Below, one piece after another: positions 1 to 64,000 of a stretch of 64,000 nt of DNA. The position numbers were made by a program, and so were the translations under genes. The stretch lies in assembly GCA_905221605.1 (NCBI GenBank), contig CAJNDS010002823.1, forward strand, positions 653,001-717,000, given 5' to 3'. Position 1 is the first letter of the stretch. Each line of letters opens with the position of its first letter. This DNA comes from Symbiodinium natans. Its lineage: Eukaryota > Sar > Dinophyceae > Suessiales > Symbiodiniaceae. Under the pieces are notes generated by a model that was given only the letters and a program-made list of their open reading frames with translations, did no database searches and had not been told where the DNA came from.

Positions 1-923
1 GCGTGAAACTGGCCACCGGCATGAGGCGACCCTCGATGGCCAAGAAGCTGTTCATCCCACAAAGTCTGGAGCGCTGCCGCAATCACCTCGTACTCCAAGG
101 AGTTCTTGCTTGTGCTGAGGATGTCACGCTTCTCCTCGGCACTGAGTCCTGCAGCTTGCAACAACCGCCATCCTCGGAGGACACCAAGCAGGAATGAGTC
201 TGCGATACTCAGCTCATCAAGAGGGCCTGGTGCTGCGGCAACCACTTCCTGAGCTTCTGGCTCCACGCTGCGACGACTGGGGGATGACCCAGCCGAGGCC
301 CGAGTGCCAGCATCGGCATTGGCTGGCGTGGCACCGCCATCTGGTCGAGTGGCAGGTCCTTCACCTTCAGGACTACCTTCGCCCACATCTCCTTCTTCAC
401 GACCATGCTCATCAGGCTGCTCGTCATCCTCATACCAGCTGCTCTCATCATACCACCAGCTATCGCGCCTCTCTGCCGGAGGAAGGCCGAAGTCCCGCTG
501 GTCCTGGGCAATGCCGTGCTGCTCCTCGTAAAGTCGGTGGATGGCCTCCACAAACTCCTCATGCACCAAAGTCTCTCTCACCAGGAAGTTGCCTATGCTT
601 TCGCCCGCACTGCGCTTGAAGCTGAAGTACTGCTGACAGATCGCCGCTGCATTCGGAAGTGATTTTCTGACAAGGGGGCTTCTGGCAAGCCGTTGCAGAA
701 AAACGCGGGTCCCGTCCTCCTGGTCAAACATCGTCATCGGCCATGACATTGCCAGGAGTCGAGCGGGGCCGGTGAGCTTCGAGATCAAGGTCGCAGCGAC
801 ATGTCTCCTTTTGTGCGGTGCGGTGCTCTGCACGTACCAGGCAACTTCTCGTGTGTATCTGCGCCAACCACGAGCAGCACCATCCCAAGCTGGAATTGTA
901 GATCTACCGTAATCCTCGGGCAT
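1..923 (-). CDS. Ty1/copia-like polyprotein, N-terminal gag region (partial, runs off left edge)
   Basis: I translated this frame by hand: it is open from an ATG at 923 to the window edge, 307 codons, with no stop. The N-terminal part contains IPAWDGAARGWRRYTREVAW and later KLTGPARLLAMSW, then a leucine-rich helical part (QQYFSFKRSAGESIGNFLVR), an acidic linker with two W-rich clusters near residues 150-165, and LDELSIADSFLLGVLRGWRL. I recognise this order from gag-like regions of copia-type polyproteins common in dinoflagellate genomes. Protease, integrase, RT and RNase H would lie off the window. Gag packages element RNA into cytoplasmic particles. The start is uncertain: the same frame is open further upstream, and another frame (VSAHQ, ending near 993) could be joined by an intron whose acceptor precedes DYGRS. 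No LTR was identified. Family call is from memory of similar proteins. Confidence 0.72.
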   Translation of the reverse strand, partial: MPEDYGRSTIPAWDGAARGWRRYTREVAWYVQSTAPHKRRHVAATLISKLTGPARLLAMSWPMTMFDQEDGTRVFLQRLARSPLVRKSLPNAAAICQQYFSFKRSAGESIGNFLVRETLVHEEFVEAIHRLYEEQHGIAQDQRDFGLPPAERRDSWWYDESSWYEDDEQPDEHGREEGDVGEGSPEGEGPATRPDGGATPANADAGTRASAGSSPSRRSVEPEAQEVVAAAPGPLDELSIADSFLLGVLRGWRLLQAAGLSAEEKRDILSTSKNSLEYEVIAAALQTLWDEQLLGHRGSPHAGGQFH

Positions 924-1350
924 GGCCAAATGCCACGCAACGAAAACTGAAGAAATGAAAAAGGAGAAAACCACCAGCGTCCTTGACCTGGTGGGCGGAC
1001 ACGAGCGGGTAGAAGTCGCCGTGGTGAAAGTAGCCCAGTGTCCTGGTAATCGGAGATGTCAAGCAAGAGCAAATGCCCAGGCCAAACAGGCTTTGCCTCA
1101 AGGTCCAGGTCTTCTGCTCCGCTACCAATGCAGCGGAGGCTGCACTGGTGCGCTTGGGCTCGACGGGTTTCAAACCCCTCAAGAGGTTGCTAAGAGCTCC
1201 ACGCTCTGGTTTTCACACGTGCTCCGCGCACGATCCGTGGCTCAGGCTGTTGCCTAAAGGCTTCTGCACGAAACAGGGGCCCCTGCTCGAACCTAGAAGT
1301 TCAGCAGTAACCCCACATGTTCCCATGAGACATCACTGAGAGGCATATCT
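924..1350. other. Sequence upstream of the copia-like gag; no clear gene
   Basis: Moderately GC-rich unique sequence directly upstream (minus-strand sense) of the gag start. A minus-strand frame reading MRGLKPVEPKRTSAASAALV to LVSAHQ (about 1182-993) is open and could be an upstream exon or leader of the polyprotein. No LTR-type terminal repeat is recognised. The telomere-like arrays begin just to its right. Confidence 0.3.
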
Positions 1351-1357
1351 GTTGCAG

Positions 1358-1400
1358 GTTTAGGGTTTAGGGTCTAGGGTCTAGGGTTTAGGGTTTAGGG
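1358..1400 (+). repeat. Telomere-like (TTTAGGG)n array
   Basis: Six tandem heptamers with two TCTAGGG variants; G-rich strand on plus. It is the first of several dozen such arrays in the window. Confidence 0.9.
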
Positions 1401-1534
1401 CGCTGCAAGCTGGAGCTGGGATCAGGGCGTTAGGACTATGTAGGGTGGGGGGATGCTGGCACTTACACTCCCCAGGCCCTGAAGCCCGCAAATTGCATCT
1501 ACACTCCCAAACTCTTCTTGAAACCCCCGCAACT

Positions 1535-1768
1535 GAACCCTGAACCCTGAACCCTGAGCCCTAAACCCTAAACCCTAAACCCTAAACCTTAAACCCTAAA
1601 CCCTAAACCCTAAACCCTAAGAGCAGGCCGGAGAAGCGAAGCCTAGGGCCCTGAAACGATAGCCGCCCCACACCCCTCGGCTGTCTGAAAACCTCTCCGA
1701 ATCATGAATCATGAGCCCTAAACCCTAAACCCTAAACCCTAAACCCTAAACCCTAAACCCTAAACCCC
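1535..1768 (-). repeat. Two telomere-like (CCCTAAA)n arrays
   Basis: C-rich arrays at about 1535-1620 (starting with CCCTGAA variants) and 1715-1768, separated by about 95 bp of unique sequence. Their orientation is opposite to the array at 1358-1400. Confidence 0.9.
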
Positions 1769-2277
1769 CCAGATACCCCCCCAGATCTTAATCCCTGTTC
1801 CCCTAGGAAGAAAAAAGGATCCTTTTTTGTTCATATATAAGAAAGCCCATAACCCAAAAAAAGTAAATAGGATCCCTAACACTGATCTAGAGATAAGCAT
1901 CCAAGAAGCTAAGCTGGCGCTGCCTCAAGCATGAGGCTGGTTTTTGACTTGAGGTTTCGGCAGAACAGCCAAAGCTGCCAACAGGGTTGGGCTGTGCTCG
2001 TCATCACAAAAGGCGCAAACCCCTGAAGCCCTCAGCACTGCACTTTGGCATCCACACCCTCGAAGCCCCCTGCAATCTGAGCTCCGTCTTTGGGGGAACG
2101 TGAGGCTCGACTTGACCAGGCCCCGAATCAAAAGAACAGTAGTTTTGGAGTCAGTTTTGGAGTTCATTCATGTAGGGAAAGGACTTGCTGAGCTGAGCGC
2201 CTAGGCATAACGAAAGAAAGCGCGAGCGCGAGGAGATGCCGTGGCCAAGCGCGCGAGACGGGGAGGTGGGGGGAAAG

Positions 2278-2309
<32 letters not shown>

Positions 2310-3930
2310 TAGAGCGAGAGAGAGAGAGAGAGGGAGTGTGAGAGAGAGAGGCAGACAGAAATGGACGAAAGACCCGTGAACCTCCAAGTAGGCACAACAG
2401 GACGAACGCGGAGGCATAACCTAAGACCATTAACCTGTCAATAATTTGGGATAAACAACCTATAAGGCTCCAGGGGGTCGCGCCTGCCACGTTGGCGGTG
2501 GCCTTCACGCGGCAGAGGGTTTAGAGCTTTCGCGTTTAGTGCACGGGGCTTGGCAGCGTAGAGACTTAAACTTCGCGCCTAAGGGAAGCTCTTTGGGAAG
2601 TCATTGCTTGGGGGTACAAACCCAGCAAGCCCGAAACCCTAAACCCTGAACCCTTCGCGGCCTTTATGGTCATTTAAAGATATGGCACGAAGGCCTTCAA
2701 CGACCAGGCTGTGCTGGAGTTTGTGAGGATGTTGGGTCCAGGCCTTCTGTATCACCGAAGGTCCCATGCACCCATGCACTATATACTTGGGCCAGTTACT
2801 TGGGCCTTGAAGGGGTTCCCATATCGTAGCTTTAAGGCCCAAATATCTGCCAAAAAAAGGTGCATGGACTCTAAAGGAAGGGTATGGGACGGTGTGAGCA
2901 AGAGCAAGTTTACGGGCAGATTCAGCTCAGTAATGTCGGTTGCGAGAGGTTTGTGGGTAGTTCCCTAAACTTGGGTCACTTTTGGGGATCCTTGTTAATA
3001 AGGTGCCGTGCAATATAGGCGACCCAAAACAAGAACCTAACTTAGAGAACTACTCTTATCTGAGCTGGAGGTCCGAGATTTGGCTTTCATAATAAAACAA
3101 TTTGAAGCTTGTTGGCGCGTGGTCCACAGTGTTCCTTTTCCGACAGAAAGGTGCATACCGGATCACAGCGACGAAGACTTGTCCAGCCAAGAACGCACTG
3201 CAGATCCCTAACATGAATTCTTTGCGTGTATTTACCAGAGAAAATACACTAACGTCCTCAGGATTCAGGGATTACGGGTTGTAGTCTTCTCCTTATTATG
3301 ACCTTTTGTTGGGAGGAGGCGGCAGGCTAAACTTGCGGTCCCCTCCCAGATGCCTCACGACGCAGAGATGTAGCAGCGCGGTGCATCTGCACCGACTCCT
3401 CGCGTGGCTGGACATCGCATCCCAGCACCAAATACCTGAACCCTGAAAAAAATGATTTGGGCTTAACATTTTACGACAAGGATCTATAAGGGTTTACTTT
3501 GGTTTAATTTCGGGATAACTTCGGGCCAAGATCAAAGACCTACATTGCTTGACGTGCGCCTGAGTGTCTCAAGGGCTGCTCGGCGCTGAAAACTTGCACT
3601 CGTGCATATGACGTCACAACTATCGAGGTCCCGGAGCCTTCAAAAACCCCTAAGCCCAATTCCTCCTTAGAACAAAGATAGCTGCATACCTGGACCCAGG
3701 AGTAACCTGGGAAAAAAAAGGGTGCTCTTTTCGGTTTGAAAGGGGCTCATAAGGGAACACAACCCTAAAACAAGGGAATGAGGGCCTTCTCTGGGCCTAT
3801 AGACCCTGATTAAACCAGATACCTTCGGAGGGGCTCTGGCTTAGGGATTCGCACTCCAGAGCATGGCTTAAGAACGTGGACTTTGCCATAAAGGGTTTAC
3901 GTTGCACAGGGAGCTTGAGCTACATGCCGG
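1769..3930. other. Intergenic patchwork: GA microsatellite and MITE-like element
   Basis: No supported gene. It contains a GA-rich microsatellite at about 2276-2360, an inverted-repeat element at 2757-2872 (family with ends AGGTCCATG/CATGGACT), a segment around 3100-3290 open on plus but without other support, and an inverted-repeat element at 3694-3802 (ends GGACCCAGGAGTAACC / CTCTGGGCC). The unique parts show no recognised homology. Confidence 0.5.
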
Positions 3931-3931
3931 T

Positions 3932-4143
3932 GGGTTTAGGTTTAGGGTTTAGGGTTCAGGGTTCAGGGTTTAGGGTTTAGGGTTTAGGGTTTAGGGTTTA
4001 GGGTTTAGGGTTTAGGGGTTCCCTGTCCTCTTTCAGCTTGACAAGATGCGCCTGCCCACGGGACAAACAAGGCGGTTCAGACAAGATCTGCAAAAACAAT
4101 TGGGTTCAGGGTTTAGGGTTCAGGGTTTAGGGTTTAGGGTTTA
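3932..4143 (+). repeat. Two telomere-like (TTTAGGG)n arrays
   Basis: Arrays at 3932-4019 and 4104-4143, G-rich strand on plus, with some TTCAGGG variants. They are separated by about 85 bp of unique sequence. Confidence 0.9.
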
Positions 4144-5646
4144 GCTAGCATTGACTTACCTTTTGGGGGGTTTACGAAAATAGGGTACCCGAATTTCGGA
4201 AACCATCATGTTATAGGTCTCGTGCGGCTTGCTGCGTAGCACCGGGCCGGGGGAGGGGGGGACCATTGCACATGAAGGTCCCTTGTAAGGGTCTCGAAAT
4301 CTTGTTAAACTTGCTTCTCCAATAACCCAGGGAAGAAAGGTTAAACTTTGTTATTCATAGTGACTAGTAAGGAAACCCAAAAAAGTTTACAGTTCAAGTA
4401 TTGGCTAAGTAGGAACAGAGGCTTCGATTCTGTAAACGGTCTTTCCAACAACGCCCCATATGCTCGGCTTTGTATGGCAGGCGGCAACCCTAAACCGCAA
4501 GAACCCTACTTGGAGGTGCATGGGTAGTTACAAGTGGGGGTTATAAGTAGGGTAGCTACAGTGTTAACTGGCCATACCCTTATTTACGGCCTAACTACTC
4601 ATGAGCCTTCCAATAATCCCCAAACCCTAAACCCCGAAAGCCTAAACGCCAAGCCCTAAAACCAACACCCTTAGCCGAGCGAGGATTGGCATCTGAACTT
4701 TCAACCTGAGCCTTATAGGGCCCAAAGCCTGCAAACCCTGAATTTTGAGCCCTAAACCCCAAAATGAAACTCAACCCCACAGAACCAACCCTACACCCTA
4801 AACACACCCGGTATCTGAGTGTGGGCCTGTGCCTGCATTAGTTTTGCCTCGCAACACAGCTACAGCACTTATGGCCCTACTTCAAAGTACTCATTCGACC
4901 TGAAGCAGGGTTTTTGTCGAGTTTTTTGAACTGGGCTTCTTCGGCGTTGGCTCTACTGAAGACCCGAAACCCCAAATTTATACCCCAAATCCGAAACCCT
5001 AAACCCCAAACCCTAAACCCTAAGCCCTAAACCCAAATCCTAAACCCCAACTTCTAACGCGCCCTGTGAGGTGAGGAAGCCAGATACTTGGGCTCCGAGA
5101 TGGGCAAGTCGCATTCAAAAAAGCCCCAAGTCGCAAAACCCTGCGCCTTCCCTAAGGATCAGCCCCAAAGAAGACGGACCTTCAGCCCCGATATGGGCAG
5201 AACCCTAAACGCTAAGCCCTAAACCCTAAACCCTAAACCCTAAACCCTAAACCCTAAATCCTAAACCAAACCCTAAATTAAATTGGCTCCCCTTTCGGGT
5301 CCCTAAGCCCACAGGGGCCTCCAGTCTCTGAAGCGAGTCCACGGCGGAGTTGGTTTCGCCTATCGCCTGGCCACCAACACTTGCAGGCAAGTTGGGGCGG
5401 TTTAGGGTTTAGGGTTTAGGGTGGTTCATGGGTAGTCATAAGTAGGGCTTGTAGTTAAAAGCAGGGATACAAGTTCCAAGTGCCCGAAGTAAGGTTAGAC
5501 ATAGGTAGAGTTACCCCACTTATAAACCCCAGGCTTTGGAGGTTTAAGGGTGTAGAGGGCTTAGGATTGGGGACTTTTTAGGGTTGGGGTAGCACTTGGC
5601 GAAGCAAGGGAGCCCAGCACCCCTTGATCTTGTCCCGTCATCCGCA

Positions 5647-5760
5647 TACTTGGAGGTTCATGGGTAGTTGTAAGTAGGGTTATAAGTAGGCTAACTATAC
5701 TTATAACCTTACTTAGGGTACTTATAACCCTACTTATAACTGCCCATGAACCTTCAAGTA
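5647..5760. mobile_element. MITE-like inverted-repeat element, family M1 (best copy)
   Basis: A 114-bp element with imperfect terminal inverted repeats of about 40 bp. It begins TACTTGGAGGTTCATGGGTA and ends with the complementary CCCATGAACCTTCAAGTA; the inner arms carry AAGTAGGGTTATAAGT and its complement. No ORF. Related copies lie at 4507-4613, 8488-8619, 29759-29882, 32619-32719 and 62463-62615. That a shared TIR with unrelated flanks indicates non-autonomous DNA transposition is inference. Confidence 0.65.
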
Positions 5761-6146
5761 GAACAATCCAGGAGAGAACTTGTAGGAGTATTCCCTAACA
5801 AAAGGATGATGGGCTGATGATGGGGTCTCTTGACGGCCGCAATCCGATCTCTTGACGGCCACGCCTCATATCCAGCAGCCTCATGTGGCAAGAGCAAGGC
5901 CACGAACGCCACGTAAAAGTACCTGCAGGAGAGGTACACAAGTCTAACATCTTGGGAGGTTCCCCACTATACAAACAGCTCCCTACTAATTAGGAATTAT
6001 CATAAGGGGTACTATAATCCCGATTAGGGAGCTGTTAGGATAAGGGGAAACATCCCAACTAACAACTTTGAAGCATAGCATCATGAGCTCCAGAAACAGC
6101 GTGTATCTCCGGAAATGTGTACAAACGGGGATATTTTCTTATTTCA

Positions 6147-6234
6147 ACAAACAGACAAAACACGGACTCTCTTCCAAGTGATTTCGCCAGTGGCATTCTC
6201 AACCGATACAACCGCTCGATCAAGATGCAGTTCC
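6147..6234 (-). CDS. Possible short exon, unknown protein
   Basis: On the minus strand a T/C-rich stretch ending CCTGTAG at 6235 is followed by a frame reading ELHLDRAVVSVENATGEITW, open to a TGA just below 6147. The mixed composition looks protein-like and sits between telomere-like arrays. No family recognised. A second minus-strand frame is also open here (MGSVSVPVGNCILIERLYRL), so the frame choice is uncertain. Confidence 0.25.
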
Positions 6235-6272
6235 CTACAGGAACGGACACTGAACCCATGTTTCCTTTAGAG

Positions 6273-6370
6273 CCCTAAACCCTAAACCCTAAACCCTAAA
6301 CCCTAAACCCTAAACCCTAAACCCTAAACCCTAAACCCTAAACCCTAAACCCTAAACCCTAAACCCTAAA
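6273..6370 (-). repeat. Telomere-like (CCCTAAA)14 array
   Basis: Fourteen essentially perfect CCCTAAA heptamers on the plus strand, among the longest perfect arrays in the window. Confidence 0.95.
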
Positions 6371-6499
6371 CAAGCTACTTCTTGTTTCTCAAAACTGCTG
6401 CCCGACACCTGCCTGGTACGATCCCGGAAGGCCCCAGGGGGCATGTGACGCGGGGAGGGTGTGCACGCCATCTTCGAGCCGCTTGGCCAAGAGAGTTGG

Positions 6500-6571
6500 G
6501 GTTTAGGGTTTAGGGTTTAGGGTTTAGGGTTTAGGGTTTAGGGTTTAGGGTTTAGGGTTTAGGGTTTAGGG
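6500..6571 (+). repeat. Telomere-like (TTTAGGG)10 array
   Basis: Ten perfect heptamers with the G-rich strand on plus. It faces the C-rich array at 6273-6370 across 130 bp of unique sequence, so the two arrays form an inverted pair. Confidence 0.95.
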
Positions 6572-6906
6572 ACAGTCGAAAAACAACCCTGAGGCAGGAA
6601 TGGGATTTAGGGGTTTTGGGCTCGTGGCTTTGGTGTCTGTCCCTCAGTTCAAGGAACAAACCATAGGTGTGAGCCGCTTGGCCAGAGATCCCAGAATCGA
6701 ATAACATGTATAAATACACATGAATAAATACATGAAGGAATAACATGAAATAATACCTCAATATGAAAACAACTCAATAATCTGATTCTTTATATGTCTA
6801 TATCGATGTGTGTGTGCGCGTTGGTTTGTTTGGTTGCTTGTCCGTTTGTGTGTGTGGCTTTGGGATTTGAGGGGGGGGGACAATATCAGGCTTTCCTTTC
6901 TTTCAG

Positions 6907-6965
6907 GACGTAAAAGTGTGTACGACGTGTGTGCCCTCGGATCTGTCAAGAGAGTCTGCAGAAAG
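6907..6965 (+). CDS. Possible internal exon with canonical splice signals
   Basis: A pyrimidine tract (CTTTCCTTTCTTTCAG) ends at 6906 and a strong donor AAG|GTAAGT begins at 6966, enclosing a 59-bp segment. One frame reads RKSVYDVCALGSVKRVCRK, another DVKVCTTCVPSDLSRESAE. No homology recognised. Both splice signals are visible; exon status is inference. Confidence 0.35.
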
Positions 6966-7055
6966 GTAAGTGATCAACCCCCCAAAAGGTTTCATCAAGG
7001 TTTCCCCTACTGGGCCCTACTGTTCAACAGTTTTCAACCTAAGCCCTGAATACAC

Positions 7056-7327
7056 TTGGCCGTCGTTCCGATCCCCACCTTTCACTGTTACTTGGAGGGG
7101 GGACAGTTTTCAACCTGCTATGCACAAGTCGGATACCGTTGTTCCATCTTCATGGCATCCCGCCGATTAGATCACCTTGCCACATTGCTATTTGTGAGCC
7201 CGGAAAGCCGACTGATGGACCCGTTAGGCGTTCGCCTGGCACACAATGCAGGATTGGCATTGCAGTACCCGGGGGCGAAATTGCAGTATGCAGTAGATGT
7301 CGCATTGGTACTTCATCTGTCGGAGAG
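7056..7327 (+). CDS. Possible exon ending at a GAG|GTGAGT donor
   Basis: An open plus-strand frame (LDHLATLLFVSPESRLMDPL then RLAHNAGLALQYPGAKLQYA) runs into a canonical GAG|GTGAGT donor at 7325-7333. It lies about 90-140 bp downstream of the candidate exon at 6907-6965 and could belong to the same transcript. The acceptor is not clear. No family recognised. Confidence 0.3.
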
Positions 7328-7691
7328 GTGAGTATGAGAGTTATACGAGACGAGCCCCCCTTCAGATAAAAGCTTACATAGGGGGTGATTTCTTAGGGTG
7401 CAACAAACTCGCGCCCATCTTTCTCTGAAAGCGGTCGGGGCAGTTGCCACTTTGTCGGCTACAGGCCTCAGCGCTCGGACTCTCGAGGGTTCAGCAGGGA
7501 ATACAGGGGCCGTATGAATTAGAATAGGGCTTTGGGGGGGATCATCATAGTATAACCTTCTTGGGACCAGGACCATAAGAGAAGGCGATATGTAAAGTAT
7601 TCCGACCCTACATTCAGCATGATTCTGGCTAAGTAGACCATGCAGCTATGCGGCTGACAAGCTTGAGGGAATACTGCCGGATGCTTGTAGG

Positions 7692-7805
7692 TCTTGGTAG
7701 ACCAGTAACCATATTATGATAAGGGCACCCTTTTTTGGGTTGGATTTTTTGTAAGGGAACCCAGGACCCCAAAAAAATGGTACAGGGTACCACTAGGCTA
7801 CCAAG
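7692..7805. mobile_element. MITE-like inverted-repeat element, family M2
   Basis: About 114 bp with ends CTTGGTAG and CTACCAAG and inner sequence AAGGGCACCC opposed to GGTACC. The centre carries TAAGGGAACCCAGGACC. Related copies at 10728-10830 and 17590-17706 share both ends and the central AAGGGAAC motif. No coding capacity. Confidence 0.6.
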
Positions 7806-9562
7806 CAGGGAATGCTGCCGGATGCCTGTAGGCAGGGTTTGGGTGTAAATAGTAGGGCGCCAAGAGTCGACAGGGCTGGGTTGGTTCGCGTGGGAAAGGT
7901 CCCTCAACCTGAAACCTAAACCCTAAACCCTAAACCCCAAGTCCTCGAATCCGAGGCTCACCCTGCAGACAAACCTCTTGAAAACACAAAGACATCTATT
8001 CTACTGCGTGATGCTCAAGCACTGAGCATTCATGCTCTGTGTGGTGAGGATGCTGAGTTCCATACTTGCTCTTCCTGCATAGACGACCGTCCGCGAATTC
8101 GACTTTTTGGATTGTCCTGGCCAGGCATAGTCCTGAACCCTAACCTGAAACCTAAAATACTCTATTTTTGTCAAAAGACCGCCCGCGCAAAAACCCTGTA
8201 CAACCTAACCCCCAAGCGTCTGCTGCTGTCCGAGTCGTTTAGGGGCAGTTGGTCACTTGAGCAGACTCTTCGCCCCGTCCAAACCCCAAACCCCGCACCC
8301 GAAACCCTAAACCCTAAACCCTAATCCCGAGCCCTTGCTGTGGCGTGGACTCTAAGCCCTGAGCACCGCGTGCCTCCTAGCCCCTTGAAAGACAGACACC
8401 CTGCATACCCTCCAAACTGGAACCATGAACAAAGTGGGCATTTCCCAACACATGCTTACCCTGCACCTTGCAGCTGGGTTACGGTCCTACTTGGAGGTTC
8501 ATGTTACTTATTAACCAATTGTAACTGCACTTACAACCCACTTATAAGCCCCTTAAGTGCCCTGATATGGTTATAAGTACAGTTATAATTGGCTAATAAG
8601 TACCAGGAACCTCCGAGTAAGCCCTAAAACCTTCCCGGATCGTGCCTTGATCCACATGCTGGGCCATCTGCCAGGGGATTCGCGAATTGAGACTCTGTTT
8701 TTTTGTTGGTATGCATGTTCAACATGTAACTATTATTCGCTTCGCAACACGATTATTGCAATCCTTGTTATCGTATGCATTATTGATATTTTTTTTTTTG
8801 GGGGGGGGGGGGGGGGGGTGGGGGGGTGGTGGGGTTGAGAAGGCTAGGATGCTTTGAGGCATGTGGCGTTCGGCTTTGGGGGTTTTGGGAGCTTAAGGGC
8901 CTGGGAGCGCCCCGAACCCTTTCGGGCTCATTCCCGCTTATGGTATCAGGGCCCAAGTGTGCTCTTTTTTGAGGCTTTGGGGGTTGAGGGATCATAGGTT
9001 TTCGGCTTTAGGGGTTCGAGGATTTGAGGGTGGAGGGCGCTTCTTTCCTTAGTCGCTTTGAACCTTCTGCAACCCTAAACCCTAAACCCTAAATTTGCGG
9101 TTGGAAGGGGCTTCCAGAGGTTAGGGTCATTGATGGCGTGTGGTGGCTGGCTGGAGTTTGGGGTGAGGTCCTCACCGCCTTTATAAACTCGAAGTATACA
9201 AAGCACCGAAACATACTCTCTCTCTCTCTCTCCCTTTGTCTGTCATCCTCTTTGATATGTCCTCCGGGTGCATTTTGGCTTTCTTCCCGTTGTTACGGCT
9301 TGCACGCGCACACAGAGACAGACACACACAGAGACACGGAGACACAGAGAAAAGACACGAAGACAACCCACACACTCCCTGCAAACGAATTCCCTCACCA
9401 CAAGACCTCCTCTCAAGACTCCAAGCGGCCCGGCCCTAAGCCCAAACCCCGACCCCTCAAAGGGTGCCAAGAACCCCTCAACTGTCAACTTTAAAACATA
9501 CAGTAGCCCCTGAAACCCTAAAAAACCCAAAAACCCAAAACCTTTGGACCCTGAGCCCAATA

Positions 9563-9617
9563 AAACCCTAAACCCTAAACCCTAAACCCTAAACCCTAAA
9601 TACCTAAACCCTGAAAC
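9563..9617 (-). repeat. Telomere-like (CCCTAAA)n array
   Basis: Five perfect heptamers followed by variants, C-rich strand on plus. Confidence 0.9.
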
Positions 9618-9729
9618 CTTTGCACCCCAAGCCCGAGCCCCTTTTTGGCCCCTGAGGGCGCCTCCGCCAGCTGCGGGCAGTTGGGCTCACACGGATGCTG
9701 ATGATAGCCCTGGCCTCAGATTTCCAACC

Positions 9730-10050
9730 GTCACACATATATTCATATATGTATACATACATGTTTATACATGTATATATATATACACACACACATATAT
9801 AGTCATGTATCATACAGGTGTATGTACAGACATGTTTATACATGCATAAAGAGATATATATATATATATATATACATACATATGTACATATACAAACAAG
9901 TTTACACGCACGTACATATACATGTGTGCAAGTCAAACGTGATGTGCGTGTGTGCGTACGCGCGCGCGCGCGCGTGCGTGCGTGCGTGCGTGCGTGCGTG
10001 GGTGGGTGGGTGGGCGGGTGGGTGGGTGGGTGTGTGTGTGTGTGTGTGGG
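9730..10050. repeat. Compound microsatellite (TA/CA, CG, GTGC, GGGT, GT)
   Basis: A long alternating purine-pyrimidine stretch: TATA/CATA-rich sequence to about 9945, then (CG)n near 9959-9973, (TGCG)n to about 10000, (GGGT/GGGC)n to about 10030 and (GT)n to 10048. Alternating CG and GT favour Z-DNA and the GGGT block favours G-quadruplexes (known chemistry). Confidence 0.85.
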
Positions 10051-10416
10051 GTCGGGGCAAGCTAGCACGGCTAGCGCATTTTACATATGTTACACCTGCA
10101 TGGTAATGCATGGGATTGAACGCGAAGCTGAGGCAACAGGCTTACCGGCGCACCAAAGCAGAGGCTAGCCATGTTCTGCTGCTCCAGATCCTGGCAGAAT
10201 TGGGAGTTCGCGGAGTTGAGAGGGTTTTCGCGGTTTGGGATTTCGACGTGGATTCATGTTTCGAACATGGATTCATGTTTCGAACATGGGCTGCTTTTGC
10301 AGGAGGAGCTGTGTCTTAGCCCGGGTGGCGTCTAGTTAGAGGGCTTGCGGTGAGTTCGAAGCTCAGGTCGAGGGCCATCCCGACGCCTGCTTCCTCACAA
10401 CAACGAAGCTCTTTGT

Positions 10417-10487
10417 GGGTTTAGGGTTTAGGGTTTAGGGTTTACGGTTTAGGGTTTAGGGTTTAGGGTTTAGTTTAGGGTTTAGGG
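10417..10487 (+). repeat. Telomere-like (TTTAGGG)n array
   Basis: Nine to ten heptamers with one TTTACGG variant and one shortened unit; G-rich strand on plus. Confidence 0.9.
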
Positions 10488-13304
10488 CACCTATGTGAGT
10501 CTTTGTTCTATCCTTGATCTTTGTCGGTGGTGCACAGAGTTGCTCAACCTAGCGGAATCTGACCATGCCTACTAACGAATAACCCTCTAAGCTCATCATC
10601 CCAGGGCTTTGTGGCTTTGGGGGGTGTACAGGGCTTCTAGGCATAGGGTGCAGGGTTTAGGGTTTAGGGTTTAGGGTTTAGGGTTTAGGGTTTGGGGGAT
10701 GTGTACATTACCCCACTCTTGGTAGCCCGGCAACCATATGATAATGAGGGTGCCCTTGGTGGGGCTGGTTACTTTATTAGGGAGCCTAGGACCAAAAAAA
10801 GGGGCCAAAGGGCACCGCTGGGCTACCAAGAAACCTGAACCCAAAGCTCAGAAACACTTATACTAGACTATAATATACTGTAGTAGTATAGTATACTATA
10901 GAAGATTATATTCTAGTACTTATTTTAGTACATTATAATATAAAATGGTATTGTATGAGCCCTTGCTTTGACGAAGTTCCCTCAGGCCTTCCATGCATCA
11001 TCGGTCCAGGAACCGTCCTGTCCACAAGGGGCGACAGCCCACAGCGTAACATGGGGGCCTTTAATGGTTAGAACAGGGCTTCGGGGGGGTTCTTTGCCTA
11101 GGACCTAGTAGCTAGTTAGCAGGTGACTAGAACCCTTAAGGACTCAACTATTAGGTCCCTGGAAGTATAGGGTACATAGGGACCATAAGGGGTTACTGTT
11201 CGGAATTCTTCCGACCTATGTTAGGCCCTAACGCGTCGGTCTCGTGCCTATGGACCTTAGGAGCCTACCCCAAACCCTAGACCCCACACGCTCCCCAAAC
11301 TCTGCAGCCTTAAATGGTGGTTCCCGAAAAGAAAGGACCCTAACGATAGACCCCCTGGTCGCAGGCTTGGTACCCCTAATTTCGAAAACCCCCAACTCCT
11401 AAAACCCAATACCCCAAACCCTTTACAACCCGAACACTCCCCAAACCCTGCAACCACAAATCCGAACCTAAACCCATTCTAGATTCTAGACCCAAGAGTA
11501 ACCTAGGAATAAAAGGGCGCCCTTTTCGGTCCAACAAGGGAACCCAGACCCTAAAAAAAGGGAATAAGGGCCTACTCTGGGTCCTAGCCTAAGCTTGCAA
11601 GAGCCCTGAAAAAGATTTAAAGGCCCCTTTCGCAACCAGATCGTCGGGGAGACGGGCCCGGGGTCGGTACCGGTGCAACCAGCACTTTAGCCCTAAACCC
11701 TAAGCCATATAAAGCCAAAAGCCTAAACCCCTTTGAGGCTTGCGATTTCAAGGTTTCGGGTTTCAAGGTTTCTGACGCTTCGGGGGCCTTCAGGGGTTTG
11801 TGGTATTGGGGGTTCAAGGGCTTTGGGTTTCGAGATTTCGGGTTTAGGGTTACGGGTTTTGGGTTAAGGGCTTCCGGATTTGGGGTTTAGGGTTTGCTGG
11901 CGCTTAGGATTTCAAGCATTTGGTGATTGAGCTTTAGTCCTTTGGTTTGCATGGCTTATGGTTTCAATGTGTTGGGCTCTTAAGGTTTAATAAGAAGTGT
12001 CATTTGCGTTTTCGCTCTCCGGGGTACTTCTCAAGGGTTTAATGCGTAGGGTGTCGCTTGGTTTTGGAAGCGGCGCCTGTAAGTGGCCGTGTGTTTAAGC
12101 ACATTTTAGCTGGGGGAGAGCGGGGGGTGGTGGGAGGGGTGGTGGGAGGGGTGGTGGGAGGGGGGTGGTGGGAGAGGGGTGGGGTGGGGCTGGGGGCGGG
12201 GCTTAATCACGTCCGGCTGACAACCTCCAAACCTCCATAGCCCAAAACCTCCCAAGCCCAAAACCTCCAAAACCCCTGAAAACCCCAAAGCCCCTAAACC
12301 TCCAAAACCCCGAAAATCATTAAAACCCCGAAGCCCCCAAAACCTCCAAACCCCGAAACCCAAGTCCGCAAAGCCTAAACACTAAACCCAACAGCAAGCC
12401 GGCAGCTCAACCCCAAATTCAGGCACCCTGAGGAAAAGTAGGAGCCTGCAAACTCTTAACCCGTAACGCTTGATCCCTGACGCTCCCCCCAAACCTTTCA
12501 AGCACACTCTGCACACACATGCTTGCCGCGTTGTCATGGGGCAAATGTGCCCGTGATGTGGCGAGAGCACGATTTCAGCCCAAAAGAAAAGTGCCAACAC
12601 ATGCACAAGCTCCACACACCAGCAAAACAAAAATTCAAAAAGTCAACTTGCTATTTCAAAAAAAGCGCGCTCGCGCGTTGGCCACAGCACGATGTCTGCC
12701 AAAACATGTGGGCGAAACCTGAAGCTCTGAAAACGCGCGGCCTCTTACAGGCGCCGGCACCTTGTTGTTTGTGTTTCGGTTTCGGGGGTATAGGGTTTAG
12801 GGTTTAGGGTTTAGGGTTTAAGATGTCCAGAACTCAGGTGGGCTTCTTTGTTCGGCCCCCGGGGCTTTGGGATGCCTAGGCGCCGATGTCACCAGGACTT
12901 CTGTCAGAAGAGGGAAGCTGCTGTAAGAGAGACTTAGCTTTGGAGTAGACCCTGGAAAAAAAAGTATATACTTTTTAGGTATAAGTAGCTATAATAGGAA
13001 CCCAGAACCAAAAAAAGTATTAAAGTATAGTACTCCAAGACCCAGGAGAAGAGGCCAAAACAAAACCTGGCGCCGGGGACAGGCTTTTGGGGGAAGTCTG
13101 CTGCGCCCCAAAAACCCTAAACCCTAAACCCTAAACCCTACACCCTAAACCCTAAACCCTAAACCCTAACCTTAAACCCTAAGGGCTTTTCGGATTTAGA
13201 GTTTAAGTCCAACAAAAAAAAGTCACGCCTCGCAAAAGTCTGCGGAGTCTTTGCTCATGTCCCGCCTTTCGAATCGCAAGCTGGGCTTCGCTAGGCGTGG
13301 GACT
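10488..13304. other. Patchwork with MITE-like elements and short telomere-like arrays
   Basis: Contains an M2 element at 10728-10830; TA-rich sequence at 10860-10950; an element at about 11047-11216 of the same family as 7507-7612; elements at 11491-11592 and 12943-13052 (family of 3694-3802); a GGGGTGGTGGGAG minisatellite at about 12120-12180; and degenerate CCCTAAA-like sequence at 11270-11480, 12230-12400 and 13109-13185. A plus-strand open segment at 12523-12770 repeats a W..HD....CQ.M pattern twice, but coding status is weak. Confidence 0.45.
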
Positions 13305-13399
13305 GGGTTTAGGGTTTAGGGTTTAGGGTTTAGGGTTTAGGGTTTAGGGTTTAGGGTTTAGGGTGTAGGGTTTAGGGTGTAGGGTTTCGGGTTTAGGGA
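13305..13399 (+). repeat. Telomere-like (TTTAGGG)13 array
   Basis: About thirteen heptamers, mostly perfect, with GTGTAGGG and TTTCGGG variants toward the right end. Confidence 0.92.
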
Positions 13400-14263
13400 T
13401 ACCTTACATACCTGGGACCCGCTTTACCTATACTTTTATGGGTTGTACCTACTATTTAACGGTAGTTACTGCGAAACTGTAGGTTCAACAAGGGGTAGTT
13501 GAAGGTTCAAGGGTAGAGAAGGAGGATTGCAAAGTCGGGTAGCTAGACTTCAAAGCCTTGCTCAGGCCACTTACTAACAAACTACCCATGAGAGCCTCCC
13601 GTGTACTCAGGGGGTTTAAGGGGGTAGGCTTTCAGGAATTTTCATGGGGTTTGAAGGGTTTTAAGGGGATTCTAAGGAATTTTAACGGGTGTTTTTAAGC
13701 GGCCTCGGCGTGGTATTAAGGGGGCGTTAAGGAGTTTTAAGGGGACCACAGGTACGTGGGGGAAACCTACCCATCTGAAGTTGGTCCGTGGCCCTAGAGC
13801 CCTGCAGATGGGGTTGTAGGATGAAAAGAAACCCGTTTGAAGTTACCATGCTGGGCTTTTGGGGGATGTGCAAATCTCGCTGGAGACCCTTACAAAACCC
13901 CCCAAAAAAAGGAACACATCTTGAACCATCTTAAGCCCTAAGCCCTAAAGCCTAAACCCCCAAAGGCCAACCTAGCAACAACAATGCCGCCCCACCCATC
14001 TCTAGGAGTCCAGACTCCCAGAAGCTCTTGGCGCTCCGCAATGCAGTTTGTAGGCCTCGGGGAGACATTCTGGGCCGTTCTGTGGTTTTGTAGCGGGTTT
14101 AGGGATTTAGGGTTTAAGGCTTAGACTTTAAGGTTTTGGGTACAGGGTTTGGGGTCGAGGGGCGACTTTTGAGGGGTTGTGGCCTTAGGTGCAGCTTCCG
14201 CAGCATTTCGCTGGGTGCAGACTGAGCAAAATAAACGCGTACAAATGCTGGACAACTTGTCGA

Positions 14264-14330
14264 CTAACCCTAAACCCTAAACCCTAAACCCTAAACCCTA
14301 AACCCTAAACCCTAAACCCTAAACTCTAAG
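14264..14330 (-). repeat. Telomere-like (CCCTAAA)n array
   Basis: Nine heptamers, eight perfect, C-rich strand on plus. Confidence 0.92.
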
Positions 14331-16402
14331 CCCCAGTAGCCCCTAAATCCCAAGATTCCACATGCCAGCATACCTTACACAAGCTAAACTACCCTAAGGG
14401 TCCATGTACCTATATAGTGTATACTTGAGACCAAAACTACTGAACAGGGATCCCTTGAATCAAGGCCCAAGTTTATGCTACACTGGTACATGGACCCTTT
14501 GGGCTTTTCCCAAGATCCTCAGCAGTCAGCTACTCGGCCATGTGCCATGCCTCTTCAGTGGCTGCTTGGACACACTTCTGCAGTTTAAAGTGTCACACAA
14601 GGCCCCAAGGAAGAAATCCTAGACCCCCTCACATCGCAAAGTGGGTTCTTCTGGAGGTAAGCCTGCTCTCAGTCCCAACCGAGCCAACTGAGGTTGCGTC
14701 GGACCGCCTGCCTTCCCTGCTAGGAGCATAAAAAAAGTAAGTGAATCAGGGGCTTAAAAGCCTGGAAGCTCTGTGACTGAAATGTCCTTGAGTTTGGAGT
14801 TTTGTGGTTCACAGACAAAAGTCCGCTCCCCGCTCCCCCGTGGGTGCCAAGGGCGCGGCTGAAGTCCTGAAGAAACCAGAATCGGGATGCCCGACTGCCA
14901 GGGAGGAAAGGGAAGGTGCTCCGAGTTCTTAGTCACCAGGGTGTGGGGCTTTTGGTTGAAAAGTTCGTGCTCGGAGGCTCTCAGTACTTCGGTGGCGGTT
15001 TTTGGGGGTGGAATGTACCTCAAACCGTATCTGGATCCTTTGTGTGGATTGCTAAACCCTAAACCCTAAAGGTTCCTTCGTTCATTGGCTCTCTCGGAAA
15101 CCTTTGGTCTCTCAAAGGCAGCAATTCAGAAAACAGTGCTTGCCGATGGTTGCTCGCAGGGTTTAGGAGATGATGGTTAAGGCCTAAGGAAGATCTTTGT
15201 CGGCCGTTTTTGGGCGATGATCTGTAGGTTTAGGGTTGATGGCTTGGGGCTTGGGGCGCAGGATTCAAGACAGAATCCATAAATCATAGGATTCAGGGTT
15301 CCATATAGTCATATAATATAGTACCCCTGACTCCTGCAGTCTTGGACAATACTTCTCAAGCTCTAGTGCCATGAAGTGCTCAAGAGCAAAACTCCAACTT
15401 CAAAAGGCCACGACCTCTTCAAAGGCTTCCCGCGGGCTTACGCATGCTGATCCTGCTTTCTACAGATTTCGGGCTGTTCTAAATTACGCCCTTCTTAGAA
15501 CTCCCACCATGTAGCGGGGCCCTACATTTGAGCCCTCGTTGACTCTTACGCTGAAGTTGACAAACCCTGTCGCACCCTAAACTCTAAACTCTAAACCCTG
15601 AACCCTAAACCCTCAACCCTGAACCCTAAACCCTCCAGCCCCCACCGGGTAAGCCCAAGCGGGGACCTGGGAAAGCGCTGTCGCACGTGCGGCGGGCAGA
15701 CCAGAACCTTCCAGTACTACGACCATGTCAAAACATGTGTATATGTACATGTATATATGTAGATACACATATATAGATTGGTAGAAATATAGATATATAG
15801 ATATGGTGATATATATATATATATCTATGTATGTATATATATATAAAGAAATACAGATATATAGGTATAAAGATACGTAGATGCAAAGATATATGCAGGT
15901 CATCTAAGAAGCCAAAAACGGGGGTGGGGTTTAAGGTCTATTGTGCGAATCTACCCCTTATAGTATTTTTTAAGGCATTGGGTTCAGGGTTTAGGGAACA
16001 AGGTACAAAGCCCTATATAGTATGGTTTCCGGTACTTCACTTCATAATCGTACTACAAGGGGAATCACTACGTAGTTGAAAGCTCATGGCTAGTTGCCAC
16101 TTGGGTTGTAGGTACCCTATTTAAATAGCTTCTTGCCAGCCTGCAACTGTATAGTTGCCCTACTTTTGACCCGACATACACCTACACCCATAAACCTCCA
16201 AGTAGTATAAAGCAAGGCGTCTCAGAAGCTGGAGAGGGCGCTCTTGGCGTCTTCTTGCAAGTTTTTTTTGTTTTGCTTAAGGTTTAGGGTTTAGGGTTCA
16301 GGATTTGAAAAGGACATGCAAAGTGTCGGGAATCCGGGTTTAAGGGTTCTGGGTTGAGGGTCTTAGGGTTTGCTGTAGGGTTTTGGATGTTCAGGTACCG
16401 GC

Positions 16403-16516
16403 TCAGCACAACATGTCGCACCCTGGGCAAGGGAGTCTTCTCAAACCCCGACAAGCCTCGTAGGTGGTGATGTTGACCAGCATGAAAGCCTCGGGCGTCA
16501 ACGGAGTTTTCCAGAG
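16403..16516 (-). CDS. Possible exon fragment, unknown protein
   Basis: The minus strand reads WKTPLTPEAFMLVNITTYEA then CRGLRRLPCPGCDMLC to a TGA at 16403-16405. The composition is protein-like and includes a CPGC pair. No start codon or acceptor stands out and no family is recognised. Another minus-strand frame is open too. Confidence 0.25.
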   Translation of the reverse strand, partial: LWKTPLTPEAFMLVNITTYEACRGLRRLPCPGCDMLC

Positions 16517-17160
16517 AAGCTACACCCAAAGGCTTCATGAATTCATGCTTTCGGGTCTGGGGTATACTTGGGCGTTGGAGTACTTCCTGTATGATGACTT
16601 CGCGGCTCAGCTATGTTAGCTCAATCCCCCTAGACCTCCATTACCTGGCGCCCCACCCCCCCCCCCCCCCCCCCGTGTGAGAGCACACAAGTGGCTCCAC
16701 CAAGTCGAACACGTGATTGCACTGGGTGTACCAGGCAACGGCGTCCATGGGGATTCGAAGACATGTTCTATTCAGGTAGATGATCCCTAAGCGCCCCTAA
16801 GCCCTAAACCCTAAACCCCAAACCCCAAACCCTAAACCCTAAACCCTTGCCCCCGAACCCTAAACCCCAAACCCTAAACCCCAAACCCCAAGCCCTAAAC
16901 ACCAAACTTCAGGCACAAAGGACACCCTTTAAACATGTATGCACACGCTATGATATAATAGCATGCAATGTATACAATATAGTACAAAATATGGAATATA
17001 TCATATGTACTGTGTATGATGTAACATAGTTAATATAATCGGACATCATATAAGTTTTTTATTTTACATGTTTCATATAAACGTGAATGTATATGTTTAT
17101 ATATATATATATTATAACTTTAATATAGCATCATATGATACATATATATATATATATATG

Positions 17161-17195
<35 letters not shown>

Positions 17196-19759
17196 TATAC
17201 TTTAAATTTGTTTACTCAGTGTTTGGGGTAATGCATTAGGGAGGAATCTATGCATGTGTATATATATATATATATACATAGCACGTGTATACCTACATGC
17301 ACTCACCAAGAAACGATAAGGAACCCTGTTTACACTCACCAGTGCCAGTAACAAATCCTGCTTCATGTAGGTGGTTGTCAAAATAATTATGGTCCCTTTT
17401 GGGGTCCCTACTATAATACGGCACTGATACTGGCAGCCCTACCCCAACCTCAAACCCAACGCGCTCGCGACACGACCCCTGAAACAGAGAGTTCAACCCT
17501 AAACCAGACCGCCGGAACCTCCAGATCTCCTGAGGCTGAGCTCCCGTCTGTCTGGCGTGCAATGAGGCCCTCGCAAGCCGGGCTGATAGCTGGGTAGCGC
17601 AGTGACCATATTACAATAAGGGCACCCTTTTTTTGGTTTGGTGAATTTATAAGGGAACCTTGAACCACCAAAAAGAAAAAGGAAAAGGGTACCACTGGGC
17701 TCCAAGATAGGGTGCGGGCGCAGGATGTGCGCCGCAGACTGACGTGTATGAACGTTAACCCTATAGGACAGAGGTTTCGCTCAAACAGGAACATCGTCTC
17801 CGCCCCTTCGCTTCCCATGGTACCAAAGGGGCTTCGAAGGGAACCTAGACCCTAAAAAAGTGGAAAAAGGGCCTCTTCTGTGTCCTAGTCAGGGTTTGGA
17901 ATTCGGGTTTGGGGTTTGGGGTTTGGGGTTTAGGGTTAACTTCTTCCTCCAAAGGAGCTGCCTTCATGCCAGGGTTAAGATTCTACTGGCTCTACAGGCT
18001 ATCCAGGGTCTACAGGACTTAGGGTATAGAATGGACACCAAGCTACTATGTGCTTAACAACCCCCAAAAGAACAACAAAAGATTAATCCCTGTATTGCCC
18101 TGATAGGGAAGAACATGTTGATTTTTGGGGGGTTCTGAAGCAATGATTAGCAAGCCAGATCCAAGACCAACCAAGGTCCACACGTCTGGCTCAGGAATCA
18201 GAGTTAGCCTAAACCCTGAACCCTAGACCCTATATCCCAAACCCTAAACCCCTAAACCCCTAAACCCTAAACCCCTAAACCCTAAACCCCTATACCCTCT
18301 ATCCTAATTAAACCCTAAAACCTAAACCCCAAACCCCTAAACCCCTAAACTCCCTAGCTCTTAACTCTGAGGCCCCCAGATGCCACATCCCAAGCCCGGC
18401 GCCAGAACAAAAAGAGAGGCCAGAAGGTCCACGAGGACCGCAGCGGTGACCACCTCGGGATTGGGCTTTGGGATTTAGGGTTAGGGTTTCGGGTTTCGGG
18501 TGTAGGGTTTAGGGTTTAGGCTCCTGATGTAGTACCTTTTTGGTGTAGTATACGATAAGCCCTATAACCCGAATCACCCGAATCAGCACTCATCCCGTTC
18601 CTGGTTCCCGAACTCCAGGCCCCTCAACTGTTGGGGGGGGGGGGGGGGGTTATGTTCAACTGCCGCTCCTGCAACCTGGGAATTCCAAGGCTAAAGCCTC
18701 AGGGTCTATAGGTTCTAAAGACATCTGCAGGCTTAAGGGCGTCGGGGGCTTCCAGGGCTAAAGACTTTTGGGGCCTGAGGTTTTGGGTTAGGGTGGTTTC
18801 ACGGGGATTGAGGTGCATAGGCTCCGGCCACAGACGCAGCGGAGGCGGCCTGCACAGGAGGGCTGCTTCTTCGGGGTCGCTGTGTTTAGAGCACTTCTTG
18901 TTGCTTCATGTACCCAAACAAAGGGATGAGCGTAGCATGACGCATTTGGTCCCAACTTAAAGGCGTCGTCCCCCCAAGGCTAAGGGTTTAGGGTATTTAG
19001 GGTGTAGCGGCTGAAGCTTTCGGAGCCTTAAGCATATGAGCACTTCTTTTGGGAGAATCAGATCCTCCCCAAACCCCGCGTAAGATGGGAAACTCTATAC
19101 CCAAACATTCAATACGCCTTAACTCAGGACTTCTAGGGTTAACAGGGTTTAGGGTTTGGGGTTTGTCTTATGTTCATGGTAAGGAACGCCCCGCCCCCAA
19201 CTCGCAATGCCAGTGCTTGTTGAGCCGAGCGCGGGACAGTTTGTAGCACTAGGGTGCCCGGCTTGATTCTGGTGCATCTTCATCGTGGGCTTGTTTGCGT
19301 TCTCGGGGGGTTTAGGGGTTTTGGGGGTTTTGGGGGGTTTAGGGGCGTTTGGGGGGTTTAGGGGCGTTTGGGGGGTTTCGGGGGTTTTTGAAGGGGGTTG
19401 GGGTGGGGGTGGGGGGGGGCTCTGCTAAAGGGGGCCTCGGGGATGTTAGAGGGCTGAGTTTAGGATTCTCAAGGTTCCAAGATTTGAGAAGCAAGTCGGT
19501 GTGACTCGTGCAAGCCATCGTGGACAGGTCTGGAATGGGCTCGCGATCCTCTTGCGAGATGTTGTCAGGGCGGGTTCGACATTGACATGGGCCAATGGGG
19601 GATTACAACATAGGGGACCCCCAAGAAAGATCCCCACATAGTAGGAGTCCTTATAATACGGACCCGAGAAGGTACCCCTAATTTCAGAAACCCCCCCATC
19701 TCGATTCCGCTTGTGACAGTGGTGGGGCGGTGAATGCCCTGGCCCATTCCACACCGTAG

Positions 19760-20056
19760 GTGCTATCTGCAAAGGCATTCATCGACAAGCCCTGCGTGTT
19801 GAAAGCACGGGAAGGACGACGCTTCCCAGGTGTCGACTCCTGCCTTGTCATTGTCTATTACGAGTCTACAGAGATGTTCATCCAGTCGCCACAACCGGCT
19901 GTTGACCCTTCTACTGAAATACCTCAAAACCCCCCCCCCCCCCCCCCCCCGATACCCTACGAACCTGATTCCTTAGATCGGGCGCCCTCAGTACAGCTGG
20001 CCCATGCTCCCCATGCCACCAGTGTAGCGGTTCCTGGGCGGGCACTTCGTCACTAG
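19760..20056 (+). CDS. Probable exon, proline-tract protein of unknown function
   Basis: Open for 98 codons from just after a TAG acceptor-like site (ACACCGTAG|GTG) to TAG at 20054. It reads AKAFIDKPCVLKAREGRRFP, then GVDSCLVIVYYESTEMFIQS, a proline tract, and PYEPDSLDRAPSVQLAHAPH. The first part has balanced, globular-like composition. A run of about 20 C near 19929-19950 encodes the proline tract in frame, so the homopolymer sits inside the putative exon. There is no ATG at the left end, so an upstream exon would be needed. No family recognised. Confidence 0.45.
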   Translation: MLSAKAFIDKPCVLKAREGRRFPGVDSCLVIVYYESTEMFIQSPQPAVDPSTEIPQNPPPPPPPIPYEPDSLDRAPSVQLAHAPHATSVAVPGRALRH

Positions 20057-21316
20057 AGCCCAGCAAATCGGTCGTGCGTCCTTTCAGTTCTTACCTGTTA
20101 ATTATAAAATTGTTCACTCTTTCTCTTCGTAGTTGTATTAAGGGGGCAATAAAGGAATTCTGTAAGCCCCCCAAAACCATACTATTATTGGGCTAATTTT
20201 GAGGGGCTTCGCGTGTGAGTTTTTGCCCCAATATCAGATATTAGTACAAAAAGCCCATACACTTTGCTCCCAAAATAGGACCCTCTTTTACTTCGTTCAT
20301 TCGCTTCCTCGCTCATGAAGTTCATTCACTGTGTTCATTCACTTCACTCTCTTCGTTACTCTTTTCCCCTATTTTTTACCATTATTCACGCGTGAAAAGC
20401 TACGAGTATTTAGAGTTTCCGTTGTGTGCACACTGTATAGTTTCCATCACACCCATGTTCAGATCAAAGCCTGCTTTGTCTGCGAAGCACCAGTTGCCAT
20501 GCACGTCGCTAAGGAGTAAGCCAGAATGGGTTCCTAGAGGTTCCCTTCCCAATAAAGTCATTTGGCGCAGAACGATGCAGTGAGTAAGCTTCCATTCCAA
20601 GCCGAAGCTTGCGAAGATTTGTTTAGGGTTTAGGGTTTAGGTTTAGAGATTAGGGTTTAGGGTTTAGGGCCTTTGTGCTTGCAGAGCTTGAGGCAATGCT
20701 GCCGACAGGCAACGCGGAAAGTATGATGCTGCAGGACTGATTCCGGGAGTGCACAACAGATGCGGGCTTCTTGCGTAGCCCTAAGGGTCCATGTACCTAA
20801 ATAGGGAATCCTTGGGCCTCATAAAGTAACTCCTATATAGGGACTACTGGGCTCAAGTAGAAAATAATACTGGTACGTGTAAGTTTCCCTGATCTACCTA
20901 GTACGGGTCCCCGCCAGGCAGGTGCTGCCTTAGGAGACTAGACCCTAAACTCTAAACCCTAAACCCTAAACCCTGAGAAATTACAAATAAGGGTCATCCG
21001 TTTGAGGATCCGGGAGGGCGGCGACAAGGATTCACACTACTCATAACGCTACTTCTTGCTACACAAGAACCTCCCGGTTGATACCTTGCATCCCCCCTAC
21101 ACATATACTCTTTAAGGGATGCCACAGGGTACCCAATTCCCTGATTTTCCACTAAGAACCTCCAGGGTGTAGGGCTAAGGGTTTAGGGGGTAGAGGGTTT
21201 ATAGGGTTGACGGAAGTTTACGGTTTATGGGGTTTAGATGATTCATAGGGTTCATAGGGTTCATAGGGTTCATAGGTTTTATAGGGTTTAGGGTATTTAG
21301 GCTTTATGGGGTTTAT

Positions 21317-21377
21317 ACCCCTAAACCCTAAACCCTAAACCCTAAACCCTAAACCCTAAACCCTTAGGGTTTAGGGT
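21317..21377. repeat. Back-to-back telomere-like arrays, (CCCTAAA)n then (TTTAGGG)2
   Basis: Six CCCTAAA heptamers run directly into TTAGGGTTTAGGG at about 21363. The order is C-rich then G-rich on the plus strand, the reverse of what an end-to-end telomere fusion leaves. Confidence 0.85.
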
Positions 21378-22040
21378 GGGGCCCAAGGGATGCCTTTGCT
21401 TGCCGAGGCGCGCTGCGTCGGACGGGCTCCCGACGCTGCCCCCACCGCTGGGGCTCGGCTCCTGGATCTTCAGGGGGCTTGGGGGTTTAGGGTTTAGGGT
21501 TTAGGGGTTTAGGGTTTAGGGTTTTAGGGTTTTGGGGTTTAGGGTTTAGGGTGTTAGGGGGTTGGGGGGTTTGGGGGTTTAGGGGTTTAGGGTTTAGGGT
21601 TTTAGGGTTTTGGGGTTTAGGGTTTAGGGTTCAGGGTTGCGGGGTTTGGGGCTTTGGGGTTTGGGGGGGGCTTGGGGGTTTAGGGTTTTAGGGTTTGGGG
21701 GTTTCGGGTTTAGGGCTTAGGTTTGAGGGCTCAAGGGCTCAGCAGCGATTCCGCCCACGGAGGCTTCAGAATCCTGAGCCCGAAACCCCAAAACCCAGTC
21801 AACACAAGGTCAAACCTTCCACCATGATTGTTGGTGTACTGCTGGGAGATGATGAATTTTGTTCCTTTTTTGGGTTGAAGAGTTTTCTTAGAATGATGTT
21901 CCACAATGACCCAGCTTCCAGACATGATGAAAACCTAGAAGCCCCCAAACACAAAAGCCGTGAACTGATGTGCGACGCCAAAGCCAAGCCATCCTATATG
22001 CTTGGTGTCTGCACATGCCTGTGTAATGATAAACACACCT

Positions 22041-22094
22041 CCCTAAACCCTAAACCCTAAACCCTAAACCCTAAACCCTAAACCCTAAACCCTA
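22041..22094 (-). repeat. Telomere-like (CCCTAAA)n array
   Basis: Seven to eight perfect heptamers, C-rich strand on plus. Confidence 0.93.
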
Positions 22095-22212
22095 GTTAAC
22101 CCCGCGAGTGAAGATGGGTTGAGAGCCAATGCTTTCGTCGCTTTTGGGGGCAGAAGGAACAAAACCGATGCCAGCGGAAGCCGGGAACGGGTGGTACTAA
22201 ACCTCTAGAGAC

Positions 22213-22324
22213 CTACTGTTTGCTCAAGAACCCCCCCAAAAATATAACATATTCTTCCCGATAAGGGGAATAAGGGAGGCATTCCCGTTTTTTTGGGGGG
22301 GGGTCTCTCTTAAGCAAATAGTAG
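22213..22324. mobile_element. MITE-like inverted-repeat element, family M4
   Basis: Ends CTACTGTTTGCTCAAGAACC and the opposed TCTTAAGCAAATAGTAG; the centre holds TATTCTTCCCGATAAGGGGA. Related copies: 28112-28227, 30548-30645, 31417-31523 and 61663-61760, with a weaker copy at 18050-18133. All share GCTTAAGAACCCC-like ends and a central TTCTTCCC block. Confidence 0.6.
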
Positions 22325-22491
22325 AGACGTGGGCCTCTTCCTGTGCCTGGCCCTGGCCCTGTGCCGCTTGGCTCGCCGGTTCCGTTTGGCCGGCCGGTGC
22401 CGGTTGGCCGGCCGGTGCCGGTTGGCCGCCCGGCGCCGGTTGGGCTGCCTGAGCGATTGCAGGCGAAGGCTGTACGAACCCTCCCTGCAGC

Positions 22492-22743
22492 CTAAAGGCC
22501 GTTACAGCCTAACAAAAAGCCGCAGGTACTTCTAAGCAGCCCAAGGCGGACGCTGTTGAGCTTCATGAACTGAGACTTCAGAGTTTCGTGGTGCAGGGCT
22601 TTCGGGGTGGCCCTTCTTTTCGGATCAGCTTTCCCTGCCGAGCTCCGCTTGAAGGCCGCATCATCTCGGAAATTGGAGCCCCTAATCATATATTCTGTTG
22701 TCAGCCTCAAAGACCCTGGAATCTCTTCATGTTGTAACCGCAT
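22492..22743 (-). CDS. Possible small CDS or exon, unknown protein
   Basis: An 83-codon minus-strand frame starts at a true ATG (22741-22743). It reads MRLQHEEIPGSLRLTTEYMI, then GSNFRDDAAFKRSSAGKADP, then HHETLKSQFMKLNSVRLGLL. Charged, protein-like composition without low-complexity bias. The neighbours are an 18-bp minisatellite and telomere-like sequence. No family, localisation signal or membrane segment recognised. Confidence 0.38.
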   Translation of the reverse strand: MRLQHEEIPGSLRLTTEYMIRGSNFRDDAAFKRSSAGKADPKRRATPKALHHETLKSQFMKLNSVRLGLLRSTCGFLLGCNGL

Positions 22744-23416
22744 GAAAGTTCTCTACTAGCGGGCCCCCTGCAAACAAAGCTCTTGTAAACGCCAAAACCC
22801 TACACCCGAAGCCTACATTAAGCCCTACACCATACACCCAAACCCAGAAACCCAGCCCGAAACTCTAAACCTTGTCTAGTGCTATAAAACCCTGAAAAAA
22901 AACCTTATACAAATACACCCCCTGCACACAGCCCTCCCCGAACCCTCCCAAGCCCTGATGAGGTTTAGGGTCTAGGGGTTTAGGGTGTAATGGCTGGCCT
23001 GGGGCTCCTCATTCTCAGCGCCTTTTCCTGGGATGGCGGCTTAGCGCGCTTTTGGCACTTTTCGGTGTTTAGCTTACACGGCTTGTGAGGGCTTTATAAG
23101 GGTCTATAGGGGCCTCTAAGGGTCTATAAGGGCTTGCAAGGGTTTGTAGATGTAATGGACTTACAAAGGGCTTATAAGGGTTCAAGAGGGCTTATAGGGG
23201 TTTAGGGCTTCACAGGGTTTACAGGGCTTGTACGGAGCACAGGCAGCGGGTTTATGGGGTTTACAGGTACGGTTTATCGGCACCTATAGGGCTTATGGGG
23301 TTATAAGCTAAGGGTTTACAGGGCTTATGTTCCTTACAGCTTGCTGTCTTTGTAGGTTCGTAAAGCTTATACATGATTTATAGGGCATATCGTGTATGTA
23401 GGGGTTGTAGAGTGTA

Positions 23417-23656
23417 CCCCTCCCCGCCTCCCCCCCTCCCCCCTCCCCCCCCCCTCTCCCCCTCTCCCCTCCCCCCCCCCCCTCCCCTCCCCCCCTCCCC
23501 CCCCCCCTCCCCCCCTCCCCCCCTCCCCCCTCCCCCCTCCCCCCCCTCCCCCCCTCCCCCCTCCCCCCCTCCCCCCTCCCCCCCTCCCCCCCTCCCCCCC
23601 CCCCCCCCCCCCCTCCCCCCCCTCAGCCCCCTCCTCCCTCCCTCTCCCCCACCGCC
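23417..23656 (+). repeat. 240-bp C-rich polypyrimidine tract
   Basis: Nearly uninterrupted (C4-10 T) sequence with only a few other bases. The open proline or glycine frames across it are composition artefacts. The G-rich strand could form G-quadruplexes and the C-rich strand i-motifs. Confidence 0.9.
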
Positions 23657-23814
23657 AAAGAAAGCCCTAACCCTAAACCCCAAACCCGAAACCGTAAAGG
23701 GTCGGTGGCTTCATAAACCCACAAAGCCCTCGAAGCCCTTGAGGCCCTTGTATAGGCCCTGAAGGCCCCTTAAGCACCTAAAGCTCTTGAAACCCTTACA
23801 GCCCTGAAAGCCCA

Positions 23815-24087
23815 TAACCCTAAACCACAAACCCTAAACCCTAAACCCTAAACCCTCAACCCTCAACCCTCAACCCTAAACCCTAAACCCTAAACCCTAA
23901 ACTAAACCCTAAACCCCTCTGAACCTTGCACCTGGGATTTTCGACTCAAGGCTGCGCAATGCCCCAAGGGGCGGTATGGATGCGCGATGACATCGTCGGG
24001 TCGACCTAGCAAGCACTTGAAGGATCATCGTTTAGGGTTTAGGGTTGAGGGTTTAGGGTTTAGGGTTTAGGGTTTAGGGTTTAGGGA
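23815..24087. repeat. Opposed telomere-like arrays
   Basis: A C-rich (CCCTAAA/CCCTCAA)n array at 23815-23916 and a G-rich (TTTAGGG)n array at 24031-24087 face each other across about 115 bp of unique sequence. Confidence 0.9.
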
Positions 24088-26149
24088 TGGGTGCCCTACG
24101 TAGGGCTCGAAGCGCCCATGAACCAGAACTACCCCTGAACTAGGATAGAGATCCCAACCTTATAAGACTTATGAGCCCCAACCACACGCTAAATGCCCTA
24201 AACCCTCTAAGGTATTTTTAGGTTTAGGGGTTTAGTTCTTTCGGGACACCCGAGTTTGAATATGCCAGGCAGCCAAACACCAAGTAGCTATGGAAGATGC
24301 CTGAAAACCTCTACCGGCATCTCAGTTCTCATGAACATAATGGCTACATGCATTACAAAAAGGGTGCCGGGCTCTCTGGGGTGAGGTTCTAAAATTCGGA
24401 TTTGAGTTCAAGGCTTGGGTCAAAGGCATACCTGGGCCCGCGCTTGACTCGACGACTTCAAGTCTTGCTGGACTCTGGTTCTTGTTTCTCCCAAAATAGG
24501 GGTACCCTTTGACGGGTTTCCGATACTACGGACGATATCATTTCGGGACATATTAGCGGCACCCTAGTTTTGGGAAAGCCCCAAGAAAAGTAAAAAACAT
24601 GACGTCGCAGACCTCGAATCCTCTAGACGCCCCGAACACCCAGAACATGTAGACCCGAAGGTCGAATCCCGAAAAACTCTGAACCCGAGAAGCCCCCAAC
24701 CCCACAAACTCGCAGGTCACCATCCCCCCTTAAATTTACGGCAGCGCTTGCAGACAAGTGGGTAAATCGACCCCAGACCCTATGAACCCTATCAACCCTA
24801 TTAACCCTATAAACCCTGTAACCCCTATACACCCTAAAAACCCCAGGCCCATGAACCCCATAAACCCTACAAACCCCTTCAGGTTCAATAAGCACCCCTA
24901 CACCCCCCCCCCCCCCCCCCCCCACCCCCCCCCCCCCCCCCCCCCCTCCCCAAAACCCTCCCCTTCCAGCCTCCACTCGAAACCCTAGCTCAACCCGAAA
25001 CCCTAAACCCTAAACCCTAAACACTAAACCCCAACAGCCCCCCCCCCCCCCCCCGTTCCGGCCCCCCTCGGCCTCTGAAGTAGGGCCGGCCCCGGGCGGC
25101 TCCGTAGCCGATGGCTTGGAGCCCTCCCGCCTTGTTCACCTGCACCCAAAGGCTATTTTGCGTTTTAGGGCGTTAAGGGGTTTTAGGTTTTTGTTTTGGG
25201 CTTTTGGGTTTTTTTGGGGTTTGGAGGGTTTTTAGGGGATTAAGGGTTGTAGGGGTTTTAGGGCTTCAGGGGTTTGAAGGGTTTTGGTGGCTTTAGGGGT
25301 TTTAGGATCTTAGGGGTTTAAAGGGTTGTAGGGTCTTTGTTGGTTTTAGGGGTTTTAGGTCTTAGGGTATTTTCGGGTTTTCAGTGTCGGGGTGTTTTAG
25401 GCGTGTTAGGGGCTTTTAGGGTTTTAGGGGCTTTGCGTATTTCAAGGTTTTGTTTAGGGGCTTAGGGGCTTTGGGGTTTTTCAGGGTTAGGGAGTTATAA
25501 GGGCTTCGGGATTTTAGGGAGTCAGGGTTTTAGAGCTTTAAGGGCTCCCTTCGTCCGCGGAGCTGGGCACTGGGCACCTTTCTGTGCGTAATTAGGTTTG
25601 TAATGCAATGGCTCCCAACACGAAAAACGTAGAACAAGGGGACTACTGGGAGCGGGGGCGGGCGTGGGCCTAACCCTAAACCCTAAACCCGAAACCCTAA
25701 CCCCTAAACACGAACCCCTAAGCCCCAATCCTAAAGGATTGATTTGTCGAGGTTGTGGGGTCTAAATCAGGAGGTCAAAGGGCCCTCCTGTAGGCAACTG
25801 ACCATCCTGTGTGTAGGGAAGTTGCTCAATGCCGACCTTAAAGAAAGTAAATCTTTAAAGGTTCTGAAGTATGGGCCGTTAAGTTGCATGTTTAAAGACT
25901 TCCTTGGGCTTTTGGGGGTTGTGGTGTGGCCAGGTGTCGACTGGCATGGTCCCTCGTAAGGACCTAGGGGCATGCCTTCAGCCAGGGGTACTGTACTTAC
26001 TGCTGAGCTGTAGAATTTACCAATGACGTCCCGCGACCCAACGCCTATCCTCCCCTGAGAACCTTACTAAAACTAGTATTTGAATATTCCCTTGGGTTTT
26101 ATGCACATAAAAAAACGAGGGGGCAATAGAAGCCCTCCCCCCCCCCCCC

Positions 26150-26249
26150 CGCCCCGCGCAAAGACAGCTCGAGCCTTCTCCCCTGCCTTCTTTATCATTT
26201 CGTCGAGGCTGAGCGTCCTCCCGTCGTCGGTCTTCTCCGCGACTTTCAC
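26150..26249 (-). CDS. Possible exon, charged helical segment
   Basis: On the minus strand an acceptor-like AAGCTTTTGCAG ends at 26250 and the frame continues VKVAEKTDDGRTLSLDEMIK then KAGEKARAVFA before running into a G-rich homopolymer. Strongly charged and helix-like, with good coding appearance. It may belong with the candidate exon at 26725-26831 upstream on the same strand. CAG|GTGAAA could instead be read as a donor. No family recognised. Confidence 0.38.
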
Positions 26250-26634
26250 CTGCAAAAGCTTTTGTCTCAGAACTAAGGCTCCTGAACCCCCCCCCACCCA
26301 AACAAAAGCAACACAAACCTGAAGCCTTGGGCGGTTCAACAACACGCCCACATGGACTCAAAGCTACAACCCCGTCGTTGAGAGCCGCGGGGCCTGTTGA
26401 TGTTACCCTCTCTAAGCAAACGCACCTGGGAACCATGCGCGTTCGGCCCTTTACCTTTGGGGTTTCCCTACATCTAAATTGACTGTCTTTAGTTTTTCTT
26501 GTTGGGGAGGGGGGAGGTCTTTTTCGAAAGGGGGGCGGGGGGGTTCAAGCTACCTCGGCAACCTTCGGAAAGCTTAGGGAGCCTTGGGGCCAGTATTCGG
26601 GAACCTTAGGTCACATGCTCCGCTTTGAACCCCC

Positions 26635-26694
26635 CCCCCCCCCCCCCCCCCCAAACCCTAAACCCTAAACCCTAAACCCTAAACCCTGAATCCC
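26635..26694 (-). repeat. Poly-C run joined to telomere-like (CCCTAAA)5
   Basis: About 20 consecutive C followed by five CCCTAAA heptamers. It lies between the two candidate minus-strand exons at 26150-26249 and 26725-26831, so it would be intronic if they are one gene. Confidence 0.9.
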
Positions 26695-26724
26695 CCTCCC
26701 CTAAGAGCCCAAAAAAGCTACGAT

Positions 26725-26831
26725 GTGTAGTTCCAACCTCGGAGGTGATGGGAACGTCCTCCTCCTTGTTCTTCTTGCCTTGCGCAGCCCCGATCTCCCA
26801 TAGAAACACTAGAATCACCGTACCAGGACCT
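26725..26831 (-). CDS. Possible exon with strong acceptor site, unknown protein
   Basis: The minus strand shows a long T-rich tract ending TTTTTTCAG at 26832, then a frame reading GPGTVILVFLWEIGAAQGKK and NKEEDVPITSEVGTTHR. The first half is hydrophobic enough for a short membrane or buried strand segment and the second half is charged. No donor was fixed and no family recognised. Confidence 0.38.
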
Positions 26832-26924
26832 CTGAAAAAATGAGAAAAAAAATCAGAAAAACAAAACCCCAACACCCAAAGAGACCGAAAGCCTCCAAAA
26901 CCCTCAATCAACCCAAAGCTCAGG

Positions 26925-27228
26925 ACCCTAAACCCTAAACCCTAAACCTTAGACCCTAGACCGAAGACCCTGGACCCTAGACCCTAGACCCTAAACCCAA
27001 ACCCCCCCCAAAAAAAAAAAAAAACTCGCACATCCCCGAGCTCTCACGCCATGGGGCTAGTGGCCGCCAGAAAGGCAGCACCGGGTGGCACGGCACCTGT
27101 CGCGCTGTTCTGGGGTTTAGGGCTTAGGGTTTAGGGTTTAGGGCTTAGGGCTTAGGGTTTAGGGTTTAGGGTTTGGGGTTTGGGGTTTGGGGTTTGGGGT
27201 TTCGGGTTTCGGGTTTCGGGTTTCGGGT
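26925..27228. repeat. Telomere-like arrays with TTTGGGG and TTTCGGG variants
   Basis: C-rich variants at 26925-27000, then a G-rich array at 27113-27228 that changes from TTTAGGG to TTTGGGG to TTTCGGG in blocks. Block-wise homogeneous variants indicate local unit amplification. Confidence 0.85.
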
Positions 27229-27639
27229 CTCCCTGACAACTTTATAGGGTCTTAAAGGGCGCTAGAAGGTTTTAACGGGGCTTATAGGGTTTTGAAGGGG
27301 TTTGTAGGGTTTTATAGGGCTTCTAGGGTGTATAGGGGTTTTATGAGGTTTTGAAGGGTTTTTTTGGGGTTTTATAGGGCTTTATCTGGTTTCATAGGGC
27401 GTTAAAGTGCTTTAAGGGGGTTATAGGGTTTGATCGGGGCTTATAGGGTTTCAAAGGGGTCTTAAGGGGTTATCGGGTTTTAAATGGGTTTATAGGGTGT
27501 TAACGGGGTTTACAGGGTTTTATCGGGACTAATTGTAGGGTTTTATAGGGGTTTATAGGGTTGTAAAGGGGTTTATAGGGGCTATAGGGTGTTAAAGGGT
27601 CTTAAAGGGGTTCATAGGGTTCAGAGGGTTGATTAGAAT
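27229..27639 (+). repeat. Decayed telomere-like sequence
   Basis: About 400 bp of GGGTTTTATAGGGG-type sequence; each 8-15 bp contains a GGG with T/A spacers. It is probably a diverged TTTAGGG-derived tract. No gene. Confidence 0.55.
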
Positions 27640-27870
27640 AAGAGCCCCGTTCATATACAATTTTTCAATAGGTAGTATTTTTCGAATTTTGGTTCTTGAC
27701 ATTGCGTTGTCACTTCCAGACTTTTTGTCATTTTGTTGAGGGGGGGGGGGGAGGGGGGGCGGGGGAGGTAGAATTGCAGGATCTGCTCGCGGGGTCCAGG
27801 GCATACTTTTGTTTCGTCCCCATTGTTTGTTGCAGAGCTTGGGGCTTTCGAGCTTCATTCCGAGCCCCAA
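27640..27870 (-). CDS. Possible exon with proline tract, unknown protein
   Basis: The minus strand reads LCNKQWGRNKSMPWTPRADP, a proline tract encoded by a G-run on plus (27739-27766), then QQNDKKSGSDNAMSRTKIRK and ILPIEKLYMNGALILI. The right part has normal composition. A plus-strand frame is also open. No family recognised. Confidence 0.28.
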
Positions 27871-29598
27871 CCCTTTCGGACTGCCCGATCACAGCCTGGG
27901 GTTTAGGTTTAGGGTTCAGACAGCAGGGCTTGGGATTTAGGGTCTTGGGCTTATTCAGGAATAGGGGGTTTCGTGCTAGTTCGGGTGCCAAAGTGCAGGG
28001 TCTAACTAGGGGCACCCATCTAGCACTTCAGAGCCATAACCAAGCAGGGGCTGCTGGCCATCCTGAACACCAGAAGCCTTACAAGTAGGGTTCTAAGTAG
28101 AGCTCATGACCAAATTGCTTAAGAACCCCTGCCCCCCCCCCCCCAAAAAAAAAAAAAAAAAAAAAAACAACAACAAAAGTCTTCCGGATAAGGGTAATAT
28201 TGGGATTTGGTTGTTTTAAGCAAATTGTCGTGAATACCGTGAACCTTCAAGTACGAAGCTCAAAATATAATCCAGCTCACAGCCTCCAACTTTGGGTGGG
28301 ACGGCGACCGGCATGCTACCTGCGTTCTGCTCTCTTGGCGCGCGAGGCGATCATCTAAATAGGGTCTGTGGATTTAGTGCCCTAAACCCTAAAAACCCTA
28401 AACCCTAAACCCTAAGCATAACAGCCACAGACACCCCCGAAAAGGGTCCTCAATCGAGCCCTCCAAAATGTTGTGATCCTTACCGCTGTACCGGAACCCT
28501 CAAAACAGCGAGACCCGCGAAATGTCGGATTTATAAGGCCTGTGGCATTGAACTTTTTGGTCTATACAGCATAGGGTCTAAGAACAGTCTAGCTGGGATG
28601 AACCTGAAAACGCTCTGAACAATGTTCCGGGATACGCCCCTCTTACGCCCAAAATGGGAAAATGTAAATTGTCCCAAGGGCCCTTAAGCCTCAGGCTACC
28701 GAGCTAGGACTTCGAACCTCCAAGGCTTCCCTAACCCTGGAAGTACTCTTCACCGGCAGTTTGGCTGGTGGTTGTTTCGCGCTTCGGCGGTTTAGGGTTT
28801 AGAGGAAGGGTTTCGGGGGTCTGTTTGAAGGGTTTCCCTAAGCCTAAACCCTAAACCCTAAACCCTAAAACCCTAAACCCTAAACCCTAAACCCTAAACC
28901 CTAAACAGGTTTACCGGGTTCGGGGGTCTAAGAACCTAAGGGCCACCTCAAGGGTTCTAAGAGTGTTTCAGGGTTCGGGGGGGGGGGGGCTTAAGGACTT
29001 AAGCTTGGAATCTTCCCCCTTATGTTAGCAGTTCCTTAGTAAGGATCATAAATAGTTCAGGATTGCTAGTATGAGGGGGAACATCCCAAACTTAAGGGCT
29101 TTAGGGTCAAGCTGCAGGCGTGTGAAGCTAGACGGCGGGGGGGGGGGGGGGGGTTCGGTTGTAGGGACTTTTTGACCCTAAGCCCCAAATCAACCTGAAC
29201 CCTATAACCCTATAACCCGTAAACCCGTAAACCCTAAACTACGTACAGAGCTCAAAGTCGTTCCAGACCTCCAGAGAAAACCCAGGATGGCATTGTGAAG
29301 GATTCCCCAAACGCTCTAGCAACCCTTCTACAAAAACCCGCAAAGCCCATCAAAATATACCCAAACCCTTACAACATCCTAAAAGTCTCGAAAGGAGCTA
29401 CAAACCCATTTGAAAACGGCCCTAAAGGACAAGCAAAAACCCTGAACCCTAAACCCTAAACCCAAAACCCTAAACCCTAAACCCCAAGCCCTAAACCGCA
29501 GCTTGCGGCCCCAAGCGCTCTTGGGAGGGACTGTGGTTGGCACTCGCCCGGGGGGCTGGAGTGCGCCCAGCAGCCTCAGGTTGAGGGCATCACTTGAG
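27871..29598. other. Patchwork: MITE-like element, arrays, homopolymers
   Basis: Includes an M4 element at 28112-28227 with a C12/A23 run inside it, telomere-like arrays at about 28380-28412, 28842-28907 and 29436-29500, and G-runs at 28977-28990 and 29139-29152. The unique remainder has no recognised gene. Confidence 0.45.
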
Positions 29599-29757
29599 TT
29601 TAGGGTTTAGGGTTTAGGGTTTAGGGTTTAGGTTAGGGTTTAGGGTTTAGGGTTTAGGGTTTAGGGTTTAGGGTTTAGGGTTTAGGGTTTAGGGTTTAGG
29701 GTTTAGGGTTTAGGGTTTGGGGTTTGGGGTTTGGGGTTCAGGGTTCAGGGTTTAGGG
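29599..29757 (+). repeat. Telomere-like (TTTAGGG)n array, longest in the window
   Basis: About 22 heptamers with one shortened unit (GGTTAGGG), then TTTGGGG and TTCAGGG variants at the right. An M1 inverted-repeat element (29759-29882) directly abuts the last repeat. Confidence 0.95.
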
Positions 29758-29758
29758 C

Positions 29759-29882
29759 TACTTGGTGGTTCATGGGTAGTTTTCAGTGAGATTTTCAGTT
29801 GGGCAACTATCATTGTGAATGACTACAACCTCACTCAAGGTACTTATAACCCTACGTATACATACCCATGAACCTTCATGTA
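29759..29882. mobile_element. MITE-like element, family M1, abutting the telomere-like array
   Basis: Begins CTACTTGGTGGTTCATGGGT and ends CATGAACCTTCATGTAG, with ACTTATAACCCTA in the right arm. The left end follows the last TTTAGGG without a gap. Confidence 0.6.
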
Positions 29883-31654
29883 GGGCTTTACAGGGTCTAA
29901 TAAGGTTTGGGCTTTACGGCTCATACGGTTTTTAAGAGAAGGGAGGGAAAAGGGGGCTTGAGAATTCAGAGTTTTTGGGCATGTGGAGACCTAGAGCTCT
30001 ACAAACCTCCCCTACTAGAGGGGCCTGAATAATTGGAATAGGGTTTTGGGGGTCATTGTAATATAGTTACAAAGGGACCCTAAGGGAATGTAGTTAGTAA
30101 TTATTCGACCCCTTTATTAAGCCCTATCAGGAAGCCGTCAACCCTGATTGCCAAAAAGCAGGCTTGGAAACCCCAAAACCGTCAAACCCTAAACCCTAAA
30201 CCCAAAACCCGAAAATCCTAATTAAACCCTAAGTCGCCTAAATCCCATCGCTGCCATCAAGTGGCCCGGCTGGCAGGCCGCTGCTGACTGGAAGTCCTGG
30301 GCCTGGCAATAGGGTTTTAGGGTTTGGGGTTTAGGGTGTTAGGGTTTAGGGTTTAGGGTCTAGGGTTTTAGGGTTTAGGGTTTTTAGAGTTTTCGAATAT
30401 GAGTTTTTGATTACTAGTATTTCCGAGACCCCTTGGGGGATCCAACAAATAGAACCCCCAAATAGTACCCTATAATACTATTGGGTCATTCTTAGGAACC
30501 CTTACGGGGATCCATTTTTTGGATCCTCCCAGGGGTCTGGGTTGCCATTTGCTTTAGAACCTCACCCCAAAAATGTGAAAGACTCTTTGGGTAAATATAG
30601 GGACTACTATCTTTCATATTTTGGGGGGTGTTTCTTAAGCAGTAGACGAGGGTTCAGGAATCGGAGCTCAGGGTGTGATGAGGTCCGAAAAGGAGCTTGA
30701 TTGGGCTTGAGGATCTAATCTTAGCTGGAGTTCTCGGGTTTACTTGGGTTCAGATTTAGTGCAAGAGGGTTTTATTGGGTGTTTGGGGCTTCAACTGGCT
30801 TCAGTCGGGCTTTAGGGGTTAGGTTGGCACTTGTGTGTTCTGCATTGGGCTTAGTAAGATGCTCAGGATTCATGGTTCGATGCTTCAAGGCCGGAAGCCC
30901 GAAGCCTAAAGCGGTTTAGGGTTTAGGGTTTAGGGTCTATAGGGTTCAGGGTTCAGGGTTTAGGTCTCAGTTTGGGTAACGCAGCTCCTACGTCTTGCGC
31001 CATCCCCTCCATGCAGGCTGTGATCCCGAGCCTCAAGCCCTGAACACCTTGGCTCTACCACCCTGAACAACCCGATCGAAAGCCTCAACTCGCCCTGGCT
31101 AAAACCTAGTCACCCTGAGCTGCCTTTTTCTGGAAGATCGGGTGCGGTTCAGGAGAGAGAGCCACTGTAACTGTAAGCGAGGTGTACGCTTCGGGGGCCT
31201 TCATGTTTGGAGAGAGGGGGGTGGGGCCTTTGAAGTTCCCTAAGCCCTAAAACTCTCAAACCCTAAAATCCTAAAAACCCTAAAAACCCTAAACCCTAAC
31301 CCTAAACACTAGTTGGTGGAATTCTTGTGGACTTCGGCCTCCCATGCATCCGCCGCAGCCGCCCAAGCACCTCAGCCCAGGACTCAGCACTTCAGGGGCC
31401 TTCCTCAGTTTCCCGACTACTAGTTGCTTAAGAACCCCAAGATATGAAACATGTTCTTCCCTAGTACGGGTCATATAGGGATTATTTATCTTTTACTTTC
31501 TGGGGTTCTCAAGCAATTCGTAGTAGAGGTGCTTGTACCTATCTAGCACACTTGGGACCTCAAGCTACTATATAGGAACCCTTTTAAGGCCCAAGTACAT
31601 TCTGTGTGGGTACGCTGGCCCTGTGGGTTTGCTGACTTCAGACTCGCCTCGGAA
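29883..31654. other. Patchwork: MITE-like elements and short arrays
   Basis: Element at about 30015-30115 (family of 7507-7612), telomere-like sequence at 30184-30235 and 30310-30390, M4 elements at 30548-30645 and 31417-31523, telomere-like sequence at 30912-30965 and 31250-31310, and a possible element near 31527-31612 (GTGCTTGTACC). No supported gene. Confidence 0.45.
31417..31523. mobile_element. MITE-like element, family M4 (best termini)
   Basis: Left end CTACTAGTTGCTTAAGAACC, right end GGTTCTCAAGCAATTCGTAG: about 21 paired positions with few mismatches. It is flanked by unrelated sequence. No ORF. Confidence 0.62.
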
Positions 31655-31960
31655 CTAGACACTTTGCACCGTGATGCAGAAGACTCCTGCGGGTGATCTT
31701 AAGGGCCCGGGCCCACCGCCGCAGCCGCCGCCGCAGCCGCCGCCGCAGCCGCCGCTGCAGCCGCCTCCGCAGCCGCCGGCGTTGCCGCCGGCGCAGCCAT
31801 AGCCCTGGAACATCGGCACAGGCTCGTCGACAACGGGAGTCGAGCCGCAATGACTGCGTGCGGGAGGCAACGTTCCAAGTTCGGATCTTGCGGATCTTGC
31901 GGGCTGCACAAGGAGATCAGGCTTCTCAGAAGGGAAGTGTGTTTCAGTGGGGCGGCGCAA
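31655..31960 (-). CDS. Possible glycine/cysteine-repeat protein fragment
   Basis: The minus-strand frame reads TPVVDEPVPMFQGYGCAGG, then a run of Gly-Gly-Cys-Gly repeats encoded by a (CCGCAGCCG)n minisatellite at about 31715-31800, then GPLRSPAGVFCITVQSV and stop. Gly/Cys repeats can be structural or metal-binding, but here they may only reflect the minisatellite. No ATG at the left limit of the frame; an internal Met precedes FQGYG. Low confidence. Confidence 0.3.
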   Translation of the reverse strand: MRRPTETHFPSEKPDLLVQPARSARSELGTLPPARSHCGSTPVVDEPVPMFQGYGCAGGNAGGCGGGCSGGCGGGCGGGCGGGPGPLRSPAGVFCITVQSV

Positions 31961-32711
31961 CTCAAAAGAACTACTACTAGTGGGACATGAAAAATGAACA
32001 TGCGCCGCTTTGCATGCAAAGAACCCGAAGTCGAAGTTCGAAGTAAAAAAACCAAACCCCTAAGCCTAAACCCTGAACCCTAAGACGTTGCCGCCAAGCC
32101 TCAGAAAGACTCTGAAACTCTCGAAGCCCTACAATCCCTGTAAGTCAGAAAGCAACATACGCAGTCGACGTATATACATATATATATATATATATGCATA
32201 CATTAATGAGAGAGAGAGAGAAAGAGAAACCAGAAACAAAACTCTACAAGCCTACAGCACCCTCAGACCCGTCGGGAGGACCTAGAAAGTGGGACCCGCC
32301 TTTGTGTTGGTACTGGGTGCTACCCTTCGAGGCGAGCTTTCTAGATCGTTCCAGTCTGGGAACACGAACCCAAGAAACATAGCTCTCAGGCTCTCAGCAC
32401 ATCCAAGACCATGCAAAGCATGGTCGCTGAGCCCCCGAAAAACCCTAAACCCTAAACCTCCCTATTAATGTGCGATTTTCGCACCCCTTCGGGTTGCCAA
32501 CCGACTTCAACCGACCTTGTACACCCCAACTTTGAACCCTAAACGCAACCCATAACCCAAAGACAGGGTTTAGGGTTTAGGGTTTAGAGTTTAGGGTTTA
32601 GGGTTTAGGGTTTAGGGCTACTTGGAGGTTCAGGGAGGTTATAGGTATTGTTGTAAGCACTCTAAATAAGCTTACAACCAGCTATAAGTATAGCTACCCG
32701 ACGATGATTCT

Positions 32712-32846
32712 TCAAGAAGACTCTGCAAGCCGTAAGTCGGCGAAGAGTCTCAACGCCTCGTCGGCCAGGAAGCAGGAGCACAGGTACTCGAAGACCAGGA
32801 GGGCGGCAAAGAGCACGTAGAGGAAGACGTAGAATGATCTGGCTAT
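32712..32846 (-). CDS. Possible exon encoding a transmembrane helix
   Basis: The minus strand reads RSFYVFLYVLFAALLVFEYL then CSCFLADEALRLFADLRLAE to a TGA at 32712-32714. The first 20 residues form a convincing membrane-spanning helix. It is preceded by ATAGCCAG, a possible acceptor, and its 3' end runs into an M1 inverted-repeat element (32619-32719), which supplies the stop. It sits between telomere-like arrays at about 32566-32617 and 32928-32960. No family recognised. Confidence 0.35.
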   Translation of the reverse strand: MARSFYVFLYVLFAALLVFEYLCSCFLADEALRLFADLRLAESS

Positions 32847-34199
32847 TTAGGCTTTAGGGCTTTTTTTGGAGGGTGAGACTCACCTCTTGGGCCACCCAGA
32901 GACCTCGGGCTCCACAACCGTACTACAGGGTTTAGGGTTTAGGGTTTAGGGTTTAGGGTCCAGGTGGACCCTCTGGCTCAGGGTGTTACAAGTGCTTGCA
33001 AGTTTCGGGTTTCGAGGTCGAGGGTTTGAAGGGCTTTGCTCTCGAGAGACTCGACGAAAAAGGGCTTGTGAGAGATCTGGGCAGACTTTGCACAGGCGAG
33101 CGGGTTCCCATGTAGATCCGGAGACACCTGCCTCCCAACAGTCCTAAACCATAAGCCCTAAACCCTAAGCCCTAAACCCTAAACCCCCAACCCTAAACCC
33201 TAAACCCTAAACCCTCGCTTTGACCCTCCAAAACTCCTCGGCTTCCAAAAGGCTCTATGGAAGCCTTTGCTACAAACTTGGTCCGGGCTTTTCGAGTCTT
33301 CTTCCCCCAACCCTAAACCCTAAAACCCTAAACCCTAAAACCCTAAAACCCCAAACCCCAAACCCCAAACCCTAAACCCTAAACCCTGAACCCTGAACCC
33401 TTAACCCTAAACCATTTCAAGGCATAGAGCCGCCTTCTTTGCCCTGAAAAAAAGCCCTGGGCTCCACCACCTCTGGTTGTCCAGGCCAACACATCGGTCC
33501 ATCCAAGGGCCTCAGGGTTTAGGGGTTTTTAGGGCGTGGGCTGTGTAGGGTTTAGGGTTTAGGGTTTAGGGTTTAGGGTTTAGGGTTTAGGGCGTGGGGA
33601 TTAGGGTTTGGGGTTTGGGGTTTAGGGCTTAGGTAAAACAACTCTAACCGGATGGGGGCTTCGGGATTCTGAAAAATCGGCGAGTTGCCAGGGCTTTGAG
33701 CACCAAGGGGATCGGGATTTGTAGGGGCTTGCGGCAAGCAGATATACAGTAAATGGGTTTAGGGTTTAGGGTTTAGGGCAAACTCCAGAAAGTTGGAACA
33801 CAGTTAAAGGATGACGAGAGCTGGGATTTTCTTTGGTATACCTTTTGGGGCATGGGGATGAGGATGTTCAAACTTTTTTCATGTGGTATAGGGTTTGAGG
33901 TTTAGGGTTTAGGCTTGTGAACCCTAAAAACTTAAAAAGGAACAAAGACATGGTTCCGAGCTTCTTACAATGATGATCCAGCCGTTGGACACAAGAGCCA
34001 CAGCTCTTACAATGGAAGCACCTGCAACACTTCGAGGGGTTCAGGACGTTTCGGGTTTAGGGTTTAGGGTTAGGGACGCAGGAACCTGACTGAATGGGCT
34101 TCGGGGTTAAGGCTTTGAGGCCTGTCAGGTTTTTGGGTGGGGTTTGGGGTTTGGGGTTTAGGGTCTCGTGCTTGGGGTGGTTTAGGCTAAGAATGAGGT
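32847..34199. other. Telomere-like arrays with short unique segments
   Basis: Arrays at about 32928-32960, 33148-33215, 33308-33413 (C-rich, with CCCTAAAA variants), 33546-33592 and 33757-33778, plus short tracts at 33895-33915 and 34055-34075. The intervening 100-250-bp unique segments show no recognised gene. Confidence 0.45.
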
Positions 34200-34286
34200 T
34201 CAGGGGCTTTGGGATCTTCGGCGGGCAGACGAAGTTACGAAGGATTCCACTTGTGAGCGGTCAGACTCTTTTAGCTGAGATGCAAG

Positions 34287-34366
34287 GAAGCCGTGGAAAG
34301 AAAACCTCCTTTTGTGTAGCAAGGCCTTATACCAGAAACCGGCGCCATCGTCCCAAACATCAATCC
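34287..34366 (-). CDS. Possible exon, Tudor-like sequence hint
   Basis: After an acceptor-like CTCTCCTATAG the minus strand reads IDVWDDGAGFWYKALLHKRR then FSFHGFLASQ, and stays open to about 34200. The VWDDGAGFWYKA pattern resembles Tudor/agenet-type beta-barrel segments (W/Y-rich with a G before W-Y), but this rests on a very short stretch. A plus-strand frame is also open here. Confidence 0.33.
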
Positions 34367-34399
34367 CTATAGGAGAGTTTCCAAAGCCCACGCTTTAAG

Positions 34400-35954
34400 G
34401 GTCATGGGGTTTGGGTCTGGGGCTTATGGACCCTGCCGGTCCACATGTGGGTAGCTCGCTGTATTAGGGGCCCTTGCTGGGTACCCCAAATACTAGGGGG
34501 CGCCTTACGAAAAAGGACCCCAAAAGGGACCACGATTTACAGAACTGGCACCATACGGAGCTTAGAACACGAAGAAGGACCCCCACCGTTTAGATGAACC
34601 CCCCCCCCCCCCCCCACGCCCTAAACCAACACACTAACCATCCTCAGCTTTGGTCTCCTTACCCTAACTAAACCCTGAACCCAAAACCCTAAACCCTGAA
34701 CCCGAACCCCTAAACCCTAAACCCTAAAACCCAAACCCTAAACCCTAAAACCCTAACCCACCCACAAAAATGCGGGGGGCCGTAAACAATTCCTGCAAAC
34801 TCTCGAACTTCGACCTCTCGTCAGCGCAAGGACACCAACATCCTGAGCCAGTGCACCGTAAACTGCAAACCCTAAACCCTAAACCCTAAACCCTAAACCC
34901 TAAACCCTAAACCCTAAACCCTAATCCTGAGCTCATGCCCTGACCGCGTGCCTCAGACTTCGCACCTGGTGGCACATCACGCACACCGTCCTCGAGAAAG
35001 CTGGCTGGACAACGCGGGACGACCCTAAACCCTAAACCCTAAACCCTAAACCCTAAACCCTAAACCCTAAACCCTATGGGCCTTGCTTGGTACACTTGAC
35101 TACACGGAACATACAAGCTCCAGAAGCCCTAAAGCCCCACAAGAAAGCTCCCAAAAAATTGAAAATGCTCCAATAAGCTCCGAAAAATCTCGAATAAAGC
35201 TCCAAAAAAGGCTCCCCAAATCTCCAAAAGCCCCTGTCCTGAACTCGCCATCGTTGACCAAGTTCGTGTACTCCCTGCCCCTGGCCCTGAGCAACTCCGG
35301 GGTTCAAATGGCTCGATGGGGAGCTTAATAATCAAATTGAACAAACCATAATCAAATAAAGAAGAAAAATAAAAAATAAAAGAATATAGTAATAACAAAA
35401 GAAAATAAAAATATAAATAATAATAATAACAACAACATAATCGCATAATACCAACAATAACATAAGAATAAAATAAGAATAAGACGAAGAAGAACACAGA
35501 ATATCAATAATAATAATGATAATGATACCAAATGATGGTAGTAATCATAATACTAGCTATTCCTTCTACTACTAATAATACATAATATCAATAAGTAGGG
35601 TTCTAAGTATCTTAAACAAGCTTTTCTGAATATAGTTTCTATGGGGGGGGGGGGGAACTCATAATTCGTTTTGGAAACTCATGCACTTCTCGAAGGGGGA
35701 GGGAGGGTTAGGTGTGGACGGTGAGGCGTTCATGGGGCTGACACGGCATAATACAGGTTTTTGTATGTGCTGAACAAGGTTGAATAGGGTGTAGGGACTT
35801 TAGGGGTTCGGGGGTTTTGGTTTCGAGGATTTAGGGTTTCCGCCGGTCCAAGAGAAGGAAGCCATAAAGAACGAAGGAAACAAGTAAAGAAAGAAATAAG
35901 AAAAGACAGAGAGAGAGAGAGAGAGAGAGAGACGTACTCTGGAAAGCGCAAGCA
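34400..35954. other. Arrays, poly-C and A-rich low-complexity region
   Basis: C-run at 34600-34615, telomere-like sequence at 34672-34760, arrays at 34868-34924 and 35023-35076, and an A/AAT-rich stretch at 35330-35600 with long open but low-complexity frames on minus. G-run at 35644-35656 and GA microsatellite at 35908-35931. A plus-strand segment at 35083-35300 is open without other support. Confidence 0.45.
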
Positions 35955-36150
35955 TCATTCGTGAGGCCACACGATCTTACAATACTCATCGGAGAGTTTG
36001 GCCAGAGCGCACCCCATTGGCTTGAGTTGGGGCTGTCCATCTTCGCCCCCGCGTGCACAAAACATTGATCCGTTGAGCCTTTCCATCCGCTGGTTGTTAT
36101 AACGTTCGCCCCGTGGCGGGAGCACCCAATTTTTCAATAGTGGTTCATAG
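35955..36150 (-). CDS. Probable exon or gene fragment, unknown protein
   Basis: The minus strand reads HYEPLLKNWVLPPRGERYNN, QRMERLNGSMFCARGGEDGQ and PQLKPMGCALAKLSDEYCKI, ending VWPHE at a TGA (35955-35957). The composition is balanced with W, C, Y and charged residues throughout. An in-frame stop precedes IHYEP and no ATG is near it, so it may be a 3' exon or retro-fragment. No family recognised. Confidence 0.42.
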
Positions 36151-36325
36151 TGGATTCATGGTGCGAGAGAACGCGCCCGAGGCAATAGCCTCGAGAGTGC
36201 TGGACGGCCGAAGACCTCCCCCCCCAAAACCTGCACCATAAACCCTAAACGCCATAGACCCTAAACCAGCCCTAAAGCCCTAAAAGCCCTAACACGCTAA
36301 GACGAACCACGAAACCTCTCCGCGG

Positions 36326-36454
36326 GATAGCTGGGCCAGCCGGCTTCTTTGTCGCTTTGAGCAGGATGGGGCCTGTGCGAAGGAAGAGCTGCACGAGCCC
36401 TCAAACAGAGCATCAAGGCTCCACGTGCCCAGCTTACTGCTTGGTGTTAATTAA
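36326..36454 (+). CDS. Possible short exon, unknown protein
   Basis: A plus frame reads DSWASRLLCRFEQDGACAKE then ELHEPSNRASRLHVPSLLLG and stops at TAA (36452-36454), while another plus frame here has stops. Good coding appearance but only 42 codons. It lies between degenerate telomere-like sequence and a G-rich array. Confidence 0.27.
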   Translation, partial: DSWASRLLCRFEQDGACAKEELHEPSNRASRLHVPSLLLGVN

Positions 36455-36618
36455 AGGGCGGATCTTGCTTCTGACCTAGGGTTTAGGGTCTAAAGAGGAA
36501 GGATGGATCTTAATTCTGAGACCTTTTTTTGCTTGCTTTTTGTGCCGCATGTATGGCTAGCAGTGGACACCTCCGAGCGTCTGATTGGTGACTTTGAACT
36601 TACAGCACAAGGTTGGTT

Positions 36619-36750
36619 CAGGGTTTAGGGAGGGTTTAGGGCTTAGGGCTTAGGGTTTAGGGTTTAGGGTTTAGGGTTTAGGGTTTAGGGTTTAGGGTTT
36701 AGGGTTTAGGGTTTATAAGGGTTTAGGGTTTAGGGTTTAGGGTTTAGGGA
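36619..36750 (+). repeat. Telomere-like (TTTAGGG)n array
   Basis: About 17 heptamers with a few CTTAGGG and one TATAAGGG variant; G-rich strand on plus. Confidence 0.95.
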
Positions 36751-37454
36751 CACCAGACTAAAGACGTCCAGAGACAGGATGGCAACACTTGGATCTCAGG
36801 CAGATCTGGCTGGATCAGCTCTCTGTGAGCAGGCTTTCAAGGTCAGAAACCAGACGGTACTTCAAGTGGAACCCTCAACCCTAATAACCCTAAACCCTAA
36901 ACCCTAAAGCCTAACAGGACACTGGGCAAGGTCAGAAAATCGGTCGAGGGGCGAAGTCAGCTGGAGCTGTGAGCATGCACCATGTCTGAGGATGTTCGAT
37001 GTACTCCCTGGGCCTAATATGCCCCCTGAAGCCTAAACCCGCACAATTCCGCAGACTCTGCCTGAAAGCGTACTCAAATTAGTAGGGGCAACTTTCAACC
37101 CAGAATTACTGGGCATTTCCAAGAATAGAGGTGCTCCTTTTATACCCCGAATACAAGAGAATCCCCTCAAAGGGACTCCCAGAAAGGGTACCCCTACTTT
37201 CGGAAACCCTAAACCCAACACCCTCAATCCCCAAACCACCTAAACCCCAAACCCTAACCCGAAGCCCTAAGCCCTAAGCCCTAAGCCCTAAGCCCTAAGC
37301 CCTAAGCCCATGCGGGATCGCGGCCTGCTTGCTGGAGCAGTTCCCGGGCCCAAGCGTCGAGCTTGTCGTCGCACGAGCTGGGCAAAGGAAGGGCTCAAGG
37401 GGGTTGAACGGTGTAGGGTTTAGGGTTTAGGGTTTCGGGTTTAGGGTTTGGGGT
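36751..37454. other. Intergenic: short arrays and MITE-like element
   Basis: Short C-rich array near 36873-36912, an inverted-repeat-like element at about 37075-37210 with TACCCCTACTTTCGG at the right end, (CCCTAAG)n at about 37260-37308, and G-rich variants at 37413-37490. No supported gene. Confidence 0.4.
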
Positions 37455-37493
37455 TTAGGGTTTAGGCTTTCGGGTTTCGGGTTCAGGGCGGTG

Positions 37494-37740
37494 GCGTAGA
37501 TTTCCTTCTGAAGAAAGAAGGGCTTGGAGACTTCTTCTGGCGTGCATGATACGTGCAACCCAGTCACAAGCGATTGCAAGGAATTTCGCTCGGTAGGGCT
37601 GTTCAGAGGCTTTACATACTGTATACTGCGGTGCTTTCCGCATTTCCAGTCCCTGTGTAGTTTGAAAAAGGTGTTGAACATGCTCCAAAACCCTGACAAT
37701 TGCCATGCTTTTATCGGCACTTGGCTGGCCCCGGGTTGCA
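37494..37740 (-). CDS. Probable exon, helical unknown protein
   Basis: The minus strand reads SADKSMAIVRVLEHVQHLFQ, TTQGLEMRKAPQYTVCKASE, QPYRAKFLAIACDWVARIMH and ARRSLQALLSSEGNLRH, then passes into decayed telomere-like sequence. The amphipathic helical pattern and balanced composition look genuinely coding. A GGGGCCAG acceptor-like site precedes it. An upstream minus-strand segment (37764-37973, ending LEMRRRNKLATVFLFSAGFA and beyond) could be a further exon. No family recognised. Confidence 0.4.
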
Positions 37741-37973
37741 GGATGTGAGGGTACATACCCAGTTCAATATATTGAACCGGCTAATTTCAGGCTGCAGACA
37801 CGAAAGATTGCAGCGAATCCAGCACTGAAAAGAAAGACTGTGGCTAACTTGTTTCTTCTCCGCATCTCCAGCCTCCCCCCCCACCCATCTGCAGACACCA
37901 TGAGGAAAAGCATCGCAGTTTGGGGGGGGGGGGGGGGTGGTGGGGCGGCGGGGAGGGGCGCCTTTGCAAACAC

Positions 37974-39337
37974 ATAGCGCGTTTACGACACGCTAGGAAA
38001 TGATTCCTGTGACGGAGTCCTGCGTGATCTTCCGTTTAAGGAAAGCTTGCAGCTTGCATGGCTGGAAAACAAAAAGCGGAGGGTTGGAGGGGGCGCAACC
38101 CCTTTGCAGACACTTGTCATAACACGCATGACCGGTTTGGAAAGGATGCGTGTGTTGAAAGATCTTCATCTTTAAACTAAGCTAGCACCTTGTAAGGCTT
38201 AACATAGAAGCAGGCGGGGTGGGGCGGGGTGGGTGGGGGGCAGGGGTGGCCGAAACTCCTGATAAAAAAAGAAAACAAAGAAATGGTTTGGTCCACGGGC
38301 TTGGAGATGCTAGAGTGCCAGAACTTTAGGAAGGAAAACTGAGCTAGCCACAGCTAACCAGATCCCGAATCCCTCAACACTCGAAAGCATGAACCTCACA
38401 ACTAAGCAGATCTAAGCTGTGCGCTCCTTTGTTGTCTGGACTCTTCCCCCCACAGGACACACAACCTGCAATCTGTTCCACCTACATGCGCTCTCACCTA
38501 GAGTAAGGCATTAAAGCACGCTTCCTAAAGCCTGCCCTAGACCCCAAACCCTTAACGTCTCAGGCTCTTCTATGTAAGCCCCACACACCCTAGCCATCCT
38601 GTGACTTATACAGGGACAAGCCCTCGAAGACACCAATCCGTCAACGTTGAGGGCGTGCTTGGAGGTTCAAGGATTAGAACTAGGGTACCCAGAGCAAGGA
38701 AAACAAAAAGAACATGTAGACCTTCACCGCCTCTACTTACCCTTCTTCTGACCCAGCTATAGCCATGCATGCACCTCAACTAGGGTTGCAGGCTGCAACT
38801 ATGGCAAAAGACTTAGTGTGCATGCACCCCCCGAAGTGAAAACTCCAAAGCCCCCCAAGCAACATCTTGGGATACAAACATCCAAGAGTCCGAAAACACT
38901 CACCCCTAAACCCTAAACCATCCCGACCATACAGAGCCGAGAACCTGAACTCTCAACCATGAACCCTGAACCCTGAACCCTAAACCCTTGGGCCGCCTGA
39001 GCGCGTCGTGCACTTGCTGTCGCTCGGCCGAGGAGGAGCCCATGAAGCGCCCCTGAGGCTATAGGGTTCTTAGGGGAGGGGGGAGAGGGTTTGGGGTTTG
39101 GGTTTCGGGTTTAGGGGGGGAGGGGGTTCAAGGGGGGTGTAGAACTCAAGGTACCCAAATAATCACCCTAAACCCTAAAACCCCCCACTACTCCCTAAGG
39201 CACCCTAAGCTTCCCTAAGGTTCCCTGGGTGCCTACCCCCCCCCCCCCGGTGGGTGGCTTAAATAGGGTCTATTTGGAAGCTGAGAGTCGTGTTTTGGTG
39301 TGGTAGATAGAAAGGAAAGGGCATGAGAAAGTAGCGA
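37974..39337. other. Unique sequence with G-runs; no recognised gene
   Basis: A longer unique segment (37980-38900) with few telomere-like repeats, followed by short arrays near 38905-38990 and C/G homopolymers at 39237-39248. A weak M1-like copy may lie at about 38660-38780. I see no supported gene. Confidence 0.4.
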
Positions 39338-40400
39338 AAGGAGCTCTTCAATTCCCTTCCTTATCTCCTATGCTCTTTATCTTATTCATTGCAACAGGAG
39401 AAGACAGGAAAAGGGCCTCCATTCCCCTGTTGTTCTTATTTCTTTTGTTTTTGACATTTAGAGGGGAACAGGAGAAGAGAAGGGAAAGAGAAGGAGAGTG
39501 GAGAGATAAAAGGAACACAATGTTAATGGGAAGAGCCAAGAAAAGAATGGAAGAGAGATGAATAAAGGAGAGGGAGAGACAAAACAAGGCGCAAAGAAGA
39601 TGGCACTCTTCTTCATCTATCCTCTCCTCCTTATGTCTCCCTTCCCTCTTTCTTTTCGAAATAAGAAAACAAATTCAGGAAGAAATATGAAAAGGAGAAG
39701 GGTAAGGAAAAGAGCAGAAGAGACAGGCCGAAAAGAGGGTATGATGAAGTATGGCAAGGTCCACGCGCAAGGAGTCACCCTCTGCTTACCCTTCCACTGC
39801 TTTATCATACAAGTTCCTTTCTTGTGGTTTATCAGTTCAAAGGAAACAGAAGGAGAGAAGGGAAAGAGAAGTGAGAGAAGAGAGACAACAAGGAGGCCAT
39901 TTTATTTTTCTGGAAGGGTATTGAAAAGAAGAGAGACAAGAAACAAGGAGACGGGTGGCAGTCTTCTTTATCTATCATCTCTCCCTTCCTTGTCTCTCCC
40001 GTTTCCCTCTATACTTCAAAGGACAAGACTATTCTTGCTCTTCGCAGATCTCTCTCCTCTTCAGGAAGCCCCCTCGCCCGTATTTTGCTTGCTTTCTGAA
40101 ACGACAAGGAAAACAACACATTGAAAGAGAGGAAAGGGAATGAAACAATAGGCAGTGGAGCTCTTCAGTGTCTTTCCCTATCTCTTTTCTTCTTTTTCTT
40201 CTTCATTCAAAAAGGAAAAGAAGCTTCCTTTTGTGTTTTTTTGAGATTTAAAGGAGAACAAGAGAAGGAAGGGAGAGAGAAAGGAGAGAGGAGAGATCAA
40301 AAGGAATGCAATTTTAAGGGGAAGAGCAATGAAAAGAATGGAAGAGAAATGAAGACAGGAGAGGGAGGTGCAAAATCAGTGCAAACATCACCATGCCTAA
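39338..40400. repeat. Purine/pyrimidine-rich dispersed repeat, long copy
   Basis: Alternating purine-rich blocks (GGGGAACAGGAGAAGAGAAG) and pyrimidine-rich blocks (CTTCTTTATCTATCCTCTC). It contains internal partial repeats near 39830, 40140 and 40255. A second copy at 50631-51050 matches its segments 39411-39640 and 39960-40140 with an internal deletion, and a fragment occurs near 55195-55245. The 188-residue open frame at 39558-40124 is very likely non-coding composition. Class unknown. Confidence 0.7.
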
Positions 40401-40751
40401 AATGACATCACCATGCACAAAGTGGACCCTGGAATGTCGATAAGCTACACGACCTTTTGCAATTCCCAGCACCAAAGTCGGCCTAATGGCAAAGAGCCGG
40501 AGATCAAAGCAAAGATGTGACTGCACTATGGAAAAAGCATAGCTTAATGCCCTAACTCAACAAGCTCCAATAAAAAACAAGAGTACACCATTGCTGGATC
40601 TCAAAAGATCGAAGCCAAACAAAGCCCAGGTGTGGGAATGAGGCGGCCTCGGGCCCGGTGCACCCTACGCCTGCCGAGAGACCATTCTGGTAAAGGCAGG
40701 AGTGACCAGCAAGCTCAAAGCTAGTCCAAGCGCCAAAGGCAAGTCAAAGCA
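40401..40751. other. Downstream flank of the EWLW-repeat gene
   Basis: Unique sequence between the purine-rich repeat and the gene's stop codon; 3' UTR or downstream region in minus-strand sense. It contains several copies of plus-strand CAAAG, a motif frequent throughout 40.4-44.1 kb. Confidence 0.4.
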
Positions 40752-41571
40752 TCACTGACTGTTGCGAAAAGCTTTGTAACAGTGACCACAACGATGAATG
40801 TGGGGTTGATCAATGCGATCAAGCTGGAGGCCGCAGTGCCCACTCCCACAAACTTCGCACGGAGACCTGCAGTACCTCACCAGCTTCTCAACCACGATGT
40901 TCTGCTGCGAGGTGCCCAAAGTACGAATGCCACTGCCAGAGCCAGTGCCGGGGGACTGATTGGTGGCTCCCGCGTTCTGTCCAGTGCCATGGGACGAAGT
41001 AGGCAAAGGCTGGGATGGCGGAGCCGGGGGATGGGCCCCCTGTTCTTTGACCATGTGCCAAAGCCATTCTTCCTTGCTGTAGTTCTGGCTCCCCCCCATG
41101 GCGTAGGCAAGGTCAAGGATCTCGGAAAAGTCGTAGGTGGTGCTTTCATCCATCCAAAAACCAAAGCCACTCTTCCGCTGAAGAGGTTTTCTGAGGTTGC
41201 GCCAAAGCTTCCGACATCCAAAGCGTGGCAACAACCATCGAAGCCTTGGTTGCCCCCGACCCTGAGGCCGGCTGGGATGCAGCAGGTTGCTGCGGTCCCG
41301 CGTTGGCGCTGGGGCTAACCATAAGGTACGAGCACCAATGCCAAAGCCATTCTTGACGAGAAAAGGCACCGGCGCGCGACTCGCACGTGTCTAGAATCGC
41401 CCCAAAGGAGCCCGCGTCTTCTGTGGCCCAGTGCCAGAGCCACTCAGCTTCAGTGCCGCCATGCGCCGATGCCCACGAAGCAGCCTCATCCATCCAGTCA
41501 ACCAAGCGCACGAGGTCGATGCTGTCTGTCTGCCCAAAAGCCGAAGGGAGATCCTGCGTGTTCAGTGGCAT
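40752..41571 (-). pseudogene. EWLW-repeat protein, C-terminal part, broken by a one-base frame shift
   Basis: Two overlapping minus-strand frames read as one protein if one base is skipped. The first starts at an ATG at 41571 (context GCAGCCATG, in-frame stop 9 bases upstream): MPLNTQDLPSAFGQTDSIDL, then WMDEAASWASAHGG, EWLWHW, QEWLWHW and AEEWLWF, and stops. The second resumes exactly at WMDESTTYDFSEILDLAYAM, KEEWLWHM, and a Cys/His-rich tail to a stop at 40752. The tail has C-x3-C-x2-C-x3-H-C and then H-x-H-x-C-x-H-C, suggesting zinc binding. The repeat unit is thus WMDE ... EWLW, four EWLW copies in all. The break coincides with an A5 run on plus at 41156-41160. No family recognised. It may be a pseudogene, or intact with an assembly error. 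Confidence 0.6.
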
Positions 41572-42206
41572 GGCTGCAGGCTAGGCGCAAAGAAGAGCGA
41601 AGCCTCAAAAGCCAAAGTGTGCAACCCTCCAAGGTCTTCGGGCCCCAAAGCTCTGAACTCAAACGCACCGACTTGCGCGCTGCAGGTGAAAGCAGTCAAG
41701 CTGCCAAGCTCAAGCATTGACGCTCTGTAAAAGCACTGGGACCGCTATTTGGGCAGACTGAAGCTCTGAGTTAAGGCAAAGTCTGGCCCAAAGCTGAGCT
41801 CCGTCTGCAAAGGAGGTGATCTCCTGGGCCCCCAAGGCCCTGCAACCCCAAAGCTAAAGCGAGCCAGCTCGGAGCGGCGAAGCATGACCAAAGCACTGCA
41901 GGTATGTCAAGCACATGCTTAGAGAAGGGGTTGCCCTGTATGCGCTGTCCTGTCTGACACAAGCTCACCTGCACATCAAGCTCGAAGCAAAGATTCTCTA
42001 GACGCACTGACATGCCAAAGTGAATGCAAGCAAAGCAACATGTTGTAAAAAGAAAAACATGTAAATGTCAACCCTGCGAAGCTCTTGTCCCGTTTTTTAA
42101 GCGTGTGCTCTGCCTGTCAAAGATTAGCAGGAGAAAAGGGCAGCTCGTACGGCCGCCTCCAGTGTTGTCAAAGCCCCTTCAATCTAAATGGAGGGGGCTT
42201 ACGAGC
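41572..42206 (-). pseudogene. Possible middle portion of the same gene or intron
   Basis: Minus-strand frames such as SVRLENLCFELDVQVSLCQT and GNPFSKHVLDIPAVLWSCFA look coding but are not continuous with their neighbours. Either further frame breaks or an intron lies here. The plus-strand CAAAG motif is dense. I cannot set exon limits. Confidence 0.3.
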
Positions 42207-43145
42207 TCAAGATCCAAAGCAGGAGGATCTACGACAAAGGCTGCACCCTTGAGGCCTGGAAGTGCACACCCGCCATTCTGTAAGCAGAAAGGCGCCGCAC
42301 GCAGCTCTGTACGGGCTGCCCTCAAATGCCACCTGGGAGTCAGAGGCCGCACAGGTTTTGGCGCGGTGAGCTGTGCGCTTGGAACACATGAAAAGCAAAG
42401 CTGAATCCTCCTCGGAATCAGAGGCAGAAATTGGTCCCGGGACACTAGCTAGTGCCTCCCCAGTGTCAGCGGCTAGGAACGGAGCCGTGGCTGATGCGTG
42501 CTGCTCGGGGCAAAGAGTCGGAGACAGGCGCGGAGGAAGACAAAGGCTGGAATGCATCAGAGAGTTCCTGGAGGGCCAAAAGTCCTGGTCGGAAACGCTC
42601 AGGAACTGCTGCAGTGCGAGGCACGCCGTCAAAGCGCAGACCCAAGTCCTGGAGTGTACATCCTGTTGGAGTACAACGGGTTTGACTTCAGCCCCAGCTA
42701 CTCTGCAAACACCTGGCACCTTATGCCTCGGCACGCTTGCTGACCTCGGGCAACGCAAAGGGCCTCCTTGTGTAGGGGGCTTAGGGGTTCCAACTGCAGG
42801 GAGCGACTTAGGGCTAGGATGCACAAATGACATACGATGCTGGGAAGGGTAAACGGCATATTCCGAAGCTGATCGGTAAGCAGGCCCGGGCAAAGCACCT
42901 ACCCCAAAGCTGTCGTGACGCAAGCCCTGCTGGGCCTCACCGGTGCAGGCAGAGGGCGAGGCAAAGTTGCGGGTCTGGGTGCCGGGCTTGTTCTGGGACA
43001 GACGGTGCGAAGTGGTGCAGGCACAGGTGAATGCAGAGCCAGCACTTGTGCTCGTGTAGGCATGGACTTGGGACGGGGCCAGGCTGCCACTGCACACGAT
43101 TGCAAAGCGCTTTCCAAGTTTGAGGGTGCAACGACAACCTCCCAA
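42207..43145 (-). pseudogene. Proline/serine-rich middle region of the spliced-leader-bearing gene
   Basis: A minus-strand frame of up to 312 codons. Its convincing part reads QQGLRHDSFGVGALPGPAYR, SASEYAVYPSQHRMSFVHPS and further Pro/Ser-rich sequence. The preceding part of the protein seems to lie in the next frame (42899-43340), which contains IFHFPPTPPGLPVLSQPALD; a PALD-L-EL-SP motif recurs near 42190-42230 (PPALDLELVSPLHLD). This suggests a repeated, probably disordered protein. The frame change falls near a CCC run at about 42930. No domain recognised. Confidence 0.4.
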
Positions 43146-43338
43146 GATAACTTGGATTGGGGAGATTCCAACTCAACATCCAAAGCAGGCTGGCTCAAAA
43201 CTGGAAGTCCAGGTGGAGTGGGAGGGAAGTGAAAGATCTCGCTGGCCTGGCCTGCTGGCTGCTCACCAGGCAAGGTCGCTGCACTGCCAGAGTCACCTGC
43301 GGGTGGCAAAGCATTGTCTTGAGCTTCAGAGGGCCTCT

Positions 43339-43790
43339 TTATACCTCGGTACCTTTTACAGACAAAGGATGCACGAGGAGGGCTGGTCTCACGAAATGCC
43401 GAAGAGGAGGACTCTGCTGCAAAGCATCTATCTGCTCAGCAAAGAAGTAGGGTGTAGGGTCACCCATGACGGGACAGGTGCTGTGCAAAAGCAAAAAGTC
43501 CTCCTGAGAGGTGCTGGCAAGCTGAATGCACAAAGTGAATCAAAGCAGTGAGCTGTGAAGCAACAAAGGAGTGATGATGCTCTAGGGCTCGCAAGCGAGT
43601 GTCCACACGAGACAACTCTTGCTGCAAAGAAACAACTCGCAAAGCCAATGCTTCTCTCACCTCTCTTTCCCCTTCGAGCTCCCTCTCCAGCTCCAAGACA
43701 CAGCTCTCAAGGTCAATGCTTGAACTGATAGGCCCAGACGACGAGTCCAGCTCCGGGGCTGGTTGTTCGAGCAGCGTGCACGACCCCTAA
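43339..43790 (-). pseudogene. N-terminal coiled-coil region of the spliced-leader-bearing gene
   Basis: From a stop at about 43790 the minus strand reads LLEQPAPELDSSSGPISSSI, DLESCVLELERELEGEREVR, then heptad-rich EALALRVVSLQQELSRVDTR with further Leu spacing typical of a coiled coil. It then shifts by one base near a CTTTG at about 43527 to a frame reading SQEDFLLLHSTCPVMGDPTP and YFFAEQIDALQQSPPLRHFV, which ends at 43339. A second one-base change at an A4 run near 43360 (plus TTTT) would continue into YRGIKRPSEAQDNALPPAGD. No ATG is seen at the left end. It lies about 150 bp downstream of the spliced-leader relic at 43934-43951. Confidence 0.48.
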
Positions 43791-43879
43791 TGGGCAAAAC
43801 TTAGAACAGCCACACAAAGCTATCTGTAGTCCTGACAAATTTCAAAGCATATGCCATGTTGCTGCTGTCAAAAGCTCAA

Positions 43880-44018
43880 GAAAATTAAAGCTAGCAAAGC
43901 ACTGCTCTGATGCTGCTCTTGTATGGTGTGTGGCTTGAGCCAAAATGGCTAGAAAATTAAAGCTAGCAAAGCACTGCTCTGATGCTGCTCTTGTGTGGTG
44001 TGTGGCTTGAACCATAAG
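43880..44018 (-). repeat. 72-bp tandem duplication carrying a spliced-leader relic
   Basis: Two units (43880-43951 and 43952 to about 44018), nearly identical over AAAATTAAAGCTAGCAAAGC and the rest. In minus-strand sense each unit begins at or near a spliced-leader end: one has TAGCCATTTTGGCTCAAG, the other a decayed TATGGTTCAAG, both followed by CCACACACCA. Confidence 0.85.
43934..43951 (-). other. Genomic relic of the dinoflagellate spliced leader
   Basis: The minus strand reads TAGCCATTTTGGCTCAAG, identical to the last 18 bases of the 22-base dinoflagellate spliced leader as I know it. Spliced leaders are added to mRNAs in trans, so a leader in genomic DNA upstream of a coding region indicates reverse-transcribed mRNA re-integrated in the genome (established for dinoflagellates). 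Strand and position fit the gene at 43790-40752. Confidence 0.85.
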
Positions 44019-46139
44019 CATCAAAGCATGATGACTTTCTCAAAACAGTAAACAACCATGAGTAAACACATAACCCATACGTCCAAATAGAACATTGAGT
44101 AGCTGCAAATAGCCATGGACCCGGAACAGCATGAACCGCCAGACCCCGGCGAGACCCGAAGCCGGACTACTGCGCAAAACTGAGCCAAGCTACCACCTGC
44201 GTTGGCGGGTCCAGCAGCTTTGCCGCTACTACCTCGAAACATGCTTGCCAGGGTCACGGCTGGTCAAGTTTCCAGGGTGCGGGGCTCCCAAGCTGTGGGC
44301 TCCAATACGTTGGTCAAATCCCAAATTACTGCCTGCGCTGCACTTGCAGTCCTTCCACAGGACTTGCAACACGCAACGTAATCTGCGTGAGGCATGCCAG
44401 TGCCCATGAAGTCACGAAACCATGGTCAACGATGAGCAAGAAGGCTTCAAACAAACAAGCAGACGAGAAAAACAAAGGAACAAACAATCAAACAAGTCAA
44501 CAAACCCGGAAACGGTTTGACATTTCTTGCTCGTAGAGGTCATGTGTCAAGAACAAGACTCCTTTGAGGACCAGGGAGTTGATTGCCTACGCATTTATTC
44601 GTCCTGCAGCCATGTTCGATGGAGGCGTATAGGAACACATTCCATTGCAACATAGACATAAGGCGCCTTGTGTGCTTTTTTGCGGCGCATGCTGTTTTGA
44701 GACGAGCTACTTTGTCCGCCCGCGCGCCGGGAATCTGTTCATCACGAACTTGCCGAGCTTGCAGCGGACTGAGAACATCCCAGATGCGTGCAACATCAGA
44801 CATGGACTGGTAACGTTCGTGGGCCTTGGCGCGTGCAGAATTGCAAAGCGCTGCCTGTCGTTGTCCAAGATGACCTGTCAGAGCACTCCGGTTCCTCCTA
44901 CTCGTATGTTCATCCTGTCCAACGGCGCAACAATCCTGCCAGGCTGCAGTTTCTCAGAAGGATACAAAATCATAGCGCCTTTGGTTCCGCATCTTGGAAA
45001 TCCTGCCTCGAGACAGAACACTCTGCTAAAGAAGGCACACGCACGTCCAGGCCACTCCTCAGACATCATGGTTTTGTGTATTCGTGGGGAGCAAACAACT
45101 TCCAACAAACGCCGGCAAACCTACCATGGTGGTGTTTCAGTGGAGTCGATGCCACATGCTGTGATTCCTTGTATCTGCAGTAGTACCTAGCTGCTCGAAC
45201 AGATGGCCTTTCACCACGACAGGATGCCCATCCTCTTCCCAGGACGACCAAGGGCCAAGGGATACTGAAAAACAAAAACTGTGATTGGTTCATCATGTTG
45301 CAAAATAGAGCCTTGCCAAACCATGTGAGACCCGATGCCAACCCCAGCTACATCCTGCCCAAGAGAGCGACATGCACCCAGTTCCAACAAGATGAAGCAA
45401 GGAATGAAGAGCAGAGAAGAGCAGGGTGAACTCAGAAGAGATGCGGATTGGATGCTGCAGGGTTTCGTGGCAGCGTGGGTAAGCCCTGGCCAACAAGGTA
45501 GATCCGTTATATGGAGCCAAGCCACAAGACATGGCCATGACATCACGATAGAGGCAGCGCGCGGGACAGGCGATCCATGGCCATCTACGTCGAGCAAGGC
45601 GCGCGCGTGCTGAAGGCGCGCATGTTTACGCGAAGGAATCCTGAGATAAATGGCGCCGGCACAGTTACCGCTGGCCATCAGTCTTTGGTCCTGTGGACGT
45701 CGCGTGCTTGCGTCATGCAGGTTGCTGCCATGAACAATGCCCGATCATGCGCGTGACACTGTTGAAGGAGCGACTGCTGCTGCATAGATGTTCCGGCGCT
45801 CAGCGCCACATGTCGTGTGCCTGCGTGCCAGCAACAAAACAGCATCTTGCAGCTCCATCTGCATACTGCGCGCAGATCCGGACAGCGTGTTTTCATTGGG
45901 CATTACATCTTGGGACGATGAGATTGAATTACAGGTAATCAAACCCTCAACGAACATCGTTCCACATTCCGCTTCCATCAGGCCGTTACTTGCCGCTGCC
46001 GCTGGGCAACCTGTTTACACCAAACTCGGCGTCGAACTCAGGCCGCCATTCTTGCGCTCAAATACCAGAATGGCACTTCGAGGCCAAGCGTCCTCAAAGC
46101 ACACAGTGTCATGACTTGCTGGCAAAAGGAAACCGCTGA
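44019..46139. other. Unique region, possible minus-strand gene fragments
   Basis: Balanced-composition sequence without telomere-like repeats. Long frames are open on both strands. On minus, a segment at about 44540-44890 reads AKAHERYQSMSDVARIWDVL then SPLQARQVRDEQ, vaguely like the end of a J domain but without an HPD motif. Others at 45211-45678 and 45745-45978 lack support. I cannot assign a gene. Confidence 0.3.
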
Positions 46140-46319
46140 TAAACTAATTTGTTTTATTCATTTAGGTGCCTCCCGCCTGGCAGGATTGGGCTTGGAGTTC
46201 GCACCATTTTTTTGCTAGGGCCGGCTAGGGCTGCAGGGCCCAGGGGCCTGTATTGCGGCTTAGAGCATGCTGACCACATCTTGCCCGGACATCTCCCAAG
46301 GCTGAGAGAAAAACAATCC

Positions 46320-46622
46320 GGACTGGCCTTGCAAGCGACTCCCCGCAAAATTTGGCCAAATCGAGCCAAGCCTTTCTCATCGCCTACGAAGAGTAGCCCG
46401 ATTTGGCCAAACGTTGCCCGAAAGTTGTCCGGCAAAATTTGGCCAAATCGAGCCGCGCCTTTAAGGCCCGATTAAATTATTTAAATAATTCAAATATTGG
46501 AGGCCCGAAATTATCTAAAATTAAGTAGCCAAAAACCCCAGCCCCAGCTTCCAAATAAACCCTATTTCAGCCGCATCCCTCTGGGAAAGAGTAATTTACA
46601 TAATTTCAAAAATTTAAATAAT
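46320..46622. repeat. Fragment of the palindromic TTTGGCCAAA repeat complex
   Basis: Contains GGCAAAATTTGGCCAAATCG units and the block GTAGCCAAAAACCCCAGCCC followed by AT-rich AATTTAAAT sequence. This matches the large complex at 55.5-58.8 kb. It includes the uninterrupted version (46455-46510, minus sense) of the site that carries the 310-bp insertion at 56626. Confidence 0.8.
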
Positions 46623-46643
46623 TGAACAGGAGAAGAAAGGACT
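46623..46643. repeat. Short remnant of the purine-rich repeat left of the retrotransposon
   Basis: ATTGAACAGGAGAAGAAAGG resembles 39387-39410 (CATTGCAACAGGAGAAGACA...), the sequence immediately left of the segment that resumes at 50631 beyond the retrotransposon. It suggests the retrotransposon split a purine-rich repeat copy. Only about 21 bp, so tentative. Confidence 0.35.
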
Positions 46644-47141
46644 GAGACACCGGCTCCAGAGGACCAGAGAAACTACATGTCGCTCTCAAGAACTTCGTCT
46701 CGAGTCAGGCTACGAAGTGCAGAGACGGCCCAAACAAAGCCACGCATTCGGCCCGGAAGAGCCGGAAGGCGGGGCTCCAGGGTTGAAAGAGGGTGCGCCG
46801 GGAAAGTACTGTAGCCTTCACCGTGCTGCGTCCCAATCCTACTTCTGAGGGCGGTGCGCAAAACAAAAATGCAAGCGTGTGAGAAGACTGGCCCCGGGGC
46901 CCTGTGCAGGAGACCGCGGGAACAAGACCATGCCCTGCCGGTCAAGCCCCCCGCCTCCTCTACGTCGGGTCCTCCCGAACGCAGCTGCAGGATGCTGAGA
47001 ACCGCGGGTGGAAGACGAAGCAGCGCTCGTCCACTACCCCGTTCTCTCTACGCCGGGTGCTCCCGAACGCAGCTGCCGCAGACTCATCCACAGCCCCGCA
47101 CCCTTGTGCTCGGCTCTCCCGAATGCAGCGTGACATGTGGC
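46644..47141 (-). other. Probable 3' untranslated region of the non-LTR retrotransposon
   Basis: About 500 bp between the ORF stop and the presumed 3' end. It contains three imperfect repeats spaced about 60-90 bp, each around TCCCGAACGCAGCTG (46974-46988, 47061-47075, and variant TCCCGAATGCAGCG at 47117-47130). Repeated or structured 3' UTRs are common in target-primed retrotransposons. No poly-A tail is seen. Confidence 0.4.
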
Positions 47142-50100
47142 CTAAAGCACTGTTTCAGAGGCCGCGAGCCTCCTCCTCAGGGCGGCCCTGGCTCGGTGGG
47201 AGCGTGCAGCCACGCACAATTCCTGCATCAAAAGGGAATGCAGTGGGCCGGGCTCCTCCCCGGCACGAGCCGCAACAGCACGCGCCACGTGCTTTATGAT
47301 GACTGCAGCACCCACATCCCAAGTACCCGTCGCCTCTGCCACCATTGGGACGAAGGCGACGCCTTGGGACTTACAGGCCTGCGCAGTCTGCTTATAGGCC
47401 TCCTTATCCCGGGCATACGCAGCTGCAGCAGCGCCACCCTGTTGGCCTGCCAAGGCCAGGGTCTCCTGCCGCTGAGGTGCCGTGATGGCAAAGTCAAGTG
47501 CGGTAGGAGACCCGGACAAAGCGGGCACGTAGATATCGGCCGGCCGCCGAGCGGCAGAACTGGCGTCGTCTGGGGACTGGGGCAAAAGCAGGCCAGGACG
47601 TTCCTTCTCAGGATGGAAGCCTGCCCGGTGCAGCCAAGCAAACAGTACATCCCGCACTGCATTATGGCGAAGGGTGCGCTCTCCCCCGGCGACACAGGTG
47701 GCGGCATGATGATTGTAACGGTCCAACACCCCGTCACACAGCGGGCACCAGAGGTCATCAGCCGCATCAGGAACCCCCAACCGGGACCGCAACTCCGCGG
47801 AGAAGACAGCCGGTTCCATCCGAGTACGCCCAGAAGGGATGGCCGCGAGGAAGGCCCGGGCGCCAAGGCCAGCCTCAGAGCGGAGCACCGCACGTTCCAC
47901 AAGGCTAGCCTTTGCCAGGTGTGCTTGCCAATCGGCGCGGTCAAGTCGCTCCGACAGGTCGCGCTGCCTGGCAGCCAGAGCCGCATCCAGGGACATCTGG
48001 GCATCGGCAGGGAGGTTATTACAAAGTGCCCGAAGAGCACCCGCCACAGCAGGCGAAGCTTGAACACGTGGACCAGAGAAGGTGTGGTCGATGTCGGCAC
48101 AGGCAGCCATGCTGGCTCCTAAGGATGCCAGATAGGCCGCTGGCGCGTGGGCAAGGCAAGAGCGAAGTCCCAATCCAGCTTGGGCGACACCCCGTGAAGC
48201 CTGCCGCCACTGGTCATCAGTCAGGTGGATGCCGGTAAGGTCGCCGAAGCAGCGTTGCACCAGACCGTCGAAGGTGGCGAGGGCATCGGCTTGCGCTTCG
48301 GGGGGGTTGCAACGCATGCTGTGGACCATACGCGAGAACCCCGCACAAGCTCGCAAGAGACGGAGGCCCACTTGTGGGTCCTCCAGTTCAGCAACCGCTT
48401 CCAGCAACTCGCCGGCCTTGGCCACCCGCGCAGAAGTGTGCTGGCAGATGTAAGACTCGTCGCCGATGGCTGCACCCAAGAACTCAAAGTTGTTTGTCAG
48501 AACACGGCTGCTTCCGTCTGCGCGACGCAGCAGGGCAGCAGGAAAGTGCGGCTGAAGGAGCTGCGCATTGGTGGCGCCAAACACCACCAGCTCGCACTTG
48601 CCGAGGTTAAGTTCGAGGCCGATGTCTGCAGCTCGCCGTTGGGCGAGCTGGAGCGCAGTGCCCAAGGCAGGAATGTCACCAGCGAGCACGCCATCATCAA
48701 GGAAGTGCACTGCGAGGTCCAGAGCGCCACCGCGCAACTCAGACGCCAGTGGTTGCAAGGCAAGAGAGAACAACAAGGGGCCCAGGGGATCCCCCTGTTG
48801 CACTCCAGCCGACGACTCCAGACTACGGTCGCCGAACTGAAGACGACTGGGTTGGCGGTAGCACCACGTAGCCCAACGAGCCAGGGATGGAAAGTGGGCG
48901 GCAGCCTGTCGCAAAACCTCCTCTCTGCTCACGCAGTTAAAAGCGTTTCGCAGATCAAGCTTCAGGATGGCCTTCTGGGACGAGCCCGCATGTCTGTCAC
49001 TCCAGGCTCGCACGGCGTGCACAGCCTTTTCCGCCCCACCCTTTACAGACACACCGACCTGCGCAGGCCAAAAGAATTCCCGGGCCTCGTCCTTCACAGT
49101 GATCATCAAACACTTCCCTGTAAGTCGGCGAAGTAGTTCTCCCACAGCTATGGGCCTGACCCCACCGGCAGGCTTAGGCAAGGCCACGAGGCTAGCGCCC
49201 GCAAGCACCGGTGCAACCTCAGCAGGCGCACGGCCCTGAGCGAGGAGGTCCACAACAGCGGATAGCTGAGCCAGAAAGTTGTCAGTGCTTCCAGCACAGC
49301 AGGCATCGCGCAGATGTTGCACACGGAGGCCGCTCGGGCCGGGGGCGGTCTCGGCCGGGAAAGCCCGCAAGCACCGCGCCACAAGCTCCGGAGCCATACT
49401 AGGCGGCAGCGGCAGGTCAGCGATGGCCGGCGCTGCAGGCAAGGGCCGGTGTGGGTGAAGAGCAGCAAGGGCCCTAGCAGTGTCCTCGTTCTGAGGGCAG
49501 AGACCTTTGGACAAGAGAGCGGCACAAGCCTTCCGGTCAAAGCCCTCGCGCCCCCAACTGGTAGCGATGTCCCTGCGTTCCTCGGGCGTCAGCGGCCCAG
49601 TGCGCGCAGCCCGGCGGCAAGGACGGGCCTCCCAGAGTGACAGGCGCTCCCCCTCCTGCCACCGCTGCAGCCTGTCCAAAGTGAAGGCGGCGGCAGCCTT
49701 GCGGTGCCTTCGGCCCCCCCGCCCAGGTGCACAAAGCACGCACTGCGGTAACATCAAAAGCTCCAGCCAGGACTCCAGGTTATTGTGATGCCCCACAGCG
49801 GCTAAAGCTCGTGTAAGCACCTGGTTCCACGCATGCCTCGCAGCAACCGGCACATGCCGCAGAGTACTGGTGCGGGCAGCCTGGATGGCCTCGAAAGATG
49901 GTAATGGCAAACCATCCACCTCCATCGGGGCGGCCTCCACAGCAGCCGCCCTGGCTTCAGGCCTGCAGGTTGGGTGGACACCGACTGGGCACCGCATTCG
50001 CCTGCGCGCCTGCATCCAGCCAACAGGCACATCCCCCTCCAGAGTGCCAGCCAGGTGGGCATCAATATGGGCCCGCATGCAGGTGTCATTAGCCCAACCA

Positions 50101-50615
50101 CGGGCGCGAGCGGGATCCGAGCAACGACAAGCAGGGACAGGACAGTACACGCGCCCCCTCCGTGCAGCAACATCCACACCAACCCCTGCAGCTCGTGGAG
50201 GCGGTGATCTTTCACGAGGTGGGCGTTCACCCCCGACTGGCGTGCCTGGCTCAGGTCCGGGAAGGCTCGCTTCTCCCACGCGCTGCCCTCGCAAAGGCCG
50301 CCCGGACCAGGAAAATAGCCGTGGCTGGCGTCGCCAGTTAGCCCGCTGTCGCTCATAGAGCCGCCCATGTCCACGGCGCCATCTGATGTTCGTCTCTGCA
50401 CCCCGCAGGCCCATTAGAGGATCCCACAATGGTGGGGGCAGTTGGGCATCACTCCACCCTGCATTGAGAAGTCGAGTCAAGCAGCGGCGATCCCGCCTAC
50501 CCAAACTGTCCGGGACGAACCCTGCGGTTGTAGAGAGAGGCACCTCCCATGTTGGCCATGCGGCCTCGCCAAGCCACCAGAGTCCCCATAACAGCCGTCC
50601 GGGCGAGGGGGCCAT
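47142..50615 (-). CDS. R2-like non-LTR retrotransposon ORF: zinc finger, reverse transcriptase, restriction-like endonuclease
   Basis: An intact 1157-codon frame from a true ATG (50613-50615). An N-terminal C2H2-like finger is at residues 158-187 (C-x4-C ... H-x3-H). The RT domain at about 420-720 has: TAPGPSGLRVQHLRDA; LPKPAGGVRPIAVGELLRRL; LKLDLRNAFN (catalytic Asp554); QQGDPLGPLLF; FLDD (Asp640, Asp641); LNLGKCELVVFG; FEFLG. The C-terminal knuckle C957-x2-C960 ... H969/H970 ... C974 is followed by RRPADIYVP and ALDFAIT (Asp1027, Asp1041), the arrangement of the restriction-like endonuclease of R2/NeSL-type elements. There is no APE endonuclease or separate gag. Such proteins nick DNA and prime reverse transcription at the nick in the nucleus. 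With all catalytic residues and no internal stop, the element may be recent or active. The ATG lies about 16 bp from the flanking repeat, so the 5' UTR is very short or the element is 5'-truncated. Confidence 0.9.
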   Translation of the reverse strand: MAPSPGRLLWGLWWLGEAAWPTWEVPLSTTAGFVPDSLGRRDRRCLTRLLNAGWSDAQLPPPLWDPLMGLRGAETNIRWRRGHGRLYERQRANWRRQPRLFSWSGRPLRGQRVGEASLPGPEPGTPVGGERPPRERSPPPRAAGVGVDVAARRGRVYCPVPACRCSDPARARGWANDTCMRAHIDAHLAGTLEGDVPVGWMQARRRMRCPVGVHPTCRPEARAAAVEAAPMEVDGLPLPSFEAIQAARTSTLRHVPVAARHAWNQVLTRALAAVGHHNNLESWLELLMLPQCVLCAPGRGGRRHRKAAAAFTLDRLQRWQEGERLSLWEARPCRRAARTGPLTPEERRDIATSWGREGFDRKACAALLSKGLCPQNEDTARALAALHPHRPLPAAPAIADLPLPPSMAPELVARCLRAFPAETAPGPSGLRVQHLRDACCAGSTDNFLAQLSAVVDLLAQGRAPAEVAPVLAGASLVALPKPAGGVRPIAVGELLRRLTGKCLMITVKDEAREFFWPAQVGVSVKGGAEKAVHAVRAWSDRHAGSSQKAILKLDLRNAFNCVSREEVLRQAAAHFPSLARWATWCYRQPSRLQFGDRSLESSAGVQQGDPLGPLLFSLALQPLASELRGGALDLAVHFLDDGVLAGDIPALGTALQLAQRRAADIGLELNLGKCELVVFGATNAQLLQPHFPAALLRRADGSSRVLTNNFEFLGAAIGDESYICQHTSARVAKAGELLEAVAELEDPQVGLRLLRACAGFSRMVHSMRCNPPEAQADALATFDGLVQRCFGDLTGIHLTDDQWRQASRGVAQAGLGLRSCLAHAPAAYLASLGASMAACADIDHTFSGPRVQASPAVAGALRALCNNLPADAQMSLDAALAARQRDLSERLDRADWQAHLAKASLVERAVLRSEAGLGARAFLAAIPSGRTRMEPAVFSAELRSRLGVPDAADDLWCPLCDGVLDRYNHHAATCVAGGERTLRHNAVRDVLFAWLHRAGFHPEKERPGLLLPQSPDDASSAARRPADIYVPALSGSPTALDFAITAPQRQETLALAGQQGGAAAAAYARDKEAYKQTAQACKSQGVAFVPMVAEATGTWDVGAAVIIKHVARAVAARAGEEPGPLHSLLMQELCVAARSHRARAALRRRLAASETVL

Positions 50616-50630
50616 GGCACAGGCCCTATG

Positions 50631-51050
50631 GGGCCTCCATTCCCCTCTTGTTCTTCCTTTCTTGCGTTTTTGTCATTTAAAGGGGAACAGGAGAAGAGAA
50701 GGGAAAGAGAAGGAGAGAGGAGAGATAAAAGGAACACAGTTTTAATGGGAAGAGCCAAGAAAAGAATAGAAGAGAGATGAATAAAGGAGAGGGAGAGACA
50801 AACCAAGGCGCAAAGAAGATGGCACTCTTCTTTATCTATCCTCTCTCCCTTATCTCTGCAAGGAATAGAACAAACAGGAAGCAAGGAGACGGAGTGACAA
50901 AACTTGTCGCAAAGCTTTATATATCTCCCTTGTCTCTCCCTAATTAGGCGCCCTTCCTCCTCTTCAGGAAATCGCCTTTCCCGTATTTTGCTTTTCGAAG
51001 CAACGCAAAAAAACAACAGATAAGAAGAGAGGACAGGGAATGACTACGGC
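50631..51050. repeat. Purine/pyrimidine-rich dispersed repeat, second copy
   Basis: Begins GGGCCTCCATTCCCCT and follows the copy at 39411 onward closely for about 230 bp, then skips to sequence resembling 39960-40140 (TCTCCTCTTCAGG, CGTATTTTGC). It directly abuts the 5' end of the retrotransposon ORF. Confidence 0.75.
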
Positions 51051-51240
51051 CCAGGAGTGTGTTAAGAAATTTTATTAATTAAGAAATCTGGACCTGGACC
51101 GGCCACACATTTTAAAATCCAGGGCCTCGCGGGCTCGCCCAAAAAAATTCCGCCGAGGAAGTATTAAGTAACGTTCTCTGTCATATTTACCAAGAACCCA
51201 AGAAACTGCAAGCCTCAAACCCTCTAATCCCAGGGCTCAG
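51051..51240. other. Unique linker before the hairpin/tRNA satellite
   Basis: About 190 bp of unique AT/GC-mixed sequence between the purine-rich repeat and the first (GGGCTCA)n tract. No gene seen. Confidence 0.4.
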
Positions 51241-51294
51241 GGCTCAGGGCTCAGGGCTCAGGGGCTTAGGGCTTAGGGCTTAGGGCGGAAGAGG

Positions 51295-51369
51295 CCCGGC
51301 ACAAAAAGTCACCTTTTTTGAGGTGTTTCAGGCCGGAAAGACCCAAATAAGGTGACTTTTTGTGCCGGG
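51295..51369. repeat. Hairpin core unit (type copy)
   Basis: 5' arm 51295-51313, 3' arm 51351-51369, perfectly complementary over 19 bp; the loop begins TTTTTTGAGGTGTTTCAGG. The loop contains GGCCGGAAAG and in other copies GGCC ... GGCC, a small nested stem. Confidence 0.93.
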
Positions 51370-51544
51370 CTCTGCCGGGCTCTTGCGGGGAAGCCTTTAA
51401 GGGCTCAGGGCTCAGGGCTCAGGGCTCAAGGCTCAGGGCTCAGGGCTCAGGGCTCAGCGCTCAGGGCTCAGGGCTCAGGGCTCAGGGCTCAAAAAGAGCT
51501 TTTTTCTTTGGCCAATGTTGGTTGAAATGTTTCATGTATTCAAG

Positions 51545-51616
51545 GGCCACATGGTGTAGTGGTATCACATGCGCTTCGCACGCGGAAGGCCCTGGGTTCA
51601 ATCCCCAGTGTGTCCA
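51545..51616 (+). tRNA. tRNA-Ala(CGC)-like gene, copy 1
   Basis: 72 nt including an encoded A73. Acceptor GGCCACA pairs with TGTGTCC except C3/T70; D arm GTG/CAC with AGTGGTA loop; anticodon arm TGCGC-TTCGCAC-GCGGA with a G28/G42 mismatch, anticodon CGC; T arm CTGGG-TTCAATC-CCCAG. Internal Pol III boxes: A TGGTGTAGTGG, B GGTTCAATCC. The usual alanine G3:U70 pair is absent in this register, and a G precedes position 1. Position 38 is C here but T in the other three copies. Either a functional variant tRNA or a tRNA-derived repeat; no T4+ terminator follows closely. Confidence 0.7.
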
Positions 51617-52075
51617 TTTCTCAGACAGACAAAAGTTTAGGGCGGAAGGCATAAAAAGTCACCTTGTTTGAGGTGTTTCAGGCCGGAAAGGCCCAAATAA
51701 GGTGACTTTTTGTGCCGGGCTCTGCCGGGCTCTTGCGGGGAAGCCTTGAAGGGCTCAGGGCTCAGGGCTCAGGGCTCAAGGCTCAGGGCTGAGGGCTTCG
51801 GGCTTAGGGCTTAGGGCGGAAGAGGCCCGGCACAAAAAGTCACCTTTTTTGAGGTGTTTCAGGCCGGAAAGACCCAAATAAGGTGACTTTTTGTGCCGGG
51901 CTCTGCCGGGCTCTTGCGGGGAAGCCTTTAAGGGCTCAGGGCTCAGGGCTCAGGGCTCAAGGCTCAGGGCTCAGGGCTCAGGGCTCAGCGCTCAGGGCTC
52001 AGGGCTCAGGGCTCAGGGCTCAAAAAGAGCTTTTTTCTTTGGCCAATGTTGGTTGAAATGTTTCATGTATTCAAG

Positions 52076-52147
52076 GGCCACATGGTGTAGTGGTATCACA
52101 TGCGCTTCGCATGCGGAAGGCCCTGGGTTCAATCCCCAGTGTGTCCA
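52076..52147 (+). tRNA. tRNA-Ala(CGC)-like gene, copy 2
   Basis: Same as copy 1 except TTCGCAT in the anticodon loop. Its surroundings are copied with it: (GGGCTCA)n upstream, altered hairpin downstream. Confidence 0.7.
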
Positions 52148-53304
52148 TTTCTCAGACAGACAAAAGTTTAGGGCGGAAGGCATAAAAAGTCACCTTGTTT
52201 GAGGTGTTTCAGGCCGGAAAGGCCCAAAAAAGGTGTGACTTTTTGTGCCGGGCCCTGCCGGGCTCTTGCGGGGAAGCCTTGAAGGGCTCAGGGCTCAGGG
52301 GGCTCAGGGCTTAGGGCTCAGGGCTTAGGGCTTAGGGCGGCAGAGGCCCGGCACAAAAAGTCACCTTTTTTGAGGTGTTTCAGGCCGGAAAGGCCCAAAT
52401 AAGGTGACTTTTTGTGCCGGGCCTCTTCCCCGCGTTAAGGGTTTCGGGTTTAGGGTTTAGGGTTTAGGGTTTAGGGCTTAGAGCTTAGAGCACCTCTTCG
52501 CGTGCCGGCACGGCGGGCGGAAGAGGCCCGGCACAAAAAGTCACCTTTTTTGAGGTGTTTCAGGCCGGAAAGGCCCAAATAAGGTGACTTTTTGTGCCGG
52601 GCTCTGCCGGGCTCTTGCGGGGAAGCCTTTAAGGGCTCAGGGCTCAGGGCTCAAGGCTCAGGGCTGAGGGCTTCGGGCTTAGGGCTTAGGGCGGCAGAGG
52701 CCCGGCACAAAAAGTCACCTTTTTTGAGGTGTTTCAGGCCGGAAAGGCCCAAATAAGGTGACTTTTTGTGCCGGGCCTCTTCCCCGCGTTAAGGGTTTCG
52801 GGTTTAGGGTTTAGGGTTTAGGGCTTAGAGCTTAGAGCGCCTCTTCGCGTGCCGGCACGGCGGGCGGAAGAGGCCCGGCACAAAAAGTCACCTTTTTTGA
52901 GGTGTTTCAGGCCGGAAAGGCCCAAATAAGGTGACTTTTTGTGCCGGGCTCTGCCGGGCTCTTGCGGGGAAGCCTTGAAGGGCTCAGGGCTCAGGGCTCA
53001 GGGCTCAAGGCTCAGGGCTGAGGGCTTCGGGCTTAGGGCTTAGGGCGGAAGAGGCCCGGCACAAAAAGTCACCTTTTTTGAGGTGTTTCAGGCCGGAAAG
53101 ACCCAAATAAGGTGACTTTTTGTGCCGGGCTCTGCCGGGCTCTTGCGGGGAAGCCTTTAAGGGCTCAGGGCTCAGGGCTCAGGGCTCAAGGCTCAGGGCT
53201 CAGGGCTCAGGGCTCAGCGCTCAGGGCTCAGGGCTCAGGGCTCAGGGCTCAAAAAGAGCTTTTTTCTTTGGCCAATGTTGGTTGAAATGTTTCATGTATT
53301 CAAG

Positions 53305-53376
53305 GGCCACATGGTGTAGTGGTATCACATGCGCTTCGCATGCGGAAGGCCCTGGGTTCAATCCCCAGTGTGTCCA
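53305..53376 (+). tRNA. tRNA-Ala(CGC)-like gene, copy 3
   Basis: Identical to copy 2, with the same flanks. It retains the acceptor C3/T70 and anticodon-stem G28/G42 mismatches. Confidence 0.7.
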
Positions 53377-54012
53377 TTTCTCAGACAGACAAAAGTTTAG
53401 GGCGGAAGGCATAAAAAGTCACCTTGTTTGAGGTGTTTCAGGCCGGAAAGGCCCAAAAAAGGTGTGACTTTTTGTGCCGGGCCCTGCCGGGCTCTTGCGG
53501 GGAAGCCTTGAAGGGCTCGGGGCTCAGGGGGCTCAGGGCTTAGGGCTCAGGGCTTAGGGCTTAGGGCTTAGGGCGGCAGAGGCCCGGCACAAAAAGTCAC
53601 CTTTTTTGAGGTGTTTCAGGCCGGAAAGGCCCAAATAAGGTGACTTTTTGTGCCGGGCCTCTTCCCCGCGTTAAGGGTTTCGGGTTTAGGGTTTAGGGTT
53701 TAGGGTTTAGGGCTTAGAGCTTAGAGCACCTCTTCGCGTGCCGGCACGGCGGGCGGAAGAGGCCCGGCACAAAAAGTCACCTTTTTTGAGGTGTTTCAGG
53801 CCGGAAAGACCCAAATAAGGTGACTTTTTGTGCCGGGCTCTGCCGGGCTCTTGCGGGGAAGCCTTTAAGGGCTCAGGGCTCAGGGCTCAGGGCTCAAGGC
53901 TCAGGGCTCAGGGCTCAGGGCTCAGCGCTCAGGGCTCAGGGCTCAGGGCTCAGGGCTCAAAAAGAGCTTTTTTCTTTGGCCAATGTTGGTTGAAATGTTT
54001 CATGTATTCAAG

Positions 54013-54084
54013 GGCCACATGGTGTAGTGGTATCACATGCGCTTCGCATGCGGAAGGCCCTGGGTTCAATCCCCAGTGTGTCCA
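54013..54084 (+). tRNA. tRNA-Ala(CGC)-like gene, copy 4
   Basis: Identical to copy 2, with the same flanks; 708 bp from copy 3. Confidence 0.7.
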
Positions 54085-54960
54085 TTTCTCAGACAGACAA
54101 AAGTTTAGGGCGGAAGGCATAAAAAGTCACCTTGTTTGAGGTGTTTCAGGCCGGAAAGGCCCAAAAAAGGTGTGACTTTTTGTGCCGGGCCCTGCCGGGC
54201 TCTTGCGGGGAAGCCTTGAAGGGCTCGGGGCTCAGGGGGCTCAGGGCTTAGGGCTCAGGGCTTAGGGCTTAGGGCTTAGGGCGGCAGAGGCCCGGCACAA
54301 AAAGTCACCTTTTTTGAGGTGTTTCAGGCCGGAAAGGCCCAAATAAGGTGACTTTTTGTGCCGGGCCTCTTCCCCGCGTTAAGGGTTTCGGGTTTAGGGT
54401 TTAGGGTTTAGGGTTTAGGGCTTAGAGCTTAGAGCACCTCTTCGCGTGCCGGCACGGCGGGCGGAAGAGGCCCGGCACAAAAAGTCACCTTTTTTGAGGT
54501 GTTTCAGGCCGGAAAGACCCAAATAAGGTGACTTTTTGTGCCGGGCTCTGCCGGGCTCTTGCGGGGAAGCCTTTAAGGGCTCAGGGCTCAGGGCTCAGGG
54601 CTCAAGGCTCAGGGCTGAGGGCTTCGGGCTTAGGGCTTAGGGCGGAAGAGGCCCGGCACAAAAAGTCACCTTTTTTGAGGTGTTTCAGGCCGGAAAGGCC
54701 CAAATAAGGTGACTTTTTGTGCCGGGCCTCTTCCCCGCGTTTAGGGTTTCGGGTTTAGGGTTTAGGGTTTAGGGTTTAGGGTTTAGGGCTTAGAGCTTAG
54801 AGCACCTCTTCGCGTGCCGGCACGGCGGGCGGAAGAGGCCCGGCACAAAAAGTCACCTTTTTTGAGGTGTTTCAGGCCGGAAAGGCCCAAATAAGGTGAC
54901 TTTTTGTGCCGGGCCTCTTCCCCGCGATTAGGGTTTAGGGTTTAGGGTGTAGGGTTTAGG

Positions 54961-55540
54961 GTTTAGGGTTGAGGGTTTAGAGCTTAGAGCACACCGAAAA
55001 GCTCTACACTGGTGAGTTACATGTTCCCCAACTCTGTCCCTATACTCACCTCTAATCAACCCTCGAATAAGAAATATATTTCAGGGTCTGGTTCAAACCT
55101 AACTTTCTTATTTCCATTTGGGGTTTTAAGAAATTTCGAAACCCTGGCTGAAAAAGGCAGATTTCTTATTAGAAGCCTCAGCCGTAAGTAAAGAGAGGAG
55201 CTCTTCAATGTCCCTCCCTATCTCTTATGTTCCTTTTCCTTCTTGGGGGGGGGTCCTTTTTTCTCCCTTGAAGATGCAGAAACCGATCAAAAAGGACACC
55301 CGTTCCATCGCCCATATATAGGGAGAGAGAAATCATGAGCATCAGCTGGGTTTGCTGCACCACTCGAAACTTCTCAAGTGACCTAGGCACACTCTGGGCC
55401 TATCAGAGTACAGTACAAGTACAAGCTTTCGTTTTTGAGGTAGAGGGCACGCAAGGTGGAGGAGGGCTGGGGGGGTGGGGTAAAAGAATTGTATAAAACT
55501 ACTCATATAAAGTTTATAAAGTTTATGAATCGGGCTCTTT
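54961..55540. other. Unique linker and purine-rich repeat fragment
   Basis: Follows the satellite after a (TTTAGGG)n tail (54926-54972). A fragment at about 55190-55245 (GGAGCTCTTCAATGTCCCTC) matches the start of the purine-rich repeat family. No gene recognised; the minus-strand frame from 55342 runs into the palindromic repeats. Confidence 0.45.
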
Positions 55541-55554
55541 CTTCCTTTTTGGCA

Positions 55555-55930
55555 AATTTGTCTGCAAGCAAAATTTGGACAAATCGGGCTGCTCGTCGTA
55601 CGCGATGATCGATTTGGCCAAATTTTGCCGGGCAGCCTCCGGGCAAAATTTGGCCAAATCGGGCTGCTCTTCGTAGGCGATGAGAAAGGCGCGGCTCGAT
55701 TTGGCCAAAATTTGCCGGGCAACTTTCGGGCAAAATTTGGCCAAATCAGGCTGCTCTTCGTACACGATGAGAAAGGTGCGGCTCGATTTGGCCAAATTTT
55801 GCCGGGCAGCTTTTGGGGCAAAATTTGGCCAAATCGAGCCGCGTTTTTCTCATCGCCTACGAAAAGCAGCCCGATTTGGCCAAATTTTGCCCGAAAGCTG
55901 CCCGGCAAAATTTGGCCAAATCGCGCCTTT
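55555..55930. repeat. TTTGGCCAAA palindromic tandem repeat, first block
   Basis: About four units of roughly 87-90 bp built from the inverted pair GATTTGGCCAAATTTTGCC / GGCAAAATTTGGCCAAATC, each centred on the palindrome TTTGGCCAAA, joined by CTGCTCTTCGTAGGCGATGA. Because the unit length is near a multiple of three, frames stay open on both strands; these are not genes. Confidence 0.9.
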
Positions 55931-56600
55931 CTGGAGGCCCGAAATTGTTTAAATTATTTGTTTTTTTCCTTCCCCTCCCCCCCCAAGAAGCCCATACAGG
56001 GTCCATTCGGAACCTGGCTCTCTTTTTTTAAAAATAGGTAGCCAAAAACCCCAGCCCCAGCTTCCAAATAAACCCTATTTCAGCCGCATCGCTCCGGGAA
56101 GAGTGATGAAATTATTTAAATTCCACCCGAGTTTTAAAAAATTAAGTAATTTAAATATTGGTAATTTAACTAAGTTAAATAATTTAAATAATCTAAATAA
56201 TTGTAATAATTGAAATAATTTAATTCATGGGGAGGTTGTGGGGGAGGTCCGGAATTTAACAATTTAGAGAATTTCTGGCATCCAAGATTTAAATTATTTA
56301 AATTATTTAAATTCCGGACCTCCCCCAGAGGCATCCCCAGGATGTAAATTATTTAAATTATTTAAACTATTTAAATTGTTTAAATTATTTAAATTGTTTA
56401 AATTATTTGAATTATGTAAATTACCCCTTTCCCAGAGGGATGCGGCTGAAATAGGGTTTGTTTGGAAGCTGGGGCTGGGGTTTTTGGCTACCTAATTTAA
56501 AAACAGAGAGCCAGGTTCCCAATGGACCCTGTATGGGCTTTTGGGGGGGGGGAGGGGAAGGAAAAAACAAATAATTTAAATAATTTCGGGCCTCGAATAT
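55931..56600. repeat. Foldback element with ~170-bp arms and AT-rich centre
   Basis: The left arm, about 55931-56100 (GAGGCCCGAAATTGTTTAAA, then GTAGCCAAAAACCCCAGCCC and GGGTCCATTCGGAACC), reappears inverted at 56425-56600. The centre is AT-rich with AATTTAAAT palindromes and GC-rich GGGGGAGGTCCGGAATTT blocks in both orientations. A third arm copy is at 57541-57710. Confidence 0.85.
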
Positions 56601-56613
56601 TTGAATTATTCAA

Positions 56614-56625
56614 ATTATTTAATCG
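56614..56625 (+). repeat. Left target-site duplication, ATTATTTAATCG
   Basis: 12 bp, identical to 56936-56947, directly left of the 310-bp insertion. Confidence 0.85.
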
Positions 56626-56935
56626 ACACCTAGCTAGGTCCAAGATCTGTTGGACGAACTAGTGTCAGTTTTGTGCAGGCGAGGGTATCTTGTGCAGTGT
56701 ATGTAGCTAGAGCCGTTGCAAGCCAGGGCACCATGCCCTGGTACTGGGTTAGCCACCTTGGCTCTGTGCCGTGTGCTAGCTATCCGTACCGATGGGCCTG
56801 CGCCTCTGTCTCTTGGGAGGCCCGTAAGTGGCTTACTGAGGTTTTGGTTGAGCGCAGGTCCCTTCGGAGTCCACTGATGCGACTCCTTTTGTTCACGACC
56901 GTCATGACGCATCCGAGTGGTTGTCAGTCAGTCAG
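56626..56935 (+). mobile_element. 310-bp SINE-like insertion with 12-bp target-site duplication
   Basis: A unique 310-bp segment starting ACACCTAGCTAGG and ending in the tetranucleotide repeat TTGTCAGTCAGTCAG, flanked by ATTATTTAATCG on both sides. The same repeat complex at 46455-46510 (minus sense) runs from GGGCCTC through TTTAATCGGGCC without the insertion, giving a related empty site. Lack of terminal inverted repeats, a long duplication and a simple-sequence 3' tail fit target-primed retroposition. No clear tRNA-type box A/B pair seen and no ORF. Identity unknown. Confidence 0.78.
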
Positions 56936-56947
56936 ATTATTTAATCG
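56936..56947 (+). repeat. Right target-site duplication, ATTATTTAATCG
   Basis: Second copy of the 12-bp duplication flanking the 310-bp insertion. Confidence 0.85.
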
Positions 56948-56954
56948 GGCCTCC

Positions 56955-57540
56955 GGAAAGGCGCGGCTCGATTTGGCCAAAATTTTGCCGGGCAGCTTTC
57001 GGGCAAAACTTGGCCAAATCGGGCTGCTCTTCGTAGGCGATGAGAAAAGCGCGGCTCGATTTGGCGCCGGGCAGTCTGCGGGCAAAATTTGGCCGGGCTG
57101 CTCGTCGTACGCGATAAGAAATGCGCGGCTCGATTTGGCCAAATTTTCCTGGGCAGCCTCCGGGCAAAATGTGGCCAAATCGGGCTGCTCTTCGCAGGCG
57201 ACGAGAAAGGTGCGGCTCGATTTGGCCAAATTTTTCCAGGCAACTTTCGGGCAATATTTGGCCAAATCGGTCTGCTCTTCGTACGCGATGAGAAAGGTGC
57301 GGCTCGATTTGGCCAAATTTTGCCGGGCAGCCTCCGGGCAAAATTTGGCCAAATCGGGCTGCTCTTCGTAGGCGATGAGAAGTGCGCGGCTCGATTTGGC
57401 CAAATTTTGCCGGGCAGCTTTCGGGCAAAATTTGGCCAAATCGAGCCGCGCTTTTCTCATCGCCTACGAAGAGCAGCCCGATTTGGCCAAATTTTGCCCG
57501 AAAGCTGCCCGGCAAAATTTGGCCAAATCGCGCCTTTCTG
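56955..57540. repeat. TTTGGCCAAA palindromic tandem repeat, second block
   Basis: CGGCTCGATTTGG recurs at about 56964, 57052, 57126, 57213, 57300 and 57387, i.e. mostly 87-88-bp spacing. At about 57455 the array turns back on itself: the last unit is followed by its inverted copy. Open frames on both strands (29-residue period) are repeat artefacts. Confidence 0.9.
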
Positions 57541-58756
57541 GAGGCCCGAAATTGTTTAAATTATTTGTTTTTTTCCTTCCCCTCCCCCCCCAAGAAGCCC
57601 ATACAGGGTCCATTCGGAACTTGGCACTCTTTCTTTAAAAGTAGGTAGCCAAAAACCCCAGCCCCAGCTTCCAAATAAACACTATTTCAGCCGCATCCCT
57701 CTGGGAAAGGGGTAATTTACATAATTTAAATAATTTAAATAGTTTAAATAATTTTGCTAGTTTAAATAATTTAAATAATCTAAATCCTGGGGAGGCCTCT
57801 GGGGAAGGTCCGGAATTTAAGTAATTTAAATACTTTAAATATTGGAGGCCGGAAATTATTTAAATTATTTAAATTCGGACCTCCCCCAGAGGCCTCTCTA
57901 GTATTTAAATGATTTAAATTATTTAAATCGTGTAAAATTAACTTATTTAAATTATTTAAACTACTTACATTATTTAAATTATTTATTTTTTTGAAATTAT
58001 TTAAATTTTTTAAAAAATGTAAATTCCAGCCGATTTTAAATAATTTAAATAATTTCGAGCCTCCAATATTTAAATTATTTAAATTCCACCCTGATTTGGA
58101 TAATTTAAATAATTTAAATAATTGAAATAATTTAAATAATTTTAAAAAATTAGACAATTTCAATAATTTAAATAATTTAAATCCTGGGGAGGCCTCTGGG
58201 GGAGGTCCGGAATTTAATAATTTAGATAATTTCCGGCCTCCAATATTTAAATTATTTAAATTTTTACATTCAGGACCTCCCCCAGAGACCTCCCCAGGAT
58301 TTAAATTATTTAAATTATTTAAACTATTTAAATTATTCAAATTCCACCCGAATTTAGACAATTTAAATAAAATATTGGAGGCCCAAAATTATTGAAATTA
58401 TTTAAATCCGGGTGGAATTTAAATAATTTAAATAGTTTAAACAATTTAAATAATTTAGACAATTTAAATGATTTAAATACTTTACCTTTTTTTAAATCCT
58501 GGGGAGGCCTCTGGGGGAGGTCCGGAATTTAAACAATTTAAATAATTAAATAATTTGAATATTGGAGGCCCGAAATTATTTAAAATTTTTAAATTCCAGA
58601 CCTCGCTAGAGGACTTCTGGAGGCCCGAAATTATTTAAGTTATTTAAGTTATTTAAATTATGTAAATTATTTAAATTCCACCCGAATTTAAATAATTTTA
58701 AATAATTTTAAAATTGGAGGCCCGAAATTATTTAGATTATATAAATTCCTGGCCTT
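57541..58756. repeat. Foldback arm copy and AT-rich palindromic repeats
   Basis: The arm at 57541-57710 repeats 55931-56100. Then about 1 kb of TTTAAATAATTTAAAT palindromic sequence is punctuated by TGGGGAGGCCTCTGGGGGAG blocks (about 57785, 58183, 58498) and their inverse CTCCCCCAGAGGCCTC (about 57883, 58273). GGAGGCCCGAAATTATTTAA recurs several times. Confidence 0.88.
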
Positions 58757-58915
58757 CCCCCCCCCCCCCCCCCCCCCCCCCCCAGAAAACCCACAATAGG
58801 TTTTTAGTTGGAAGCTGCTCTCTCTGAATTTTAATTAGGTAGAAAAAACCCGGCCCCAGCTCCAAATAGACCCTATTACGCCGCACACACCACCCCCCCC
58901 CCCCCCCCCCCCCAT
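58757..58915 (+). repeat. Poly-C runs
   Basis: 27 consecutive C at 58757-58783 and about 22 near 58891-58912, separated by unique sequence. Confidence 0.9.
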
Positions 58916-59480
58916 GAACCCGAACCCGCCTCCCTTAACAACCCTGTGGGTGTAGGGTTGAGGGTTGAGGGTTTAGGGTTTAGGGTTTAGGGTTTAGGCT
59001 TGAGGGTTTAGGGTAATGACGGCAGGATGCTTGTTTCATTTAGGGCGGCTACTAAAGTTTTATCGGGGGTGAACTTCATACGTCAACGCTGCTTCTCAAG
59101 ATTATAAGGAAGTCCAAGCCCTTAGATAAGTTCAACAACTCTTCTAGGTGAAGCAGCAATGTCAATTAATGCCTACACTGTGTCACTCAACCCCAGCTGA
59201 AACAACCAGGCCCGCTCCCAAAAGAATATAACAAGGGACTTTGGGATACTAGCAGTCCTTCATAGGGTTTAGGGTTTAGGGTTTAGGGTTTAGGGTTTAG
59301 GGTTTATAATTTAGGGTTTAGGGTTTAGGGATTACAGTACCCCCACTATATTCCCTATTCAAGGCTGTGTGAAAGCCCCAAAGTCTGTTGAAAACTCGAA
59401 GCAGAATGGCCAGGTCCCTCCAGTAACCTAGGATTCCAAGGGAAGCCTCAACCCTCTCTTACTATGTATATTTAAACCCT
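58916..59480. other. Telomere-like arrays and unique sequence
   Basis: TTTAGGG-type arrays at about 58950-59013 and 59256-59330 with unique sequence between. No gene recognised. Confidence 0.5.
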
Positions 59481-59481
59481 A

Positions 59482-59740
59482 ATGACCTTCGTCGGCAAAT
59501 GGTTTTTTTCCACCCGGGGGGGGGCCCTAACCCTGACCCCCTTCGTCGGCAAATGGTTTTTTTCCACCCGGGGGGGGCCCTAAACCCTGACCCCCTTCGT
59601 CGGCAAATGGTTTTTTTCCACCCGGGGGGGCCCCTAAACCCTGACCCCCTTCGTCGGCAAATGGTTTTTTTCCACCGGGGGGGGGCCTAAACCCTGACCC
59701 CCTTCGTCGGCAAATGGTTTTTTTCCACCCGGGGGCCCCC
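59482..59740 (+). repeat. 54-bp tandem repeat, first block (5 units)
   Basis: Unit CTTCGTCGGCAAATGG, T7, CCACCCGGGGGGG, CCCTAAACCCTGACCCC, repeated with 53-54-bp spacing (CGTCGGC at about 59490, 59544, 59598, 59652, 59705). Each unit includes a CCCTAAA heptamer. The length is a multiple of three, so an 18-residue repeat stays open; probably not coding. Confidence 0.93.
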
Positions 59741-59869
59741 CCAAAACACCCCAAATGAGGGGGACCCCAGGATCGGCCCCGGCCCCAGTTCAAAATGCGA
59801 TTTTTTAGTATTGAAATCGACGGTTCTGGGTGGCCTCCTGTTTTCTGGATTTTTGACCAAAATCGGGGG
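59741..59869 (+). repeat. Dispersed ~130-bp repeat, copy 1
   Basis: Starts CCAAAACACCCCAAATGAGG; contains GCGATTTTTTAGTA, AATCGACGGTTCTGGGTGG and CTGGATTTTTGACCAAAA. It interrupts the 54-bp array. Copies 2 and 3: 60383-60519 and 60775-60917. Confidence 0.88.
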
Positions 59870-59898
59870 GGGGGGGGGGCCTAAACCCTAAACCCCCG

Positions 59899-60317
59899 GC
59901 CCTAAACCCTGACCCCCTTCGTCGGCAAATGGTTTTTTTCCACCCGGGGGGGGCCCTAAACCCTGACCCCCTTCGTCGGCAAATGGTTTTTTTCCACCCG
60001 GGGGGGGCCCTAAACCCTGACCCCCTTCGTCGGCAAATGGTTTTTTTCCACCCGGGGGGGGCCCTAAACCCTGACCCCCTTCGTCGGCAAATGGTTTTTT
60101 TCCACCCGGGGGGGGCCCTAAACCCTGACCCCCTTCGTCGGCAAATGGTTTTTTTCCACCCGGGGGGGGCCCTAAACCCTGACCCCCTTCGTCGGCAAAT
60201 GGTTTTTTTCCACCCGGGGGGGTCCTAAACCCTGACCCCCTTCGTCGGCAAATGGTTTTTTTCCACCCGGGGGGGGGCCCTAAACCCTGACCCCCTTCGT
60301 CGGCAAATGGTTTTTTC
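59899..60317 (+). repeat. 54-bp tandem repeat, second block (8 units)
   Basis: CGTCGGC recurs every 54 bp from about 59920 to 60298, almost identical between units, including the variable G-run. Same unit as 59482-59740. Confidence 0.93.
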
Positions 60318-60382
60318 TATTTGGGGCATAGGGTTTAGGGCTCGTAGGGTTTGGGGCATAGGGTTTAGGGCTAAATTTTGCT

Positions 60383-60917
60383 CCCAAAACACCCCAAATG
60401 AGGGCGACCCCAGGATCGGCAAGGGTCCCAGTTAAAAATGCGATTTTTTAGTACTGAATTCGACGGTTCTGGGTGGCTTCTCGTTTTCTGGATTTTTGAC
60501 CAAAACCGAGCTTCACCGGCAGGATTTCAAGTTTTTTCACGTTCTGTCAAGGTTTTTCAAAGTTTTTCAGTTTTTTTTTAAGGTTTTCAAATGTTTTTCA
60601 GGGTATTTCAGGGTTTTTAAACCCTCAATTCTGATGACGGGCCACCCCGGCGACCTTTTCACAGCCTAGTTTTGGTCAAGGGGGGGTCGTATTTCCCAGT
60701 TTTAAAAGCAAAATAGTCTTCGGAGACCCCCCCTTGCCTCAAACTCCGACCCCCCTTGAGAGGGAAAGTTTGCCTCCCAAAACACCCCAAATGAGGGGGA
60801 CCCCAGGATCGGCAAGGGTCCCAACTAAAAAGGCGATTTTTTAGTACTGAAATCGACGGTTCTGGGTGGGCTCTCGTTTTCTGGATTTTTGACCAAAACC
60901 GAGCCTTCACCGATCGG
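60383..60917 (+). repeat. Dispersed ~130-bp repeat, copies 2 and 3
   Basis: Copies at 60383-60519 and 60775-60917, same orientation as copy 1 and each continuing to CCGAGC(C)TTCACCG. The 250 bp between them is T-rich (TTTTTCA-type) unique sequence. No ORF. Confidence 0.85.
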
Positions 60918-61172
60918 GGCTTCTAAACCGTAGGGTTTAGGGCCCTAAGAGCATAAAGGGCTTATTGCGGGCCTTAGATTAAATTTCGGGTTTTGGGTCC
61001 GTTAAAAACTAAAATATTTTTGGACCAATTGGACTTTAAGCTTTAAGCCTACCGGGAAAGTATTGAGTGGACTTTATATTTTCTCAATGTTATGGGTTTC
61101 TTGGGTGGGTGGGATTTTTTTCCAACGCTTGACAAGCTGCTTGACTAGTGAATGCTCGAACTTGAGATGCTG
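60918..61172. other. Unique AT-moderate sequence
   Basis: No gene or repeat recognised apart from a single TTTAGGG-like heptamer. Confidence 0.4.
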
Positions 61173-61415
61173 AACCCTAAACCCTAAACCCTAAACCCTA
61201 AACCCTAAACCCTAAACCCTAAACCTTAAACCCAAAACCTTACACCTTGAACCCCACATTTCTTAAGAGAGCCGAAGCCCCGACCTAAAAGGCAACAAGG
61301 CGTGCAGTGAATTCCACGGAGCTCAGATAAACCCCGGGTTTAGGGTTTAGGGTTTAGGGTTTAGGGTTTAGGGTTTAGGGTTTAGGGTTTAGGGTTTAGG
61401 GTTTAGGGTTTAGGG
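61173..61415. repeat. Opposed telomere-like arrays
   Basis: (CCCTAAA)8 at 61173-61231 and (TTTAGGG)11 at 61337-61415 facing each other across about 105 bp. Confidence 0.94.
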
Positions 61416-62462
61416 CGTCTAAACCCGAGAGGCCTAACTCCCTGAACTCCTCGGAGGATGCCTCAAGTAACCCTACAAGCCTAAGCCCTAAACCACTGAA
61501 CGCTCAACTCTGAAACCACAATCGAAATACCCAAACACTCTCAACCAGAAAGACCTACACCCCAAAACCCTACAAAACCTTACAATCCCGATCCCGAAAC
61601 CGCTACAAAACCGAAAATGCCCCCCTACTGCCCTTGATGACAGGAGTCCCTTATCCGAAACTGCAATTTGCTTAAACACCCACCAAGAAATCAAACCTAT
61701 TCTTCCTCATATGGGCAATCTGGAGACTATTACCTCTTTCTTTTGTGGGGGGTTCTTAAGCCCCTAAACCCTAAACCCTAAACCCTAAACCCTGAACCCT
61801 AAACCCTAAACCCTAAACCCTAAAGGGGCCGGCATGTGGGCCTGGAGCAGCGAAGCTTTGTCGCCGCGGTGAAGCCTGACAAAAGGTGAATTAGGGTTTA
61901 GGGTTTTGGGTTTAGGGAGTTTCGGGTTTAGGCCAAGAATGTAGGGCGTGAAGGGTTTTAGGGTTGAGGGTTTAGGCCTACCATTCAGGGGGCGGGGGTA
62001 GGGCTTTTGAGTTTGAACTCAAAACTTTTCAGGTGCCTCAGGGTTTGAGAGTCAGGGTTTTTAGGGTGTCAGGGTAATATGGGTTGAGGGTTTACAGGTG
62101 ATTTAGGGTTGTAAGGCTGCCAGGATTATAGCGCTTAGGGTTCTTTCGGGTTTGGGACGAAGGCTTTATAGAGTTTGCATGGGGCGAAGGGTTCAAGCTT
62201 TCGCTTTGTACAGGTACAGGCTTGGTTTAGGGCTCAAGGCTTCAAACGCCTTGACCGTAGCCCCCACAGCCCCTAAAAACCCTCACCCTAAACTCCCAAA
62301 CCCTAGGCCCTAAAGCCCTGTTCAAAGCCAGGATTCGGGTGCAGGGCGAGTTTCGGGAACGAAATTAGGGGTTGCGGCCCTTACCAACCCCCACCCCACC
62401 CCAAAAAAGGTCCCCATGGCTGCCGTGTGACTATTGTGGACTCCCTCTTTTCGGTGGACCCT
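61416..62462. other. Patchwork: M4 element, array and decayed telomere-like sequence
   Basis: M4-type inverted-repeat element at 61663-61760, its right end directly joined to a (CCCTAAA)n array at 61762-61824. Decayed TTTAGGG-like sequence at 61890-62160. No supported gene. Confidence 0.5.
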
Positions 62463-62615
62463 CACTTGAAGGTTCATGGGTGGGTACAAGGTACTTAGAG
62501 GTTCATGGGTAGTTATAAGCGGGGTGATAAGTTGGGTGACTATGACTGTAACTGGTTGCAACCTTCTTTTGTGTTCTTACAACCCTACTTATAACTACCC
62601 ATGAACCTCCAAGTA
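62463..62615. mobile_element. MITE-like element, family M1, with duplicated left end
   Basis: Left-end sequence GGTTCATGGGT occurs twice (62469 and about 62500). The right end is ACTACCCATGAACCTCCAAG at about 62594-62613. Arms carry TTATAAG and CTTATAA pieces. No ORF. Confidence 0.6.
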
Positions 62616-64000
62616 GGGTTAGAAGCGTGGCAACTATCCCTAAGCCCTAAACCCTGACCCATATCTGTAACTCCATGTACCTGAGGTGTAACCTGTAAAA
62701 ATGCAGGTGAATGGAGGCCCGGGTAAGCCCCAACGCCGGGACCGCTGCGACTCGGCTTGCAGCCACTGCTGTAATGCTTTCAACAGCTGCCGCCTCAGCT
62801 TGCCCAGGCTCGAGCTTTGTTTCTAGCATTTCGGGTTGACAAGGCCTAGCCCTTTCTACCTTCAGCTTGATAAGAAGCACCCTTAAGTCTTAAGTGGTAG
62901 CTACCCATAAAACTGCAGGTAAATCGCGGGCGTTGCTCACCAATGTTAAGAAGGCATGATACGTATACTCATTCATAACAGACATACCAAGCCTACCTTT
63001 CATAGATGCAGCTCAACCATGAAAAGGCAGAGAGCCTATCACAAATCATCACCTGCATTGACCACACAATTATCTGGCACTAGGCATGTCGGGAGAGATT
63101 GGAAAACTCATTTTATGTAGTAGGGTTCGCTTTCAGGTATGGTTTTCAAGTATGCTTTCTATTGCCAAGAGTTCCTTGCAAATGGGTCCCCAAAAGCAAC
63201 CTCTTAAAATGGCCGGGGGGGGGGGGGGGGGCAAGGGGGTCTGTAATTAAGCTAGGGTTCAAAGCTCCGAACCCAATCAGGGACCCGAGGAAGGCCAGTT
63301 CAATCCCCCAGGTGCCCCTTCGAGGGCACCCCTGAAACCCTCAAAAGCGGACAAAGCGCACAACAACAAAGAAAAGACCTGTGAGGGGGATTCTCTACAT
63401 TTGGGGCACTTTTCGGAGATCCAACTAGAGTATGGAGCCTTATATACACATATATCAATATAGGGAATGAGAAAGAGAACGAGAGAGAGAGAGAGGAAAC
63501 CCAACAAGGGCACGTAACTTCGAAAGTTAGTCCCGCTCAAAGGCTCTTTGTTCTTACTTGAAGCCTCATGGGCAAATACCCTTCACCACGACGTGGGCTG
63601 AACAAAAAAGCAACCTCCTCCGCAATTTCAGGCCCCCTGCCGCCGGGAGATTTCCTTCCACTGGCGCTGGATCTCCTGCAGACTTTGGTGGTGGAACCCC
63701 TAAACGCTTTACCCAAAACCCTAAACCCCAAACCCTAAACCGTGAACCCTGAACCCCTTAGCTTCAAAGCTGCCCTACTCCCTGAACCCTCGAGCCCCTC
63801 ACCCTAAGAGTCAAGCTGATGGGGAGAAGTTCCGATGAACCTTCCCTTCGCTTCGAGCTTAGGGCTTAGGGCTTAGGGTTTAGAGCCTTTACGGTTTGGG
63901 GTGGGGCTTGAGGTTTGGGGATGTCGGGTAGGTGATGGTCGTCGTTGTCGTTGCCACCCATGTGCTGCCGACTAGGGACAGCGATTTAGGTGGCAGAGTG
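62616..64000. other. Unique sequence, G-run and short arrays to the window end
   Basis: Frames open on minus at 62647-62880 (VERARPCQPEMLETKLEPGQ) and 63277-63540 are unsupported. G-run at 63215-63231, GA tract at 63480-63496, telomere-like sequence at 63713-63760 and 63858-63885. No recognised gene. Confidence 0.4.

Follow-up and report, generated by a model that had tools for sequence, protein, structure and literature searches.

Tandem arrays can be born inside mobile elements, as in the MITE-borne satellites (for example, miDNA4 of Xenopus tropicalis), whose non-autonomous carriers measure about 400 bp according to a review (PMC9659126). In Tetris, a non-autonomous foldback transposon of Drosophila virilis, internal repeats give rise to satellite-like arrays, and these repeats are described as sitting within long terminal inverted repeats (PMC4079207). 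Plant Pack-TYPE transposons are elements with terminal inverted repeats (TIRs) that acquire and spread host chromosomal DNA; they are defined by captured coding DNA, and the word tRNA does not appear in the main text of the account (PMC8903248). Coral CMITEs possess an unusual conserved interior able to form tandem arrays, these MITE arrays being tied to piggyBac machinery; the abstract that describes them mentions neither an internal hairpin array nor a tRNA (PMC2872659). In Entamoeba, almost all host tRNA genes are reported to lie in arrays with short tandem repeats (PMC2652664).

Here, we analysed a 64,000-nt stretch of the genome of the dinoflagellate Symbiodinium natans (the window; contig CAJNDS010002823.1, positions 653,001 to 717,000), in which a preliminary description had delimited a unit of hairpins and tRNA-like genes at 51241..54960. 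The true unit proved to be larger (Table 1), and the array is very probably the interior of a non-autonomous transposon of the cut-and-paste type, in which hairpins and a captured tRNA gene have multiplied and whose hairpin arms are alike because the copies are young. As with the MITE-borne satellites, a tandem array seems to have been born inside a non-autonomous element; here, however, a long palindrome serves as the monomer, the amplified unit includes a tRNA gene, the host belongs to the dinoflagellates, and the majority of copies exceed MITE size, only the smallest being miniature. Tetris is likewise a non-autonomous element whose internal repeats form satellite-like arrays, but in place of its long TIRs of tandem repeats the present family has 24-bp TIRs, unique ends of about 185–195 bp and hairpins lying centrally between them. 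Host DNA between the TIRs, a Pack-TYPE feature, is found as a tRNA-Ala(CGC) segment with its flanks, the captured piece being a tRNA gene rather than coding DNA. The unusual interior able to form tandem arrays is shared with the CMITEs, and tRNA genes set between tandem repeats are shared with Entamoeba; in the present case, one tRNA type, mostly decayed, is carried in a mobile element. Transposon-borne satellites and Pack-TYPE capture are already known; what is new is a variant that unites, within a single TIR element, a hairpin satellite with a tRNA gene taken from the host.

Table 1. Features of the window element, in positions of the 64,000-nt window
Feature	Position	Strand	Basis
Complete non-autonomous DNA transposon, probable (CGGCCC...CAGCCG), 4138 bp	51047..55184	+	boundaries set from 17 elements; empty site
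Target-site duplication TA, left copy	51045..51046	.	single TA at empty sites
Target-site duplication TA, right copy	55185..55186	.	single TA at empty sites
Left TIR, 24 bp, 17/24 identical to the right one	51047..51070	+	genome-wide pattern
Right TIR, 24 bp	55161..55184	-	genome-wide pattern
Left unique end, TAAGAAAT motifs at 51063, 51080	51047..51231	+	98-100% identity, best 40 of 59 candidates
Right unique end, TAAGAAAT/ATTTCTTA motifs at 55068, 55127, 55161	54990..55184	+	98-100% identity, best 40 of 61 candidates
First copy of putatively captured host segment, a tRNA-Ala gene with both flanks	51495..51636	+	aligned to C1538:3534-3605; limits by eye
tRNA-Ala(CGC)-like copy 1	51545..51616	+	ARAGORN, Rfam tRNA
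tRNA-Ala(CGC)-like copy 2	52076..52147	+	ARAGORN, Rfam tRNA
tRNA-Ala(CGC)-like copy 3	53305..53376	+	ARAGORN, Rfam tRNA
tRNA-Ala(CGC)-like copy 4	54013..54084	+	ARAGORN, Rfam tRNA
Hairpin 1, perfect arms 22 bp	51294..51370	.	
Hairpin 2, post-tRNA variant, perfect arms 13 bp	51653..51711	.	
Hairpin 3, perfect arms 22 bp	51825..51901	.	
Hairpin 4, post-tRNA variant, perfect arms 10 bp	52184..52244	.	
Hairpin 5, perfect arms 26 bp	52342..52426	.	
Hairpin 6, perfect arms 22 bp	52526..52602	.	
Hairpin 7, perfect arms 26 bp	52696..52780	.	
Hairpin 8, perfect arms 22 bp	52873..52949	.	
Hairpin 9, perfect arms 22 bp	53054..53130	.	
Hairpin 10, post-tRNA variant, perfect arms 10 bp	53413..53473	.	
Hairpin 11, perfect arms 26 bp	53578..53662	.	
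Hairpin 12, perfect arms 22 bp	53762..53838	.	
Hairpin 13, post-tRNA variant, perfect arms 10 bp	54121..54181	.	
Hairpin 14, perfect arms 26 bp	54286..54370	.	
Hairpin 15, perfect arms 22 bp	54470..54546	.	
Hairpin 16, perfect arms 29 bp; 91-nt, fold energy computed	54644..54734	.	
Hairpin 17, perfect arms 29 bp	54831..54921	.	

Identification as a transposon draws on bounded ends, a 2-bp duplication, empty sites, and dozens of dispersed, near-identical copies. A whole-genome scan with the 24-bp TIR pattern returned 138 end matches (68 + 70), compared with four (1 + 3) for a control, and the 100 listed of the 138 are either the two known end forms or variants with one mismatch. Typed from these same 100 matches, the ends form at least 43 pairs, 41 of them free of nested insertions and spanning 452–4138 bp (median 2007 bp). 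Sixteen of the 43 paired copies and one more were read, giving 17 elements. The same dinucleotide lies beyond both ends in all 16 elements examined for a target-site duplication (two of which, split by insertions, were checked as halves), being TA in 15 and TC in one; the 17th element also has TA. When the flanks of the window element are joined, they match uninterrupted sequence elsewhere in the genome, with 94% identity over 160 of 160 positions for the best among the top 40 of 1303 candidates, and each of three empty-site places inspected has a site with one TA. The unique ends differ pairwise by only about 0.3%.

The imperfect TIRs and the fixed-length target duplication with empty sites are those of a class II element, whereas membership of the Tc1/mariner superfamily, which would call for a TA duplication, is at most a possibility, the single TC beside 15 TA being unusual for a strict TA target. 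The window copy is assigned to the non-autonomous class because no stop-to-stop frame of at least 150 aa overlaps it. A genome search for one transposase domain, the Tc1/mariner-type DDE_3 (PF13358), yielded 19 matches (24 of 24 candidates scored), lying on contigs C1056, C1535, C2105, C2205, C1990, C2167, and C2384, and none on a contig with an end among the 100 listed of the 138 TIR matches. A small transposase gene, for which 1–4 kb would be enough, could reside inside one of the other 27 of the 43 paired copies; such an enzyme would work in trans, recognizing the TIRs together with the TAAGAAAT motifs repeated near the ends.

The seventeen hairpins of the preliminary description are indeed present (51294–54921), as are its two spacer classes, which consist of GGGCTCA-type and GGGTTTA-type heptamers. 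Its perfect arms hold for 13 of the 17 hairpins (22–29 bp) but not for the four that come right after a tRNA, in which perfect pairing extends over 10–13 bp. A hairpin occurs in every one of the 17 elements read, including the simplest, tRNA-free copies with a single hairpin (L072, 572 bp), two (L075 and L080), or three (L074); thus, the hairpin is a native part of the transposon. In the C2364 element, the array is inverted relative to the element ends, and L036 contains a truncated-hairpin junction. The Rfam microRNA matches listed for the hairpins fell below their gathering cut-offs and were taken as what any long hairpin gives.

The four tRNA-Ala-like genes also stand, since ARAGORN calls four tRNA-Ala(CGC) genes, which score 52.7–53.2 bits with the Rfam tRNA model (cut-off, 29). 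A host tRNA-Ala(CGC) gene within a tRNA gene cluster (C1538:3534-3605) has the same 5' and 3' flanks as the module, in a comparison that leaves out seven further tRNA matches (C1800, C728, C479, C1826, C458, C1731, and C247). To judge from these flanks, the module is therefore host DNA, a segment of approximately 145 bp in one lineage that comprises the gene, about 50 bp upstream, and about 25 bp downstream. The element copies appear to have decayed after capture: Rfam scores are 64.9 bits in C2364, 56 in L036, 52.7 in most, and 45.6 in L032, and, of 14 copies compared at base 3, three have G whereas 11 have C and have thus lost G3:U70.

Three other readings were weighed against a transposon with a multiplied interior. 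tRNA-derived SINEs are dispersed elements bearing tRNA-related sequence with Pol III boxes; each is a retroposed RNA that begins at the transcript start, carries an A-rich or T-rich tail, and is flanked by a long, variable target duplication. The present elements are likewise dispersed and contain tRNA-related sequence with such boxes, and a Pol III-dependent, SINE-like element could be imagined in which the tRNA promoter drives a transcript into the hairpin as its 3' processing or termination signal. A-box-like and B-box-like motifs are intact in 13 of 14 tRNA copies, L032 being changed, and downstream of the C2364 tRNA the first T4 run lies 54 nt away, inside the hairpin. However, the tRNA-free copies L072, L074, L075, and L080 have hairpins all the same, and on this ground termination of Pol III transcripts or processing of tRNAs, among the functions initially suggested, was rejected as the hairpin's primary role. 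The elements also end in TIRs with a 2-bp duplication, show no A-rich tail, and include upstream host DNA captured with the gene, which is unexpected for a retroposed transcript. Nor is a special terminator needed, because tRNAs without a nearby T4 are common in this genome (T4 occurs within 30 nt in 21 of 54 tRNA predictions, one of the 54 being an element copy). The SINE-like reading is thus improbable; from the early proposal of a non-autonomous element exploiting Pol III, the non-autonomous element survives, in the form of a DNA transposon bounded by TIRs and flanked by duplicated TA, while nothing shows Pol III use.

A structural RNA or DNA satellite under selection for arm pairing, serving as a host replication, recombination, or processing signal, is less probable still. 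It would suit the great stability of the hairpin (one 91-nt example, folded as DNA, reaches −43.9 kcal/mol, whereas 200 shuffled versions average −12.5 with an sd of 2.4, none of them being as stable; z = −12.9) and the 609 exact occurrences (316 + 293) of the 22-nt arm in the 759-Mb genome, where the reversed control gave 0; viral contigs and prokaryote genomes, collections in neither of which dinoflagellates are expected, gave no match to the arm sequence. Yet all 100 arm matches listed of the 609 fall within the spans of elements of one transposon family, and the ends are as young as the arms, which explains their identity. Moreover, nearly every change in the arms affects one side only, and pairing is lost in many cases. 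Across 34 pairs in 86 hairpins of 28 distinct forms (a set that leaves out the partial hairpin in L036), a single cell kept its pairing despite changes on both sides, as against 50 pairs broken by a change on one side, 10 broken by changes on both, 49 one-sided changes that left the pairing intact, and six gaps; the count was made per copy, with changes shared by descent counted repeatedly, and among such close relatives has little power either way. Three outer pairs in 12–13 related copies, largely of the post-tRNA variant, account for 37 of the 50 one-sided breaks. The compensatory changes that the preliminary description had proposed to look for are thus almost absent, in what is a weak test, and of its two options, a selected structure or a recently amplified array, the young ends favor the second and the uncompensated changes speak, with the same little power, against the first. 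With copies this young and arm changes hardly ever compensated, the likeness of the arms can be explained without selection for pairing, which this low-power test does not support. Least probable of all is an array that was simply amplified in tandem at a single locus, or copied by segmental duplication, without transposition. The window copy does look like a local expansion, its 17 arms and four tRNAs exceeding the 1–10 arms and 0–2 tRNAs of the remaining 16 elements read, but copies on other contigs end at the same points with a duplicated dinucleotide, and an empty site exists. Tandem amplification without transposition is therefore refuted for the dispersal of the family and kept as local expansion inside the transposon; nor does the simple case of identical copies at one locus apply, as the arrays lie on ten contigs (that of the window and nine others) and their hairpins differ in form.

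For the transposon with a multiplied interior, the series of copies suggests an ancestral element with one long, near-perfect palindrome adjoining a telomere-type heptamer tract. Slippage or unequal exchange may have multiplied this palindrome unit, leading to the 17 hairpins of the window element. A host tRNA segment would have entered on a single occasion, as a break in the array was being repaired, after which the unit 'hairpin, tRNA, hairpin' was presumably multiplied to give four copies, the tRNA losing its alanine-identity pair in the meantime. The arms would have stayed complementary through the youth of the copies and not through selected pairing. The capture, like the course of change from few to many hairpins (with the C2364 type first), is deduced from present-day copies, and the low-hairpin copies could be contractions instead of ancestral forms.

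The family thus offers, within one genome, the apparent birth of a satellite inside a DNA transposon, with 1, 2, 3, and up to 17 units between nearly identical ends, together with a tRNA gene apparently captured as DNA and then decaying while its parent gene can still be identified. Comparison of copies and of related species makes the route from palindrome to satellite testable, as well as one way in which the genomes of dinoflagellates come to hold more and more tRNA pseudogenes.

A replication or recombination hotspot had also been suggested for the locus, and its recombination part agrees with the range of arm counts (1–17) and the inverted array in C2364. It is conceivable, though rather doubtful, that the palindrome array acts as an engine of capture and rearrangement, in which arms break and recombine and foreign segments are taken in, inverted, and multiplied with the hairpins; the tRNA-Ala capture, a 244-bp segment in other copies, the C2364 inversion, and the L036 junction are consistent with this idea. 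By eye, A-box-like and B-box-like motifs can be seen in the 244-bp segment (L073 and L076) and in an Arg-like segment of L062 and L036. Neither segment was counted as a further tRNA gene, for neither cmscan, with E values allowed up to 10 and without a separate scan of the L036 copy, nor ARAGORN detected a tRNA in them. The 244-bp segment lies within a hairpin loop, without a target duplication, in a separate lineage; its 18 copies are spread over 11 contigs, seven of which hold two, and all occur with element ends.

Searching the 759-Mb genome (2543 contigs) for the hairpin revealed the same assembly of parts on the contig of the window and on nine others. The copies share their end bases (CGGCCC and CAGCCG), and a script check found an identical dinucleotide on both sides in 16/16 elements (TA in 15, TC in one); nested insertions interrupt two of these elements, whose halves were tested separately. 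TA also flanks a 17th element. When the flanks of the window copy were joined with a single TA, uninterrupted matches were recovered elsewhere (best 94%, 160/160 bases; 40 scored of 1303 candidates), and three of these places, once aligned, proved unbroken with one TA each. They represent a clean empty site of the window copy, within an abundant repeat. The array is thus the interior of a transposon. Its insertion duplicates two bases, and its copies are dispersed and vary in the length of their arrays; some hold DNA captured from the host, and decay is evident.

Positions in the window of the element and neighbouring features
Feature	Position	Strand	Remark
Transposon, window copy	51047-55184		common ends and flanking dinucleotide
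TA duplication copies	51045-51046 and 55185-55186		
Open reverse transcriptase ORF (RVT_1), ~1175 aa	47142-50672	minus	just left of array
Repeated part of the 5' side of this ORF	39413-39638		
Repeats readable as FGQILPGSFRAK-type frames	55342-57560	both	
Repeats readable as LNNLN-type frames	57780-58388		
Telomere-like CCCTAAA/TTTAGGG tracts outside the element (50)	1559-36908 and 58972-61824		six inverted pairs (C...G), spacing 115-150 bp

All parts listed in the preliminary description were confirmed in the window sequence: the hairpins (17), both classes of spacer and the tRNA-Ala(CGC)-like copies (four). Perfect arms measure 22-29 bp in 13 of the 17 hairpins and are shorter (10-13 bp) in the four post-tRNA hairpins. 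Telomere-like tracts of at least three units number 55 in the whole window, five of them within the element, compared with 0 in 20 simulated sequences; because such tracts are this common in the window alone, the telomere-like spacers were ruled out as evidence of a telomere.

The hairpin is a component of the transposon, being present in all 17 elements read in sequence (16 of 43 end pairs plus locus L075). Arm counts run from one in L072 through two (L075, L080), three (L074, L041 and the split copy on contig C2007), five (L076) and six (L073) to 8-10 in eight other elements and 17 in the window copy. L072 carries a single palindrome with 34-bp perfect arms, adjoining one TTTAGGG-type tract, and both a second hairpin and a tRNA are absent from it. 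Genome-wide, the exact 22-nt arm occurs at 316 + 293 places (control, 0), and among these 609 matches all of the 100 listed lie within element spans.

The left and right ends each yielded 40 scored matches (of 59 and 61 candidates, respectively) at 98-100% identity. The 24-bp TIR pattern, with up to three mismatches, was found at 68 + 70 places versus 1 + 3 for the control, indicating a family of ~70 elements. Among 100 listed TIR matches, 43 end pairs were recognized, two split by large nested insertions; the 41 uninterrupted pairs among these matches have a median span of 2007 bp, ranging from 452 bp to the 4138 bp of the window copy. Pairwise differences among array-bearing copies amount to 27/8325 in the left ends (10 copies) and 24/7020 in the right ends (nine copies), a divergence of ~0.3% that marks the family as young. 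No stop-to-stop frame of at least 150 aa overlaps the window copy; because sequence was read for 16/43 pairs and L075, the remaining elements could include an autonomous one. A genome search for the transposase domain DDE_3 returned 19 matches on seven contigs, none on a contig with a listed element end. On C1056, C1535, C2105 and C2205, frames resembling DDE_3 transposases, the longest of 627 aa, recur with a period of ~3.6 kb, as if in tandem.

A transposase would presumably act on the element in trans, the palindromes may be where slippage or unequal exchange alters array length, and host DNA could be taken in through break-repair capture. The array on C2364 stands in inverted orientation to the element ends and a truncated-hairpin junction is present in L036, which together fit inversion at hairpin arms. 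L073 and L076 carry a 244-bp segment within a hairpin loop, without target duplication. It is present in 18 copies; each of the 11 contigs that hold them also has element ends, and 7 of the 11 hold two copies. A second lineage has therefore multiplied another inserted piece in a similar manner. Box motifs like those of tRNAs were also seen in a segment at L062 (~680-780) and L036 (~3915-3990), which cmscan did not recognize as a tRNA; in L062 the segment is flanked by a 21-bp direct repeat, the empty form of which is visible in L072.

Fourteen tRNA copies occur in ten elements (four in the window copy, two on C2364 and one in each of eight others). The window form has 96% identity to a tRNA-Ala(CGC) gene of the host, C1538:3534-3605, which belongs to a dense cluster of tRNA genes; the two also have ~50 bp of upstream and ~25 bp of downstream flank in common. 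The inclusion of upstream host DNA argues for capture of the segment as DNA. With stem positions assigned by eye, both C2364 copies score best (64.9 bits) and keep the bases of the host gene at positions 3 (G) and 28 (C), whereas the L036 copy has lost the 28-42 anticodon-stem pair (56 bits). In the other eleven, G3 of G3:U70, the alanine identity pair of tRNA, is changed too (typically 52.7 bits; one window copy, 53.2), and the L032 copy bears an additional T-stem change (45.6 bits). The tRNA module is therefore decaying as the element spreads. The C1538 cluster (L042, L043, L045, L051-L054, L066) packs host tRNA genes densely into ~14 kb; of 54 tRNA predictions from this genome, 21 have a T4 run within 30 nt and many are without one.

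Selection on the hairpin structure had been offered as one reading of arms that stay complementary across copies. When 34 pairs were followed across 86 hairpins, which take 28 distinct forms and exclude a partial copy, a single cell was changed on both sides yet paired, at the outermost position. One-sided breaks affect 50 cells, and 37 of these fall on three outer pairs, in 12-13 copies that are related to one another; both-sided breaks affect ten, and gaps six. One-sided changes that still pair account for 49 cells; in 28 of them the outermost pair has gone from G-C to G-U. In this comparison of close relatives, a weak test, the arm changes lend no support to selection as an RNA structure, and the hairpin is not evidently selected.

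Satellites born from MITEs are documented (PMC9659126), internal repeats of Tetris in Drosophila turn into satellites (PMC4079207), and Pack-TYPE elements take up host coding DNA (PMC8903248). What is new here is a hairpin satellite and a captured tRNA gene in one TIR element, satellite birth and host-DNA capture being known; in full-text searches, which miss most subscription journals, no description was found of a tRNA gene captured in such an element or of this family in dinoflagellates.

Nested insertions split two element copies. The one at L032/L033 (C446:1496-1515 kb) measures ~17.6 kb; bounded by CCAGGGCGGGC...GCCCGCCCTGG, it is a candidate for a large transposon. The ~10 kb insertion at L038/L039 (C2007:172-183 kb) has direct repeats at its two ends that are identical over at least 220 bases and is therefore probably an LTR-type retroelement. 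In the window itself, the reverse transcriptase ORF is 91% identical to a Symbiodinium natans protein over the 501 residues searched.
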